A stretch of DNA of 64,000 bases from Pseudomonas putida (lineage in GTDB: Bacteria; Pseudomonadota; Gammaproteobacteria; Pseudomonadales; Pseudomonadaceae), in the NCBI RefSeq assembly GCF_028682635.1, contig NZ_JANHLK010000004.1, positions 248,001-312,000 on the forward strand, given 5' to 3'. A program made the translations under genes and the position numbers. The notes beneath the pieces were generated by a model that was given only the letters and a program-made list of their open reading frames with translations, searched no databases and was not told where the DNA came from. Positions 1-64,000 of this stretch are shown here, one piece after another (the stretch's first letter is position 1; each line of letters starts with the position of its first letter).

Positions 1-785
1 CGCAGCAGCAACTCCCAGATACGGTCAAGATTGTGGATGCCCTCAGGCCCGACCACCGGGGCGGGGATTTCTCCGGCCACCAGTCCGACCCTTTCGATCA
101 GTTGGGCGGCGCTGATGTTCCAGTTCAGCAGTTCGTGCAGCATCACCCGGCTGACCGCGACAAAGTTGCCGACCAGGGCAAGGCTGGCGGCCAACAGACG
201 CACCGGCACCCAGTCGAATGCATGGCGCAGTTGCGCGGCGCGCTCGACCACGGCGGGGTTTTGCCCGTGTTCTTCGGCCAGGGCCAGCAATCGATAGCTC
301 AGCGCGGCGACCGGCCCCAGCAGGAAGTACCAGAAAATGATCGCGAAAAAGCTCTGGTAGGCCTCCCACAGCAAATGCCCTTCGACCCGCTCCAGCAGTT
401 GCTCGGCATTGTCGGCGCAGATGTCCAGGTCACGCTTGGCCACATGGGCCGCCGCTTGCAGGTCTTCGCGACGCCAGGCATCGCGGAAGGGACCGAGACC
501 GGCCAGCAGATCACCGCGACCCAGGCTGTAGATCACCACCAGCAAATGCACCGGCAGCGCCAACAGGCCGTAGGCGACTGGGTCGAGCACCACCAGCAGC
601 AAGCCCAGCAACGCCACCGGAAACAACACCAGCACCGCCAGGACCAGCCACGGACGGTTCACCAGGCGCGGGCCGAGTTCAAGCTTGTGCAGCTCGCGAA
701 TCCAGCCAGCGTCGCGTTGAACCCGATGGCGCAGGGCCGAAAATTTCTCGATCCACACCGCCAACAGCAACACCAGAAAACTCAT
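1..785 (-). CDS. ampE: AmpE, inner-membrane regulatory protein (C-terminus beyond window)
   Basis: Integral inner-membrane protein usually co-transcribed with ampD and linked to beta-lactamase regulation; its biochemical role is unsettled. The minus-strand frame opens with MSFLVLLLAVWIEKFSALRH and stays open to the left edge, about 261 residues. Hydrophobic segments are visible at the N-terminus, at roughly residues 47-75 and near residue 150, as expected for a multi-pass protein. The ATG overlaps the TAA of ampD by one base, so translation is probably coupled. Synteny with the ampD-ampE pair of other pseudomonads supports the name; the missing C-terminus cannot be judged. Confidence 0.9.
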   Translation of the reverse strand, partial: MSFLVLLLAVWIEKFSALRHRVQRDAGWIRELHKLELGPRLVNRPWLVLAVLVLFPVALLGLLLVVLDPVAYGLLALPVHLLVVIYSLGRGDLLAGLGPFRDAWRREDLQAAAHVAKRDLDICADNAEQLLERVEGHLLWEAYQSFFAIIFWYFLLGPVAALSYRLLALAEEHGQNPAVVERAAQLRHAFDWVPVRLLAASLALVGNFVAVSRVMLHELLNWNISAAQLIERVGLVAGEIPAPVVGPEGIHNLDRIWELLL

Positions 786-1342
786 TATCCTTCCTCTTGT
801 GCCAGGGCTGCCCGATAGCGTGCCCAGTCGAACGCGGGCCCCGGATCAGTCTTGCGCCCGGGGGCGATGTCGCTGTGCCCGCAGATGCGTTGCGTGGTGA
901 TTGCCGGAAACGCCGCTTGCAGCTGGCGAGTCAGGGTCGTCAACGCTCGGTATTGCGCATCGTCGAATGGCAGATCATCCGTGCCTTCGAGTTCGATGCC
1001 TACGGAAAAATCGTTACAGGTTTCCCGCCCCTCGAAACTCGAAACACCCGCATGCCAGGCACGCTCAAGGCAAGAGACAAACTGAGTGACGGTCCCGTCA
1101 CGCTCGATCAGAAAATGCGCAGACACCCGCAGGTCGGCAATCCCTTGAAAGTAGGGATGCTCCGTGACATCCAGACGATTCTGGAAAAACTCCTGCACCT
1201 TGCCAGTCTTGAACTGCGCTGGCGGCAGGCTGATGTTATGAATCACCAGCAGGGAAATTTCGCCCTCGGGGCGCGCATTGAAGTTGGGCGAGGGGCATAA
1301 ATGCACACCCTTGCACCAACCGCTCGCGGGGTCCAGCTGCAT
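785..1342 (-). CDS. ampD: 1,6-anhydro-N-acetylmuramyl-L-alanine amidase AmpD
   Basis: Cytoplasmic zinc amidase that removes the stem peptide from 1,6-anhydro-MurNAc muropeptides during cell-wall recycling; its loss raises the AmpR ligand pool and derepresses AmpC in pseudomonads. About 185 residues, the usual length. Visible family motifs are VIHN near residue 35 (zinc His), AWHAG near 110, and GHSDIAPGRKTDPGPAF near the C-terminus, carrying the second zinc His, the catalytic Lys and the zinc Asp. I chose the ATG giving MQLDPASGWCKG, because an upstream in-frame start would add 22 residues with no family similarity. The gene overlaps ampE by one base. Confidence 0.95.
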   Translation of the reverse strand: MQLDPASGWCKGVHLCPSPNFNARPEGEISLLVIHNISLPPAQFKTGKVQEFFQNRLDVTEHPYFQGIADLRVSAHFLIERDGTVTQFVSCLERAWHAGVSSFEGRETCNDFSVGIELEGTDDLPFDDAQYRALTTLTRQLQAAFPAITTQRICGHSDIAPGRKTDPGPAFDWARYRAALAQEEG

Positions 1343-1407
1343 ACAGGTTCCTTCACGACGACTGTGTTGGCACCCAGTATGCCGCGATAGCCCACCGGGG
1401 GCGATCA

Positions 1408-2979
1408 CTAGACGCGATTGAGGCGCTGCAGTTTTGCGATCACCGACGCCAGGGCGCGTTCAAACAATGCGCTATCCTCGAGCACGCGAGCAGTGTCGGC
1501 GGGACTTTCCCCAGCCGTAGGCAGAGTGAATGGCTCCAACACCTCGACCATCGCCGTCGCACCTGCTGAATGCCCTGGATGCTCGAACAATTGAACGTGC
1601 AAACGCTCCAGCTCGGTGAAAAACTTGCTCGTGGCAAACGGATCGAACGCCGAACTGCTCAGTCCCTCGCGCAATGACTTGAGCAACCCCGGGACCAGCG
1701 TCAACAAATGCTCTCGTGCATCGGGCAGGTCATGACGCTGGACGCTCCAGATCAATTGCACCATGGTCTGCACATCAGCCTGCCACGGCAGCGACAGATG
1801 GCCATGCTTGAGGCAGGTCATCAGCAAAACGTTGCTCCAGGCGTCTTGCACGAACCCCAGCACACTTTGTGGCAATTTCTCGCCCAGCAGCGCCTGATTC
1901 AAAGCCTGCTCGACTCGCTGGCGGGCCAAAGCGGTTCTGCCGCGACTTTCCTCGGCATCACGAATCCGCTGCTCAAGCAATTCCCTGCGACGGCGTTCGT
2001 CACGGGCGAACGCAAGGAATTCATTCAGCAGTTCAGAAAATATCGCCGGGTCGTCGACAAACTCGTCCAAAAAACGCTGCGCCACTTGCTCGATGCGCCG
2101 GTACAGACTGTCGCGCTCATGATCACCGGCCTCGGCCTCAGGAGAATTGGCAATGCTCGCGCGCACCTGCAACAACAGGTCCTGCAGCGCCGCCAGTACC
2201 GCGGGCACGATCTCATCAGCCTGCGGATCTGCTGGCGTGGCAACCGTACCGGCGCTGGCGTTATCCGTTGTGGAGATGGTCGGGGCGGGCGTGAGGCCAG
2301 GTAGCACACCGGTGGCGACCAGCAGTTGGTTGGCCTGGGCGTAAAGCTGGCCGGCGCCACTGAGCACATAGCGATCAAACAGCTTGAGGATAATCAGCTT
2401 GACCTTGATGTCCACGCCCAGGTGGCGTCCGGCCCCAAGGAAGCACTGGCAGAGCATCGTCGGCCCCAGGGGATTGTTTTGCTCGATCAGCGTCCTGCCC
2501 AGCAACGTACTGAGGCGGGCGGTGAGTTGGTCAAGGGCAAATCCGTCGCGATAGAGCACCTGATTGACCATCGCATCCAAAGCCTGGTTACGCTCCAGCC
2601 CGTCATCCGGCAGCGCCCCGCGGGTATCGGCAGACAATGACCGAGGCAGGGCCCTGTAAGCGAGGTCGCAGTGACCGAGGCTGATGAACGCCTCGAAGAA
2701 TTGCTCGAAAAACAACCGCTCGATGCTTTTGCGCTTCAAGCGCAAATCGCGCATCGCCTCAAACAACAGGTTCTGCTCAACATCATCGAGTGCCCTGTCA
2801 GCCATTTCGAAGAGGCTATCGTCGGCATTATCGAACAGCGCCTGCAAGCCCTGCCTGAGCTGTTGAGTAGCCTTGTCGCGAACCTGCAGGACGATGACAG
2901 GCAGGCGGGCGAGTGGCGGGTGCGTCGTCTGGTCGGTAGCGACCCTGCGCAAAGGCACCACATTCCCGTCGTTGTGCAT
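1408..2979 (-). CDS. DUF1631 family protein
   Basis: Protein of 523 residues recognised as the DUF1631-type protein that sits between ampD and nadC in Pseudomonas (the P. aeruginosa PA4523 position). It is predicted to be largely helical, with acidic/leucine-rich stretches, no signal peptide and no obvious membrane segment, so it is probably cytoplasmic. No catalytic motif is evident; old database labels such as thymidine phosphorylase are not supported by what I see. It lies 65 bases upstream of ampD on the same strand and may share its transcript. Function unknown. Confidence 0.8.
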   Translation of the reverse strand: MHNDGNVVPLRRVATDQTTHPPLARLPVIVLQVRDKATQQLRQGLQALFDNADDSLFEMADRALDDVEQNLLFEAMRDLRLKRKSIERLFFEQFFEAFISLGHCDLAYRALPRSLSADTRGALPDDGLERNQALDAMVNQVLYRDGFALDQLTARLSTLLGRTLIEQNNPLGPTMLCQCFLGAGRHLGVDIKVKLIILKLFDRYVLSGAGQLYAQANQLLVATGVLPGLTPAPTISTTDNASAGTVATPADPQADEIVPAVLAALQDLLLQVRASIANSPEAEAGDHERDSLYRRIEQVAQRFLDEFVDDPAIFSELLNEFLAFARDERRRRELLEQRIRDAEESRGRTALARQRVEQALNQALLGEKLPQSVLGFVQDAWSNVLLMTCLKHGHLSLPWQADVQTMVQLIWSVQRHDLPDAREHLLTLVPGLLKSLREGLSSSAFDPFATSKFFTELERLHVQLFEHPGHSAGATAMVEVLEPFTLPTAGESPADTARVLEDSALFERALASVIAKLQRLNRV

Positions 2980-3200
2980 CCAGCCTCCTGAAATCTGCAG
3001 CCGTCAAAGTCGTGACGTCAAATCCAAGGCGAATTATCGGATAAAGGTCGCCCTAACGCCACCCCGAGGCTCGCTGCGCATGAAAAGAACAGTCTCACGG
3101 ATGTCGATCAGGCACGGAATCGACCGGGAACAATGCGGATGCCTTGGGTTGCCCGGTAGCATGGCCCTATAATCGGACCACTTTGTTTGTGGAGTTGCTT

Positions 3201-4049
3201 ATGCCGAATCTACGTCTCGCCGATTTGAACGCCGAAATCGAAGCCAACGTGCGCCGCGCGCTGCTCGAAGACATCGGCAGCGGCGACATCACCGCGCAAC
3301 TGATCCCGGCCGAACGCCTGGCCAAAGCCACCATCATCACCCGCGACGCCGCCGTCATCTGTGGCACTGCCTGGGTCGATACCGTTTTCCGGCAGCTGGA
3401 CCCACGGGTGGCGGTGCATTGGCAGGTCGCCGATGGCGAGCGCGTAAAGCCCAACCAGGTGTTGTTCCATCTCGAAGGGCCGGCCCGCTCGCTGCTGACG
3501 GGCGAACGTAGCGCGCTGAACTTCCTGCAAATGCTCTCTGGTGTCGCCACTCGCGCGCAGCAACTGGCAGACTTCGTTGCCGAAACCCGGGTGAAACTGC
3601 TCGACACCCGCAAGACCTTGCCGGGGCTGCGCCTGGCGCAAAAGTACGCGGTCACCTGCGGCGGTTGCCACAACCACCGCATCGGCCTGTATGACGCCTT
3701 CCTGATCAAGGAAAACCACATCGCCGCCAGCGGAGGCATCCCCCAGGCCATCGCTGCCGCGCACAAGATTGCACCGGGCAAGCCGGTAGAGATCGAAGTG
3801 GAAAGCCTGGATGAACTCAAGGAAGCCCTGGCGGCCGGGGCCGACATCATCATGCTCGACGAACTGAGCCTGGATGACATGCGCGAAGCCGTGCGCCTGA
3901 ACGATGGCAAGGCAAAGCTGGAGGCCAGCGGCGGGATCAACGAAAGCACATTGCTGCCGATTGCCGAAACCGGGGTGGATTACATTTCGATTGGGGCGAT
4001 GACCAAGGATGTGAAGGCTGTGGATCTGTCGATGCGACTGAGCCTCTGA
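3201..4049 (+). CDS. nadC: Nicotinate-nucleotide pyrophosphorylase (quinolinate phosphoribosyltransferase)
   Basis: Converts quinolinate and PRPP to nicotinate mononucleotide, CO2 and pyrophosphate in de novo NAD synthesis. The 282-residue product has the family's usual length and order: an N-terminal alpha/beta domain ([11 protein letters not shown]) followed by the barrel with TRKTLPGLR, the KYAV..GG..NHR segment and IMLDELS. The chosen ATG gives [14 protein letters not shown]; the frame extends 19 codons upstream but that part is not conserved in type. Transcribed divergently from the DUF1631 gene, with about 220 bases between them for promoters. Confidence 0.96.
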
Positions 4050-4050
4050 G

Positions 4051-4133
4051 GAGCTGCGAGCCACAAGCGGCAAGTTACAAGCTTAAAGCGGTCCCGCTTT
4101 GACTTGTAGCTTGCGGCTTGAAGCTAGTAGCTC
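4051..4133. repeat. Long imperfect inverted repeat behind nadC
   Basis: The two halves (GAGCTGCGAGCCACAAGCGGC... and ...GCTTGCGGCTTGAAGCTAGTAGCTC) fold back on each other around the centre AAAGCGGTCCCGCTTT. This agct/acaag-rich type of repeat is common between genes in the P. fluorescens group. It begins immediately after the nadC stop codon and ends next to the convergent DUF6388 gene, so it may also act as a terminator for either. Confidence 0.65.
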
Positions 4134-4136
4134 TCG

Positions 4137-4442
4137 TCAAACGACGAGATTGTTCATCTCGCAGTACTCATCCCACTCGACACCCAACACTTCAGCCGCT
4201 TCCTTATGCAGTTTCAGGCGCTCGGCCTCGTACTCTTCGGGGGTTGATGTGTATTTGAGCGTCAGTTCCCACGGCTGCAAGCCCTGGGCTTCGGCTTCAT
4301 CCTCGAACGCCCACTGGATCTGGTCTTTCTGATCGTCGGCGGGCAGGTCCTTGATCTCGTCCATCAATTCTGGCGCATCCAACACGTATTTCTTCAGTGC
4401 TTCTACGTGCCTTGCTTCCTGGGACATCTCTTTAACGGTCAT
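4137..4442 (-). CDS. DUF6388 family protein
   Basis: Small acidic soluble protein of 101 residues (begins MTVKEMSQEARHVEALK; contains the WAFEDEAEAQGLQPWELTLKY region) of the DUF6388 type found in Pseudomonas. No signal peptide, membrane segment or metal-binding motif is seen. It is a lone minus-strand gene between nadC and tRNA-Thr, convergent with nadC. Function unknown; the family name rests on sequence recognition only. Confidence 0.75.
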   Translation of the reverse strand: MTVKEMSQEARHVEALKKYVLDAPELMDEIKDLPADDQKDQIQWAFEDEAEAQGLQPWELTLKYTSTPEEYEAERLKLHKEAAEVLGVEWDEYCEMNNLVV

Positions 4443-4502
4443 GGCGTTCTCTTAGATCGGGGGAATGGAAGATGGATCTGGATCATCAAGGATCTCTCTG
4501 AC

Positions 4503-4533
4503 GCAAAAAAACCGCTTGAAACCCGGTTTTTCT
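4503..4533 (-). terminator. Intrinsic terminator after tRNA-Thr
   Basis: An 8-bp stem (AAAAACCG/CGGTTTTT) with a 9-base loop; read on the minus strand it runs into seven T residues. It lies 44 bases downstream of the tRNA-Thr 3' end. Confidence 0.7.
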
Positions 4534-4576
4534 GGCCTTCAGAACCATTCGGGATCATCTGAAAACAACGTGTCGC

Positions 4577-4652
4577 TGGTGCCCGAGACAGGAATCGAAC
4601 CTGCGACCTTCGCGTTACGAGTGCGCTGCTCTACCGGCTGAGCTACACGGGC
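4577..4652 (-). tRNA. tRNA-Thr (anticodon CGT)
   Basis: A 76-base cloverleaf with encoded CCA. The acceptor stem GCCCGTG/CTCGGGC has one T-T mismatch. The D-arm is GCTC-AGCCGGTA-GAGC, the anticodon loop CTCGTAA, and the T-arm GCAGG-TTCGATT-CCTGT. Base 31-39 of the anticodon stem is an A-C mismatch. The overall sequence resembles E. coli thrW. Confidence 0.95.
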
Positions 4653-4710
4653 AGTGGGCTAAACCTAGCACTGACCATGGAGTCAGGCAACTTCGAACAC
4701 GTTTAAAATC

Positions 4711-4753
4711 AAAAGATCGCAGCCTGCGGCAGCTCCTGCATAAGCTGCGATCT
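4711..4753. repeat. REP-type palindrome (GCCTGCGGCAGCTCCTGCA class)
   Basis: Contains AGATCGCAGCCTGCGGCAGC followed by an inverted copy AGCTGCGATCT. It is the same family as the repeat pair near 33.0 kb, here as a shortened single unit between tRNA-Thr and the pnp terminator. Confidence 0.75.
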
Positions 4754-4762
4754 GCGCACAGC

Positions 4763-4791
4763 AAAACGCCCCGAACCAGTCGGGGCGTTTT
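4763..4791 (-). terminator. Intrinsic terminator of pnp
   Basis: An 11-bp stem AAAACGCCCCG/CGGGGCGTTTT with a 7-base loop, flanked by T-rich sequence in both directions. It lies about 30 bases past the pnp stop codon and could serve both strands. Confidence 0.85.
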
Positions 4792-4819
4792 GTTGTTCAG
4801 CGGTCAGACGCGGGAGTAA

Positions 4820-6925
4820 TTAAACGCCCGAAGCCTTCGCTGCTGCTACGTCCTTGATGGACAGCTTGATACGGCCGCGGTTGTCCACGTCCAGTACCAG
4901 TACTTCCACTTCCTGACCTTCTTTCAGGATGTCGGTCACTTTCTCAACGCGAGCATCGCTCAGCATGGAGATGTGAACCAGACCGTCCTTGCCAGGCAGG
5001 ATGTTGACGAATGCGCCGAAGTCGACGATGCGCTCAACCTTACCGACGTAGATCTTGCCGATTTCGGCTTCAGCGGTGATACCCAGGACGCGCTGACGAG
5101 CAGCTTCTGCAGCTTCCTTGGTTTCGCCGAAGATCTTGATCGAGCCGTCGTCTTCGATGTCGATCGAAGCCTTGGTCTCTTCACAGATCGCACGAATGGT
5201 CGCGCCGCCTTTACCGATGACGTCACGGATCTTGTCGGTGTCGATTTTCATCGCGATCATGGTCGGAGCGTTGGCCGACAGTTCGGTACGCGACTGGCCA
5301 ATGATCTGGTTCATCTGGCCGAGGATGTTCAGGCGCGCTTCCAGGGCTTGGCCCAGAGCGATCTCCATGATCTCTTCGGTGATGCCCTTGATCTTGATGT
5401 CCATCTGCAGCGCGGTGACGCCTTTGGCGGTACCGGCTACCTTGAAGTCCATGTCGCCCAGGTGGTCTTCGTCACCCAGGATGTCGGTCAGGACGGCGAA
5501 TTTCTCACCTTCTTTAACCAGGCCCATGGCGATACCGGCAACCGGCGCCTTCATCGGCACACCAGCGTCCATCAGGGCCAGGGAAGCGCCGCAAACGGAA
5601 GCCATCGAGCTCGAGCCGTTGGATTCGGTGATTTCCGACACTACACGGATGGTGTACGGGAACACGTCAGCGGCAGGCAGCATGGCCGAAACCGAACGAC
5701 GGGCCAGACGGCCGTGACCGATTTCGCGACGACCAGCGCCACCCATGCGACCACACTCGCCCACCGAGAACGGAGGGAAGTTGTAGTGCAGCATGAACGG
5801 GTCTTTTTTCTCGCCTTCCAGGGTGTCCAGCAGCTGTGCGTCACGGGCGGTGCCCAGGGTCGCGACTACCAGGGCCTGGGTTTCGCCACGGGTGAACAGA
5901 GCCGAACCGTGGGTCTTTGGCAGAACGCCGACTTCGATGTTCAACGGACGTACAGTCTTAGTGTCGCGACCGTCGATACGTGGCTTGCCGTTTACGATGT
6001 TTTCGCGAACGGTGCGGTATTCGATCTCGCCGAAAGCCGCTTTGACTTCGCTGGAGGAAGGCTGGCCTTCTTCACCGGACAGCTTGGCAACGACCTGGTC
6101 CTTCAACTCGCCCAGGCGAGCGTAACGGTCGGCCTTGACGGTGATGGTGTAAGCCTGGGAGATCGCTTCGCCGAACTCGGCACGGATAGCGCCCAGCAGT
6201 TCGGTGGCTTCTGGCGCAGGTGCCCAGGTCCAGGTTGGCTTGGCAGCTTCAGCGGCCAATTCTTTAACAGCGTTGATCACAACCTGGAATTCGTCGTGAG
6301 CAAACAGTACCGCGCCCAGCATCTGGTCTTCGGTCAGCTCTTTGGCTTCCGATTCAACCATCAGCACGGCGTCCGAAGTACCGGCAACGACCATGTCCAG
6401 GCTAGAAGCAGCCTGCTGCTCGTAAGTCGGGTTCAGCAGGTAGCCGGTGCTTTCGTGGAAAGCAACGCGGGCTGCGCCGATCGGGCCATCGAAAGGAATG
6501 CCGGAGATGGCCAGGGCAGCCGAGGTACCGATCATCGCAGCGATGTCCGGATCGGTCTTCTTGCTGGTGGACACGACGGTGCAGACAACCTGCACTTCGT
6601 TCATGAAGCCTTCAGGGAACAGCGGACGGATCGGACGGTCGATCAGTCGGGAAGTCAGGGTTTCTTTCTCGGAAGGACGGCCTTCGCGCTTGAAGAAACC
6701 GCCAGGGATCTTACCGGCAGCGTAAGTCTTTTCCTGGTAATGAACAGACAGAGGGAAGAAGCCCTTGCCTGGATCGGCTTGCTTGGCACCAACGACGGTC
6801 ACCAATACGCTGACGTCGTCGTCAACGGTGACCAATACTGCGCCGGAGGCCTGACGGGCGATACGGCCGGTCTCGAGGGTGACGGTCGACTGACCGAACT
6901 GGAACTTTTTGATTACCGGGTTCAC
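4820..6925 (-). CDS. pnp: Polynucleotide phosphorylase
   Basis: Phosphorolytic 3'-5' exoribonuclease, a component of the RNA degradosome, that releases nucleoside diphosphates from RNA. The 701-residue protein has the complete family layout. Two RNase PH-like domains come first (the first with [12 protein letters not shown], the second with [14 protein letters not shown]), then a KH domain near residue 565 (VIGKGGATI) and an S1 domain near 620-690 ([13 protein letters not shown]). The start codon is GTG with a GGTAGGA-like ribosome site. It follows rpsO with a 206-base gap that in related bacteria carries the RNase III site for pnp autocontrol; I did not identify that hairpin with confidence. 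Confidence 0.98.
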
Positions 6926-7131
6926 GGTGTCCTACCTTCTTTTGTGGCTCTTGGGGAAACTGGGTTCTTGCGAAATTCTTGGGCAACGCCGGGAATCGGC
7001 CCGACCGGTTGTCCTGGGTGTCACACAGGCAAAACGGATATCCAGATAAAACTTGAGGCTGGGAGCCTGCCACGCGCCGGCGGAAAACCGCTGACGCACG
7101 ACAGACAACCAACCTCTAGCGCAATCGCTTA

Positions 7132-7401
7132 TTAGCGACGCAGACCCAGGCGACCGATCAGAGCGCTGTAACGGCTCACGTCTTTGCCTTTCAGGTAGTC
7201 CAGCAGCTTACGACGCTGGTTAACCATGCGGATCAGACCACGACGGGAGTGGTGGTCTTTACCGTTGGCCTTGAAGTGACCTTGCAGTTTGTTGATGTTG
7301 GCGGTCAGCAGTGCAACTTGCACTTCTGGCGAACCAGTGTCACCAACAGCTTGCTGGTAGTCAGCTACGATTTGAGCTTTTTCTTGAACGTCGAGAGCCA
7401 T
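7132..7401 (-). CDS. rpsO: 30S ribosomal protein S15
   Basis: Primary 16S rRNA-binding protein of the platform of the small subunit. The 89-residue sequence is typical ([21 protein letters not shown]..., [19 protein letters not shown]). It sits between truB and pnp on the same strand, the standard gamma-proteobacterial order. About 115 bases separate it from truB, enough for its own promoter. Confidence 0.98.
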
Positions 7402-7516
7402 GTGGCAATCCTTTTATCAGGAAACTGTTTCAAAAACAGTTTCAACAGGCCAGGGACAAATCCCTGTATCTAAAAATGAGTAGTGACCGTGCCTGCTAAC
7501 AGCCACACTCGTTCGG

Positions 7517-8434
7517 TCATTCTGACCGAATCAGTCGACGCGGCGCGATGCGCCCGTCTTCGCTCACTTCACCGATACCGATGAAGCGACCATTGTGATC
7601 CTGTACCCGTACCATGCCGAACTTCGGGGCATCCGGGGCGCGTACCGGCTGGCCGTTGAGCCAGTAGAACGCACTCGCTTCCGAGAACTGCAACAGTGGC
7701 CAATCCAGCAGGCCGCTGTCCGATGGCATCAGGAAGCGGTCGACCGCCTCGTTGCCGCCTTCGGCATGTACCGCTTCCAGCTCTTCGAGGGTAACGGTTT
7801 GCGCCAGGGTGAAAGGCCCGGCCTGGGTACGTCGCAGTTCTGCAACGTAAGCGCCACAACCGAGTTGCTCACCGATATCCTCCACCAGGGTGCGGATATA
7901 GGTGCCTTTGGTGCAATCCACCGCAAGCCGCGCAGTATCCCCTTCGAAGGCCAGCAATTCCAAGCGCGTAATAGTAACAGAACGCGCTTCGCGCTCCACT
8001 ACTTCACCTGCACGGGCCAGCTTGTACAGGGGCTGCCCGTCACGCTTGAGGGCCGAGTACATCGGCGGTATCTGACTGATTTGCCCACGAAATTGCGGCA
8101 GTACGGCTTCGATATCGGCCTGACCAACGGTCACCGGGCGCTCCTGCAAAACCTCACCCTCGGCATCGGCCGTGGTGGTGGTCTTGCCCAGCTGCGCCAG
8201 GGTTTCGTAACCCTTGTCGGAATCGAGCAGGTACTGCGAGAACTTGGTGGCCTCACCGAAGCACAGCGGCAACACGCCAGTGGCCAGCGGATCGAGACTG
8301 CCGGTGTGCCCGGCCTTCTCGGCGTTGAGCAACCAGCGGACCTTCTGCAAGGCCGCGTTGGAGGTGAACCCCAGCGGTTTATCGAGCAGGATGATGCCAC
8401 TGACGTTACGACGGATACGTTTGACCTGAGCCAC
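7517..8434 (-). CDS. truB: tRNA pseudouridine(55) synthase TruB
   Basis: Forms pseudouridine 55 in the T-loop of elongator tRNAs. The 305-residue protein shows [11 protein letters not shown], the catalytic [15 protein letters not shown] motif with the active-site Asp near residue 45-50, the KGYE segment and the [12 protein letters not shown] motif, followed by a C-terminal PUA-like region. Its ATG lies 3 bases from the rbfA stop, so the pair is certainly co-transcribed. Confidence 0.97.
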
Positions 8435-8437
8435 CGA

Positions 8438-8839
8438 TTACTCCTTGGTGTCTTCGGCTTGTGCCGCAACCGAGTGCTGGTTGTCTTCGGCTACTGCACG
8501 CTCGATCAAGGCCGACAGATGCGCACCGCGCACGACGCTTTCATCGTAGTGGAAGTGCAACTGCGGAACGCTGCGCAGCTTCATCTCGCGAGCCAGCTGC
8601 ATGCGCAGGAAACCGGCGGCGGAGTTGAGCACCTTGATGCTTTGCGCGATGTCTTCGTGGCTGTCCTGGCCCATTACAGTGATGAAGATCTTCGCGTGAC
8701 CGACGTCACGGCTGACTTCCACAGCGGTAATGGTGACCAGGCCGACGCGCGGGTCTTTGACTTCACGACGGATCAGTTGTGCCAGCTCGCGCTGCATCTG
8801 ATCGCCGATACGTTGGGTACGGCTGTATTCTTTTGCCAT
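8438..8839 (-). CDS. rbfA: 30S ribosome-binding factor RbfA
   Basis: Late 16S rRNA maturation factor with a single KH-like domain, needed for 5'-end processing and cold adaptation. The 133-residue sequence ([19 protein letters not shown]..., [27 protein letters not shown]) is a full match to the family. Lies between infB and truB as in most gamma-proteobacteria. The last 25 residues are acidic/polar and variable. Confidence 0.96.
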
Positions 8840-8893
8840 GTCTTGTTACCTGTTACTGCCCCACGGTGAAACCCGTGTGGTCTGAAAGCGGCA

Positions 8894-8927
8894 AACGCCC
8901 GGCCTGACAAAAGCCAGACCGGGCGTT
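8894..8927 (-). terminator. Stem-loop between infB and rbfA
   Basis: A 9-bp GC-rich stem AACGCCCGG/CCGGGCGTT with an approximately 16-base loop. On the minus strand it is followed only by a short TTT. It could be a weak terminator or an RNA processing/stability element inside the nusA-pnp transcript. Confidence 0.5.
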
Positions 8928-8998
8928 GCGTTTAGAGTCCGGGCGATGCGCCGCGCAATTGCATGCGGCTGGCCATCACGGCTCTTGAAGTGCGCGAG

Positions 8999-11524
8999 TT
9001 AGAGGCTGCGAGCAACCTGAACCTTCTCGAAGACTTCGATCTTGTCACCGACCTTGACGTCGTTGTAGCTCTTCACGCCGATACCGCATTCCATGCCGGC
9101 ACGTACTTCCGACGCGTCATCCTTGAAGCGGCGCAGGGATTCCAGCTCGCCTTCGAAGATAACGATGTCTTCACGCAGTACACGGATTGGACGGTTACGG
9201 TGAACGACACCTTCGATCACCATGCAACCGGCGATCGCGCCAAACTTCGGCGAACGGAACACGTCACGCACTTCGGCGATACCCAGGATGTTCTCGCGAA
9301 CATCGCTGCCGAGCATGCCGGTCAGGGCTTTCTTGACGTCTTCGATGATGTCGTAGATCACGTTGTAGTAACGCATATCCAGACCTTCCTGCTCGACGAT
9401 CTTGCGCGCGCCAGCATCGGCACGCACGTTGAAGCCGAACAGTACAGCGTTGGAGGCCAGTGCCAGGTTGGCGTCGGATTCGGTGATACCACCGACACCG
9501 CCACCGACCACGCGCACTTGCACTTCGTCGTTACCCAGGCCGTTCAAGGCACCGTTCAACGCTTCCAACGAACCACGGACGTCGGATTTGAGGACGATGT
9601 TGAGCGTCTTCTTCTCTTCCTGGCCCATGTTTTCGAAGATGTTTTCCAGCTTGCCGGCGTGAGCACGGGCCAGCTTGACTTCGCGGAACTTGCCTTGACG
9701 GAACAGAGCCACTTCACGGGCTTTCTTCTCGTCGGCAACCACGCTCATCTCGTCGCCAGCGTCCGGGGTACCGTCCAGGCCGAGGATCTCGACAGGGATG
9801 GCCGGACCGGCTTCCTTGATTGGCTTGCCGTTCTCGTCGAGCATGGCACGTACACGGCCGTAGTTCGAACCGACCAGGACCATGTCGCCTTGACGCAGGG
9901 TACCGTCTTGAACCAGCACGGTAGCCACCGGGCCACGGCCCTTGTCCAGGCGGGACTCAACCACGACACCACGGCCAGGAGCCGATGGGGTAGCGGTCAG
10001 TTCCAGGACTTCGGCTTGCAACAGAACGGCTTCGAGCAGTTCGTCGACGCCAGTACCCATCTTCGCCGAAACCGGTACGAATGGAGTGTCACCACCCCAC
10101 TCTTCCGAGGTCACGCCGTGTACCGACAGTTCGCTACGGATGCGATCGAGGTCAGCACCTGGCTTGTCGATCTTGTTCACCGCGACAACCAGCGGAACGC
10201 CAGCAGCCTTGGCGTGCTGAACAGCTTCGATGGTTTGCGGCATCACGCCGTCGTCCGCTGCAACCACCAGGATCACGATGTCGGTCGCCTTGGCACCACG
10301 GGCACGCATTGCGGTAAACGCGGCGTGACCAGGGGTGTCGAGGAACGTCACCATGCCACGGTCGGTTTCAACGTGGTACGCACCGATGTGCTGGGTGATA
10401 CCACCGGCTTCGCCAGCAGCTACCTTGGCACGACGGATGTAGTCGAGCAGGGAAGTCTTACCGTGGTCAACGTGGCCCATTACGGTCACGACTGGTGCAC
10501 GGGAAACAGCCTCGCCTTCAAACTTCAGGGACTCGGCCAGGGAATCTTCCAGGGCGGTGTCGCTGACCAGGGTCACTTTGTGGCCCAGCTCTTCGGCAAC
10601 CAGCTGGGCAGTTTCCTGGTCCAGTACCTGGTTGATGGTCGCTGGGGTACCCAGTTTGAACATGAACTTGATGATTTCAGCAGCCTTCACCGACATCTGT
10701 TGGGCGAGATCGCCAACAGTGATGGTTTCGCCGATCTTCACTTCGCGCACGACAGGGCCGGTTGGGCTCTGGAAACCGTGGGCGTTGCGTTTCTTCAGCT
10801 TGGCCTTGCCGCGACCACCACGACGGAAGCCATCGCTTTCTTCGTCGGTAGTACGTGGGGCAACACGTGGCGCTGGCGCCTTTTCCTTGACCGAAGCACG
10901 ATGCGGAGCGTTTTTGCGCTCGCCATCGCCACTACCGCGACGATTGCTGTCGTCGGCACGTGGTTTGTCCGGACGACGCTGTTCGTCACGCTTGCGGGCA
11001 TCGGCTGCAGGTGCCGGAGCGGCTGCCACGACCGGTGCGCTTTCGCGCACAGGCTCGGCCACCGCAGCGGGCGCTGCAACGGGTTGGGCTGGAGCGGTCG
11101 GCGCAGCAGCAGGCTGGCGACGCGCTTCTTCTTCGGCGCGGCGCTTGGCTTCTTCTTCAGCCTTCTGACGTGCAGCATTTTCTACTGCGCGACGTTCATC
11201 CAGTTCACGCTTGCGCTCGGCTTCGATTTCTTCCGGGCTGCGCTGTACGAAGACTTTCTTCTTGCGTACTTCAACGCTGATGCTTTTGCTGCCAGCAACA
11301 CGCAGGGTGCTGGTGGTTTTACGCTGCAGCGTAATCTTGCGTGGTTCTTCCACTTTCGCCTTGTGGCTGCTTTTCAAGTGAGTCAGCAACGATTGCTTCT
11401 CACTGTCAGTCACACTTTCTTCGGCGGCGGTGTGCGGCAGACCTGCCTCACGCATCTGCTGCAACAGGCGCTCTACCGGTGTTTTGACCTCATCGGCCAG
11501 TTGTTTCACCGTGACTTGCGTCAT
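8999..11524 (-). CDS. infB: Translation initiation factor IF-2
   Basis: GTPase that places fMet-tRNA on the 30S subunit and promotes 50S joining. The 841-residue layout is an N-terminal IF2N domain ([21 protein letters not shown]), a long charged/alanine-proline-rich linker to about residue 250, a second IF2N-like segment, the G domain from about 347 ([23 protein letters not shown]), and C-terminal domains II-IV. Preceded by nusA with a 27-base gap. Nothing unusual apart from the long low-complexity linker, normal for Pseudomonas. Confidence 0.98.
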
Positions 11525-11551
11525 GCACTTCTCTCCTCAGGCCGCGCCTAA

Positions 11552-13033
11552 TTACTCGAACCAGTGGGCTCGGGCGGCCATGATCAACTTGCCGGCACGA
11601 TCATCGTCAATGCCGTCGATGTCGAGCAGGTCGTCAATAGACTGCTCGGCCAGGTCTTCGCGGGTAATTACGCCGCGCACCGCCAGTTCCATCGCCAAAT
11701 CCTTGTCCATACCCTCAAGCGAGAGCAGGTCTTCGGCCGGATGGGCGTCTGCCAGCTTTTCCTCAGTAGCGATGGCTTTGGTCAACAAACGATCCTTGGC
11801 ACGAGCGCGAAGCTCGTTGACGATTTCTTCGTCAAAGCCGTCGATGTTGAGCATTTCTTCCAACGGTACGTAGGCAATCTCTTCCAGGCTGGTGAAGCCT
11901 TCATCGACCAGCACCTGTGCCAGCTCTTCGTCGACTTCCAGCTCGTCGATGAAGTTGCGCAGGATGTCGCCGGTTTCTGCTTGCTGTTTAGCCTGGATGT
12001 CCGATTCGGTCATCACGTTCAGGGTCCAGCCAGTCAACTGGCTGGCCAGACGCACGTTCTGACCACCACGACCGATGGCCTGAGCCAGATTGTCTGCGCC
12101 GACGGCGATGTCCATTGCATGGGCATCTTCGTCAACGATAATTGCCGCAACCTCGGCCGGGGACATGGCGTTGATCACGAACTGAGCCGGGTTATCGTCC
12201 CACAGGACGATGTCCACACGCTCACCGCCCAACTCGCCCGACACTGCCTGGACGCGCGAACCGCGCATACCGATGCAAGCGCCCTGCGGGTCGATGCGTT
12301 TGTCCTTGGAGCGCACGGCGATCTTGGCGCGCGAACCCGGATCACGGGACGCAGCCATTACTTCGATCAGGCCTTCGGCAATTTCCGGCACTTCGATGCG
12401 GAACAACTCGATCAGCATTTCCGGCGCGGTACGCGACAGGATCAACTGTGGGCCGCGGTTCTCGGTGCGGATTTCCTTGAGCAGCGCACGCAAGCGCACG
12501 CCAACCCGGAAAGTTTCGCGAGAAATGATGTCTTCACGGGCCAGCAACGCTTCAGCGTTGTTACCCAGGTCGACGATCACGTTGTCGCGGGTGACTTTTT
12601 TCACGGTGCCGGAGATGATTTCACCCAGGCGCTCGCGGTAAGCGTCAACAACCTGGGCGCGCTCGGCTTCGCGAACCTTCTGCACGATGACTTGCTTGGC
12701 AGTCTGTGCAGCGATGCGGCCGAACTCGATCGATTCGATCTTCTCTTCTACAACGTCACCGACCTTGGCGCCAGGGTGCGTTTCAGCAACCTTGCTCGGC
12801 CAGGTTTCGATGGCCGGATCGTCCAGGTTTTCTTCTTCGACGACCGTCCAGCGACGGAAGGTTTCGTAAGCACCGGTGTGGCGGTTGATTTCCACACGCA
12901 GATCAACTTCGTCTTCAAAACGCTTTTTGGTAGCCGTGGCCAGAGCCAGCTCCAGCGCTTCAAAAATTACGCTTGCCGGTACACCCTTTTCATTGGATAC
13001 CGACTCAACAACCAGCAGTACTTCTTTGCTCAT
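11552..13033 (-). CDS. nusA: Transcription termination/antitermination protein NusA
   Basis: RNA polymerase-binding elongation factor controlling pausing, intrinsic termination and rRNA antitermination. 493 residues: N-terminal RNAP-binding domain ([18 protein letters not shown]), S1 domain around 135-200, KH1-KH2 ([36 protein letters not shown]), and two C-terminal acidic helix-hairpin-helix repeats, as in gamma-proteobacteria. I chose the ATG for [10 protein letters not shown]; seven upstream in-frame codons are unlikely to be translated. Lies 59 bases after rimP. Confidence 0.97.
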
Positions 13034-13092
13034 CGTACGCCTCGCCTTTCGCAAGCCATTGGATCCGCGGGATCCGCAGTATCTGGCACGCC

Positions 13093-13551
13093 TCAGTCAA
13101 AACTGGGAATAATGTTGGCCTTGTCGATCATATCGATCGGCAACAGGAACTCATGGTCATCTACCTGCACCACGACGTCCTGCTCTTCTACACCGCGCAG
13201 AAGGCCCTGAAAGTTGCGTCGTCCTTCAAAAGGCGAGCGCAGCTTGATCTTCACTTGTTCACCGGCAAATTTTGCAAACTGCTCAAGAGTGAACAGCGGG
13301 CGTTCCATGCCTGGCGAGGAAACTTCGAGGGTGTATTCAACGGAGATCGGATCTTCAACATCCAGTACACCGCTGATCTGACGGCTGACGATGGCACAAT
13401 CGTCCACCAGCACACCGCCCTCTTTATCGATATAAACGCGCAACATCGAGTGACGACCCTGAGCCGAAAACTCGATACCCCAGCATTCATAGCCTAGGGC
13501 CACGACCACCGGGGCCAGCAAGGCCTGCAACTCTTCTAGCTTGCTCGACAC
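13093..13551 (-). CDS. rimP: Ribosome maturation factor RimP
   Basis: Needed for 30S subunit maturation and first gene of the rimP-nusA-infB operon. 152 residues from a GTG start that yields (M)[22 protein letters not shown], the conserved family N-terminus; an ATG further upstream would add 21 residues rich in Cys/Thr that the family lacks. Conserved [14 protein letters not shown] and the [12 protein letters not shown] motif are present, followed by the C-terminal SH3-like domain. Confidence 0.94.
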
Positions 13552-13590
13552 CTGAACCCCCTCGTGCATGTATGTGCATGCTGTGCAAAA

Positions 13591-13614
13591 TAAAAAAATG
13601 GGCGAAACGCCCAT
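13591..13614 (-). terminator. Intrinsic terminator upstream of rimP
   Basis: Stem ATGGGCG/CGCCCAT with a 3-base loop, followed on the minus strand by seven T residues. It lies between tRNA-fMet and rimP, and is the second terminator after that tRNA. Confidence 0.75.
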
Positions 13615-13659
13615 CCTTGAAACGCCGTCGAACAGCGGCGCTGGAAGTGTCCAGCTAAC

Positions 13660-13683
13660 AAAAAGCCCCTTAAAAGGGGCTCC
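13660..13683 (-). terminator. Intrinsic terminator after tRNA-fMet
   Basis: Stem AGCCCCTT/AAGGGGCT with a 2-base centre and a T-run (TTTTTG) on the minus strand, starting 7 bases after the tRNA 3' end. Confidence 0.85.
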
Positions 13684-13689
13684 TTAAAC

Positions 13690-13766
<77 letters not shown>

Positions 13767-13828
13767 ACAAAGCTGGGGCGGAAGTATACGACCGATCCCC
13801 TACAGGGTCAATGTAACCTTCCACCTGC

Positions 13829-13853
13829 AAGAAAGCCCGCAACAGCGGGCTCT
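13829..13853 (-). terminator. Intrinsic terminator after tRNA-Leu
   Basis: Stem AGCCCGC/GCGGGCT with a 4-base loop, running into TTTCTTG on the minus strand. It separates tRNA-Leu from tRNA-fMet, so the two tRNAs need not share a transcript. Confidence 0.75.
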
Positions 13854-13863
13854 CCTGACTAAT

Positions 13864-13949
13864 TGGTACCGAGAAGGGGACTCGAACCCCTACACCCTAT
13901 GGGCACAACCACCTCAAGGTTGCGTGTCTACCAATTCCACCACCTCGGC
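13864..13949 (-). tRNA. tRNA-Leu (anticodon GAG)
   Basis: An 86-base class II tRNA with encoded CCA: acceptor GCCGAGG/TCTCGGT type, anticodon loop CTTGAGG (GAG), an extended variable arm (TGCCCATAGGGTGT) and T-arm GGGGTTCGAGTCCCC. It begins 22 bases after the secG stop codon on the same strand, so secG and this tRNA may be cut from one precursor. Confidence 0.97.
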
Positions 13950-13971
13950 AATACTACGTTTGAAACCCTTC

Positions 13972-14355
13972 TTACTTCTGCTCTTGAGCTGGAGGTACGT
14001 CAGTCGCTGGAGTAGCCGACTTTTGCTCTTGAAGCACCGGGACATCATCAGAAGCCGGTTGTTGCTTTGGAACTTCCAACACTGCCGGGTTTGGCAAACC
14101 TACTTGAGTCAGCTGGTGAGCTTTCTCTTTAGCAAAGTAACCTAACCCTAAGCTGGTTATGAAGAAACCTGCGGCAAGTATAGCAGTAAACTTACTAAGA
14201 AAGGTAGAGGAACCTTGGCTTCCGAACACAGTATTTGAAGCACCTGCTCCGAAAGACGCGCCAGCGTCCGCACCTTTACCCTGCTGCAGCAAAACCAGAG
14301 CTACTACGCCCAATGCACCCAGCAGATGAAAAACGACTACGACTGTTTCCAGCAT
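13972..14355 (-). CDS. secG: Protein-export membrane protein SecG
   Basis: Small subunit of the SecYEG translocon. The 127-residue protein has two membrane helices (roughly residues 1-21 and 52-72) separated by the conserved [22 protein letters not shown] cytoplasmic loop region, followed by a Gln/Pro/Ala-rich C-terminal tail typical of Pseudomonas. The start at [12 protein letters not shown] is the family start; the 16 in-frame codons upstream overlap the tpiA end. It follows tpiA with a 4-base gap. Confidence 0.95.
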
Positions 14356-14359
14356 TTTT

Positions 14360-15115
14360 TCAGTTTCCCGCGGCGCGACAAATCGCACCGAACTCATCTG
14401 CATTCAGGGAAGCCCCACCAATGAGGCCCCCATCGATATCCGGCATGCCGAACAGTTCGACCGCATTGGCCGCCTTCACGCTGCCGCCGTATAGAAGCCG
14501 CACACCTTGTGCGATTTCAGAATTCTCTGCCGCCAACTGTGCGCGAATGGCTGCGTGCACATCCTGCGCCTGTTGCGGCGAAGCAGTCAGCCCGGTGCCA
14601 ATGGCCCAGACCGGCTCGTAAGCGATTACTGCCTTGGCAAACACACCGACACCCAGCTCGTCGATGATGCTGCCCAGTTGCTGCGAGACAACTTCAAGGG
14701 TCTTGCCGGCTTCACGCTGCTCCAGGGTTTCCCCTATGCACAACACCGGAACCAGACCGCTTGCCTGTGCCGCTGCAAACTTGCGAATCAGCACTTCGTC
14801 CTGCTCGCCCATTATCTGGCGGCGTTCGGAGTGCCCGACAAGTACCAGGGAACAACCTGCATCCACCAACTGACTTGGCGAGACCTCACCGGTCAGTGCA
14901 CCTTGTCCGGATTCCACCGCAGAATTCTGCGCGCCGATCGAAACCGACTTTCCTTTCAAGCCATCAACCACTTGGCTGATATGCAACAAAGGCGGGAATA
15001 CCGCTACCTCAACACCGCTCGGCAAGGCCAAGTCACATAGGCCGTCGATCAGCTCAGCGACGCTGGCGCGGGTACCGTGCATCTTCCAGTTACCAGCTAC
15101 CATAGGGCGACGCAT
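14360..15115 (-). CDS. tpiA: Triosephosphate isomerase
   Basis: Interconverts dihydroxyacetone phosphate and glyceraldehyde 3-phosphate. The 251-residue barrel carries the substrate Lys in AGNWKMHG, the electrophilic His in GHSERR, the catalytic Glu in [11 protein letters not shown], and the phosphate-binding YGGSV. It lies between glmM and secG, all on the minus strand; the 4-base gap to secG indicates co-transcription. Confidence 0.98.
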
Positions 15116-15181
15116 GCTGTACCTCGTCGGTCAAAGTGGGCGCAGATGTTACCCAACACAATCGAGGCTGGCAAGCCGAAT

Positions 15182-16519
15182 TCAGGCAGAAACTTCAGTA
15201 ACCAGTTTTGCCAGCTCTTCGGCGTAGCCGCGAACCAGGGTTTCGTCTTCGCCTTCGACCATTACACGTACCAGCGGCTCTGTCCCGGACTTGCGCAACA
15301 GAACCCGCCCGCGACCCGCCATGGCCTGGGTAACACGCTCGCTGGCCTCCTTGACCGACGCATGCTCGAGCGGGTTTGCACCGCCACCGAAACGCACGTT
15401 GATCAACACCTGAGGACACTTGCGCAATGCCTGGCGTGCCTCTGCCAGGCCCTGGGAGCGAGTCTTCAATGCCATCAGCACCTGCAGCGCGGCAATGATT
15501 GCGTCACCGGTGGTGGTGTGATGGAAGCACACGATATGCCCCGAGTTCTCGCCACCCACCAGCCAGTTGCGTTCCAGCAGATCAGCGATCACATAACGGT
15601 CACCGACGTTGGCGCGCACGAAGGGAATCGCCAGGTCCGCCAGGGCGAGCTCCAGCCCCAGGTTACTCATCAATGTACCGACCACACCGCCTTGCAGCTT
15701 GTTCTGCTCATGCAGATCGCGAGCGATGATGTACAGCAGTTCGTCGCCGTCGACGATGGCACCGGTGTGATCGACCATCAGCACGCGATCGCCGTCACCG
15801 TCGAACGCGATACCCAGGTCGGCATGCTCGGCCAGCACGGCAGCCTGCAGCTGGCCCATGTGGGTCGAACCGCAGTTGTCGTTGATGTTCAGGCCATTGG
15901 GGTGCGCGGACAGGACCACGACCTCGGCACCCAGCTCGCGGAATACGCTCGGCGCGACCTTGTACGTGGCACCGTGGGCGCAGTCGATGACGACCTTCAG
16001 GCCGGCAAAGCTGGTGCCGGTCGGCACGCTGCTCTTGCAGAATTCGATGTAGCGACCGGAGGCGTCGTTGATTCGCGAGACCTTGCCGATCTTGCTCGAC
16101 TCAACCACGGTCATCGGGGTATCGAGCAGCTCTTCGATCATGTGCTCGATTTCATCGGGAAGCTTGGTGCCCTTCCCGGAGAAAAACTTGATGCCATTGT
16201 CGTCGTGGGGATTGTGCGACGCACTGATCACGATGCCGGCTTCAGCATGGAAGGTACGCGTCAGGTACGCGATGGCCGGCGTCGGCATCGGGCCCAGGAG
16301 CATCACGTCGGCACCCGCCGACGTCAACCCGGCCTCGAGTGCCGATTCGAACATATACCCGGAAATCCGCGTGTCCTTGCCTACCAGCACCTTGCACGCG
16401 CCCATCTTGCGGAACGCCATGCCGGCAGCCCAGCCCAGCTTGAGCATGAAGTCAGGAGTGATCGGATAAACGCCGACCCGACCACGAATACCGTCGGTGC
16501 CAAAATATTTCTTAGTCAT
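15182..16519 (-). CDS. glmM: Phosphoglucosamine mutase GlmM
   Basis: Interconverts glucosamine 6-phosphate and 1-phosphate on the way to UDP-GlcNAc, hence peptidoglycan and LPS. The 445-residue protein has the phosphoserine loop [11 protein letters not shown] with the active-site Ser near residue 100, the metal-binding DGDGDR, and the C-terminal phosphate-binding [12 protein letters not shown]. The usual folP-glmM pairing is present (16-base gap). Confidence 0.98.
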
Positions 16520-16535
16520 AATTACTCCATCTTTC

Positions 16536-17387
16536 TTATTCGGCTGATTCCACGGCGGTGATCATTTTCACCACATCAACTGTTTCAGCTACGTCATGGA
16601 CACGCAATATACGCGCACCTTTGTGCGATGCCAGCGCCGCGAGGGCAAGACCGCCGTACAGGCGCTCCCCGACGGGACGATTCAACGCCTGACCGATCAT
16701 GCTCTTGCGCGACACCCCAACCAACAGCGGGCGCCCCAAGGCATGCAAGGCTTCCATGTGCTTGAACAAGCTTAGATTGTGCTGCAGGTTTTTTGCGAAG
16801 CCAAAACCCGGATCGAGAATGATCCGCTCAGCCGGAATGCCCACCGCTGCGCATTGAGCCATGCGCTCGGCAAGAAACTGGCCCACCTCTTGGGTGACGT
16901 CCTGGTAGTGCGGGTTGTCCTGCATGTCACCCGGCTCCCCGAGCATGTGCATCAGGCACACGGGCAAGCCGGTAGCCGCCGCCGCATCCAGCGCTCCTTC
17001 GCGGCGCAACGAACGCACGTCATTGATCAAGCCGGCACCGAGTCGCGCTGTTTCGCGCATGACCGCGGGTGTGGAGGTATCAACCGAGATGATCACATCC
17101 AGCTCACGGTGGATCCGCTCGACGATCGGCGCCACGCGCTCCAGCTCTTCGAGCGGAGAAACCGCCCTGGCGCCCGGACGAGTGGACTCGCCGCCGACAT
17201 CGATCAATGTGGCGCCAGCCGCGACCATGGCTTCGGCATGGCGCAACGCCGCATCGAGCTGGCTGAATTTGCCACCATCGGAGAAAGAATCGGGAGTGAC
17301 ATTGAGAATGCCCATGACATGCGTCTGGGCCAAATCAAGAACCCGGTTGCCGCAAGGCAACCGGGTCGAGGACTGAACAAAAGTCAT
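16536..17387 (-). CDS. folP: Dihydropteroate synthase
   Basis: Condenses p-aminobenzoate with dihydropterin pyrophosphate in folate synthesis and is the target of sulfonamides. The 283-residue TIM barrel shows [15 protein letters not shown] (pyrophosphate loop), [28 protein letters not shown] and [10 protein letters not shown]. No evident sul-type insertion. It lies 8 bases behind ftsH. Confidence 0.98.
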
Positions 17388-17395
17388 TTCAAACC

Positions 17396-19306
17396 TTAAA
17401 CGTCAGCAGCGGGACCGCCGATAGGTGTTTCCGGACGTTCGCCCTGCACCGCCGGAGGAGTGCCGGATGTACCGGTACCGCCCGACCAGTCGCGAGGTTC
17501 GCGAGGGGTGCGCCCAGCCATGATGTCGTCGATCTGCTCGGCATCGATGGTTTCATACTTCATCAGGGCATCGGCCATGGCGTCGAGTTTGTCACGGTTG
17601 TCCGTGAGAATCTGCTTGGCCGTGCCGTAGCACTGGTCGATGATGCTGCGCACTTCGGAGTCGATCAGCTTGGCTGTCTCACCGGAGAAACTTGCACTCT
17701 GGCCACCGCCGCCGCGACCGAGGAACACTTCGCCCTCTTCTTCGGCGTACATCAGCGGACCAAGCTTCTCGGAAAGGCCCCACTTGGTCACCATGTTCCG
17801 CGCAATCTGGCTGGCACGCATGATGTCGTTCGATGCACCGGTGGTGACGCCATCGAAGCCCAGGGTCATCTCTTCAGCGATACGGCCACCGTAGAGCGAG
17901 CAGATCTGGCTGATCAGTGCGCGCTTGGACAGGCTGTAGCGATCTTCTTCCGGCAGGAACATGGTTACACCCAGCGCACGACCGCGCGGGATGATCGAGA
18001 CCTTGTACACCGGATCATGCTCAGGCACGACGCGACCGACAATGGCATGGCCGGCTTCGTGATAAGCGGTGTTCTGCTTTTCTTTCTCGGACATGACCAT
18101 GGATTTGCGCTCGGCGCCCATCATGATCTTGTCTTTGGCCAGTTCGAACTCTTTCATCTCGACGATGCGCTTGCCGGCACGGGCAGCGAACAGCGACGCC
18201 TCGTTGACCAGGTTGGCCAGGTCGGCACCGGAGAAGCCAGGGGTACCACGAGCGATCACGGCCGGAGCGACGTCGTCACCCATTGGCACTTTGCGCATGT
18301 GGACCTTGAGAATCTGTTCGCGGCCACGGATATCCGGCAGACCGACCACGACCTGACGGTCGAAACGGCCTGGACGCAGCAACGCAGGGTCCAGTACGTC
18401 GGGACGGTTGGTCGCGGCAATCACGATGATGCCGTCGTTCATTTCGAAGCCGTCCATCTCCACCAGCAACTGGTTGAGAGTCTGCTCGCGCTCATCGTGA
18501 CCACCGCCCATGCCGGCACCACGATGGCGACCGACGGCGTCGATTTCATCGATGAAGATGATGCATGGCGCGTGTTTCTTGGCCTGTTCGAACATATCGC
18601 GAACACGGCTGGCACCGACACCGACGAACATTTCGACGAAATCGGAACCGGAAATGGTAAAGAAAGGCACCTTGGCTTCGCCGGCAATCGCCTTGGCCAG
18701 CAAGGTTTTACCGGTACCCGGAGGACCGACCATCAGCACGCCGCGAGGAATGCGGCCACCCAGGCGCTGGAACTTGCCCGGATCACGCAGGAACTCGACC
18801 AACTCGCCGACTTCTTCCTTGGCTTCGTCGCAACCTGCAACGTCTGCCAGGGTGGTTTTCACCTGGTCTTCGGAGAGCAGGCGCGCCTTGCTCTTGCCGA
18901 AGCTCATCGGCCCGCCCTTGCCACCGGCACCGCCCTGCATCTGGCGCATGAAGAACATGAACACCGCGATGATCACCAGGATCGGGAAGCTCGCCACCAG
19001 GAGTTGAGTCCAGATGCTTTGCTGCTCAGGCTGCTTGCCTTCGACCACGACGTGGTTATCCACCAGGTCGCCGATCAGGCCGTTGTCCTGGATTGCCGGA
19101 CGAATGGTCTTGAAGCTGTCGCCATCGTTGCGCTTGCCGGTAATCACGTAGCCATCAACCGCCACGCGCTCGACCTTGCCATCCTTGACCTGCTGGATGA
19201 AGTCGGAATAGTTGAGGGTCTGCGGCTCGTTAGGGCTGGAGAAGTTGTTCATCACCGTCACCAGGACAGCCGCGATGATCAACCACAGGATCAGATTCTT
19301 TGCCAT
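17396..19306 (-). CDS. ftsH: ATP-dependent zinc metalloprotease FtsH
   Basis: Membrane-anchored hexameric AAA protease that degrades misfolded membrane proteins and regulators such as sigma-32 and LpxC. 636 residues: an N-terminal membrane helix, a periplasmic domain, a second helix (about 98-120), the AAA module ([16 protein letters not shown], second region of homology [18 protein letters not shown]) and the protease zinc motif HEAGH. I took the ATG giving [11 protein letters not shown]; a TTG three codons upstream is also possible. The C-terminus is Gly/Pro-rich. Downstream of rlmE on the same strand. Confidence 0.98.
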
Positions 19307-19507
19307 ATCGTTCAATTAACTACCCTCTGAAGCAAGCGCCGCGTTGGCGCGCGCTTCGCATGATATTCACCGGCCTAACTTACTACATTACCTACAACTC
19401 TGGCAGGCGCCGTCTGTAACCCTTTGTGAAACACTTTCTACACAATATTCGCTTATGCACGCGAGGCGAAATACGAAAAACCTATCACCCCGCCAAAAAA
19501 CCTCGTT

Positions 19508-20137
19508 TTACTCACTGCGACCGCGATAGCCCCAAGCCAGCATGTATTGCTCGCGAGAGCTGCCACGCGAAGAGTCCGGCTTGAGCATCTGGATCTTGTC
19601 GAATTTCTTGCGAGCGTCCTTCAGGTAGACATCGAAACCTTCGCCCTGAAAGATCTTGATCACGAAATTACCACCAGGTTTGAGTATCCGCTCAGCCAAA
19701 TCAAGTGCCAGCTCGCACAGGAACATGGCTTTGGGCATGTCCACTTCAGGCGTACCACTCATATTGGGGGCCATATCGGAAATCACAAGGTCCACCTGCG
19801 AATTACCGACGGCCTCAAGGATCCGGGCGAGCACTTCGTCCTGGGTGAAGTCACCCTGGATGAAAGTCACGTCCGGAATGCCGTCCATTTCCAGGATGTC
19901 CGAGGCGATCAGACGACCCTGGCCACCGATCAGCCGGCTGGTCACCTGCGACCAGCCACCGGGCGCCGCACCCAGGTCGACAACGCTCATGCCCGGACGG
20001 ATCAGCTTGTACTTCTCCTGGATCTCCAGAAGCTTGTAACTCGCACGCGAGCGGTACCCGTCCTTCTGCGCCTGCTTCACATAGGGGTCATTGACATGTC
20101 TTTTCAGCCACTCAAGGCTTGTCTTGGAACGCGCCAT
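19508..20137 (-). CDS. rlmE: 23S rRNA 2'-O-methyltransferase RlmE (FtsJ/RrmJ)
   Basis: Methylates U2552 in the A-loop of 23S rRNA, a late 50S maturation step. The 209-residue Rossmann methyltransferase has the SAM-binding [13 protein letters not shown], the catalytic K-D-K-E residues (the Asp in [12 protein letters not shown], the Lys in [11 protein letters not shown]) and an RNA-binding N-terminus. Upstream of ftsH in the classical rlmE-ftsH order; the 200-base spacer may hold an ftsH promoter. Confidence 0.97.
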
Positions 20138-20238
20138 CGGGCACCTCGATGATAAGGGTCGTGATTAGTTGGGCGGATCCACGAACCCTCGGGTAAAATG
20201 GCCGCCATTTTACAGAATCCAGACGAAAGGGTCAGATT

Positions 20239-20547
20239 ATGCCGCTCACTCAAGAGCAGAAGAAACAGTACAAATCCATTGGCCACCATCTGAAACCAGT
20301 TTTGATTGTGGCTGACAACGGTTTGACTGAAGGTGTGTTAGCCGAACTCGAACGCGCATTGGCGGATCACGAGCTGATCAAGATCAAGCTCAACATCCTC
20401 GATCGCGAATCGCGCCTGGCATCCATTGCCGAGCTGTGCAAGGTTGGCAAAGCGGATCTGGTACAGGTCATCGGCAAGATGGCACTGATTTACCGCAAGA
20501 ACTTCAGCGTCAACAAGCAGCTGTCGAACGTCCATCGCTTCAAGTGA
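20239..20547 (+). CDS. yhbY: YhbY-type RNA-binding protein (CRM domain)
   Basis: Small CRM-domain protein associated with pre-50S particles. The 102-residue sequence shows the family motifs LTQEQKKQYKSIGHHLKPVLIVADNGLTEGV and HELIKIKLN. Divergent from rlmE across about 100 bases, a conserved arrangement in Pseudomonas and Escherichia. Confidence 0.93.
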   Translation: MPLTQEQKKQYKSIGHHLKPVLIVADNGLTEGVLAELERALADHELIKIKLNILDRESRLASIAELCKVGKADLVQVIGKMALIYRKNFSVNKQLSNVHRFK

Positions 20548-20556
20548 TGACAAGGG

Positions 20557-20961
20557 TCAAGGGTGTGCTTCGCGCACCCTGCCACTCCATCCGGGTACCG
20601 GCTGCATGATCAGCACCAGTCCCGAGAACCCCAGAACCATATAGCTGAACACCTGCCAGCGCTGCGCATCAGGCCAGCCGACAAGCACCGCGACAAACAT
20701 CGCACACGCGCACAACGCGATCAGCAACACCTGCCCACGAAAATCCCGCCATAGACTGGCAAGGCCATTGGCCTGTACCAGCACCAAAGCCTGAAAGATC
20801 ACGCACACGGCGGCAAACATCACCACCATGGTTTCGAACAAGCCGGCGATCTCATCGATCAGCAACGGTGCCAGGCCAATTCGGCCCAACACCGGCTGCA
20901 AGCCGAGATGTACCAGCCACAGGCCGCCGACCCACAACATCTGGGCCAGCTGCCAGAGCAT
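20557..20961 (-). CDS. Small inner-membrane protein (DUF4149-like)
   Basis: About 134 residues with four hydrophobic segments (roughly 5-24, 42-64, 75-98 and 103-122 of the chosen frame), probably an inner-membrane protein of the DUF4149-like type located next to greA in Pseudomonas. I chose the ATG giving MLWQLAQMLWVGGLWLVH; an upstream ATG in frame at 21012 would overlap greA by 23 bases. Convergent with yhbY and behind greA on the minus strand. No function can be assigned. Confidence 0.75.
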   Translation of the reverse strand: MLWQLAQMLWVGGLWLVHLGLQPVLGRIGLAPLLIDEIAGLFETMVVMFAAVCVIFQALVLVQANGLASLWRDFRGQVLLIALCACAMFVAVLVGWPDAQRWQVFSYMVLGFSGLVLIMQPVPGWSGRVREAHP

Positions 20962-20989
20962 GGCGCCCGCATGCAGCGGGCGCCTGGCT

Positions 20990-21468
20990 TCAGATGTGAC
21001 GGACTTCGACAATCTCGTACTCGATAACGCCGCTTGGCGTTTTTACTGCAACCACATCACCCTCTTCCTTGCCGATCAAAGCACGGGCCAGGGGTGCGCC
21101 CACCGAAATCTTGCCGAGTTTGAAGTCTGCCTCGTCCTCTCCCACGATGTGGTAGGTGACGCGCTCATCCGTCTCGACGTTGGCGATTTCAACGGTGGTG
21201 CCGAAGATCACTTTGCCGGTGTGAGGAATGGTCGTGACATCGATGATGACCTGATTCTGGATCCGGCCTTCGATGTCACGGATCCGCGCCTCGACCATAC
21301 CCTGCTGCTCGCGAGCAGCGTGGTATTCGGCGTTTTCCTTCAAGTCACCCAACTCACGGGCCGTACCGATGTCCTGGCTGAGCTTCGGACGAACGACCTT
21401 GGTCAGGTGAGTGTGTTCTTCTTCCAGGGCGCGAGCGCCCTGAACGGTCATCGGGTACTTGGTTATGC

Positions 21469-21472
<4 letters not shown>
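20990..21472 (-). CDS. greA: Transcription elongation factor GreA
   Basis: Binds the secondary channel of RNA polymerase and stimulates cleavage of backtracked transcripts. The 160-residue protein has an N-terminal coiled coil with the acidic tip ([22 protein letters not shown] and E residues conserved) and a C-terminal FKBP-like domain. Its ATG overlaps the carB TGA by 4 bases (ATGA), so it is translationally coupled to carB. Confidence 0.97.
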
Positions 21473-24690
<3,218 letters not shown>

Positions 24691-24808
24691 GGGTTTGTCA
24701 CTCAAATCCGCAGGTCAGTCGGCAAGCCGTCTTGTTCAATCTGTGAAGACCCGAGGGGGCCACCGGTGTCGGGGCCGCCCTCAGGCTTTGCAACATCAGG
24801 GCGAGCGA

Positions 24809-25945
24809 TCAGCGTCGCTTGGCCATCTCGTTGATGAAGCGATCGAACAGGGGTGCTACGTCGTTCGGGCCAGGGCTGGCTTCCGGGTGACCCTGGAAGC
24901 TGAAGGCGCTCTTGTCGGTACGCTCGATCCCTTGCAGGGTGCCGTCGAACAGCGATTTGTGGATCGCACGAACGTTGGCCGGCAGGGTCGCTTCGTCTAC
25001 CGCGAAACCGTGGTTCTGGCTGGTGATCATCACAACACCCGTGTCCAGGTCCTGGACCGGGTGGTTGGCACCGTGGTGGCCGTGGCCCATTTTCAGGGTC
25101 TTGGCGCCGGAGGCCAGGGCCAGCAGCTGGTGACCGAGGCAGATGCCGAATACCGGGATCTCGGTTTCCAGCACGTCCTTGATCGCCTGGATCGCGTAGT
25201 CGCAAGGCTCCGGATCACCAGGGCCGTTGGACAGGAACACGCCGTCCGGCTTCAGGGCCAGTACATCGGCGGCAGGCGTCTGGGCAGGCACCACGGTCAC
25301 ACGGCAGCCGCGCTCGACCAGCATGCGCAGGATGTTCACCTTGACGCCGTAGTCGTAGGCCACCACGTGGTACGGCAGCTCGGAGGCTTCGATGGTCGCG
25401 TGGCTGTCGGTTTTCAGATCCCAGACAGTCGAGCGCCACTCGTACTTCTCGGTGGTGCTGACGACCTTTGCCAGGTCCATGCCCTTGAGGCCAGGGAAAC
25501 CCTGGGCAGCGGCGATGGCGGCTTCTTCGGAAATGTTGTCACCGGCCATGATGCAGCCGTTCTGCGCGCCTTTTTCACGCAGGATGCGCGTCAGGCGGCG
25601 GGTGTCGATACCGGCGATGGCCACAACGTTGTTGGCCTTCAGGTAGTCGGACAGGGACATGGTGTTACGCCAGTTGCTCGCCACCAGTGGCAGGTCACGG
25701 ATGACCAGGCCAGCCGACCAGACGCGGTTGGACTCGGCGTCTTCCGGCGTGGTGCCGGTGTTGCCGATGTGCGGGTAAGTCAGGGTAACGATTTGTTGGG
25801 CGTAGGAAGGATCGGTAAGGATTTCCTGATAGCCGGTCATTGCGGTGTTGAACACCACCTCACCAACGGTTTGACCGTCGGCTCCAATGGCTTCGCCGCG
25901 AAAAATGCTGCCATCAGCAAGGGCGAGTATGGCTGGCTTAGTCAA
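24809..25945 (-). CDS. carA: Carbamoyl-phosphate synthase small subunit (glutaminase)
   Basis: Class I glutamine amidotransferase subunit that hydrolyses glutamine and passes ammonia to CarB. The 378-residue protein shows the N-terminal CPSase domain and the triad elements GICLGHQ (Cys nucleophile) and the C-terminal HPEASPGP (His, Glu). Translation appears to start at TTG ([15 protein letters not shown]), with a strong GGGAGG ribosome site 8 bases upstream; there is no better start in frame. A hairpin with a T-run precedes the gene. Confidence 0.97.
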
Positions 25946-25988
25946 GAAGACCTCCCGTAAATAAAGCCTGAAAGGGCGATCGCAGGTT

Positions 25989-26030
25989 GTAAAAAAGCGG
26001 AGTGACGTATGGACACGTCACCCCGCTTCT
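25989..26030 (-). terminator. Terminator or attenuator in the carA leader
   Basis: A 14-bp near-perfect stem (AAGCGGGGTGACGT/ACGTCACTCCGCTT) with a 6-base loop, followed on the minus strand by six T residues, ending 45 bases before the carA start. Since dapB already has its own terminator upstream, this one most likely acts inside the carA leader, as an attenuator. Confidence 0.7.
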
Positions 26031-26157
26031 TCACTGAATTATTCTGCGCGCTTTTAGTGGACACACTAAAGCTGTAGCTTACAGAAAAAGGCCTTTTTGG
26101 TCTACCGCCAATGAGCCTTAAAGGCTGGAGAATGCGACAGGACGTCGCTTGGCGGGA

Positions 26158-26193
26158 TAAAACCGGGCTCGAACGCTGTGCGCGAGCCCGATT
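26158..26193 (-). terminator. Intrinsic terminator after dapB
   Basis: Stem CGGGCTCG/CGAGCCCG with an 11-base loop, followed by GTTTTA on the minus strand, about 15 bases beyond the dapB stop codon. Confidence 0.7.
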
Positions 26194-26204
26194 TCGGGTG
26201 CATC

Positions 26205-28143
<1,939 letters not shown>

Positions 28144-28364
28144 AAGTCTCTGCACTCTTGAGGACGTTCGACAAAACCCTCCTGAGTCTGCCGAACTCAT
28201 TGAGCCCCAATACAGGCCCGGACCCAACTCACGTCAATTCAACGATCCTGGTCTTTGATTCTTGCGGTACTTGCGGCGCGAAAAGCAGGAGCATTTCCGG
28301 CCATACCACCAACATCCGAACGTTGTCGCATGCTGTAAAAATTCACGTATTCCAGATACGCCAA

Positions 28365-28384
28365 CGCGGGAGCAAGCTCCCGCG
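28365..28384. repeat. REP-type palindrome in the dnaK-dnaJ spacer
   Basis: Perfect 9-bp arms CGCGGGAGC-AA-GCTCCCGCG. This GCGGGAGCAAGCTCCCGC core is a frequent intergenic element in the P. fluorescens group. No clear promoter was found elsewhere in the 295-base spacer. Confidence 0.7.
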
Positions 28385-28438
28385 CGGCGACATCCTACCA
28401 GTCACCGCCGCAAGGCAGTCAACCGGCCGACCAACAAC

Positions 28439-30355
<1,917 letters not shown>

Positions 30356-30457
30356 GTTCACTCTCCCGAAACTTTGGATTTGGTTGCCGCAGCAGTGGTG
30401 GCTAACTGCGGTAGCACTTAAACGCTTGACTTCTAAATGGGGGCCTTGCGGCTAATT

Positions 30458-31024
30458 TCAAGCCTGCTCGTCAATCGAAGGCGAAACTGGCGCAGGGGCC
30501 TTGCTGACCACGACCATGGCCGGGCGCAGCAGGCGTCCATTGAGCTGATAACCCTTCTGGAACACCTTCAGAACACTGTTCGGCTCGAGGTCGGCGCTTT
30601 CCTGCATGGCCATTGCCTGATGCAGAACGGCGTTGAACGGTTCGCCGTGCGGATCGATCGCTTCCAGCTGATAACGTTTCAGGGTGTCCTGGAACATTTT
30701 CAGGGTCAGCTCGATCCCTTCGCGCATCGGACGGATGCTTTCGTCATCCGGGCTGGACAACTCCAGGCCGCGCTCCAGGCTGTCGATGATCGGCAGCAGG
30801 TCGCTGGCGAATTTTTCCAGCGCGAATTTGTGAGCCTTTTCCACATCCTGCTCGGCGCGACGGCGGACGTTCTGCAGATCGGCGGCTACACGCAAAGCCT
30901 GATCCTGCGCAGCTGCCAGTTGCTCTTCGAGCACTTGTACACGAGCCGCCAGGTCATCACCCGAAGCCTGGGAAGCCTGGTCGGCGTCTAGATTTTGCGT
31001 ATCCACTGTCTGTTCGTCAGCCAT
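30458..31024 (-). CDS. grpE: Nucleotide exchange factor GrpE
   Basis: Releases ADP from DnaK. The 188-residue protein has an acidic/Gln-rich N-terminus, a long central coiled coil ([20 protein letters not shown]...) and the conserved C-terminal beta domain ([32 protein letters not shown]). First gene of the grpE-dnaK-dnaJ cluster, with a sigma-32 type promoter about 45-85 bases upstream. Confidence 0.97.
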
Positions 31025-31076
31025 AGAATTCTCCTTTCAATATCGTCCGCGAGCTCGACTCGCGCTTCTGTCCAGC

Positions 31077-31108
31077 TATATGGGGCCGCAAAATCCGGCT
31101 TCAAGGGG
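31077..31108 (-). promoter_or_regulatory. Heat-shock (sigma-32 type) promoter of grpE
   Basis: On the minus strand CCCCTTGAA is followed after a 14-base spacer by CCCCATATA, close to the sigma-32 consensus (CTTGAA, 13-15 bases, CCCCATNT). The -10 element ends about 52 bases before the grpE ATG. Seen directly in the sequence; the sigma factor assignment rests on the consensus. Confidence 0.88.
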
Positions 31109-31224
31109 CTGGATGCGATTAACCCTACAAAAAGCTCTGCATTGTCATTCCCCGGCGCGCTAAGGATTTCGTCGGCTCAAGCGAAACGAGCTAACGAGGG
31201 GCATTGTCAGCCAGAAACAAAACA

Positions 31225-31240
31225 CTGTATAAATAACCAG
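31225..31240 (+). promoter_or_regulatory. LexA (SOS) box of recN
   Basis: CTGTATAAATAACCAG matches the CTGT-N8-ACAG consensus with one mismatch in the right half-site. It lies 25 bases before the recN ATG, the position expected for SOS control of recN. Confidence 0.8.
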
Positions 31241-31264
31241 ACCTAAAGCCTGGGAGCGGCCTTC

Positions 31265-32938
31265 ATGCTGGTGCACCTGTCCGTACATAACTACGCCATC
31301 GTTGAACATCTCGATCTTGAACTGGATCGAGGAATGAGCGTGATCACAGGGGAAACCGGCGCCGGCAAGTCGATCATGCTCGACGCCCTGGGCCTGACCC
31401 TCGGCGATCGCGCCGACAGCGGCGTGGTCCGCCCCGGCGCAGACAAGGCCGACATCCTGGCCACCTTCGACCTGGTCGACATCCCGGAAGCCAGCGCCTG
31501 GCTCGCCGAGCGCGACCTCGAGAACGATGGCCCGTGCATCTTGCGCCGGGTCATCACCGCCGAAGGGCGTTCGCGTGGCTACATCAACGGCACGCCCTGC
31601 CCGCTGGGCGATCTCAAGGCCCTGGGTGAGCTGCTGATCGATATCCACAGCCAGCACGAACACCAGTCGCTGCTCAAGACCGACACCCATCGGCGCCTGC
31701 TCGACGAGTACGCCGGTGCCACGGACCTCGCCCGCCAGGTGCATCTGGCGGCCCAGCGCTGGCGCCAGACTCACCAGGAGCTTGAGCGACTGTCCAACTC
31801 CGGCGATGAGCAACGCGCCCGCCATCAGTTGCTCAGCTACCAGCTTGAAGAACTGGAAAACCTTGGCCTGGGCGACAACGAACTGGAAGAACTGGAACAG
31901 GAACACAAGAACCTGACAAACGCGGAAACCTTGCTGGGTATCTGCCGGCAAGTGGTCGAACAATGCAGCGAGAGTGATTCCGGCAATGTCCTCAACGCCC
32001 TGACGGCAAGCCTGAACCGCCTGTCGAGCGTGAACAGCTCGATTGGCGCGCTGGGCGAAGCCAGCAGCCTGCTGACCAGTGCGCAGATCCAGGTTGAAGA
32101 GGCCGTGGGTGAGCTGAACCGCTTCCTGGATAACTTCGACGCTGACCCGGCGCGCCTTCAATACCTGGAAGAACGCCTCGATGCGATCTACACCATGGCG
32201 CGCAAACACCGCATCCAGCCGACCGAAGTCGCCGAGATGCAGCAGCGCTTGCTGGATGAAATCGAAACCCTGAACGCCAACGATGAGTCCATCGAGCGAC
32301 TGAGCGATGAGCTGGCGTCCTATGCCCGTCATTATCAGGAGAAGGCTCGGGAGTTAAGCGACCTGCGCCACCAAGCCTCCAGCAGCCTGGCCAGCGCGGT
32401 GGAACAGGAGATTCAGCGCCTGGGCATGCCCGGCGGGCGGTTTGCCATCGAGCTGCGACCGAACAACAGCAATGAATTGCTCCCGAACGGACTCGAGCAG
32501 GTAGAACTGTTGGTCAGCGCGAACCCCGGGCAGCCTTTGAAAGCGCTGGCGAAGGTGGCATCGGGCGGCGAACTGTCGCGAATCAGCCTGGCCATCCAGG
32601 TCATCACCGCGCAAACCTCCCGCGTTCCGACCCTGGTGTTCGACGAAGTGGACGTGGGCATCGGTGGCCCCACCGCGGAAATCGTCGGCCAGTTGCTGCG
32701 TCGTCTCGGCGAGCGCGGCCAAGTCCTGACCGTCACGCACTTGCCCCAGGTAGCGGCGCAGGGCCATCAGCATTTATTTGTGCACAAAGTTCGCGGCGCG
32801 GATGCCACTCGCACGGCCGTCTCCAAACTGAGCAAGAACGATCGCGTCGAAGAAGTGGCCCGGATGCTGGGCGGCATCGACCTGACCAAGGAATCCCTGG
32901 CTCACGCCAAGAAGATGGTCGTCACTGCAAAAATCTAA
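31265..32938 (+). CDS. recN: DNA repair protein RecN
   Basis: SMC-like ATPase that holds broken chromosome ends together during recombinational repair. The 557-residue protein has Walker A GETGAGKS at residues 29-36, a long central coiled-coil region (about 150-370), the ABC signature-like VASGGELSRISLA and Walker B VFDEVDVGIGG. Divergent from grpE; SOS box immediately upstream. Confidence 0.97.
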   Translation: MLVHLSVHNYAIVEHLDLELDRGMSVITGETGAGKSIMLDALGLTLGDRADSGVVRPGADKADILATFDLVDIPEASAWLAERDLENDGPCILRRVITAEGRSRGYINGTPCPLGDLKALGELLIDIHSQHEHQSLLKTDTHRRLLDEYAGATDLARQVHLAAQRWRQTHQELERLSNSGDEQRARHQLLSYQLEELENLGLGDNELEELEQEHKNLTNAETLLGICRQVVEQCSESDSGNVLNALTASLNRLSSVNSSIGALGEASSLLTSAQIQVEEAVGELNRFLDNFDADPARLQYLEERLDAIYTMARKHRIQPTEVAEMQQRLLDEIETLNANDESIERLSDELASYARHYQEKARELSDLRHQASSSLASAVEQEIQRLGMPGGRFAIELRPNNSNELLPNGLEQVELLVSANPGQPLKALAKVASGGELSRISLAIQVITAQTSRVPTLVFDEVDVGIGGPTAEIVGQLLRRLGERGQVLTVTHLPQVAAQGHQHLFVHKVRGADATRTAVSKLSKNDRVEEVARMLGGIDLTKESLAHAKKMVVTAKI

Positions 32939-32945
32939 AGCGAAC

Positions 32946-33025
32946 TGTAGGAGCTGCCGCAGGCTGCGATCTTTTGATCTTGCTTTTATAAGGTCAAAAG
33001 ATCGCAGCCTGCGGCAGCTCCTACA
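32946..33025. repeat. REPIN: perfect 32-bp inverted repeat
   Basis: Two REP units of the TGTAGGAGCTGCCGCAGGCT class face each other with perfectly complementary 32-base arms (32946-32977 and 32994-33025) around a 16-base centre. Located between the recN stop and the fur terminator. Such paired elements are moved by RAYT transposases in Pseudomonas. Confidence 0.92.
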
Positions 33026-33059
33026 GGCCTATCCAAACCTGCACAAGCAGCAGAAAGCA

Positions 33060-33085
33060 CGAAGGCGACCCTGGGGTCGCCTTCG
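33060..33085. terminator. Bidirectional terminator between recN and fur
   Basis: An 11-bp stem CGAAGGCGACC/GGTCGCCTTCG with a 4-base loop in the convergent recN-fur interval. T-rich sequence follows only weakly (TTCGTTTCG). Confidence 0.7.
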
Positions 33086-33119
33086 TTCGTTTCGCGAACC
33101 GTGGGTTCGCGCGACATGC

Positions 33120-33524
33120 TTACTTTTTCTTGCGCACGTACAACACAAGATTGTGATCAACCATCTCGAAGCCATACTTGTCGACGATGGCTTTCTGCAG
33201 GCGCTCGATTTCTTCGTCGAAGAATTCGATCACTTCGCTGGTTTCGACGTTGACCATATGGTCGTGATGCTTGCCGTCGTCCAGTTCGAAGACCGCGTGG
33301 CCTCCGTCGAAATTATGCCGCACCACAAGTCCAGCTGCCTCGAACTGGGTCAGTACACGGTAAACCGTGGCCAGACCGACGTCCTCGCCAGCCTCCATCA
33401 ATGCCTTGTAGACATCCTCGGCACTCATGTGGCGCTGCTCGGCAGAGTCGAGCATTTGCAGAATCTTGACCCGTGGCAGGGTCACTTTGAGGCCGGCTTT
33501 GCGTAGTTCGCTATTTTCAACCAT
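33120..33524 (-). CDS. fur: Ferric uptake regulator Fur
   Basis: Iron-responsive repressor of siderophore and iron-uptake genes. The 134-residue protein has the winged helix (ELRKAGLKVTLPRVKIL... ATVYRVLTQFEAAGLV) and the metal-binding H-rich segment GKHHDHMVNVET. It ends in a basic YVRKKK tail and lacks the C-terminal CxxC pairs found in E. coli Fur, as usual for Pseudomonas. Divergent from bamE (omlA), a conserved arrangement in the genus. Confidence 0.98.
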   Translation of the reverse strand: MVENSELRKAGLKVTLPRVKILQMLDSAEQRHMSAEDVYKALMEAGEDVGLATVYRVLTQFEAAGLVVRHNFDGGHAVFELDDGKHHDHMVNVETSEVIEFFDEEIERLQKAIVDKYGFEMVDHNLVLYVRKKK

Positions 33525-33621
33525 GGTCAGCTTTCTCGCGATGCTGCTTCGCAGCTTCTCTTAATGCGGGTATGATCGGCGTTTACGTTGTCCCAGCCAA
33601 GATAGTGGAAGTCGCCCACCG

Positions 33622-34149
33622 ATGCAAAACACCAAGCTCTTGCTAACCAGTTTCACCTTTGTGGGACTGCTCGCACTCGCCGGTTGTTCATTCCCCGGGG
33701 TTTACAAAATCGACATCCAGCAGGGCAATGTCGTCACGCAGGACATGATAGACCAGTTACGCCCGGGAATGACCCGAAAGCAAGTACGGTTTATCATGGG
33801 CAACCCTCTGCTGACTGATACGTTCCATGCCGATCGCTGGGATTACTTGTATAGCCTGCAACCGGGTGGCGGTGAACGCCAACAGGAACGCATTAGCGTT
33901 ATCTTCAACCCAAATGACCAGCTTGTCAGCCTTTCTGGCGACTTCATGCCCGGCATGAGCCGCGACGAAGCCATTCTGGGCAAGGACAGCGCCCCTGCCG
34001 TCACTGCGCCGGCAGAGAACGTCGAACAGCCGAAACCGGAAAAACCGGTCAAGCCAGGTTCGTTGCTTGATCAGATCCAGAAGGAAGTGGACGGTGTCGA
34101 AACCGTACCCGTTCCGACTCCAGAACCTCTGGAAACCTCGCCGCAATAA
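33622..34149 (+). CDS. bamE: Outer-membrane assembly lipoprotein BamE (OmlA/SmpA)
   Basis: Lipoprotein subunit of the Bam complex that inserts beta-barrel proteins. The 175-residue precursor has a lipobox LALAGC with the lipidated Cys at residue 22, the conserved [29 protein letters not shown]-type BamE domain (about residues 38-115) and a Pro/Glu/Val-rich tail. Divergent from fur and followed by a strong terminator. Confidence 0.96.
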
Positions 34150-34160
34150 TTTGCGACGTA

Positions 34161-34188
34161 AAAAAAACCCGGCATGTCCGGGTTTTTT
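34161..34188. terminator. Bidirectional terminator between bamE and rnfH
   Basis: An 11-bp stem AAAAAACCCGG/CCGGGTTTTTT with a 5-base loop and A/T-runs on both sides, suitable for the convergent bamE and rnfH genes. Confidence 0.9.
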
Positions 34189-34209
34189 AATGCCTGGCAT
34201 TTACCCGGC

Positions 34210-34524
34210 TCACTGATTTCGCGCTTTAGCCTCGGCAGCCTTGGCCGCACGTAGTCGACGCACCTCCTTCGGATCCGCCAGCAATGGCCGGTAAATCTCG
34301 ATGCGATCCCCCGGTTGCACCGGGCGACTGTCGGGATGGACGACCACCTTGCCGAAAATCCCCACCGGGCACTGCGACAGTTCCAGCTCCGGAAAAGCTT
34401 GAGCAATACCGGACTTCAGCAAGGCGGCGCGAACGGACGTGCCTGCCGGCACCTTCACCGGCAAGAGCACTTGGCGATCAACGGCGGCATAGACCACCTC
34501 GACCTCTATCATCGCCTCAACCAT
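34210..34524 (-). CDS. rnfH: RnfH family ubiquitin-like protein
   Basis: Small beta-grasp protein of the RnfH family, paired with RatA in a conserved bacterial cassette; biochemical role unknown. 104 residues from MVEAMIEVEVVYAAVDRQ, with the family signature SQCPVGIFGKVV and GDRIEIYRPLLADPKEVRR. The start overlaps the ratA stop by 8 bases; a second ATG 4 codons later is also possible. Confidence 0.92.
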   Translation of the reverse strand: MVEAMIEVEVVYAAVDRQVLLPVKVPAGTSVRAALLKSGIAQAFPELELSQCPVGIFGKVVVHPDSRPVQPGDRIEIYRPLLADPKEVRRLRAAKAAEAKARNQ

Positions 34525-34951
34525 GCATTTGCTTGGCGCGCTGGCAGAACGCGTCCACCAGCGTATTGGCCGCCTGATTGAACAACGGCCCCAGGGTCGC
34601 GCGAATGATCGGGCCTGCGTAATCGAACGACAGGTCCAGGCTGATCTTGCAGGCTTTCTCGCCCAACGGCTTGAACACCCACACACCATGCAACTGAGTG
34701 AACGGCCCCTCTTCGAGATTCATCTCGATCGATTGGCCGGGCACCAGGGTGTTGCGCGTCACGAAATGCTGGCTGAGCCCGCCCTTGGCCACGCCAACGC
34801 TGGCTCGCATATGCTCGGCGGAGCTTTCCAGGACTTCGGCCGTTGAACACCAGGGCAGGAATTCCGGATACCGCGCCACGTCGTTGACCAGGTCATACAG
34901 CGCTTGCGCGGGGTACGGCAGCAAGGCCGAACGTGAAATGTGTGTCGTCAT
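34517..34951 (-). CDS. ratA: RatA-type ribosome association/toxin-like protein (START fold)
   Basis: Polyketide-cyclase/START-fold protein; in E. coli RatA blocks 70S association, and the orthologue family is also linked to coenzyme Q binding (Coq10). The 144-residue sequence has YPAQALYDLVNDVARYPEFLPWCS and the C-terminal LGPLFNQAANTLVDAFCQRA helix. The chosen ATG gives MTTHISRSALLPY. Overlaps rnfH; back-to-back with smpB across the symporter gene, as in P. aeruginosa. Confidence 0.93.
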   Translation of the reverse strand: MTTHISRSALLPYPAQALYDLVNDVARYPEFLPWCSTAEVLESSAEHMRASVGVAKGGLSQHFVTRNTLVPGQSIEMNLEEGPFTQLHGVWVFKPLGEKACKISLDLSFDYAGPIIRATLGPLFNQAANTLVDAFCQRAKQMHG

Positions 34952-34958
34952 GTCAGCG

Positions 34959-36362
34959 TCACTTCCAGAGCTGGGCGGCAAACACTACGAGAATGCCGAT
35001 GGGCGCCACATAGCGCATCAAGAACAAGGACAGGGCAAACAACATCGGGTTACGCATCGACAGTTCATCACGCACTGCGTCACGCCCCATTACCCAGCCT
35101 GCAAATACCACGAAACACAATCCACCCAGCGGCAGCATGATTCGCGAGGTGAAGAAATCGATCACGCCGAAGAAATCCAGGCCGCCCGCCGCACCCCATT
35201 GATAGAGGTGAAACAGCCCGCCTTCGTTCACGAAAAACTTGGCCTCCTTCCAGATATTGAAGGAAAACACGGTGCCCAGACCGACAAACCAGCAGGTAAA
35301 CGCCAGCCAGAAGGTGACCCAGGCGCGACTGATCTTCGAGCGCTCGACCAAATAAGCCACCATGGGCTCGAGCAAGGATATGGCCGAACTCCAGGCTGCA
35401 ATCGCGACCAGCACGAAGAACACTACGCCCATCAACTGGCCAAACGCTACGTTACCAAAGGCAAATGGCAGGCTGACAAACATCAGGCCAGGGCCTTCGC
35501 TCGGGTTCAGGCCGCCGGCAAACACAATCGGAAACAATGCCAGGCCGGCCACCAGGGACACGAAGGTATCCAGCAGCGCCACACCGACGACGGTCCCGGA
35601 AATCGACGAATGCTTGGGCATGTAGGCGCCGTAGATCATGATCGAACCGACCCCGACACTCAGGGAAAAGAACGCGTGCCCCATGGCCGGCAGCAAGCCG
35701 TCGAGGACTTTTTCCGGGTGGAAGTCGAACATGAAATGTACGCCCTCCATGAAATGCCCGGTGGTCATGCTGTAGCCCAGCAACACGAGGATCATCACGA
35801 ACAGCAGCGGCATCATGATCCGCAGGCTGCGCTCAAGCCCCGCCACCACGCCCTTGGCGATGACTATCGCCGATAGCAGCATGAAAATCGTGTGCCAAAG
35901 TGTCAGGCGCCATGGATCGGCGATCACGTTGCCAAAGTACGCCCCCACCTGATCGGCCGTCGCGCCCTGGAAGTCGCCACGCCCCATGTCGATGATGTAG
36001 TCCAGCGACCAGCCGCCGACCACACTATAGAAAGACAGGATCAGCAACGCCGTGATCATTCCGGCAAACGCGCCCCAGGACCACTTGCCCGAATGCCCCG
36101 CTTCCAGCGCCAGCACCTTCAAGGCGTTGGCCGGGCTCTGCCGGGCGCGCCGGCCGATCAGGGTTTCGGCGAGCATGACCGGCACACCGATCAATGCGAT
36201 ACAGGCCAGGAACATCAGCACGAAGGCCCCGCCGCCATAGACCCCGACCATGTAGGGGAATTTCCAGATACTACCCAGGCCCACGGCCGAACCGGTCGCG
36301 GCGAGTATGAAGACCCAGCGGCTAGCCCAACTGCCGTGGACAGAAACCTTGTCTGTCGACAT
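34959..36362 (-). CDS. Sodium-dependent transporter, neurotransmitter:sodium symporter (SNF) family
   Basis: Inner-membrane LeuT-fold symporter; substrate, probably an amino acid, cannot be told from sequence. 467 residues with about 11-12 membrane helices. Transmembrane 1 carries the family motif [26 protein letters not shown] with the unwound Na+/substrate site ([14 protein letters not shown]). I took the ATG giving [12 protein letters not shown]; the frame opens 17 codons earlier but lacks similarity. It ends 7 bases before the ratA start on the same strand. Confidence 0.9.
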
Positions 36363-36480
36363 CGTTATTACGACCAAGCGTTCAAAAAAGAGGCCGCATT
36401 GTCCGGGATTCAATCAACCTGCTCAAGCACGCAGCAATCCCGTAGCCGACTCGCGCGCAACTCCCTATAATGCCGCCCCT

Positions 36481-36963
36481 ATGGCTAAACAGAAGAAACA
36501 CCCAACAGGGACCATCGCGCAAAATAAAAAGGCGCGACACGATTACTTCATCGAACATCGGTTCGAGGCTGGTCTGGTCCTGGCCGGCTGGGAAGTAAAA
36601 AGTCTGCGGGCAAGCAAGTTGCAACTGGTTGACAGTTACGTACTGCTCAAGGATGGCGAAGCCTGGCTGCTCGGCAGCCACATCACGCCCCTGACGACCG
36701 CCAGCACCCACGTCATCGCCGATCCGGTGCGCACGCGAAAATTGCTGCTCAACCGGCGCGAGCTGGAAAAGCTTGCCGCCGCCGTGCAGCAAAAAGGCTA
36801 CGCCTGCGTGTGCCTGTCCTGGTACTGGAGCAAGCACATGGTCAAGTGCGAGATCGCTCTGGGCAAGGGCAAGAAGGAATACGACAAGCGCGATACCGAG
36901 CGCGAACGCGACGCCGGGCGCGAATTGCAGCGTGCGGTGCGCAACAAGGGCAAGGAAGATTAG
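36481..36963 (+). CDS. smpB: SsrA-binding protein SmpB
   Basis: Binds tmRNA and brings it to stalled ribosomes for trans-translation. The 160-residue protein starts at [22 protein letters not shown] and has the conserved [19 protein letters not shown] and [23 protein letters not shown]-type C-terminal tail. Divergent from the symporter gene. Its partner ssrA lies 9.4 kb away in this window rather than adjacent. Confidence 0.97.
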
Positions 36964-36982
36964 TCTTTGCCCTAAGACCGCT

Positions 36983-37057
36983 TTCGCGAGCAAGCCCGCT
37001 CCCACAATGGATTTGTGAACGACACAAAACAAATGTGGGAGCGGGCTTGCTCGCGAA
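36983..37057. repeat. REPIN: perfect 24-bp inverted repeat
   Basis: Arms 36983-37006 and 37034-37057 (TTCGCGAGCAAGCCCGCTCC class) are exactly complementary, with a 27-base centre. It lies in the convergent smpB-lldR interval and is the second REPIN class in the window. Confidence 0.92.
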
Positions 37058-37089
37058 TGCAATCGCAAAAACGACACAAAACCGTCTGA

Positions 37090-37857
37090 CTACATCCCCT
37101 TGCGCCGCTCCGCCCGAGCCACGCGCTGTACTTCCTGACGCACCTCCTCCAGCACCTCCTGCACATACAGGATGTGTCGACTGGAGACTTCCCGCGCCTG
37201 TTCCGCCCTGCCTTCGATAATCGCCTGATACAACTCCCGGTGCTGGGTAATCAGCATGTCGCGGGTTTCGGAGCGCTGCTTGTACATGCCGCCGATGTTC
37301 GTCACTACGTTACGCTTGAGCAGATCGAACAGGCCACGAATGGTGTGCAGCAACACCGCGTTATGACTGGCTTCAGCAATCGCCAGGTGAAAACTTGCAT
37401 CCGCCGCGCCCTCTTCCGCCCGACTGACTTCATCGTGACGCGAATAGCAGTCCTGCAATTGATTGAACGCCGCGGTCAGTCGCTCGCGGTCAACGTCGGT
37501 GGCGCGTAACGCCGCGTAATAGGCGCAAGACGCTTCCAGCGTGTGGCGAAACTCCAGCAGGTCGCGCTGGGCTTCGGGGTTGCTTTCCAGCAGATGCAAC
37601 AGGGGATCACTGAAGGTAGTGCCCAGGGATTCGACCACGTAATTGCCGCCACCCTGACGACTGACCAACAGGCCCTTGGCGGTCAGCTTCTGAATGGCTT
37701 CGCGTAACGATGGACGAGAAACGCCAAATTGCTCGGCCAACGCGCGCTCGGCCGGCAAGCGCTCACCGGCCTTCAGCGTGCCCTCGAGGATCATCCCCTC
37801 GAGCTGCTCGACAATATCGTCAGACAAACGGCGCTGCCGGATCTGATCAAACGCCAT
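37090..37857 (-). CDS. lldR: Lactate-responsive GntR-family regulator LldR
   Basis: FadR-subfamily (GntR) regulator that represses lactate utilisation genes and is released by lactate. 255 residues: N-terminal winged helix (GERLPAERALAEQFGVSRPSLREAIQKLTAKGLLVSRQGGGNYV), C-terminal FCD domain with ligand/metal His residues (FHLAIAEASHNAVLLH, HREL). Divergent from lldP; the 260-base spacer holds a palindrome that fits its operator. Confidence 0.93.
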   Translation of the reverse strand: MAFDQIRQRRLSDDIVEQLEGMILEGTLKAGERLPAERALAEQFGVSRPSLREAIQKLTAKGLLVSRQGGGNYVVESLGTTFSDPLLHLLESNPEAQRDLLEFRHTLEASCAYYAALRATDVDRERLTAAFNQLQDCYSRHDEVSRAEEGAADASFHLAIAEASHNAVLLHTIRGLFDLLKRNVVTNIGGMYKQRSETRDMLITQHRELYQAIIEGRAEQAREVSSRHILYVQEVLEEVRQEVQRVARAERRKGM

Positions 37858-38050
37858 AACTCATTTTCTCCAACAACCCGACGGTGCGCCGGGGCTCTAT
37901 TCTGGCCTATCCATACGGCGCAGGCACCTGCCACGCGAGCATTTCCCGAACAGGCCAGATCCTGCGCAAAACCCTGCCTACGACAAAAGTTTTAGGGCGG
38001 CAAATTGACACACCGCTACAAGGCTTTTACCCTAGCCAACAGCGATTGTA

Positions 38051-38067
38051 AATTGGTATTACCAATT
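38051..38067. promoter_or_regulatory. LldR operator (palindrome AATTGGTATTACCAATT)
   Basis: Perfect 17-bp palindrome around a single central T, containing the FadR/LldR-type TNGTNNNACNA core (TTGGTATTACCAA). It lies 53 bases before the lldP ATG and about 190 bases from the lldR start. The palindrome is seen directly; the identity of its binder is inferred from family and position. Confidence 0.85.
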
Positions 38068-38119
38068 AACCAAGAACGCTGATCAGTGCCTGACCAACAA
38101 CAATTAGGGGCCACCCCAT

Positions 38120-39814
38120 ATGCAAACCTGGCAACAGCTCTACAGCCCGCTCGGCAGCCTCGGCCTGTCCGCACTCGCAGCCGTCATTCCCATCGTGTTT
38201 TTCTTCCTCGCCCTGGCCGTGTTCCGTCTCAAAGGACACGTGGCGGGTAGCATCACCCTGGCCTTGTCGATCCTGGTGGCGATCCTTGCCTTCAAGATGC
38301 CCGTGGACATGGCGTTCGCCGCCGCCGGGTATGGCTTTGCCTATGGCCTGTGGCCGATCGCCTGGATCATCGTGGCGGCGGTATTCCTCTACAAACTGAC
38401 GGTCAAGAGTGGCCAGTTCGAAGTGATCCGCAGCTCGGTGCTGTCGATCACCGACGACCAACGCCTGCAAGTGCTGCTGATCGGCTTCTGCTTCGGTGCG
38501 TTCCTCGAAGGCGCGGCCGGTTTCGGCGCACCGGTGGCGATCACCGCGGCGCTGCTGGTAGGGCTGGGCTTCAACCCGCTGTACGCCGCGGGCCTGTGCC
38601 TGATCGCAAACACCGCGCCAGTGGCCTTCGGTGCCCTCGGTATTCCGATCATCGTCGCCGGGCAAGTGACCGGCATCGACGCCTTCAAGATCGGCGCCAT
38701 GACCGGTCGCCAGCTGCCGCTGCTGTCGCTGTTCGTGCCGTTCTGGCTGGTGTTCATGATGGATGGCCTGCGTGGCGTCCGTGAAACCTGGCCGGCAGCG
38801 CTAGTCGCAGGTTTGAGCTTCGCCGTGACCCAATACTTCACCTCCAACTTCATCGGCCCGGAACTGCCTGACATCACGTCGGCCCTGGCCAGCCTGATTT
38901 CCCTGACCCTGTTCCTCAAGGTCTGGCAGCCCAAACGCGCTGCCGGCCAGCACATCGTCGGTGCCGTATCGGCTTCCGTGGTCAGCGCCAGCGCCGGTGG
39001 CTTCGGCCAGAAACGCACTACCGTAGCTTCGCCTTACAGCCTGGGGGAAATTTTCAAAGCCTGGTCGCCGTTCCTGATCCTGACCGTGCTGGTCACCATC
39101 TGGACCCTCAAGCCGTTCAAGGCGATGTTTGCCGCTGGTGGCTCGATGTACAGCTTCGTGTTCAACTTCGCCATTCCGCACCTGGATCAGTTGGTGATCA
39201 AGGTCGCGCCGATCGTGGCCGCGCCGACCGCCCTCCCGGCCGTGTTCAAGCTTGACCCGATTTCCGCCACCGGCACCGCGATCTTCTTCTCGGCGCTGAT
39301 CTCGATGCTGGTCCTGAAGATCAACCTCAGAACTGGTCTGACCACTTTGAAAGAGACCTTCTACGAACTGCGCTGGCCGATCCTGTCCATCGGCATGGTG
39401 CTGGCCTTTGCGTTCGTCACCAACTACTCGGGCATGTCCTCGACCATGGCTCTGGTCCTCGCCGGCACGGGCGCCGCCTTCCCGTTCTTCTCGCCGTTCC
39501 TCGGCTGGCTGGGCGTGTTCCTGACCGGTTCCGATACCTCGTCCAACGCGCTGTTCAGTTCGTTGCAGGCAACCACCGCCCACCAGATCGGCGTCAACGA
39601 CACCTTGCTGGTGGCAGCGAACACCAGCGGCGGCGTGACCGGCAAGATGATCTCGCCACAATCGATCGCCGTGGCCTGCGCCGCGACTGGCCTGGTGGGC
39701 AAGGAATCGGACCTGTTCCGCTTCACCCTCAAGCACAGCCTGTTCTTTGCAACGATTGTCGGCCTGATCACCCTGGCCCAGGCCTACTGGTTCACCGGCA
39801 TGCTGGTGCACTGA
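38120..39814 (+). CDS. lldP: L-lactate permease LldP
   Basis: Proton-coupled lactate (also glycolate) permease of the LctP family, inner membrane. 564 residues with about 12-14 membrane helices. Conserved family segments include [44 protein letters not shown] and the C-terminal [15 protein letters not shown]...[15 protein letters not shown]. First gene of the lactate operon, behind the LldR operator. Confidence 0.97.
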
Positions 39815-39834
39815 GTCCTACAGGCGACAAGGAA

Positions 39835-39866
39835 AAAACCGACGCCGGGCCACAACCCCGGCGTCA
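39835..39866. terminator. Hairpin between lldP and lutA
   Basis: Stem GACGCCGGG/CCCGGCGTC (39841-39866) preceded by AAAAAA on the plus strand, so the T-run lies on the minus strand. On the plus strand it may still slow transcription between lldP and the downstream genes or protect the lldP message. Confidence 0.45.
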
Positions 39867-39965
39867 GCTATTCACCACCCGGTCTGCAAGGCTGCTGAAA
39901 GAATCTCTGTCTATATTCAGCGGCCTCAGCGGACGGATAACCGGGCCCACCCGGAGACACGCCTG

Positions 39966-40790
39966 ATGAGCGAGCTTTTTTACAACGCTGTGCCGAATGC
40001 GACCCGCGTCGCCCCGCCACTGCCCGAGCCTCGGCAATACCCCAGCGAAAAACCGCAACGGGTGTACCTGTTCGGCACCTGCGTAGTGGATCTGTTCTAC
40101 CCGCAAGCCGGAATGGACGCGATCCACTTGCTGGAACGCGAAGGCATCCGTGTCGAGTACCCGCAAGGGCAAAGCTGCTGCGGGCAACCGGCCTACACCT
40201 CGGGTTACACCGAGCAGGCCAGGACCGTGGCGCGCTCGCAACTGGCGCTGTTCGCCGGGGATTATCCGGTGGTGGTGCCTTCGGGTTCCTGCGCGGGCAT
40301 GTTGCGCGAACACTATGCCGACTTGTTCAAGGACGAACCGGACACCTTGAAGCAGGTTCAGGCACTGGCCTCCAGGACCTACGAGCTGGCCGAGTTCCTG
40401 TTGTTTGTCTGCAAAGTGCAGTTCAAGGACAGCGGCACACCGGTGAAAGTAGCGCTGCACACCTCGTGTTCGGCCCGCCGGGAAATGAACACCCACCTGC
40501 ACGGCCGCGAACTGTTGGCGCAACTGGGCAACGTGGAACGAGTCGAGCACAGTCACGAAAGCGAATGCTGTGGCTTCGGTGGGACTTTCAGCGTCCGAAT
40601 GCCAGACATTTCCGGGGCGATGGTGGCCGACAAGACCCGCTCGCTGAAGGAATCCGGCGCGCACCAGGTACTCAGTGCCGATTGCGGGTGCCTGATGAAT
40701 ATCAACGGCTCGCTGGAGAAACAGAAAGAAGCGTTGCGCGGCCAACACCTGGCCAGTTTCCTCTGGCAGCGTACCGGGGGTGCCCAATGA
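39966..40790 (+). CDS. lutA: L-lactate dehydrogenase complex protein LutA/LldE (CCG-domain Fe-S subunit)
   Basis: Subunit of the cytoplasmic LutABC (LldEFG) complex oxidising L-lactate to pyruvate. The 274-residue protein has two CCG domains, with the motifs GQSCCGQPAYTSGYTEQA near residue 65 and ESECCGFGGTFSVRMPD near 200, which bind Fe-S clusters in this family. Its TGA overlaps the lutB ATG (ATGA). Second gene of the lactate operon, about 150 bases after lldP. Confidence 0.94.
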   Translation: MSELFYNAVPNATRVAPPLPEPRQYPSEKPQRVYLFGTCVVDLFYPQAGMDAIHLLEREGIRVEYPQGQSCCGQPAYTSGYTEQARTVARSQLALFAGDYPVVVPSGSCAGMLREHYADLFKDEPDTLKQVQALASRTYELAEFLLFVCKVQFKDSGTPVKVALHTSCSARREMNTHLHGRELLAQLGNVERVEHSHESECCGFGGTFSVRMPDISGAMVADKTRSLKESGAHQVLSADCGCLMNINGSLEKQKEALRGQHLASFLWQRTGGAQ

Positions 40791-42241
40791 GCGCCGCCGA
40801 GATTATTCCTACGGTTGCCGTAGAAGAAGACTTCCGCAGCCGGGCTCACGAGGCCTTGGGTGATGCGCAGTTGCGAGGCAACTTCCGCAAGGCGATGGAT
40901 TCACTGATGACCAAACGGGCCGCGGCGTTCAGCGATGCCCATGAAAGAGAACACCTGCGCGCGCTGGGCAATGCTGTCCGCGCCCGAGCTTTATCGAAGT
41001 TGCCCGACCTGCTCGAGCAACTTGAACGAAACCTGACCCGCAACGGTGTGACAGTGCACTGGGCGGGAACGGTGGACGAAGCCAATGGCATCGTCCTCTC
41101 GATCATCCGCGCTCACGAGGGGCGGCAAGTGATCAAGGGCAAATCGATGGTCAGCGAAGAAATGGAGATGAACCACGTCCTCGCTGAACAGGGCATTGAA
41201 TGCCTGGAATCGGACATGGGCGAGTACATCGTCCAGCTCGACCACGAGAAGCCTTCACACATAATCATGCCGGCGATCCACAAGAATGCCGGTCAGGTCG
41301 CGTCCTTGTTCCACGACAAACTTGGCGTGGAATACACCAAGGACGTTGACCAACTCATTCAGATCGGTCGCAGGGTCCTGCGGCAGAAATTCTTCGAAGC
41401 GGACATCGGCGTCTCCGGCGTCAACTTCGCCGTGGCCGAGACCGGCACCCTGCTGCTGGTGGAAAACGAAGGCAACGGTCGCATGACCACCACGGTGCCA
41501 CCGGTGCACATCGCCGTCACCGGCATCGAAAAAGTCGTGGAGAACCTGCGCGACGTGGTGCCGCTGCTGTCGTTGCTGACCCGCTCGGCCCTGGGCATCC
41601 CGATCACCACCTACGTCAACATGATCTCCGGCCCGCGCAAGGCGCATGAGCTCGACGGCCCTCAGGAAGTTCACCTGGTATTGCTCGACAATGGTCGCAG
41701 CCAGGCCTTTGCCGACAGCGAACTGCGCCAGACCCTGAACTGCATCCGTTGCGGCGCCTGCATGAATCATTGCCCGGTCTACACTCGAATCGGCGGCCAT
41801 GCCTACGGCGAGGTCTACCCCGGCCCTATCGGAAAAATCATCACCCCGCACATGGTTGGCCTGGCGAAAGTCCCGGACCACCCCAGTGCCTCTTCGTTGT
41901 GCGGTGCCTGCGGTGAGGTGTGCCCGGTAAAGATTCCGATTCCTTCACTGCTGCGTCGCCTGCGGGAGGAAAACGTCAAGGCGCCCGACAGCCCTCATCA
42001 AGTGATGCGCGGCCAGGGCAGCAAGTACTCGCGCAAGGAGCGGTTCATCTGGAACGCCTGGGCCAGGCTCAACAGCTCGCCGACGCTGTATCGCCTGTTC
42101 GTCCTGGCGGCGACTCGCCTGCGCGCCCTGACGCCGAAAAATGTCGGCCCGTGGACGCAAAACCACAGCGCGCCAAAACCCGCTGCCCGCTCACTGCATG
42201 ACATGGCCCGCGAGCATCTGGCCAAACAGGGAGACCGTTGA
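40787..42241 (+). CDS. lutB: L-lactate dehydrogenase complex protein LutB/LldF (ferredoxin-type subunit)
   Basis: Electron-transfer subunit of LutABC. 484 residues from MSAAEIIPTVAVEEDF: a LUD domain (about 60-290, with SVSGVNFAVAETGTLLLVENEG-type sequence) followed by two 4Fe-4S motifs, CIRCGACMNHCPVY (about 320) and CGACGEVCPVKIPIP (about 367). Overlaps lutA by 4 bases and lutC by one base, indicating tight coupling. Upstream in-frame extension lies in lutA and is not used. Confidence 0.95.
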   Translation: MSAAEIIPTVAVEEDFRSRAHEALGDAQLRGNFRKAMDSLMTKRAAAFSDAHEREHLRALGNAVRARALSKLPDLLEQLERNLTRNGVTVHWAGTVDEANGIVLSIIRAHEGRQVIKGKSMVSEEMEMNHVLAEQGIECLESDMGEYIVQLDHEKPSHIIMPAIHKNAGQVASLFHDKLGVEYTKDVDQLIQIGRRVLRQKFFEADIGVSGVNFAVAETGTLLLVENEGNGRMTTTVPPVHIAVTGIEKVVENLRDVVPLLSLLTRSALGIPITTYVNMISGPRKAHELDGPQEVHLVLLDNGRSQAFADSELRQTLNCIRCGACMNHCPVYTRIGGHAYGEVYPGPIGKIITPHMVGLAKVPDHPSASSLCGACGEVCPVKIPIPSLLRRLREENVKAPDSPHQVMRGQGSKYSRKERFIWNAWARLNSSPTLYRLFVLAATRLRALTPKNVGPWTQNHSAPKPAARSLHDMAREHLAKQGDR

Positions 42242-42908
42242 TGAGCGCCAAGCAAAACATCCTCGCCAAATTGCGTAAAAGTCTGACAGGCACCACGCCA
42301 GTGGCGGACGACTTCGATGTCGATCTGGTGACACAGCCCTACACTTACACCCCGGAACAACGCATCCCACAGCTGCGCAAATTGATGGAAGCGGTACACA
42401 CGGAAATCCATCTGACGTCCGGCGAAGACTGGCCGGCGTTGTTGGCGAAACTGCTGCAGGAGCGCCAACTGCCCAGCCTGTTGATCGCCCCGACTACGCC
42501 GCATGGGCAACGCGTCACTCAACACTGGGCGACAAATCCCGGGCTGCCAACACTCAAGGCCTACAACCGTCCGGTTGAAGAATGGAAAGCCGAACTGTTC
42601 AACGACACCCCGGCGAGCCTGACCACCACCCTTGGCGCAATCGCCGCCACGGGCAGCCTGATTATCTGGCCGACGCGGGAAGAACCGCGCCTGATGAGCC
42701 TGGCGCCCCCGGTGCATTTCGCCCTGCTCAAGGCCAGTGAAATCCGCGACAATTTCTATCAGGTACAACAGGAATTCGAATGGGCCCAGGGCATGCCGAC
42801 CAATGCCTTGCTCGTGTCCGGCCCGTCGAAAACCGCTGACATCGAGCAAGTCCTGGCCTACGGCGCCCACGGTCCGAAAGACCTGGTGGTGCTGATCCTG
42901 GAGGACCA

Positions 42909-42912
<4 letters not shown>
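42241..42912 (+). CDS. lutC: L-lactate dehydrogenase complex protein LutC/LldG
   Basis: LUD-domain subunit of LutABC, 223 residues beginning MSAKQNILAKLRKSLTG. The family core with GAIAATGSLIIWPTREEPRLMSLAPPVHF and a C-terminal GPSKTADIEQVLAYGAHGPKDLVVLI is clear. No metal-binding Cys pairs, as expected. Begins on the last base of the lutB stop and ends overlapping dld by 4 bases. Confidence 0.94.
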
Positions 42913-45718
<2,806 letters not shown>

Positions 45719-45722
<4 letters not shown>

Positions 45723-45813
45723 AAGCAAGCTTGCTCGCGATGGACGTCAACGATAACGCGTGCTGTCTGGATAAACTCGTTACCCCAAGATCCATCGCGA
45801 GCTCGCTCCTACA
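45719..45813. repeat. REPIN overlapping the dld stop codon
   Basis: Left unit TGTAGAAGCAAGCTTGCTCGCG and right unit CTCGCGAGC...CTCCTACA type (45790-45813) face each other around a centre with an AACG...CGTT inner stem. The arms are related but unequal in length (imperfect). The TAG of dld lies inside the left unit. Confidence 0.8.
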
Positions 45814-45963
45814 AATTCTTACCCCACAAAATCGCAAAAAAAAACCGAATTCCTGCGCGCGGCTATAGTCATTTAGCTAGGCCCTCTAATCGGGCTTATA
45901 ACCACCTCGGCTGGCAGCCCGATTCACCGGCAGCACCGAGCCCTCATGCGCAAGGAGATACCC

Positions 45964-46239
45964 ATGAAGCACTCTGCAATGGCTGGATTGTTCATTTCTG
46001 CTGCACTGTTGGCATCGCCGGTGTTCGCAGCGGACGAAAATCTTTGTGACGGGAACATTGCCAAACTGAAAAACGCCATCACCACCGCGCCTGCCGTATC
46101 CGAGAGCTCCATGGATAACGCAAAAACTGCGCTGGAGGATGCGGAAAAGGCCAAGGCAGCCGGTAACGAGAAGGACTGCATCGAGATCTCCAGTCAGATG
46201 CTTGAGAAAATTCAGCAGCGCAGCCCTACGAAAAAGTGA
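45964..46239 (+). CDS. Small exported protein of unknown function
   Basis: 91-residue precursor with a clear Sec signal peptide (MKHSAMAGLFISAALLASPVFA, cleavage after VFA) and a mature helical part of about 69 residues with two Cys (CDGNI and DCIEIS) that could form a disulfide; likely periplasmic. Good ribosome site AAGGAG 8 bases before ATG. Alone between dld and ssrA and followed by a hairpin. I do not recognise a named family. Confidence 0.8.
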   Translation: MKHSAMAGLFISAALLASPVFAADENLCDGNIAKLKNAITTAPAVSESSMDNAKTALEDAEKAKAAGNEKDCIEISSQMLEKIQQRSPTKK

Positions 46240-46247
46240 TCACAGAC

Positions 46248-46271
46248 AAGGCCAACCTTCGGGTTGGCCTT
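46248..46271 (+). terminator. Stem-loop after the small exported protein
   Basis: A 10-bp stem AAGGCCAACC/GGTTGGCCTT closed by a TTCG tetraloop. The T-run is short (TTCCG), but position and stem strength fit a terminator. Confidence 0.7.
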
Positions 46272-46334
46272 CCGTGCCACATTGGCGTAGACTACACAGG
46301 CTTGTTGCTCATCGGATTCACGAGCAATGAGTTC

Positions 46335-46731
46335 GGGGCCGTTTAGGATTCGACGCCGGTTGCGAAACTTTAGGTGCATGCCGAGTTGGTAACAGAACTC
46401 GTAAATCCACTGTTGCAACTACTTATAGTTGCCAATGACGATAACTACGGCCAGGAATTCGCTCTCGCTGCGTAAGCAGCCTTAGCCCTGAGCTTCTGGT
46501 ACCTTCGGGTCCAGCAATCACCAGGGGATGTCTGTAAACCCAAAGTGATTGTCATATAGAACAGAATCGCCGTGCAGTACGTTGTGGACGAAGCGGCTAA
46601 AACTTACACAACTCGCCCAAAGCACCCTGCCCGTCGGGTCGCTGAGGGTTAACTTAATAGACACGGCTACGCATGTAGTACCGACAGCGGAGTACTGGCG
46701 GACGGGGGTTCAAATCCCCCCGGCTCCACCA
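46335..46731 (+). ncRNA. ssrA: Transfer-messenger RNA (tmRNA)
   Basis: About 397 bases, beginning GGGGCCGTTTAGGATTCGAC and ending in a tRNA-Ala-like T-arm (GGGTTCAAATCCC) and the GGCTCCACCA 3' end; 5' GGGGCC pairs with the 3' GGCTCC. It rescues stalled ribosomes with SmpB. The integrase gene starts 186 bases downstream, so the 3' end is the likely attachment site of the following island. Confidence 0.97.
46431..46475 (+). other. tmRNA proteolysis-tag reading frame
   Basis: The resume codon GCC begins the tag ANDDNYGQEFALAA followed by TAA (46473-46475). The ALAA end is the ClpXP/ClpA recognition signal. Typical of Pseudomonas tmRNA tags (AND-N--ALAA). Confidence 0.93.
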
Positions 46732-46742
46732 CTTCATCATCT

Positions 46743-46768
46743 AAAGACGTCCACGGACGTCTTTTTTT
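46743..46768 (+). terminator. Intrinsic terminator of ssrA
   Basis: A 10-bp stem AAAGACGTCC/GGACGTCTTT with a 2-base centre and a run of seven T, starting 12 bases past the tmRNA CCA. Confidence 0.9.
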
Positions 46769-46916
46769 GTGCCTGAAATCCAGTTAATACAGGAGTTTCA
46801 GCGCTTCCTGGGGCTTTGGAGGATTTCTGAGTTCCAGGCGCTTTGGTATCCCAGGTGGTATCCCGGAGCACCAAATGCTATTTTCAGGATACCAAAACGG
46901 TGCTGGAGGTAGCCCC

Positions 46917-48170
46917 ATGCCTACTAACGCAACCGCCACTCCGATCGCCAGCTCAAGGCGGTCAAGGCAACTGGTAAAGACTTCGTCCTCAGCGACGGCG
47001 ATGGCTTACAGCTTCGAGTACGCGCGATCGGCTCAATGATGTGGAATTCAATTACCGCGAGCCGTTGACCAGAAGCCGTATCAACATGGCGCTTGGCCAT
47101 ACCCCGACCTCTCTCTAGCCAACGCCCGGAAGAAAGCCGCAGAGGCGCGAGAGTTGCTCGCTTTGGGCACTGATCCCAAAACCCAGCGTGATGAGGTAAG
47201 GCAAGCCAAACTTGCTGAGACTGAACACACTTTCGAGAAGGTGGCCACTGCCTGGTTCGAACTGAAGAAAGACTCCGTAACCAAAGCCTACGCCGAAGAC
47301 ATTTGGAGATCGCTGACGCTGCATGTTTTCCCAAGCATGAAAGCAACGCCGTTCTCTCAAATCACTGCTCCGATGGTTATCAAGATCCTTCGCCCAATCG
47401 AGGCCAAAGGGAGCCTCGAAACCGTGAAACGATTGAGTCAACGACTCAACGAGATCATGACCTACGGGGTCAACTCCGGGCTGATATTTGCGAACCCCCT
47501 CAATGGAATTCGGGCGGTGTTCAAGAAACCCAAGAAAGAGAACATGGCTGCGCTGCCACCTGAGGAGCTTCCCGAGCTCATGATGGAAATCGCGAATGCC
47601 AGCATCAAGCGCACGACCCGCTGCCTGATCGAATGGCAGTTGCACACGATGACCCGCCCCGCCGAAGCAGCCACCACACGATGGGCAGATATCGACTTCG
47701 ACAAGCGCATTTGGACCATTCCGCCAGAGCGCATGAAAAAGCGGCGCCCGCACACAATCCCCCTCACCGATCAGGCACTTTCGTTACTGGAAACGCTCAA
47801 GCAACTCAGTGGTAACAGAGAGTACGTGTTCCCCTCAGATAGAAACCCCCGCACCCATGCCAATAGCCAGACCGCCAACATGGCGTTGAAGCGCATGGGC
47901 TTTCAGGACCGTCTAGTCAGCCACGGCTTGCGCTCGATGGCGAGCACCATCCTGAATGAGCATGGCTGGGATCCGGAACTGATCGAGGTCGCGCTGGCGC
48001 ATGTCGACAAGGACGAAGTTCGTAGCGCCTACAACAGGACTGACTACATCGAACGCCGGCGTCCGATGATGGCTTGGTGGAGTGAACATATCCAGAAGGC
48101 AGCCACTGGAAGCCTGTCGGCATCTGCCATCAATCAAACCAGGGACCGTAACGTGGTGCCGATACGCTGA
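46917..48170 (+). pseudogene. P4-type tyrosine recombinase (integrase), 5' region frameshifted
   Basis: Tyrosine integrase for site-specific insertion at ssrA. From about 47100 the frame is intact and carries the catalytic residues: Arg in TMTRPAEAATTRW, HxxR in VSHGLRSMAST, His in ALAHVDKDEVRS and the Tyr in AYNRTDY. The arm-binding N-terminus (DRQLKAVKATGKDFVLSDGDGLQLRVR, then FNYREPLTRSRI, then YPDLSLANARKKAAEARELL) is recognisable but spread over three frames. Successive single-base losses occur between 46919 and 46943, near 47046 and near 47099. No ATG precedes the intact part; a TTG at 47154 could give a truncated 338-residue product. Probably a decayed integrase; sequencing error is not excluded. 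Confidence 0.85.
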
Positions 48171-48269
48171 GCATCACCGGCGACAATCCATGCCATCCCT
48201 GTCGTGGAGCATGGCAACAGAAATGACGACTGTCGCTAATTCTGCTACATGCCTGCGCCTCTTCCGCCA

Positions 48270-48314
48270 AGCCCCTGAGTATGGGAAGGCTCCGCATTCC
48301 CATACTCAGGGGCT
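48270..48314. repeat. Perfect 18-bp inverted repeat
   Basis: Arms AGCCCCTGAGTATGGGAA and its exact complement, 9-base loop. Lies between the integrase gene and the IS66 remnant. No T-run on either side, so a terminator is only one possibility; it may also be a protein-binding or mobile-element end. Confidence 0.7.
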
Positions 48315-48335
48315 CACGCTTAAAAGTTCTATCAG

Positions 48336-48616
48336 ACAACGACGAGTTGCGCAGACAATAACCACATCGAAAATCAGATACGACCATAGACGCTAGGGCG
48401 CAAGAATTGGTTTTTCGTTGGGTCATTACGCAGCGGAAAACGGGCTGCAGCACCAATGAGTTTGATCCAGTCGGCCAAGTTCAACGGGCATGTTGCGTAT
48501 GCATATTTTAAGGACCCCCTCACTCGCCTGCCGACGCAGCGGAGTGAAATCGGGGAGTTGTGCCGCATCGTTGGCAACCGGCTTAGCTACGCAAGACGGG
48601 ATGCCCGGACGCTTAC
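48336..48616 (+). pseudogene. 3' remnant of an IS66-family transposase (tnpC) with its terminal inverted repeat
   Basis: From about 48354 the translation matches the conserved C-terminus of IS66 TnpC (DNN..ENQIRP, then LGRKNW, GSLRSGKRAAA, SLIQSAKFNGH, YFKDPLTRLPTQ). A TAG replaces the conserved Trp codon at 48387-48389, and the frame slips just before DNN. It ends at 48616 in an IS66-type end which on the minus strand reads GTAAGCGTCCGGGC. It is diverged from the complete IS66 element nearby, so it is an older, separate insertion. The rest of that element is gone. Confidence 0.8.
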
Positions 48617-48800
48617 GGCGTGTTTCAGCCACAGCACCGTTGAGAGGGCGTTAAAGCTAGGCGTGACGGGTACGGCTATCTGGAATAACCAGCGATTGGT
48701 AGTGAGTTTTGACAAGGGGTCTCGTTCCATTAGAATTGCGCACCTCGCAAAGCCAGAACGACCAAATGGCATTTGATCCCCAAGGAAGGAATCTTCTCTA

Positions 48801-50087
48801 ATGACCGGTGAAGTGGAACAGCAAACCACCGCGCAAAACCCACTACCCCAACCGCCAACGGAGATATCGAGACCTACCAGCTACCGGCAAGCACTGTCTG
48901 GACTGCTTGCCGACATCAAATGGTGGCTTCCCTTGGCCGCGACATTAATTTCAATTTCGCTTCTAACCAAGTATTTGTGGCTTATCCATCACCCAGAATT
49001 GATTCTGAGCTCTTTGGGAAACCCATCGAACCTCGTAGCGTGGTTGTTTTTTACTTTACTCGTTCTAGCTTCGCTGCTGGTTATCGTATCAGTGCCGTCG
49101 TTAGCCTTCATGATGTGTATTACGCAATGTTCGCCTGGAAGGGAGTTGGAAAAAACGCTCGCCTTTCGATTTAGCCTTATTGTCGGTGGAGGATACGGAC
49201 TACTCTCGCTTAATCTACTGGGATCAACCTTTGGTATAACCGTCGCTCCTGACTACTTTTTCGTATTTGTCGCATTTGCTGCCGCTTGGGCAGCGTGGCA
49301 TGTCCTCTGCAGCGAAGCGTCACTCAAGGAAAAAGTACTGGAGCTCTCGCCGGGGCCTCGTAAACCTTGGCGTAGAAAAGGCTATCGCACCGTTCGGCTT
49401 GGCTGGCTAGGTCTATTGCTCGCTTTTACTTCAATGAGCGGAGTGTTTCCGGCTCAACTGGGTATCATGGCTTGGCGCGGCGGAGAGAACGGCTGGGAAG
49501 CGCTTGGGGCGATCGGCGTCTGCTTGTTGATCATGTGTCTTTACCTAGCGCCTGTTATGTCTTTCTATTTATCGGAAGGCAACGTGCTGCAACGCACCGG
49601 TCGAGCCGCTCTTGCTCTGCTGGTATGCGTTTTTGCCAATGCCGTTTTACTTCCTGCAATTTTGGATTTGTGGGTCTATTCCGCAGGCAATCTGATCAAG
49701 ATCAGGGACAATACCGAGTTGAGCTATGTCTTGGACGAAAAGGATTACCCAAAGGAGGTTTTTAATAAAAATCTCTGGCAGCTGGACGCCTACGGAGGGC
49801 CCAATGGTTTGTACAGCGTGAGGGCGTTCCGTCAGTTTCGCTTTGGGGACATATTGTTGATCTGCCCTGGCCGGCACAGAAATGTCAGTTTGAAGAAGAT
49901 CGGTAGCTACGCGCATCTATGTATTACATTGTCTGACGCCAAGGTGAAAGTGGCGGCACCTGTTGTAAGCAAGGACATCGCAGTGCTTCCCAAGCCGGAC
50001 TGTATTTTGGCGGCTCAAACGCCTACGCCCACACCGCTGTTGATTAAAAACACGGGTACATGCCTGTACCGAAGTCTTTATAAGTGA
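48801..50087 (+). CDS. Multi-pass membrane protein of unknown function
   Basis: 428 residues. A short hydrophilic, Pro-rich N-terminus (1-35) is followed by about seven hydrophobic segments (around 40-60, 80-104, 122-146, 152-170, 203-222, 236-258, 268-293). The C-terminal domain of about 130 residues is soluble and includes the motif LICPGRHRN, with several Cys. I do not recognise a family. It is flanked by an IS66 remnant and a complete IS66 element and has no operon partner, so it looks like island cargo. The ATG (MTGEVEQQTT) is preceded by AAGGAA 13 bases upstream. Confidence 0.7.
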   Translation: MTGEVEQQTTAQNPLPQPPTEISRPTSYRQALSGLLADIKWWLPLAATLISISLLTKYLWLIHHPELILSSLGNPSNLVAWLFFTLLVLASLLVIVSVPSLAFMMCITQCSPGRELEKTLAFRFSLIVGGGYGLLSLNLLGSTFGITVAPDYFFVFVAFAAAWAAWHVLCSEASLKEKVLELSPGPRKPWRRKGYRTVRLGWLGLLLAFTSMSGVFPAQLGIMAWRGGENGWEALGAIGVCLLIMCLYLAPVMSFYLSEGNVLQRTGRAALALLVCVFANAVLLPAILDLWVYSAGNLIKIRDNTELSYVLDEKDYPKEVFNKNLWQLDAYGGPNGLYSVRAFRQFRFGDILLICPGRHRNVSLKKIGSYAHLCITLSDAKVKVAAPVVSKDIAVLPKPDCILAAQTPTPTPLLIKNTGTCLYRSLYK

Positions 50088-50264
50088 ACGTACTCCGCCA
50101 TGCGAATCAGGCGCGAGCCAGTACTCTGACGTTTGCTTTACTCAGGTATCTTTCGCCTGATCTCAAGCTGTTCTATCGCGACTGATGAAGCTACTGCTTC
50201 GGCTAGCTCTGGAGCAGCAAACGACTAGATAAGAGTAAGCGTCCGCCAAACACACCTTGTGTGA

Positions 50265-51791
50265 TTAAACGGGCGCCCACCTGTGCGGCAACAACTCGGT
50301 TATCTCACTCGCACGCTGCGTCGGCAGGCGTGTAAGAACATCCTTCAAGTAAGCATACGGATCATGTCCGTTGAGCCGCGCCGACTGGATCAAACTCATG
50401 ATCGCCGCCGCACGTTTACCGCTGCGTAACGAGCCCGCGAACAGCCAGTTCGAGCGCCCAAGAGCCCACGGCCGGATTTGATTCTCGTACCAGTTATTAT
50501 CGATGGGCACAGCACCGTCATCGAGATAGCGCGTCAGCGCTATCCAGCGTTTGAGGCTGTAATCCAGGGCCTTGGCGATGGCCGAACCCTCAGGCACAAG
50601 CTGTCTTTGGGCGGTCATCCAGGTATGAAGTGCGTCGGCGATTGGCGCTGCTTTTTCCTGCCGTATTCGCTGTCGATCACCCGGTTCCAGCTCGCGGACT
50701 TCTCGTTCAACTTCGTACAAGGCCGCGATGTAGTGCAGCGCTTTTTCGGCGATCTGGCTCTTGTTGGTCGCATGCAAGTCGAAGAACTTTCGGCGGGCAT
50801 GGGCCATGCAGCCGATCTCCGTAACGCCCAGTTCAAAGCCTGCCTTGTAGCCGGCAAAGTCATCGCAGACCAGCTTGCCGTTCCAACTGCCCAGGAAGGC
50901 TCGGGCATGTTCGCCAGCGCGGCTTGGGCTGAAGTCGTAAACGACCGCCGCCAGGTCGGAGAACTGACTGGTGGCATAGGCCCAGACATAAGCGCGATGA
51001 GTTTTTTTAGCGCCAGGCGTCAGCATTTGTACCGGCGTCTCGTCGGCGTGAACGATGCCGTGCGTCAGCACGGCTTCGCGCAGCGCATCGACTAGTGGTT
51101 GGAGTTGCACGCCGCAGTTGCCCACCCACTGCGCCAAGGTCGAACGGGCGATGGGCAGCCCGGCGCGACCGAAGATTTTTTCCTGACGATACAGCGGCAA
51201 ATGATCAGCGAACTTGGCCACCATGACATGGGCCAGCAGGCCTGCGGTCGGTATGCCTTTGTCGATGACGTGCGCCGGTACCGGCGCCTGGATTAGCGTT
51301 TCGCACTGCTCGCAGGCCCATTTCCCACGGATGTGACGCTCGACGGTGAACACGCCGGGCGTGTAGTCGAGTTTTTCACTGGCATCTTCGCCGATGCGCT
51401 TGAGAGCACAGCCGCACTGGCAATGGCTGTTGTCCGGCTCGTGATGGATCAGCGTGCGAGGAAATTGCGGCGGCAGCGCTGCGCGCTTAGGTTGCTGGCG
51501 CACTTTGGCTTCGACGGGTGTCGGTTGCAGCGCCTCAAGCTCGGCTTCGATAGCGGCAATATCAGTATCGATCAAATCGTCGAGCAAGCTGGCCTGATCT
51601 GGACTTAGTTGCTCGCTGCGTTTGGCAAACTTGAAGCGCTTGAGCAGCGCGATCTCGTGGGCCAGCTTCTCGTTGACCGACTTTTGATGATTGATCTGCT
51701 TGTCCATCGTCTCGACGCGCTGGATCAACTGCGCCGCCAAAGCACGCAGTTCTTCAGGGTTTAATTGATCGAGATTCGGATGCGAAGTCAT
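50265..51791 (-). CDS. tnpC: IS66 transposase TnpC
   Basis: 508-residue IS66 DDE transposase: N-terminal leucine-zipper-like region (LDQLNPEELRALAAQLIQRVETMDKQ), zinc-finger-type segment with HCQCGCALKRIGEDASEKLDYTPG and the CEQCE pair, DDE core (VHADETPVQML, CDDFAGYKAGF, and the Glu in the DNNWYENQIRPWALGR region), and the C-terminal SLIQSARLNGHDPYAYLKDVL. I chose the ATG at MTSHPNLDQLN; a longer frame upstream lacks family similarity. Confidence 0.95.
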   Translation of the reverse strand: MTSHPNLDQLNPEELRALAAQLIQRVETMDKQINHQKSVNEKLAHEIALLKRFKFAKRSEQLSPDQASLLDDLIDTDIAAIEAELEALQPTPVEAKVRQQPKRAALPPQFPRTLIHHEPDNSHCQCGCALKRIGEDASEKLDYTPGVFTVERHIRGKWACEQCETLIQAPVPAHVIDKGIPTAGLLAHVMVAKFADHLPLYRQEKIFGRAGLPIARSTLAQWVGNCGVQLQPLVDALREAVLTHGIVHADETPVQMLTPGAKKTHRAYVWAYATSQFSDLAAVVYDFSPSRAGEHARAFLGSWNGKLVCDDFAGYKAGFELGVTEIGCMAHARRKFFDLHATNKSQIAEKALHYIAALYEVEREVRELEPGDRQRIRQEKAAPIADALHTWMTAQRQLVPEGSAIAKALDYSLKRWIALTRYLDDGAVPIDNNWYENQIRPWALGRSNWLFAGSLRSGKRAAAIMSLIQSARLNGHDPYAYLKDVLTRLPTQRASEITELLPHRWAPV

Positions 51792-51874
51792 GCCGCCGAT
51801 TTTGCCAGAGAGGGCTATGGGCGGCGATAGACTGATGCGCCAATTGCGCTGGCAAGCAGGCCATGGCAGGCGAG

Positions 51875-52210
51875 TTAGAGCACCGTGATGGCTCCTCCGG
51901 AACCGACGCGTTGCCAAGGTAAGCCGAGCACCAAGGCTTGAAGTTGCTCTGCATCCAGCTCGACTTCAGAGCCGTGCCGCACGCCAGGCCAAAAGAAACG
52001 TCCTTGATTTAAGCGCCGGGCAGCAAGCCAAATCCCCAAACCATCATGCACCAGCACTTTCATGCGATTGGCACGACGGTTGGCAAACAGATAAGCACAG
52101 TGCGGCTTCGCCGCACCGAACACCGCCACGACCCGCGCCAGCGCAGTTTCAGTGCCGGCGCGCATGTCCATGGGCTCGGTGGCGAGCCAGATGGAGTCGA
52201 TGCGGATCAT
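51875..52210 (-). CDS. tnpB: IS66 accessory protein TnpB
   Basis: 111-residue IS66 Orf2 protein (not the RNA-guided TnpB of IS200/IS605) with the family signature MIRIDSIWLATEPMDMRAG and the C-terminal FFWPGVRHGSEVELDAEQLQALVLGLPW. Its ATG overlaps the tnpA TGA by 4 bases. Required with TnpA for transposition of IS66-family elements; exact role unknown. Confidence 0.93.
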   Translation of the reverse strand: MIRIDSIWLATEPMDMRAGTETALARVVAVFGAAKPHCAYLFANRRANRMKVLVHDGLGIWLAARRLNQGRFFWPGVRHGSEVELDAEQLQALVLGLPWQRVGSGGAITVL

Positions 52211-52539
52211 CGCAGCAGGTCTCGCAGGAAAGCAGAGCACGCCGCTGCATTTTCTGCCGGCCAACTCACCACGACTACGCCTTTTGAATGCGGCACTTCG
52301 ATTCGGATCGTGGCAGGAAGGGCCTGATGCATCGGCAACGGCGGCGATGTCTTGACCGGGATGAAGGCGGTTTGAAGTGTCAGGCTTTTCTGCGCATGCA
52401 CGCGTATCCATTTATGGACGAGGTTGGCGTTGAGGTTGTGGGTCAACGCGACATTGGCAATCGAGGTGTCAGGCTGCGCGCATTCGGCGATGACCTGGGC
52501 CTTGAAGGACTTTGAATAGGAACGGCGTTCTTGTGGCAT
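52207..52539 (-). CDS. tnpA: IS66 accessory protein TnpA (helix-turn-helix)
   Basis: 110-residue IS66 Orf1 protein: a helix-turn-helix of the transposase-8 type at the N-terminus (RRSYSKSFKAQVIAECAQPDTSIANVALTHNLNANLVHKW) and a variable C-terminus. First gene of the IS; a strong palindrome lies just upstream. The overlap with tnpB indicates coupling. Confidence 0.9.
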   Translation of the reverse strand: MPQERRSYSKSFKAQVIAECAQPDTSIANVALTHNLNANLVHKWIRVHAQKSLTLQTAFIPVKTSPPLPMHQALPATIRIEVPHSKGVVVVSWPAENAAACSAFLRDLLR

Positions 52540-52564
52540 AGGCGTCCGCTTAAAAAGGCTAAAA

Positions 52565-52596
52565 ATGGTGTCCACTTAAATTTAGGTGGACACCAT
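52565..52596. promoter_or_regulatory. 11-bp inverted repeat upstream of tnpA
   Basis: Arms ATGGTGTCCAC/GTGGACACCAT with a 10-base centre, inside the IS between its end and tnpA. Probably an operator for TnpA or a hairpin blocking read-through from outside; function inferred. Confidence 0.5.
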
Positions 52597-52919
52597 CGCC
52601 TCAAGCGACGGTGTCAGGAAGGTGTGTTGCCCGGACGGTTACCCGCGGCTCACCCGACCGACCACTTCGTGTCGATTGAGGCCTTAAACCTCAGCTGCGG
52701 TAATCGTATCGCAGGCTGGATTTAACACTAACGCTCCATCCAAAGTTTCGACGCCTAACTGACCGTCAGCCACCCGCAGCGGAGGGTAGCGACAGGCAGA
52801 AAACCGTTAAAAGCGGCCATTAAAATTGACCCGTCCCGTGGATATCTGCCAGGTCCGACAGATACCCATAGAGCCCCAAGTGTTTACATTCACAAAGTGC
52901 CATCGCAAATCGGGAAGAC

Positions 52920-55900
52920 TCAGCAGTTATAAGACTGCGACTCCTCATGAACCACGACAAACCCATCCTGAGGAAGGTATTGCAGATAGGCGATCAGGTC
53001 GATTTGCGAGCCAGTATCGCCTCCAGAGTCAAAAAAGCCTCTATTCGCGAACCGCCGATATAGCAAACTCTGTCCAGTCTTCTCCAAATAGAAATCCAGC
53101 TCCGACTTACGAATGAACAACGCATTATTGCGGTAAGGGCCCGATGAGAATGCTATGAGTGCACCTGAAGCGTCTTGCCATCCGCGATGTTGATCCCAAA
53201 TGAGGCCGAGTGTCTTGATCAGATCCTGGCAGGGTACATCCAGACTAAGTTGATCAGTTTCCGAGGTGAATTCGTACTCCCATTCACCGCCCCTGCTGAG
53301 AGTTACAGCGGTGCGTATAAGTCCATCGCAATGGGTGTTCGTCGTGCCTTCGTCCACCAACTGATTAAAAGCGGCGCCATCAGGGTACTCGGCCAAATAG
53401 CTTCTATAGCAGTTCGCACCGTCTGAAAATGCGCGGTCCAGTCGATCATAGGGGCGTGCTCCGAAAACCTCCTCTTTGGCAAACACAGATCTGTAAAAAA
53501 GATCAAAACCAAAATAAGGAGTGCTCCACGAGTCTTCCTCGTCTGATCTGTCATTTGCGCTTGAGCCGCGCTCCAGAGCTATCCACGCCACCCCATTGGC
53601 ATCGGTACAAGATAGGCTGGACTCGTGAGTCGCGAAGTCATCAGTCGTCACCCACTTCTTGATGTCACGTTCTCGGGACGGAAAAGCGTATTCACGCCGG
53701 CGCAGAAGACTGTCTGGATACGTCGGTTCGGCAATTACATCTCTCATGTCGGTTAGATCGCGCTTACGCACCTCTACCGACCGGTAATATTCAGGTCCAG
53801 GCACAACGCCTTGAAATGACTCAAGAGAGGACACGTGGTCTGCAAGGATGCCGAGTAGCCGATGAAGTGAAATCCAGTAGTATTTTTTACCCAAGCGCTC
53901 GGCATAGGGGGCGCGGCCACGACCGGATCCGAATTCACTGTTCAGGGCGCGGTCGTAGTTAAGTGCGGAGTCCTGGAAGCCGGGATACCCAAGACGCAAT
54001 GTCTCAGTCATGATCCAACAAGCAATGTTTTCCTTGGTTACCGCGGCAGTTTTTAGGTCAAACCCTGAGACCTTGCTCTCCACTTGGTAGCGCCAGAAAT
54101 CAGGACCAATGTTTGATCCCCACAGCTTCATATCGGAAGGAAGGTGCTTCAGGTCAAGTAGGGGATTGGCATCCGATAGGGTTGGCCAAGTGTCGATGCG
54201 GGGGCTTTGGCTCGGAAAACGCAAGAGTCTTGCTTTAAGCGGCTCGCCGACTCCCTGATCCTTGAGCAACCCTGCGAGCATTCGAATCGAATCACGAATG
54301 ATCACGTTCGGTCGGTCATACCCGCGCGAGACCAACACATTGAGGGCCGGAATGAATGAAGAGTGGTGCTCGTGTGCAATCAAACAGGCGCTGTATATGG
54401 CTTCAGCAACGCTCTCAAGGATGTAATCGTCGTCAGACGCCGCAAACGTTGTGGCTAGCTCGAAGGCGAGCTCGGTATCGGCCACCAACATACGTACCAA
54501 CCCTTTCGCAGCCCGATCGCGGACGCGACGATCCGCGCAAGACGTCAGCCAGCCTAAAACGATGGTAGCTAACCGTCGGCTTTCACTTGGCCAACGGATG
54601 ATGTCGGCGTTCAGGGAAGCATCCAGCAAGGACTTGACCGCCCCGTTGCTGCCATACGACTTGAATGCTGCACGCGATAGGTAAACGTCCCTGTTCACCA
54701 GAGGCTGGCGACGCAGGAAATTGTCCAGCCATCGTTCTGCGTTGAGGCTGTGGTTGGGCACCAAGCTGACTTTTACGAATACCTCGTACAATTCCTCCCA
54801 GAGCCCAGGTACTTTCAGAGCCGCAAAGATTTCATCTTTCAGATCATTATTTTCAAAGCTTTTCCGAGAGCGCCACGCCAAGCCGTGCACGAACAGACGA
54901 TTGGCGAGTTCGGGCGCCAGTCCAATATCGCAGTTAACGATTTCAATTCCTGTTTTCTCGGGAAGAACCGCTGCTAAAACCTCCAGCAGACCTTTATCTT
55001 CAGGCGGCAGTGAAACCACCTGGGCGCCTAATTTTTTTACATCAAACTCGCCGGCCTCATCGGTGCACCGATCTATCAATGCCGTCGCACGAAGGACGTC
55101 GCCGTAACGCTCATATCCGAGCCTTACCGTCCAAGTGTCGTCAGGCCCTTCAGTCAGAATCACCAGCCCTTCGCGTTGAAGTTCGCGAATGAAAACTTCG
55201 GGTGAAAGTTCTGCCCCCATCACATCACGAAGACCGGTTGCGCACGATTCCCAAAGCCTGTCGCTGGCTGAAGCGCTGGTGAGCCGTTCCGCCAGGCTGA
55301 GCATCGATAGACGAACCAAATTTTTCGGACTTGCGAAGCCGAGGCGTTCTTTGACCGCGAAATTGCTATGTTTCAGGTGTCGCTCGAACAAAGCAGAAAA
55401 GCCCGGTAAAGATACGTCGAGGGTTGTGCTGCCCTCCTCCTTCAACGTTTTGCATGCCAAGTGAAGGAAAAGTGGATTGCTCAGCTCTTCCGAAAATAGC
55501 GGCGTTATCTCCGAGTCGAGCCCATAAAAAGCGGCAAACGCTTGAAGTGCATCCACACCTTGACCGTTAAATCCTCGGTGTTCAAATGCATAACCTGGAA
55601 ACCTGGAGTCAGTGACCAAGTCTTTGTAGGTATCTCGGGTTGATACGCAAATTTTTACTCCATCGTACGGCCTGCACTGCTGTATCAATTCCGGCAGCTT
55701 TGCCTTCCAGCGGGCATCCGATCGACTCTCATTGAGCGCATCAATGAAAATAACGAACGGCAGACCTGTGTGCTCAGCGGATGCGCTCATGCATTGAAAC
55801 AGCGCGTCGCGCCCAACCTGACCACTAAAGCCAAGCTTACTACGAATGATTTCCCACGGTTCTCCGCCGCCGAAGTCGTCACCGAACACTATGAGAGACA

Positions 55901-57068
55901 TGCCACCTTCAGCGAAACGACGGTAAGCAGCGCTTACTATCGCGTGTGTTTTTCCGACACCTGCGGGCCCGACGAGCAGTAGAGAATGGGCACCTGTGAC
56001 GTTGATATTCGGCGACGTCAGGACCTTATTAATGGAAAAACTGAGCTGAAAAAGCTCCCTTGCCGAGTCCATCGATCCAGCAGGAAACGTGCACATATAC
56101 TCAGCGTTAAATTGCCGAAAGCTCGGGGTATCCTTGTCGGGACCATGCTTCTCAATGAAAGCTTGCTCCTGGCTATCCTTTGCCGTGAGCAAAATAGGTT
56201 GCAGTTGGCTGAGAATTTTCAACGCATGGACGATTGCTTGTCCGGGCGTTTCAACCTCCCGAACTTGGGTCAACAGAGTCGACAAACTCTGAAGAAGCTC
56301 TTCCGCTTTTGTTTTTTTGTCTGCATCAACCAAACTAAACACTTCACCCGAACGACCACGCAGCGATCTGAGTTCACTGATGATTGGCGAAAGAGTCTGA
56401 CGTCGCCAGTCTGAAAAGTCGGCGGTGCCGCCGAAAAAATCTAGTACATCGTGTGCGTCGGTCACAACGTCCAGTTCACCTGAGTACCGTGGGCCGGCAA
56501 ATTCGCGGGCTTGCTCCAGGCACTGATGTACATGGACCGGTGTGAGCACGGAGTCATCAAACCAGTAGCGCCGAATTCCGCCATGCGTGTCCAAGCGCTG
56601 GAGCTGCTCACGCATGATCGAGCTGCTGCACAGGGTGATTTTGAGACTTTTACCCTCAGCGTCCCTACGCTCCTCTAACTCCTTTTTCCATTCCTCAAAT
56701 CGTTCGACCTCACCCTGCCCACGAGCGCCTCCTGCCACTCTTCCGGTCAAGTCGAAAGGAATGTAGATCCAATATTCTGTAAGGGTCGGATGATTCAAAC
56801 AGGCCGCAGTGACCGATTTTGATATCTGTCCAAGTTCCTTGGAACCAAGCTGGAAAAAATACTTTGCTTGAACACCTAAGACAGCTCCACTTGGAGTCCG
56901 AAAGTACGCCTCCACCCCACCGTCACCGCCATCACCCCTCAGACTGTAGAAGCTTGAACCCTGGGAAACGTCGCAGCTGTAGCGAAAAAGCTGCACAGCT
57001 AACGCTTCAAAGCTGTCGTTTTTACTTTTCGGAGCGCTGCGAATGGTGGAGAAGTCAATCGTTGGCAT
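52920..57068 (-). CDS. Avs-like STAND NTPase with N-terminal PD-(D/E)xK nuclease-like domain
   Basis: Predicted phage sensor-effector of 1382 residues. Residues 1-170 look like an Mrr/Cap4-type nuclease: Glu21, GDGGDGGVEAYF with Asp49/Glu53, and the QxK motif at 67-69 (GVQAKYF). A STAND/NACHT-type NTPase follows, with Walker A GPAGVGKT at about 366-373, Walker B FVIFIDALNES at about 434-446, an Arg in VSTRDTYKDLV and the SNPLFLHLA helix typical of STAND proteins. About 850 C-terminal residues are predicted helical repeats plus a unique end and would act as the sensor. AAGGA lies 9 bases upstream of the ATG. Divergent from the DUF2130-SIR2-HerA series. The Avs assignment is by architecture; the exact type is not determined. 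Confidence 0.8.
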   Translation of the reverse strand: MPTIDFSTIRSAPKSKNDSFEALAVQLFRYSCDVSQGSSFYSLRGDGGDGGVEAYFRTPSGAVLGVQAKYFFQLGSKELGQISKSVTAACLNHPTLTEYWIYIPFDLTGRVAGGARGQGEVERFEEWKKELEERRDAEGKSLKITLCSSSIMREQLQRLDTHGGIRRYWFDDSVLTPVHVHQCLEQAREFAGPRYSGELDVVTDAHDVLDFFGGTADFSDWRRQTLSPIISELRSLRGRSGEVFSLVDADKKTKAEELLQSLSTLLTQVREVETPGQAIVHALKILSQLQPILLTAKDSQEQAFIEKHGPDKDTPSFRQFNAEYMCTFPAGSMDSARELFQLSFSINKVLTSPNINVTGAHSLLLVGPAGVGKTHAIVSAAYRRFAEGGMSLIVFGDDFGGGEPWEIIRSKLGFSGQVGRDALFQCMSASAEHTGLPFVIFIDALNESRSDARWKAKLPELIQQCRPYDGVKICVSTRDTYKDLVTDSRFPGYAFEHRGFNGQGVDALQAFAAFYGLDSEITPLFSEELSNPLFLHLACKTLKEEGSTTLDVSLPGFSALFERHLKHSNFAVKERLGFASPKNLVRLSMLSLAERLTSASASDRLWESCATGLRDVMGAELSPEVFIRELQREGLVILTEGPDDTWTVRLGYERYGDVLRATALIDRCTDEAGEFDVKKLGAQVVSLPPEDKGLLEVLAAVLPEKTGIEIVNCDIGLAPELANRLFVHGLAWRSRKSFENNDLKDEIFAALKVPGLWEELYEVFVKVSLVPNHSLNAERWLDNFLRRQPLVNRDVYLSRAAFKSYGSNGAVKSLLDASLNADIIRWPSESRRLATIVLGWLTSCADRRVRDRAAKGLVRMLVADTELAFELATTFAASDDDYILESVAEAIYSACLIAHEHHSSFIPALNVLVSRGYDRPNVIIRDSIRMLAGLLKDQGVGEPLKARLLRFPSQSPRIDTWPTLSDANPLLDLKHLPSDMKLWGSNIGPDFWRYQVESKVSGFDLKTAAVTKENIACWIMTETLRLGYPGFQDSALNYDRALNSEFGSGRGRAPYAERLGKKYYWISLHRLLGILADHVSSLESFQGVVPGPEYYRSVEVRKRDLTDMRDVIAEPTYPDSLLRRREYAFPSRERDIKKWVTTDDFATHESSLSCTDANGVAWIALERGSSANDRSDEEDSWSTPYFGFDLFYRSVFAKEEVFGARPYDRLDRAFSDGANCYRSYLAEYPDGAAFNQLVDEGTTNTHCDGLIRTAVTLSRGGEWEYEFTSETDQLSLDVPCQDLIKTLGLIWDQHRGWQDASGALIAFSSGPYRNNALFIRKSELDFYLEKTGQSLLYRRFANRGFFDSGGDTGSQIDLIAYLQYLPQDGFVVVHEESQSYNC

Positions 57069-57624
57069 TACTTAGCGTCCTTTAGGAGTATTTGGATCCT
57101 AAAATTATTTTACCGGGATTTTGTTCAAGGGCTCTACGTGCAGGAGGAATGTATAGAAATCACAGTTTTTCAGACTGATTTTTCTGCACGGCCCGAGCTG
57201 GTCCGATGCGAGCCATTTTTAACCATTTCCCGATATCAGCTTCACGCCCTGAGGAAGTCAGTCAACCTAAATCGAGGTTCTTCAGACGCGGTGAACTGCG
57301 CTTCCTCAAGGCATTCAAATAGATGGTTTCATCGTAGGGCGTCCTGGTCTGGCTGGCGGGCAATATTGATCTGGACTGTTAGTGCTCAGCAGAAACAGAC
57401 CCAAGCACAGGCAGTGACTCACAGACAAAGCCGGGGACATGACTTGGCGCACCTTGATGGCACGCTGCCATGTGCTAGAGTCGCGAGGAAGGTATCGCGT
57501 TAGGGGACGGGGCAACGGTCGTCCTGATGTGCCGACACGCATGCAAGCGAAGCGTGCAGACCAGAAGCTGGAAGCCGGGCCTTAAGCGTCAGGAAAACTC
57601 AGGAAACTGCACGGAGGCGAAAAC
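57069..57624. other. Divergent intergenic region of the defence cluster (556 bases, no supported gene)
   Basis: Separates the Avs-like gene from the DUF2130 gene. The Avs side is A+T-rich (around 57085-57120) and likely holds its promoter; the other part is GC-rich. A plus-strand frame at 57138-57503 has no ribosome site or recognisable product and was not accepted. Just before 57625 there is a GGAGG site for the DUF2130 gene. No RNA gene was recognised. Confidence 0.5.
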
Positions 57625-59033
57625 ATGCATGAGATTATCTGTCCGCATTGTGCAAAGGCGTTCAAAATTGATGAGGCTGGATACGCAGATATCCTGAAGC
57701 AGGTTCGAGATAGCGATTTCGAGAAACAGCTGCATGAGCGACTTGAGCTGGCCGAACAAGAAAAGCGTAACGCCGTTGAACTCGCGATTGCAAAGGCCGC
57801 TAGCGAACTGCAGAACGCAGCGGCAACCAAGGATTCAGTAATTCAAGAACTGCGGTCCAGGATTAATACTGAAGAGGTTGCGCGAAAACTCGCCGTCAGT
57901 GAGGCGCTAAGTGCTGTAGAGAAAGAGCGTGACACGCTTGCTTACGAGCTCAAGCAAACACGCCGCGAACAAGAATCTGCCTCTAAGTTGGCTGAGGCGA
58001 AGCTTCTAAATGAATTGCAGAAGACCGCAGCGACCAAAGACTCTGAAATTCAAGAATTGAAATCCAAGCTCGAGTCTATAGAGATCGGCAAAAGGCTTGC
58101 GATTACAGAGGCCATTAGCTCTGTCGAGAAAGAGCGAGATAAGCTGCAAAGTGGCCTCGAAAAAGCCGAACTAGAAAAACAGCTTTCAGAAAAATCGCTG
58201 AAGGTAAATACGAAACGCAGATCAAAGATCGTGATGATGCTATCGAACGTCTCCGAGATATGAAGGCGCGCCTATCGACAAAGATGGTTGGTGAAACCCT
58301 CGAACAGCACTGTGAAACAGAGTTTAATCGTATTCGAGCCACAGCCTTTCCAAGGGCATACTTCGAAAAGGACAATGATGCACGAACCGGAAGCAAAGGA
58401 GACTATGTATTTCGTGATTGGGACGAAGCGAGTACAGAGATCGTTTCCATTATGTTCGAAATGAAGAACGAGGATGACCAAACTGCAACTAAAAAAAAGA
58501 ATGAAGACTTCCTAAAAGAGCTTGACAAAGATCGCATTGAGAAAGGTTGCGAGTACGCTGTGCTTGTATCCCTTTTGGAACCTGAGAGCGAACTATACAA
58601 CACAGGAATTGTTGATGTTTTTCACAGATTTCCAAAAATGTACATCGTCAGACCTCAGTTCTTCATTCCAATCATAACGCTGCTGCGAAATGCAGCAATG
58701 AACTCTCTACAGTATAAGTCTGAACTTGCGCTTATGAAGGCGCAAAACATCGATATCACAAATTTCGAATCTGAGCTTGAGACATTTAAATCAGCATTCG
58801 CAAAAAATTATGATCTGGCCTCAAAGCGATTTCAAACAGCAATTAGCGAAATTGACAAATCAATCGACCATCTCCAGAAGACTAAGGAAGCGTTGCTAGG
58901 GACCGACAGAAATCTTCGTCTGGCGAACGACAAAGCGCAGGATGTTACGATAAAAAAACTTAACCGCGATAACCCAACCATGGCTGCGAAATTTTCCGAT
59001 CTTAAAAGCGGCGTAGCAGGCCAAAGAAAATAA
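57625..59033 (+). pseudogene. DUF2130-type coiled-coil/nuclease protein, split by a frameshift
   Basis: Two frames together form one DUF2130 protein. The first (57625-58263, 212 residues) has an N-terminal CPHC pair and a long coiled coil with two tandem copies of an ATKDSxIQEL...AVEKERD-type unit. The second (58260-59033, 257 residues) carries the DUF2130 domain, with GSKGDYVF and IMFEMKNE, resembling a PD-(D/E)xK core (Asp, ExK). Near 58202-58204 one base is missing: in the other frame translation continues [19 protein letters not shown] into the second part. The second ATG overlaps the first TGA (ATGA), so two separate products are also possible. It lies 49 bases before the SIR2 gene. Confidence 0.8.
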
Positions 59034-59082
59034 ATTTCTGCTATCAACCTAGGATCGTCGATTTAATATATTAGGTAAGAAT

Positions 59083-60267
59083 ATGGAAAATACCTCGCAC
59101 AACCCCGATCAGCACATGTTTGGATTTCGCCAACTTGCTACAAATGGAAGAAAGAAAATAGGAATACTGATCGGTGCAGGGGCGCCTGTCAGCATCAACG
59201 TAGGTGAGGCAGGAAGCTGGAAGCCGTTGATACCAAATATCGCCGATCTTGAGAAAATTGTGTTAGACGAACTGTCTGAAAGTCAACGGGGAGTCTACAA
59301 TCAAATAAAATCCTCATTTCCGGACTCAAACCTAGAGAAGGTCCTGTCACGCGTCAGAATGCTTGCAGAGGTTATTGGCGATGGGAAACTCTTTGATTTT
59401 GCGGAAAAAGATTTCTCCAGTTTATCCGAAGCAATATGCAATTCAATTCGGGAAGTAGTTGCGCAGGACTTACCGCTGGGTACAAATCCATACTCTGAAC
59501 TTGTATCGTGGATTAACGGCATTAATAGAAAGTATGCAGTTGAAATTTTTACAACAAATTATGATCTTTTGATTGAAAATGCCTTGGAGCGGGCTCGAAC
59601 ACCTTATTTTGATGGATTCAGCGGATCCAAGAGTGCTTTTTTTGATCCTTCAAGCATTTCAAAAAATGATCTTCCGCCGCGTTGGGTAAGGCTTTGGAAG
59701 CTTCATGGCTCTATTGGCTGGGAGTCAAATGCTAATGGCGAGGTTGTACGCGTGCCGAATTCTAAAAACGCCAATATGGTTTATCCATCGCACATCAAGT
59801 ACGATCAAACACAAGCTGCTCCATTTTCTTCTCTTTTTGAACGTCTGAAAAACTTCATCCTTGAGCCTGACACATTAATTTTAAGCACCGGATTTTCTTT
59901 TGCTGATGCCCACATTTCATCGCGGCTGCTTGAGTGCCTAATGGCCAACCCCACCGCCGCATTGTTTGCTTTTCAGTTTAATAGTCTGGCAGATGAAAAG
60001 GCCGCCAAGGAGTTGGCGCTAAAGTGCCCAGGGATAAGTGTTTTTTGTAGCGATGGCGCTGTGATTAATGGAGTGGAAGCAAAGTGGAAAATCGGTACCC
60101 CTCCAACCAAGAACTGGCATGAGATTCGAGCAGAATACTATAAAGACAACAAATTTTTGCTTGGAGACTTCCTGCGGTTAGCTCGTTTTCTAGCAACTGC
60201 TGGTAGCGACATCTCTCAAGATGCAGTTCCTCCTGTACCTCAGGAAGTACAAGAGGAGATGCTATGA
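59083..60267 (+). CDS. SIR2-family protein of a SIR2-HerA defence module
   Basis: 394-residue SIR2-like protein, probably an NADase that depletes NAD+ on phage infection together with HerA. Motifs: GILIGAGAPVS (residues 27-37, NAD-binding), FTTNYDLLIENAL with the catalytic-type Asn159, WKLHGSIGW with His208, and LSTGFSFADAHISSRLL at 267-283. No membrane or signal segments. Its TGA overlaps the HerA ATG (ATGA). Ribosome site weak (GGTAAG). The gene is visibly richer in A+T than core genes, fitting horizontal transfer. Known partners: SIR2-HerA pairs are described antiphage systems. Confidence 0.9.
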   Translation: MENTSHNPDQHMFGFRQLATNGRKKIGILIGAGAPVSINVGEAGSWKPLIPNIADLEKIVLDELSESQRGVYNQIKSSFPDSNLEKVLSRVRMLAEVIGDGKLFDFAEKDFSSLSEAICNSIREVVAQDLPLGTNPYSELVSWINGINRKYAVEIFTTNYDLLIENALERARTPYFDGFSGSKSAFFDPSSISKNDLPPRWVRLWKLHGSIGWESNANGEVVRVPNSKNANMVYPSHIKYDQTQAAPFSSLFERLKNFILEPDTLILSTGFSFADAHISSRLLECLMANPTAALFAFQFNSLADEKAAKELALKCPGISVFCSDGAVINGVEAKWKIGTPPTKNWHEIRAEYYKDNKFLLGDFLRLARFLATAGSDISQDAVPPVPQEVQEEML

Positions 60268-62036
60268 CAACTATCCAACCAACGTTTCTGGGGCTTGTAA
60301 GCGCCGTCTCGAGCTCTTCGGTGGCCGTTGACCTCGCTGCCTCTGTGGAGTCTGGAATTGTCGTGCTGGAAGGACGCAATTATCGAATCGGGCAAGTCGG
60401 AAGCTTCGTGAAAATCCCTTTAGGATATAACCACCTCTACGGAGTTATTTCTGAATCTAGCGAAACATCAACAGTCGACGCCGATTCAAAAATGTCTTCC
60501 GATAGAAAATGGATCAAAGTGGAGCTAGTGGGAGAATCCATCGGAGGAAATTTTGATCGAGGCATAAGCGAGTACCCAAGCATCGGCGATCATGTTCATT
60601 TTGTCGTCGAGAGCGATCTGAAATTAATTTTCAGAAAGCACTTAAATAGTCACTTCCAAGTTGGCCGCTTATCCAGTTCGGAAGGAATTGAAATAAGCTT
60701 GGATCTGGATAAGCTTGTCGCTCGCCATTCTGCAATTTTGGGATCTACCGGATCTGGGAAGTCAACCAGCACGGCAAGTATCCTTCGGTCGATGGTGATC
60801 AAGTCTGATGGATCACCCTTACCATCTGCGAGAGTTTTGCTGATAGACATTCACGGTGAATATGGCCCAGCACTCAGCGATGTCGCTAAGACCTTTTCAA
60901 TCATGCCCTCAGGCGAGAATCAGCTATACATACCGTTTTGGTGCATCTCGCCAGATAAGCTTATTGATTTTCTTTGCAATAATCCAAACGATTCTCAGCG
61001 ATCACTTTTCATGGATAAAACCGTTGATGAAAAGAGGCTTGGCATTGTTGAAAATGATATACCAAATGTAGATGTGGATAAAATAACAAGCAATACACCG
61101 CTGCCTTATAGATTAAAGAAGATATGGTATGACCTTTGTCATGAGGACGGTGTTAATTACAGCGATGCAGCTATGACTATCCCAGCATATTCTCCTGACG
61201 GAGAGGGGGCTTTTGACGACTTGATCGCCCCTAAATTTCTCCCTCCTGGGGCTGGCTCGTCACTACCAAAGAAGGGTGGAACTGGGGCAATGAAGAGGCA
61301 GCTTGATTTGATGAAGTCAAGGCTACTCGACACACAATACTCCTTCTTGCTGGAGCCAGGCGATTGGAATCCAGACAGTGGGGGCAAGATCAAAAAAGAC
61401 TTAGATGGACTGCTGGAAGATTGGCTTGGGCATGATAAGCCCATAACGATATTTGATTTATCCGGAATGCCCTCGGCACGATTGACGCTTCTTTTGGGTG
61501 CAGTCCTCGATATTATCTTTGAGTCCGCCATTTGGGGGAGGAATGTTACTGAGGGGATGCGTGAGCGCCCCCTTCTTATCGTTCTTGAAGAAGCCCACCG
61601 TTATCTTGGGAAGTCTGAGAATGGACACTCAAAAGAAATGGTACAACGGATTGCTAAAGAAGGTCGAAAGTTTGGGGTTGGCGCCATGATCGTTAGCCAG
61701 CGTCCATCGGAGATAGATGAAACTATTTTATCTCAGTGCGGAACAATCATTTCTCTGCGCATAAATAACTCAACGGATCGTGGAATAGTCAAAGCAGCTA
61801 TGTCCGATGGCTTAGCTGGGATTGTTGACTCACTACCCATCCTTAGAACTGGGGAGGCAATTATAGTTGGGGAAGCAGCGCAACTCCCAACCCGGTGTAG
61901 GTTCAACGTTTTGCCAGATGATAAATACCCTAATAGCGGAGACCCTAAAATTGGCGAAAAATGGAACTCTGCACGGAGCAACGAAGATTATTCCAGGCTC
62001 GTTAGAGCGTGGAGAAACCAAGATAGTGCACAATAG
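60264..62036 (+). CDS. HerA-type ATPase (DUF87) of a SIR2-HerA defence module
   Basis: 590-residue hexameric-type DNA translocase/ATPase of the HerA-FtsK group. N-terminal HAS-barrel-like domain (about 1-140), Walker A LGSTGSGKST (159-168), the HerA-typical LLIDIHGEY (192-200), Walker B LLIVLEEAHRYLG (about 437-449), and a sensor-like SQRPSEIDETILSQCGTIISLR. Cytoplasmic. Starts in the SIR2 stop codon and ends 8 bases before the KTSC gene. In known systems HerA assembles with SIR2 into a large complex that is needed for NADase control. Confidence 0.92.
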   Translation: MTTIQPTFLGLVSAVSSSSVAVDLAASVESGIVVLEGRNYRIGQVGSFVKIPLGYNHLYGVISESSETSTVDADSKMSSDRKWIKVELVGESIGGNFDRGISEYPSIGDHVHFVVESDLKLIFRKHLNSHFQVGRLSSSEGIEISLDLDKLVARHSAILGSTGSGKSTSTASILRSMVIKSDGSPLPSARVLLIDIHGEYGPALSDVAKTFSIMPSGENQLYIPFWCISPDKLIDFLCNNPNDSQRSLFMDKTVDEKRLGIVENDIPNVDVDKITSNTPLPYRLKKIWYDLCHEDGVNYSDAAMTIPAYSPDGEGAFDDLIAPKFLPPGAGSSLPKKGGTGAMKRQLDLMKSRLLDTQYSFLLEPGDWNPDSGGKIKKDLDGLLEDWLGHDKPITIFDLSGMPSARLTLLLGAVLDIIFESAIWGRNVTEGMRERPLLIVLEEAHRYLGKSENGHSKEMVQRIAKEGRKFGVGAMIVSQRPSEIDETILSQCGTIISLRINNSTDRGIVKAAMSDGLAGIVDSLPILRTGEAIIVGEAAQLPTRCRFNVLPDDKYPNSGDPKIGEKWNSARSNEDYSRLVRAWRNQDSAQ

Positions 62037-62044
62037 GAGAAATC

Positions 62045-62257
62045 ATGGAACGTGTATCTGTTAGCTCTTCAAATATCGCTACTGTTGGACATGACGAGTC
62101 CTCGCAGACTCTCGAGGTGGAGTTCTTGAACGGAGCGGTGTACGAATATTACGACGTACCTGAACATGTCTACCAGGAGTTAATATCCGCATCTTCCGTC
62201 GGAAGTTATTTCGCGCAGCGGATAAAAAATGTATACGGCTTCTCCCGTGGTGGGTAA
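62045..62257 (+). CDS. KTSC-domain small protein
   Basis: 70-residue protein that consists of a single KTSC domain (name from the C-terminus of some lysyl-tRNA synthetases), with the characteristic YEYYDVP at residues 33-39 and the C-terminal SVGSYFAQRIKN. A GGAGA ribosome site precedes the ATG. It lies 8 bases behind herA and is almost certainly co-transcribed, which suggests a regulatory or sensing role in the module; this is inference, as the domain's function is not established. Confidence 0.8.
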   Translation: MERVSVSSSNIATVGHDESSQTLEVEFLNGAVYEYYDVPEHVYQELISASSVGSYFAQRIKNVYGFSRGG

Positions 62258-62314
62258 AGCCTTTACACGAAGCTTGGTTTTTTGGCTTGAGTTACGCGGA
62301 TCACGCTGTGTTTG

Positions 62315-62346
62315 GAGTAGGTTCGCATCGCGATGCGAACCTACTC
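62315..62346. repeat. Perfect 32-bp palindrome
   Basis: Exact palindrome with no loop, centred between 62330 and 62331 (core GGTTCGCATCG/CGATGCGAACC). 57 bases after the KTSC stop codon. Confidence 0.85.
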
Positions 62347-62352
62347 GGTGAT

Positions 62353-62372
62353 TCATTGTTCTAGAACAATGA
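62353..62372. repeat. Perfect 20-bp palindrome
   Basis: TCATTGTTCTAGAACAATGA, an exact palindrome without loop, 6 bases after the 32-bp palindrome. Neither is followed by a T-run. Confidence 0.85.
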
Positions 62373-62974
62373 GCTTTATATTTGACGTAGCAAGAATGCG
62401 AACGAAGCTCCTTGCCTAGTTAAAATAATCCACGCTCAGCAAATGACATCGTGGATGAACACCATGGAAATACCTTAGCTATTTCGGATAGATGAAAATC
62501 TCCGTTGGCGCCAGCCCGGCCCTTCTTCCGCCCCCATGACCGTGATCTCGCCCCATCCATACGGTATCGACTCCGGTCTACGCCGAGGCACTGACGTAAG
62601 TGCGCATGTTCGTTCGCCGGTATGAATCAAAATCTGCCCGATCATGCACAGGGCAGGTATCCGCGTCTGAGTTGTATACATCGAAAGCGCAATGGATCGG
62701 CCTGGGTCCGTAGACATGCATAAGTGACCAGTTTTGGGAGATTGCTAACTGCCTGAAAGGAAAGCAAACGCCCCAAAGCGTTCGCTCGCGAAGGACGGCT
62801 AACGGCCAAGCGGACGCTCGATCCAGGGCTACTTCTTCCGGCCAAAAGCGCTCGACTAGGCCCGGACGCTACTCGTCGAAGTGCTCGGTCGAATGTTTTT
62901 TTAGGCCCTGAACCTATTCATTACTCTCCGCGCGGCGATTCCCGCTTGGCCAATGCATCTATTGATTGATTCAG

Positions 62975-63526
62975 TTATTTATTGCCGGTGACTTTTCTAG
63001 TTAAATCTCTCTCCTCCATCTCAGGAAGATGTTGGATTATACCCGACAACACATCAACAATTGCGTAGGCTCTTTGGTGAAAATTAGCAAGTTCGGCCAC
63101 GGTGAAAGAAGCAAAGCTTTTCTTATATTTACTTCCTTCAGGAATACCACCAGATAGATTTGTACCGAAAATCTCTCCATCACTGCTTCGTGACCAACAG
63201 AAATGAGCGAATTTATTTCTAGTCGATCTAAGTGATGTAATCTGACCATTGATATCTAGGATTTTTTTAATCTGATCCTCGCTAATCAACTGATAGCCAT
63301 ATCGATACCTGTGTATATCACATGCCTCTTTGATGGCCTCTTGCCGCTTTGCCCCGGACATATGGTCCGTATAGGTGCGCGCTAAAAAAGCAGGGGTTAC
63401 CAGAAGCCGAGAAAGTAACATGCCAAGTAAAAACTCAATATTCGACCATTCAACTGTGAGCTTTCCGATAGCCTGAAAGTGTTCATCAGTGAGCTCCGCG
63501 TATTGCGATGTATGGTTTAATGGCAT
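62975..63526 (-). CDS. HEPN-like protein with RNKFAH motif (putative)
   Basis: 183-residue soluble, largely helical protein. Residues 103-108 read RNKFAH, an Rx4H motif preceded by the helix ILDINGQITSLRST and followed by aromatic residues, the form seen in HEPN-type RNases and HEPN-like toxins. The N-terminal helix (TVEWSNIEFLLGMLLSRLL) resembles helices of such proteins. No signal peptide or membrane segment. A+T-rich. No clear partner gene. HEPN membership is a motif-based suggestion, and the exact family is unknown. Confidence 0.6.
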   Translation of the reverse strand: MPLNHTSQYAELTDEHFQAIGKLTVEWSNIEFLLGMLLSRLLVTPAFLARTYTDHMSGAKRQEAIKEACDIHRYRYGYQLISEDQIKKILDINGQITSLRSTRNKFAHFCWSRSSDGEIFGTNLSGGIPEGSKYKKSFASFTVAELANFHQRAYAIVDVLSGIIQHLPEMEERDLTRKVTGNK

Positions 63527-63758
63527 AATTCCTACTGCGTCCTAGCTCGTGTTATTTGAATACCAGCGACCTTTATTGTCGCGATAGATTGTCATACAAC
63601 GTTTTTTTGTTTTTCCGCAAGACATTTTCTAGCTAAGACGTGATCGCGAATAATGCGGCCCTGCTCAGGGAAACGCGACATGCATGACGACAAGCCCCGC
63701 TAACCCTATGAAACAGTCCACCGGGCGCTACAAGCCGTAGCCCGCTAGAAATGGACGG

Positions 63759-64000
63759 TTAAATCTTCCACTCCACAGCCTCCAATCGCCTTTGCCCAAC
63801 GTAGTATGGACGATTCGTCAAATTCAAGATCAGCGCGACTGCCGCTGTAGTGAACTGCTCTCTGGTGCTAACCTGAACATCGCCGTAGCTCTTCGCCGAA
63901 AGCTGAAGCTGCGCGCAGAGGCTCACGACCCTCTCATTCTTAAACGATACCTTAATTTGATGCGCAAACTCGTTGCGCACCTTTCGAATCAACTCGCATT
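63759..64000 (-). CDS. MtlR/HEPN-like protein, C-terminal part (N-terminus beyond window)
   Basis: The frame is open to the right edge; 80 residues are visible. LIRKVRNEFAHQIKVSF near the start contains RNEFAH, an Rx4H motif similar to that of the MtlR (mannitol repressor-like) family and HEPN proteins, followed by an SLCAQL segment also seen there. The gene is on the same strand as the RNKFAH gene 232 bases downstream. The TTG at 63992 is not a convincing start. Family assignment is tentative. Confidence 0.6.
   Translation of the reverse strand, partial: CELIRKVRNEFAHQIKVSFKNERVVSLCAQLQLSAKSYGDVQVSTREQFTTAAVALILNLTNRPYYVGQRRLEAVEWKI

Follow-up and report, generated by a model that had tools for sequence, protein, structure and literature searches.

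A Nezha-like SIR2–HerA locus of Pseudomonas putida with a separate KTSC gene as a probable constant third module and an optional, frame-split DUF2130 neighbour

SIR2–HerA anti-phage systems are the closest described relatives of the locus analysed here. Nezha, from classical Vibrio cholerae, has a two-gene core whose products assemble as a 12:6 complex of SIR2 and HerA; the SIR2 subunit cleaves NAD+ by hydrolysis, and neither gene can be spared (PMC11559045). The main text of that report does not mention KTSC, and we liken our locus to Nezha by description. Structures of a SIR2/HerA antiphage complex have been deposited as PDB 8wld, 8wof, 8wiv and 8w9l. A second group of SIR2–HerA structures (8j4u, 8su9 and 8sub) has the same type of assembly. 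One sentence of a 2022 paper (PMC9503650) couples a KTSC gene to a HerA-like ATPase, with an endoDNase in lieu of the sirtuin. PADLOC treats SIR2–HerA as a two-gene system.

We analysed a window of 64,000 nucleotides from P. putida (contig NZ_JANHLK010000004.1, positions 248,001 to 312,000), which comes from a 6.76-Mb draft genome in 135 contigs. A gene for a SIR2-like NADase effector of 394 amino acids (59083–60267, + strand; Pfam SIR2_2, 7.7e-17; PADLOC SIR2, 2.2e-161) is followed directly, with a 4-base overlap, by a gene for a HerA-like hexameric ATPase of 590 amino acids (60264–62036, +; Pfam DUF87, 3.1e-32; PADLOC HerA, 1.2e-151). This order, a SIR2-like gene and then a HerA-like ATPase gene, is that of SIR2–HerA (Nezha-like) systems. 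Eight bases after HerA, with AGGAG ahead of its ATG, begins a gene for a KTSC domain protein of 70 amino acids (62045–62257, +; PF13619, 4.9e-26, 90.7 bits against a gathering score of 25). All three frames are open, adjacent and on the same strand. A DUF2130 gene lies upstream. A preliminary description of this DNA had placed four genes on a single strand, with 49 bases between DUF2130 and SIR2 and a 70-residue KTSC gene 8 bases downstream of HerA, and the open reading frames and the Pfam and PADLOC matches agree with it on each of these positions. We considered a separate promoter for SIR2 and rejected it, as a scan of the sequence found promoter-like sites no more often than in shuffled controls (6 against 6.9). 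About 65 bases 3' of KTSC there is a perfect palindrome, GTTCGCATCGCGATGCGAAC (62320–62340), that is repeat-like or terminator-like. Beyond the cluster, an open reading frame of 183 amino acids (62975–63526, −) had no PADLOC, NCBIfam or above-cut-off Pfam match.

SIR2, HerA and KTSC are each homologous to their counterparts in the 8wld-type complexes over nearly their full length. The SIR2 profile matched the SIR2 chain of 8w9l and 8wld at 2.6e-124, and residues 5–586 of HerA matched the HerA of 8wiv and 8wld at 1.1e-143, whereas the sequences of 8j4u, 8su9 and 8sub are only remotely similar (SIR2, 9.3e-19; HerA, 3.2e-30). SIR2 has the active-site asparagine and histidine of an NADase: N159 and H208 are invariant in 11 of 11 relatives' rows and correspond, by motif context and not by alignment, to N168 and H227 of the V. 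cholerae SIR2. Scores for the NCBIfam equivalogs fell below the curated cut-offs, both for NF042942 (SIR2_antiphage, 74.5 against 500) and for the two HerA_antiphage models (NF042944, 241.8 against 850; NF042943, 162.2 against 800), and we therefore did not file the locus under these families. It shares the SIR2 and HerA core with Nezha; NAD+ depletion and the need for both genes were established for Nezha and would be expected here.

At 1e-16, the KTSC protein matched residues 629–695 of HerA in 8wiv and its sister entries; it also matched two stand-alone KTSC structures. Its predicted model (pLDDT 93.4) superposed on 4rgi and 7x8c (Z = 15.1) and on HerA residues 614–696 in 8wld, 8wof, 8wj3 and 8wiv (Z = 10.7–12.1); the titles of two of these four entries are SIR2/HerA and SIR2/HerA antiphage complex. 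Because the superposed residues are modelled in the solved complexes, the domain is ordered there. In the 8wld-type complex, HerA is 696 residues long and ends in the KTSC domain, whereas here KTSC is a separate gene. The KTSC gene encodes the same domain as the C terminus of 8wld-type HerA, detached from it. The 610-residue HerA of 8j4u, 8su9 and 8sub was absent from the chains matched by the KTSC query.

The same arrangement recurs in other genomes. Searching one genome per species with patterns from SIR2 only, we found 514 relatives, kept the best 80 with their flanks and scanned every open frame in them with profiles made from the window's proteins. A locus was counted as evaluable for KTSC when its HerA extended to profile position 580, with 250 bases left beyond it. 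Among the best 80 of the 514, KTSC was present at every evaluable locus (74 of 74), either directly after HerA as a separate gene (58 loci) or fused to the HerA C terminus (16 loci). The separate gene was always the next one on the same strand, with 13–92 bases between profile ends (median 42.5). The remaining six loci comprised five at contig ends (L050, L079, L084, L102 and L103) and L090, which we set aside with its HerA broken at profile position 550, ample downstream DNA and no KTSC. HerA was in two pieces at L062 and L072, and these were scored as fused on the second piece. On a tree of the SIR2 proteins, the fused loci fell on two branches, requiring 2 changes between fused and separate states compared with 15 in shuffles, so that fusion or splitting has occurred at least twice; this was a quick tree that contains one very long row (L034) and leaves out L020, L021, L023, L025, L035, L036, L044 and L084.

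A sample of 398 genomes of the genus gave a similar result. SIR2 was matched in 18 genomes, and KTSC followed HerA in 16 of them (the source genome itself, plus 15 of 17 further genomes); the two matches without KTSC were the two weakest. KTSC occurred at 32 places in 31 of the 398 genomes, 16 of which were at SIR2–HerA; at the other 16, the fetched stretches contained no SIR2 or HerA. A Fisher test for KTSC would be circular, as the 16 genomes were picked for having it, and the raw counts are 16 of the 18 genomes with a SIR2 match against 15 of the other 380. KTSC proteins of SIR2–HerA loci grouped apart from the 16 others (3 changes compared with 15.2 in shuffles, from few alignment columns). 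In a phylum-wide sample of 398 genomes, HerA was matched in 73 and we examined 30 places as loci: the 8 closest had both SIR2 and KTSC, and the other 22 had no KTSC within 1.5 kb, 2 of these adjoining a distant SIR2. HerA was also matched in 122 plasmid records, of which we examined eight loci; KTSC was present at all five with SIR2–HerA, one of them archaeal (Natrinema), and missing from three whose HerA was more distant and which lacked a SIR2 match. In the Natrinema zhouii plasmid (L221, 4663–5755), two genes with an ADP-ribosylglycohydrolase annotation come after SIR2, HerA and KTSC, possibly partners that handle ADP-ribose.

KTSC thus adjoins SIR2–HerA more often than expected by chance. 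The preliminary description had named a count of neighbours at other SIR2–HerA loci as its test, and for KTSC the outcome, at the 74 evaluable loci and the 18 genus matches alike, bore it out. Divergence pointed the same way: with 10 loci excluded and near-identical loci merged to leave 54, KTSC distances tracked HerA distances (Spearman 0.48) and SIR2 distances (0.42), with 0 of 500 permutations as high, but less tightly than SIR2 and HerA distances tracked each other (0.81). SIR2–HerA relatives of other subtypes (L035, L036, L256 and L257) were without KTSC, indicating that SIR2–HerA systems in general do not need it.

One alternative is that KTSC has a separate function and is carried along without being a subunit, for example as an immunity-type restrainer of SIR2 or as an RNA-binding protein in its own right. 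Separate genes outnumber fusions among the evaluable loci, the gene in the window has its own AGGAG ribosome site, and KTSC also occurs alone, at half of its places in the genus and in 63 phage records. The domain has, moreover, been termed RNA-binding (PMC7824862) and DNA-binding (PMC9503650). By contrast, the fusions on two branches of the SIR2 tree and the ordered fused domain of the solved complexes suggest that KTSC sits on HerA, and we regard a separate function as unlikely. KTSC may, however, restrain SIR2 from within the complex. The phage-encoded KTSC proteins, such as that of Caulobacter phage Seuss (L227, 3001–3213), are possible counter-defence decoys. One of the 16 genus KTSC places away from SIR2–HerA was compared with phages and matched 21 phage records, the best with 29% coverage.

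We consider it probable that the locus is an NAD+-depleting, Nezha-like SIR2–HerA anti-phage system of the 8wld subtype, in which three modules are constant (the SIR2 effector, the HerA ATPase ring and KTSC, the separated C-terminal domain of HerA) and DUF2130 is an optional, frame-split neighbour. By analogy with the characterised relatives, phage infection would switch on NAD+ cleavage by SIR2 inside the HerA–SIR2 assembly, and the infected cell would then stop supporting the phage. KTSC may be a subunit bound to the HerA ring, and may either gate SIR2 activation or help to recognise the trigger, whether this is a phage product or nucleic acid; we hold both of these steps with less certainty than the activation of SIR2. 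A bolder idea, to which we give little credence, is that KTSC is an infection sensor that has become detached from HerA in most lineages, with sensor and motor evolving apart, that phage KTSC proteins are decoys or blockers, and that DUF2130, where present, is a second effector, a nuclease, that is swapped in and out.

The SIR2–HerA core is known, and the constant third module, KTSC, mostly a separate gene, makes this a variant that has been overlooked or, at the least, too little described. The preliminary description knew of no account of the combination. For KTSC this is not fully accurate: PMC9503650 couples it with HerA, in neighbourhoods where an endoDNase replaces the sirtuin whereas here SIR2 and KTSC occur together, and the PDB contains the fused form. 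We found no description of KTSC as a constant part of SIR2–HerA in a literature search whose scope lay outside the primary structure papers (Tang 2023 and Shen 2023). The KTSC protein had no match among the PADLOC models. If KTSC is essential in the 8wld-type subtype, clones with only SIR2 and HerA may not work or may give misleading results, and what triggers SIR2–HerA could be tested by deleting, exchanging or tethering a protein of 70 residues.

The DUF2130 gene contradicted the preliminary description, which had listed it as one gene. It is split over two reading frames: the coiled-coil start lies in an open reading frame of 212 amino acids (57625–58263, +), and the PF09903 domain lies in another frame (58203–59033, +; first ATG at 58260; 4e-91), the two overlapping at an ATGA. 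The domain match is full length (305.3 bits against a gathering score of 26.7), as in the PF09903 family at large, from which the copy in the window differs in its split. The intact homologue in Pseudomonas palmensis (L037, 8750–9934) is a single open gene of 394 amino acids with the domain in frame, and the gene is also open in L039, L040, L054, L061 and L106. In the genus sample, however, three of the four copies of DUF2130 are disrupted (the window, L038 and L153), each in a different way.

Compared with L037, the nuclease-like part of DUF2130 had a dN/dS of 0.04, close to the values for SIR2 (0.06), HerA (0.03) and KTSC (0.07). Because this part is so conserved, the break must have arisen recently, be an error, or do little harm if the two parts are translated separately. 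One possible explanation, which we hold as a minority view, is that the gene still works here, either because the break is an artefact of sequencing or assembly or because each part is translated on its own. The strong purifying selection would fit, the ATGA overlap would permit coupled translation, and the genome is a draft in many contigs. A recent break would nonetheless give the same low dN/dS, and the other two disrupted copies indicate that loss of the gene is common in the genus.

By its sequence, DUF2130 has a putative PD-(D/E)XK nuclease core. Its GD...FEMK motif (D67, E86 and K88) is invariant in 7 of 7 rows. The predicted model is of low confidence (pLDDT 56.6), with restriction endonucleases as the best Foldseek matches at E values of 0.012 or worse, and the DUF2130 profile had no match among PDB sequences at an E value of 1. 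The literature searched contained no defence role for PF09903.

DUF2130 adjoined the SIR2–HerA cluster at 7 of the best 80 of 514 loci, always on the same strand, lying before SIR2 in L037, L038, L039 and L061 and after KTSC in L040, L054 and L106. We rejected a chance neighbour as the explanation, given the occurrence on both sides and an expectation of about 0.003 by a crude gene-density estimate that ignores the clustering of defence genes. Three neighbour families tied at seven loci, and the two others were almost wholly one-sided. In the genus sample, DUF2130 was present in 4 of 398 genomes, in 3 of them at the SIR2–HerA cluster; tested on the same 16 genomes, the association gave P = 2e-4, or 4e-3 without the source genome, which is weak evidence as the three positives are closely related. 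In the phylum sample, DUF2130 was present in 33 of 398 genomes, and 3 of the 20 places examined were near SIR2–HerA, one of these with a distant subtype and on the other strand. DUF2130 is thus a real, recurrent neighbour of SIR2–HerA.

The preliminary description had proposed that DUF2130 and KTSC together expand SIR2–HerA into a larger complex. The evidence set out above for KTSC, from its constancy, its fusions to HerA and the ordered domain in solved complexes, carries that half of the proposal, and a three-part SIR2–HerA–KTSC system is supported. A four-part complex, with a DUF2130 nuclease recruited by HerA and acting with the SIR2 NADase, is not. In its favour are the direct adjacency on both sides of the cluster, the concentration of the genus copies at SIR2–HerA, the selection on the nuclease-like domain and the weak fold matches to PD-(D/E)XK nucleases; the nearest evaluable relatives (L037–L040) also all carry DUF2130, L044 not being judgeable upstream. 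Against it, the gene is missing from 73 of the 80 loci (and from 56 of the 62 that are flanked by 2 kb or more on each side), so that the neighbour count failed for DUF2130, and its frame is broken in the window and, at a different place, in L038. On a tree of DUF2130 domains, the SIR2-associated copies lay on several branches (6 changes); a single SIR2-specific clade was rejected (AU test, P = 1.1e-6). DUF2130 also adjoins other defence genes. We accordingly rejected DUF2130 as a core subunit and consider a four-part complex improbable. In our preferred reading, DUF2130 was acquired separately as an optional accessory gene of PD-(D/E)XK-like type, and the core system can probably dispense with it.

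At other loci, the neighbours of DUF2130 include OLD/AriA-like genes, a type III restriction operon and a PDC-S06 candidate; PADLOC matched 7 of 10 neighbour proteins, which we had picked by hand and not at random, and did not match the other 3. As a recurrent neighbour, DUF2130 suggests a nuclease-like defence gene, so far uncharacterised, that accompanies systems of several kinds. The OLD/AriA-like neighbour is a second recurrent pairing, DUF2130 lying beside one such gene cluster in L202, L214, L217 and L218 (two of the four were checked with PADLOC). In L206 (2209–12752, −), DUF2130 sits inside a type III restriction-modification operon together with a DUF4391 gene and an HKD and Snf2 helicase.

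Upstream in the window, a tmRNA is followed by a phage-type integrase gene (46335–48170; PF00589, 6.8e-32), an arrangement like that of tmRNA-integrated elements. We rejected integration with a duplicated end, as the 23-base 3' end of the tmRNA occurs once in the draft genome when up to 2 mismatches are allowed. IS66-family transposase genes (50265–52575, −) lie between the integrase and an Avs2-like gene of 1,382 amino acids (52920–57068, −), which stands directly upstream of the cluster on the opposite strand. The Avs2-like gene matched PADLOC Avs2 at 1.1e-189 and scored 374 bits with the NCBIfam Avs2 model, below its cut-off of 1000; it gives the island a second defence gene.
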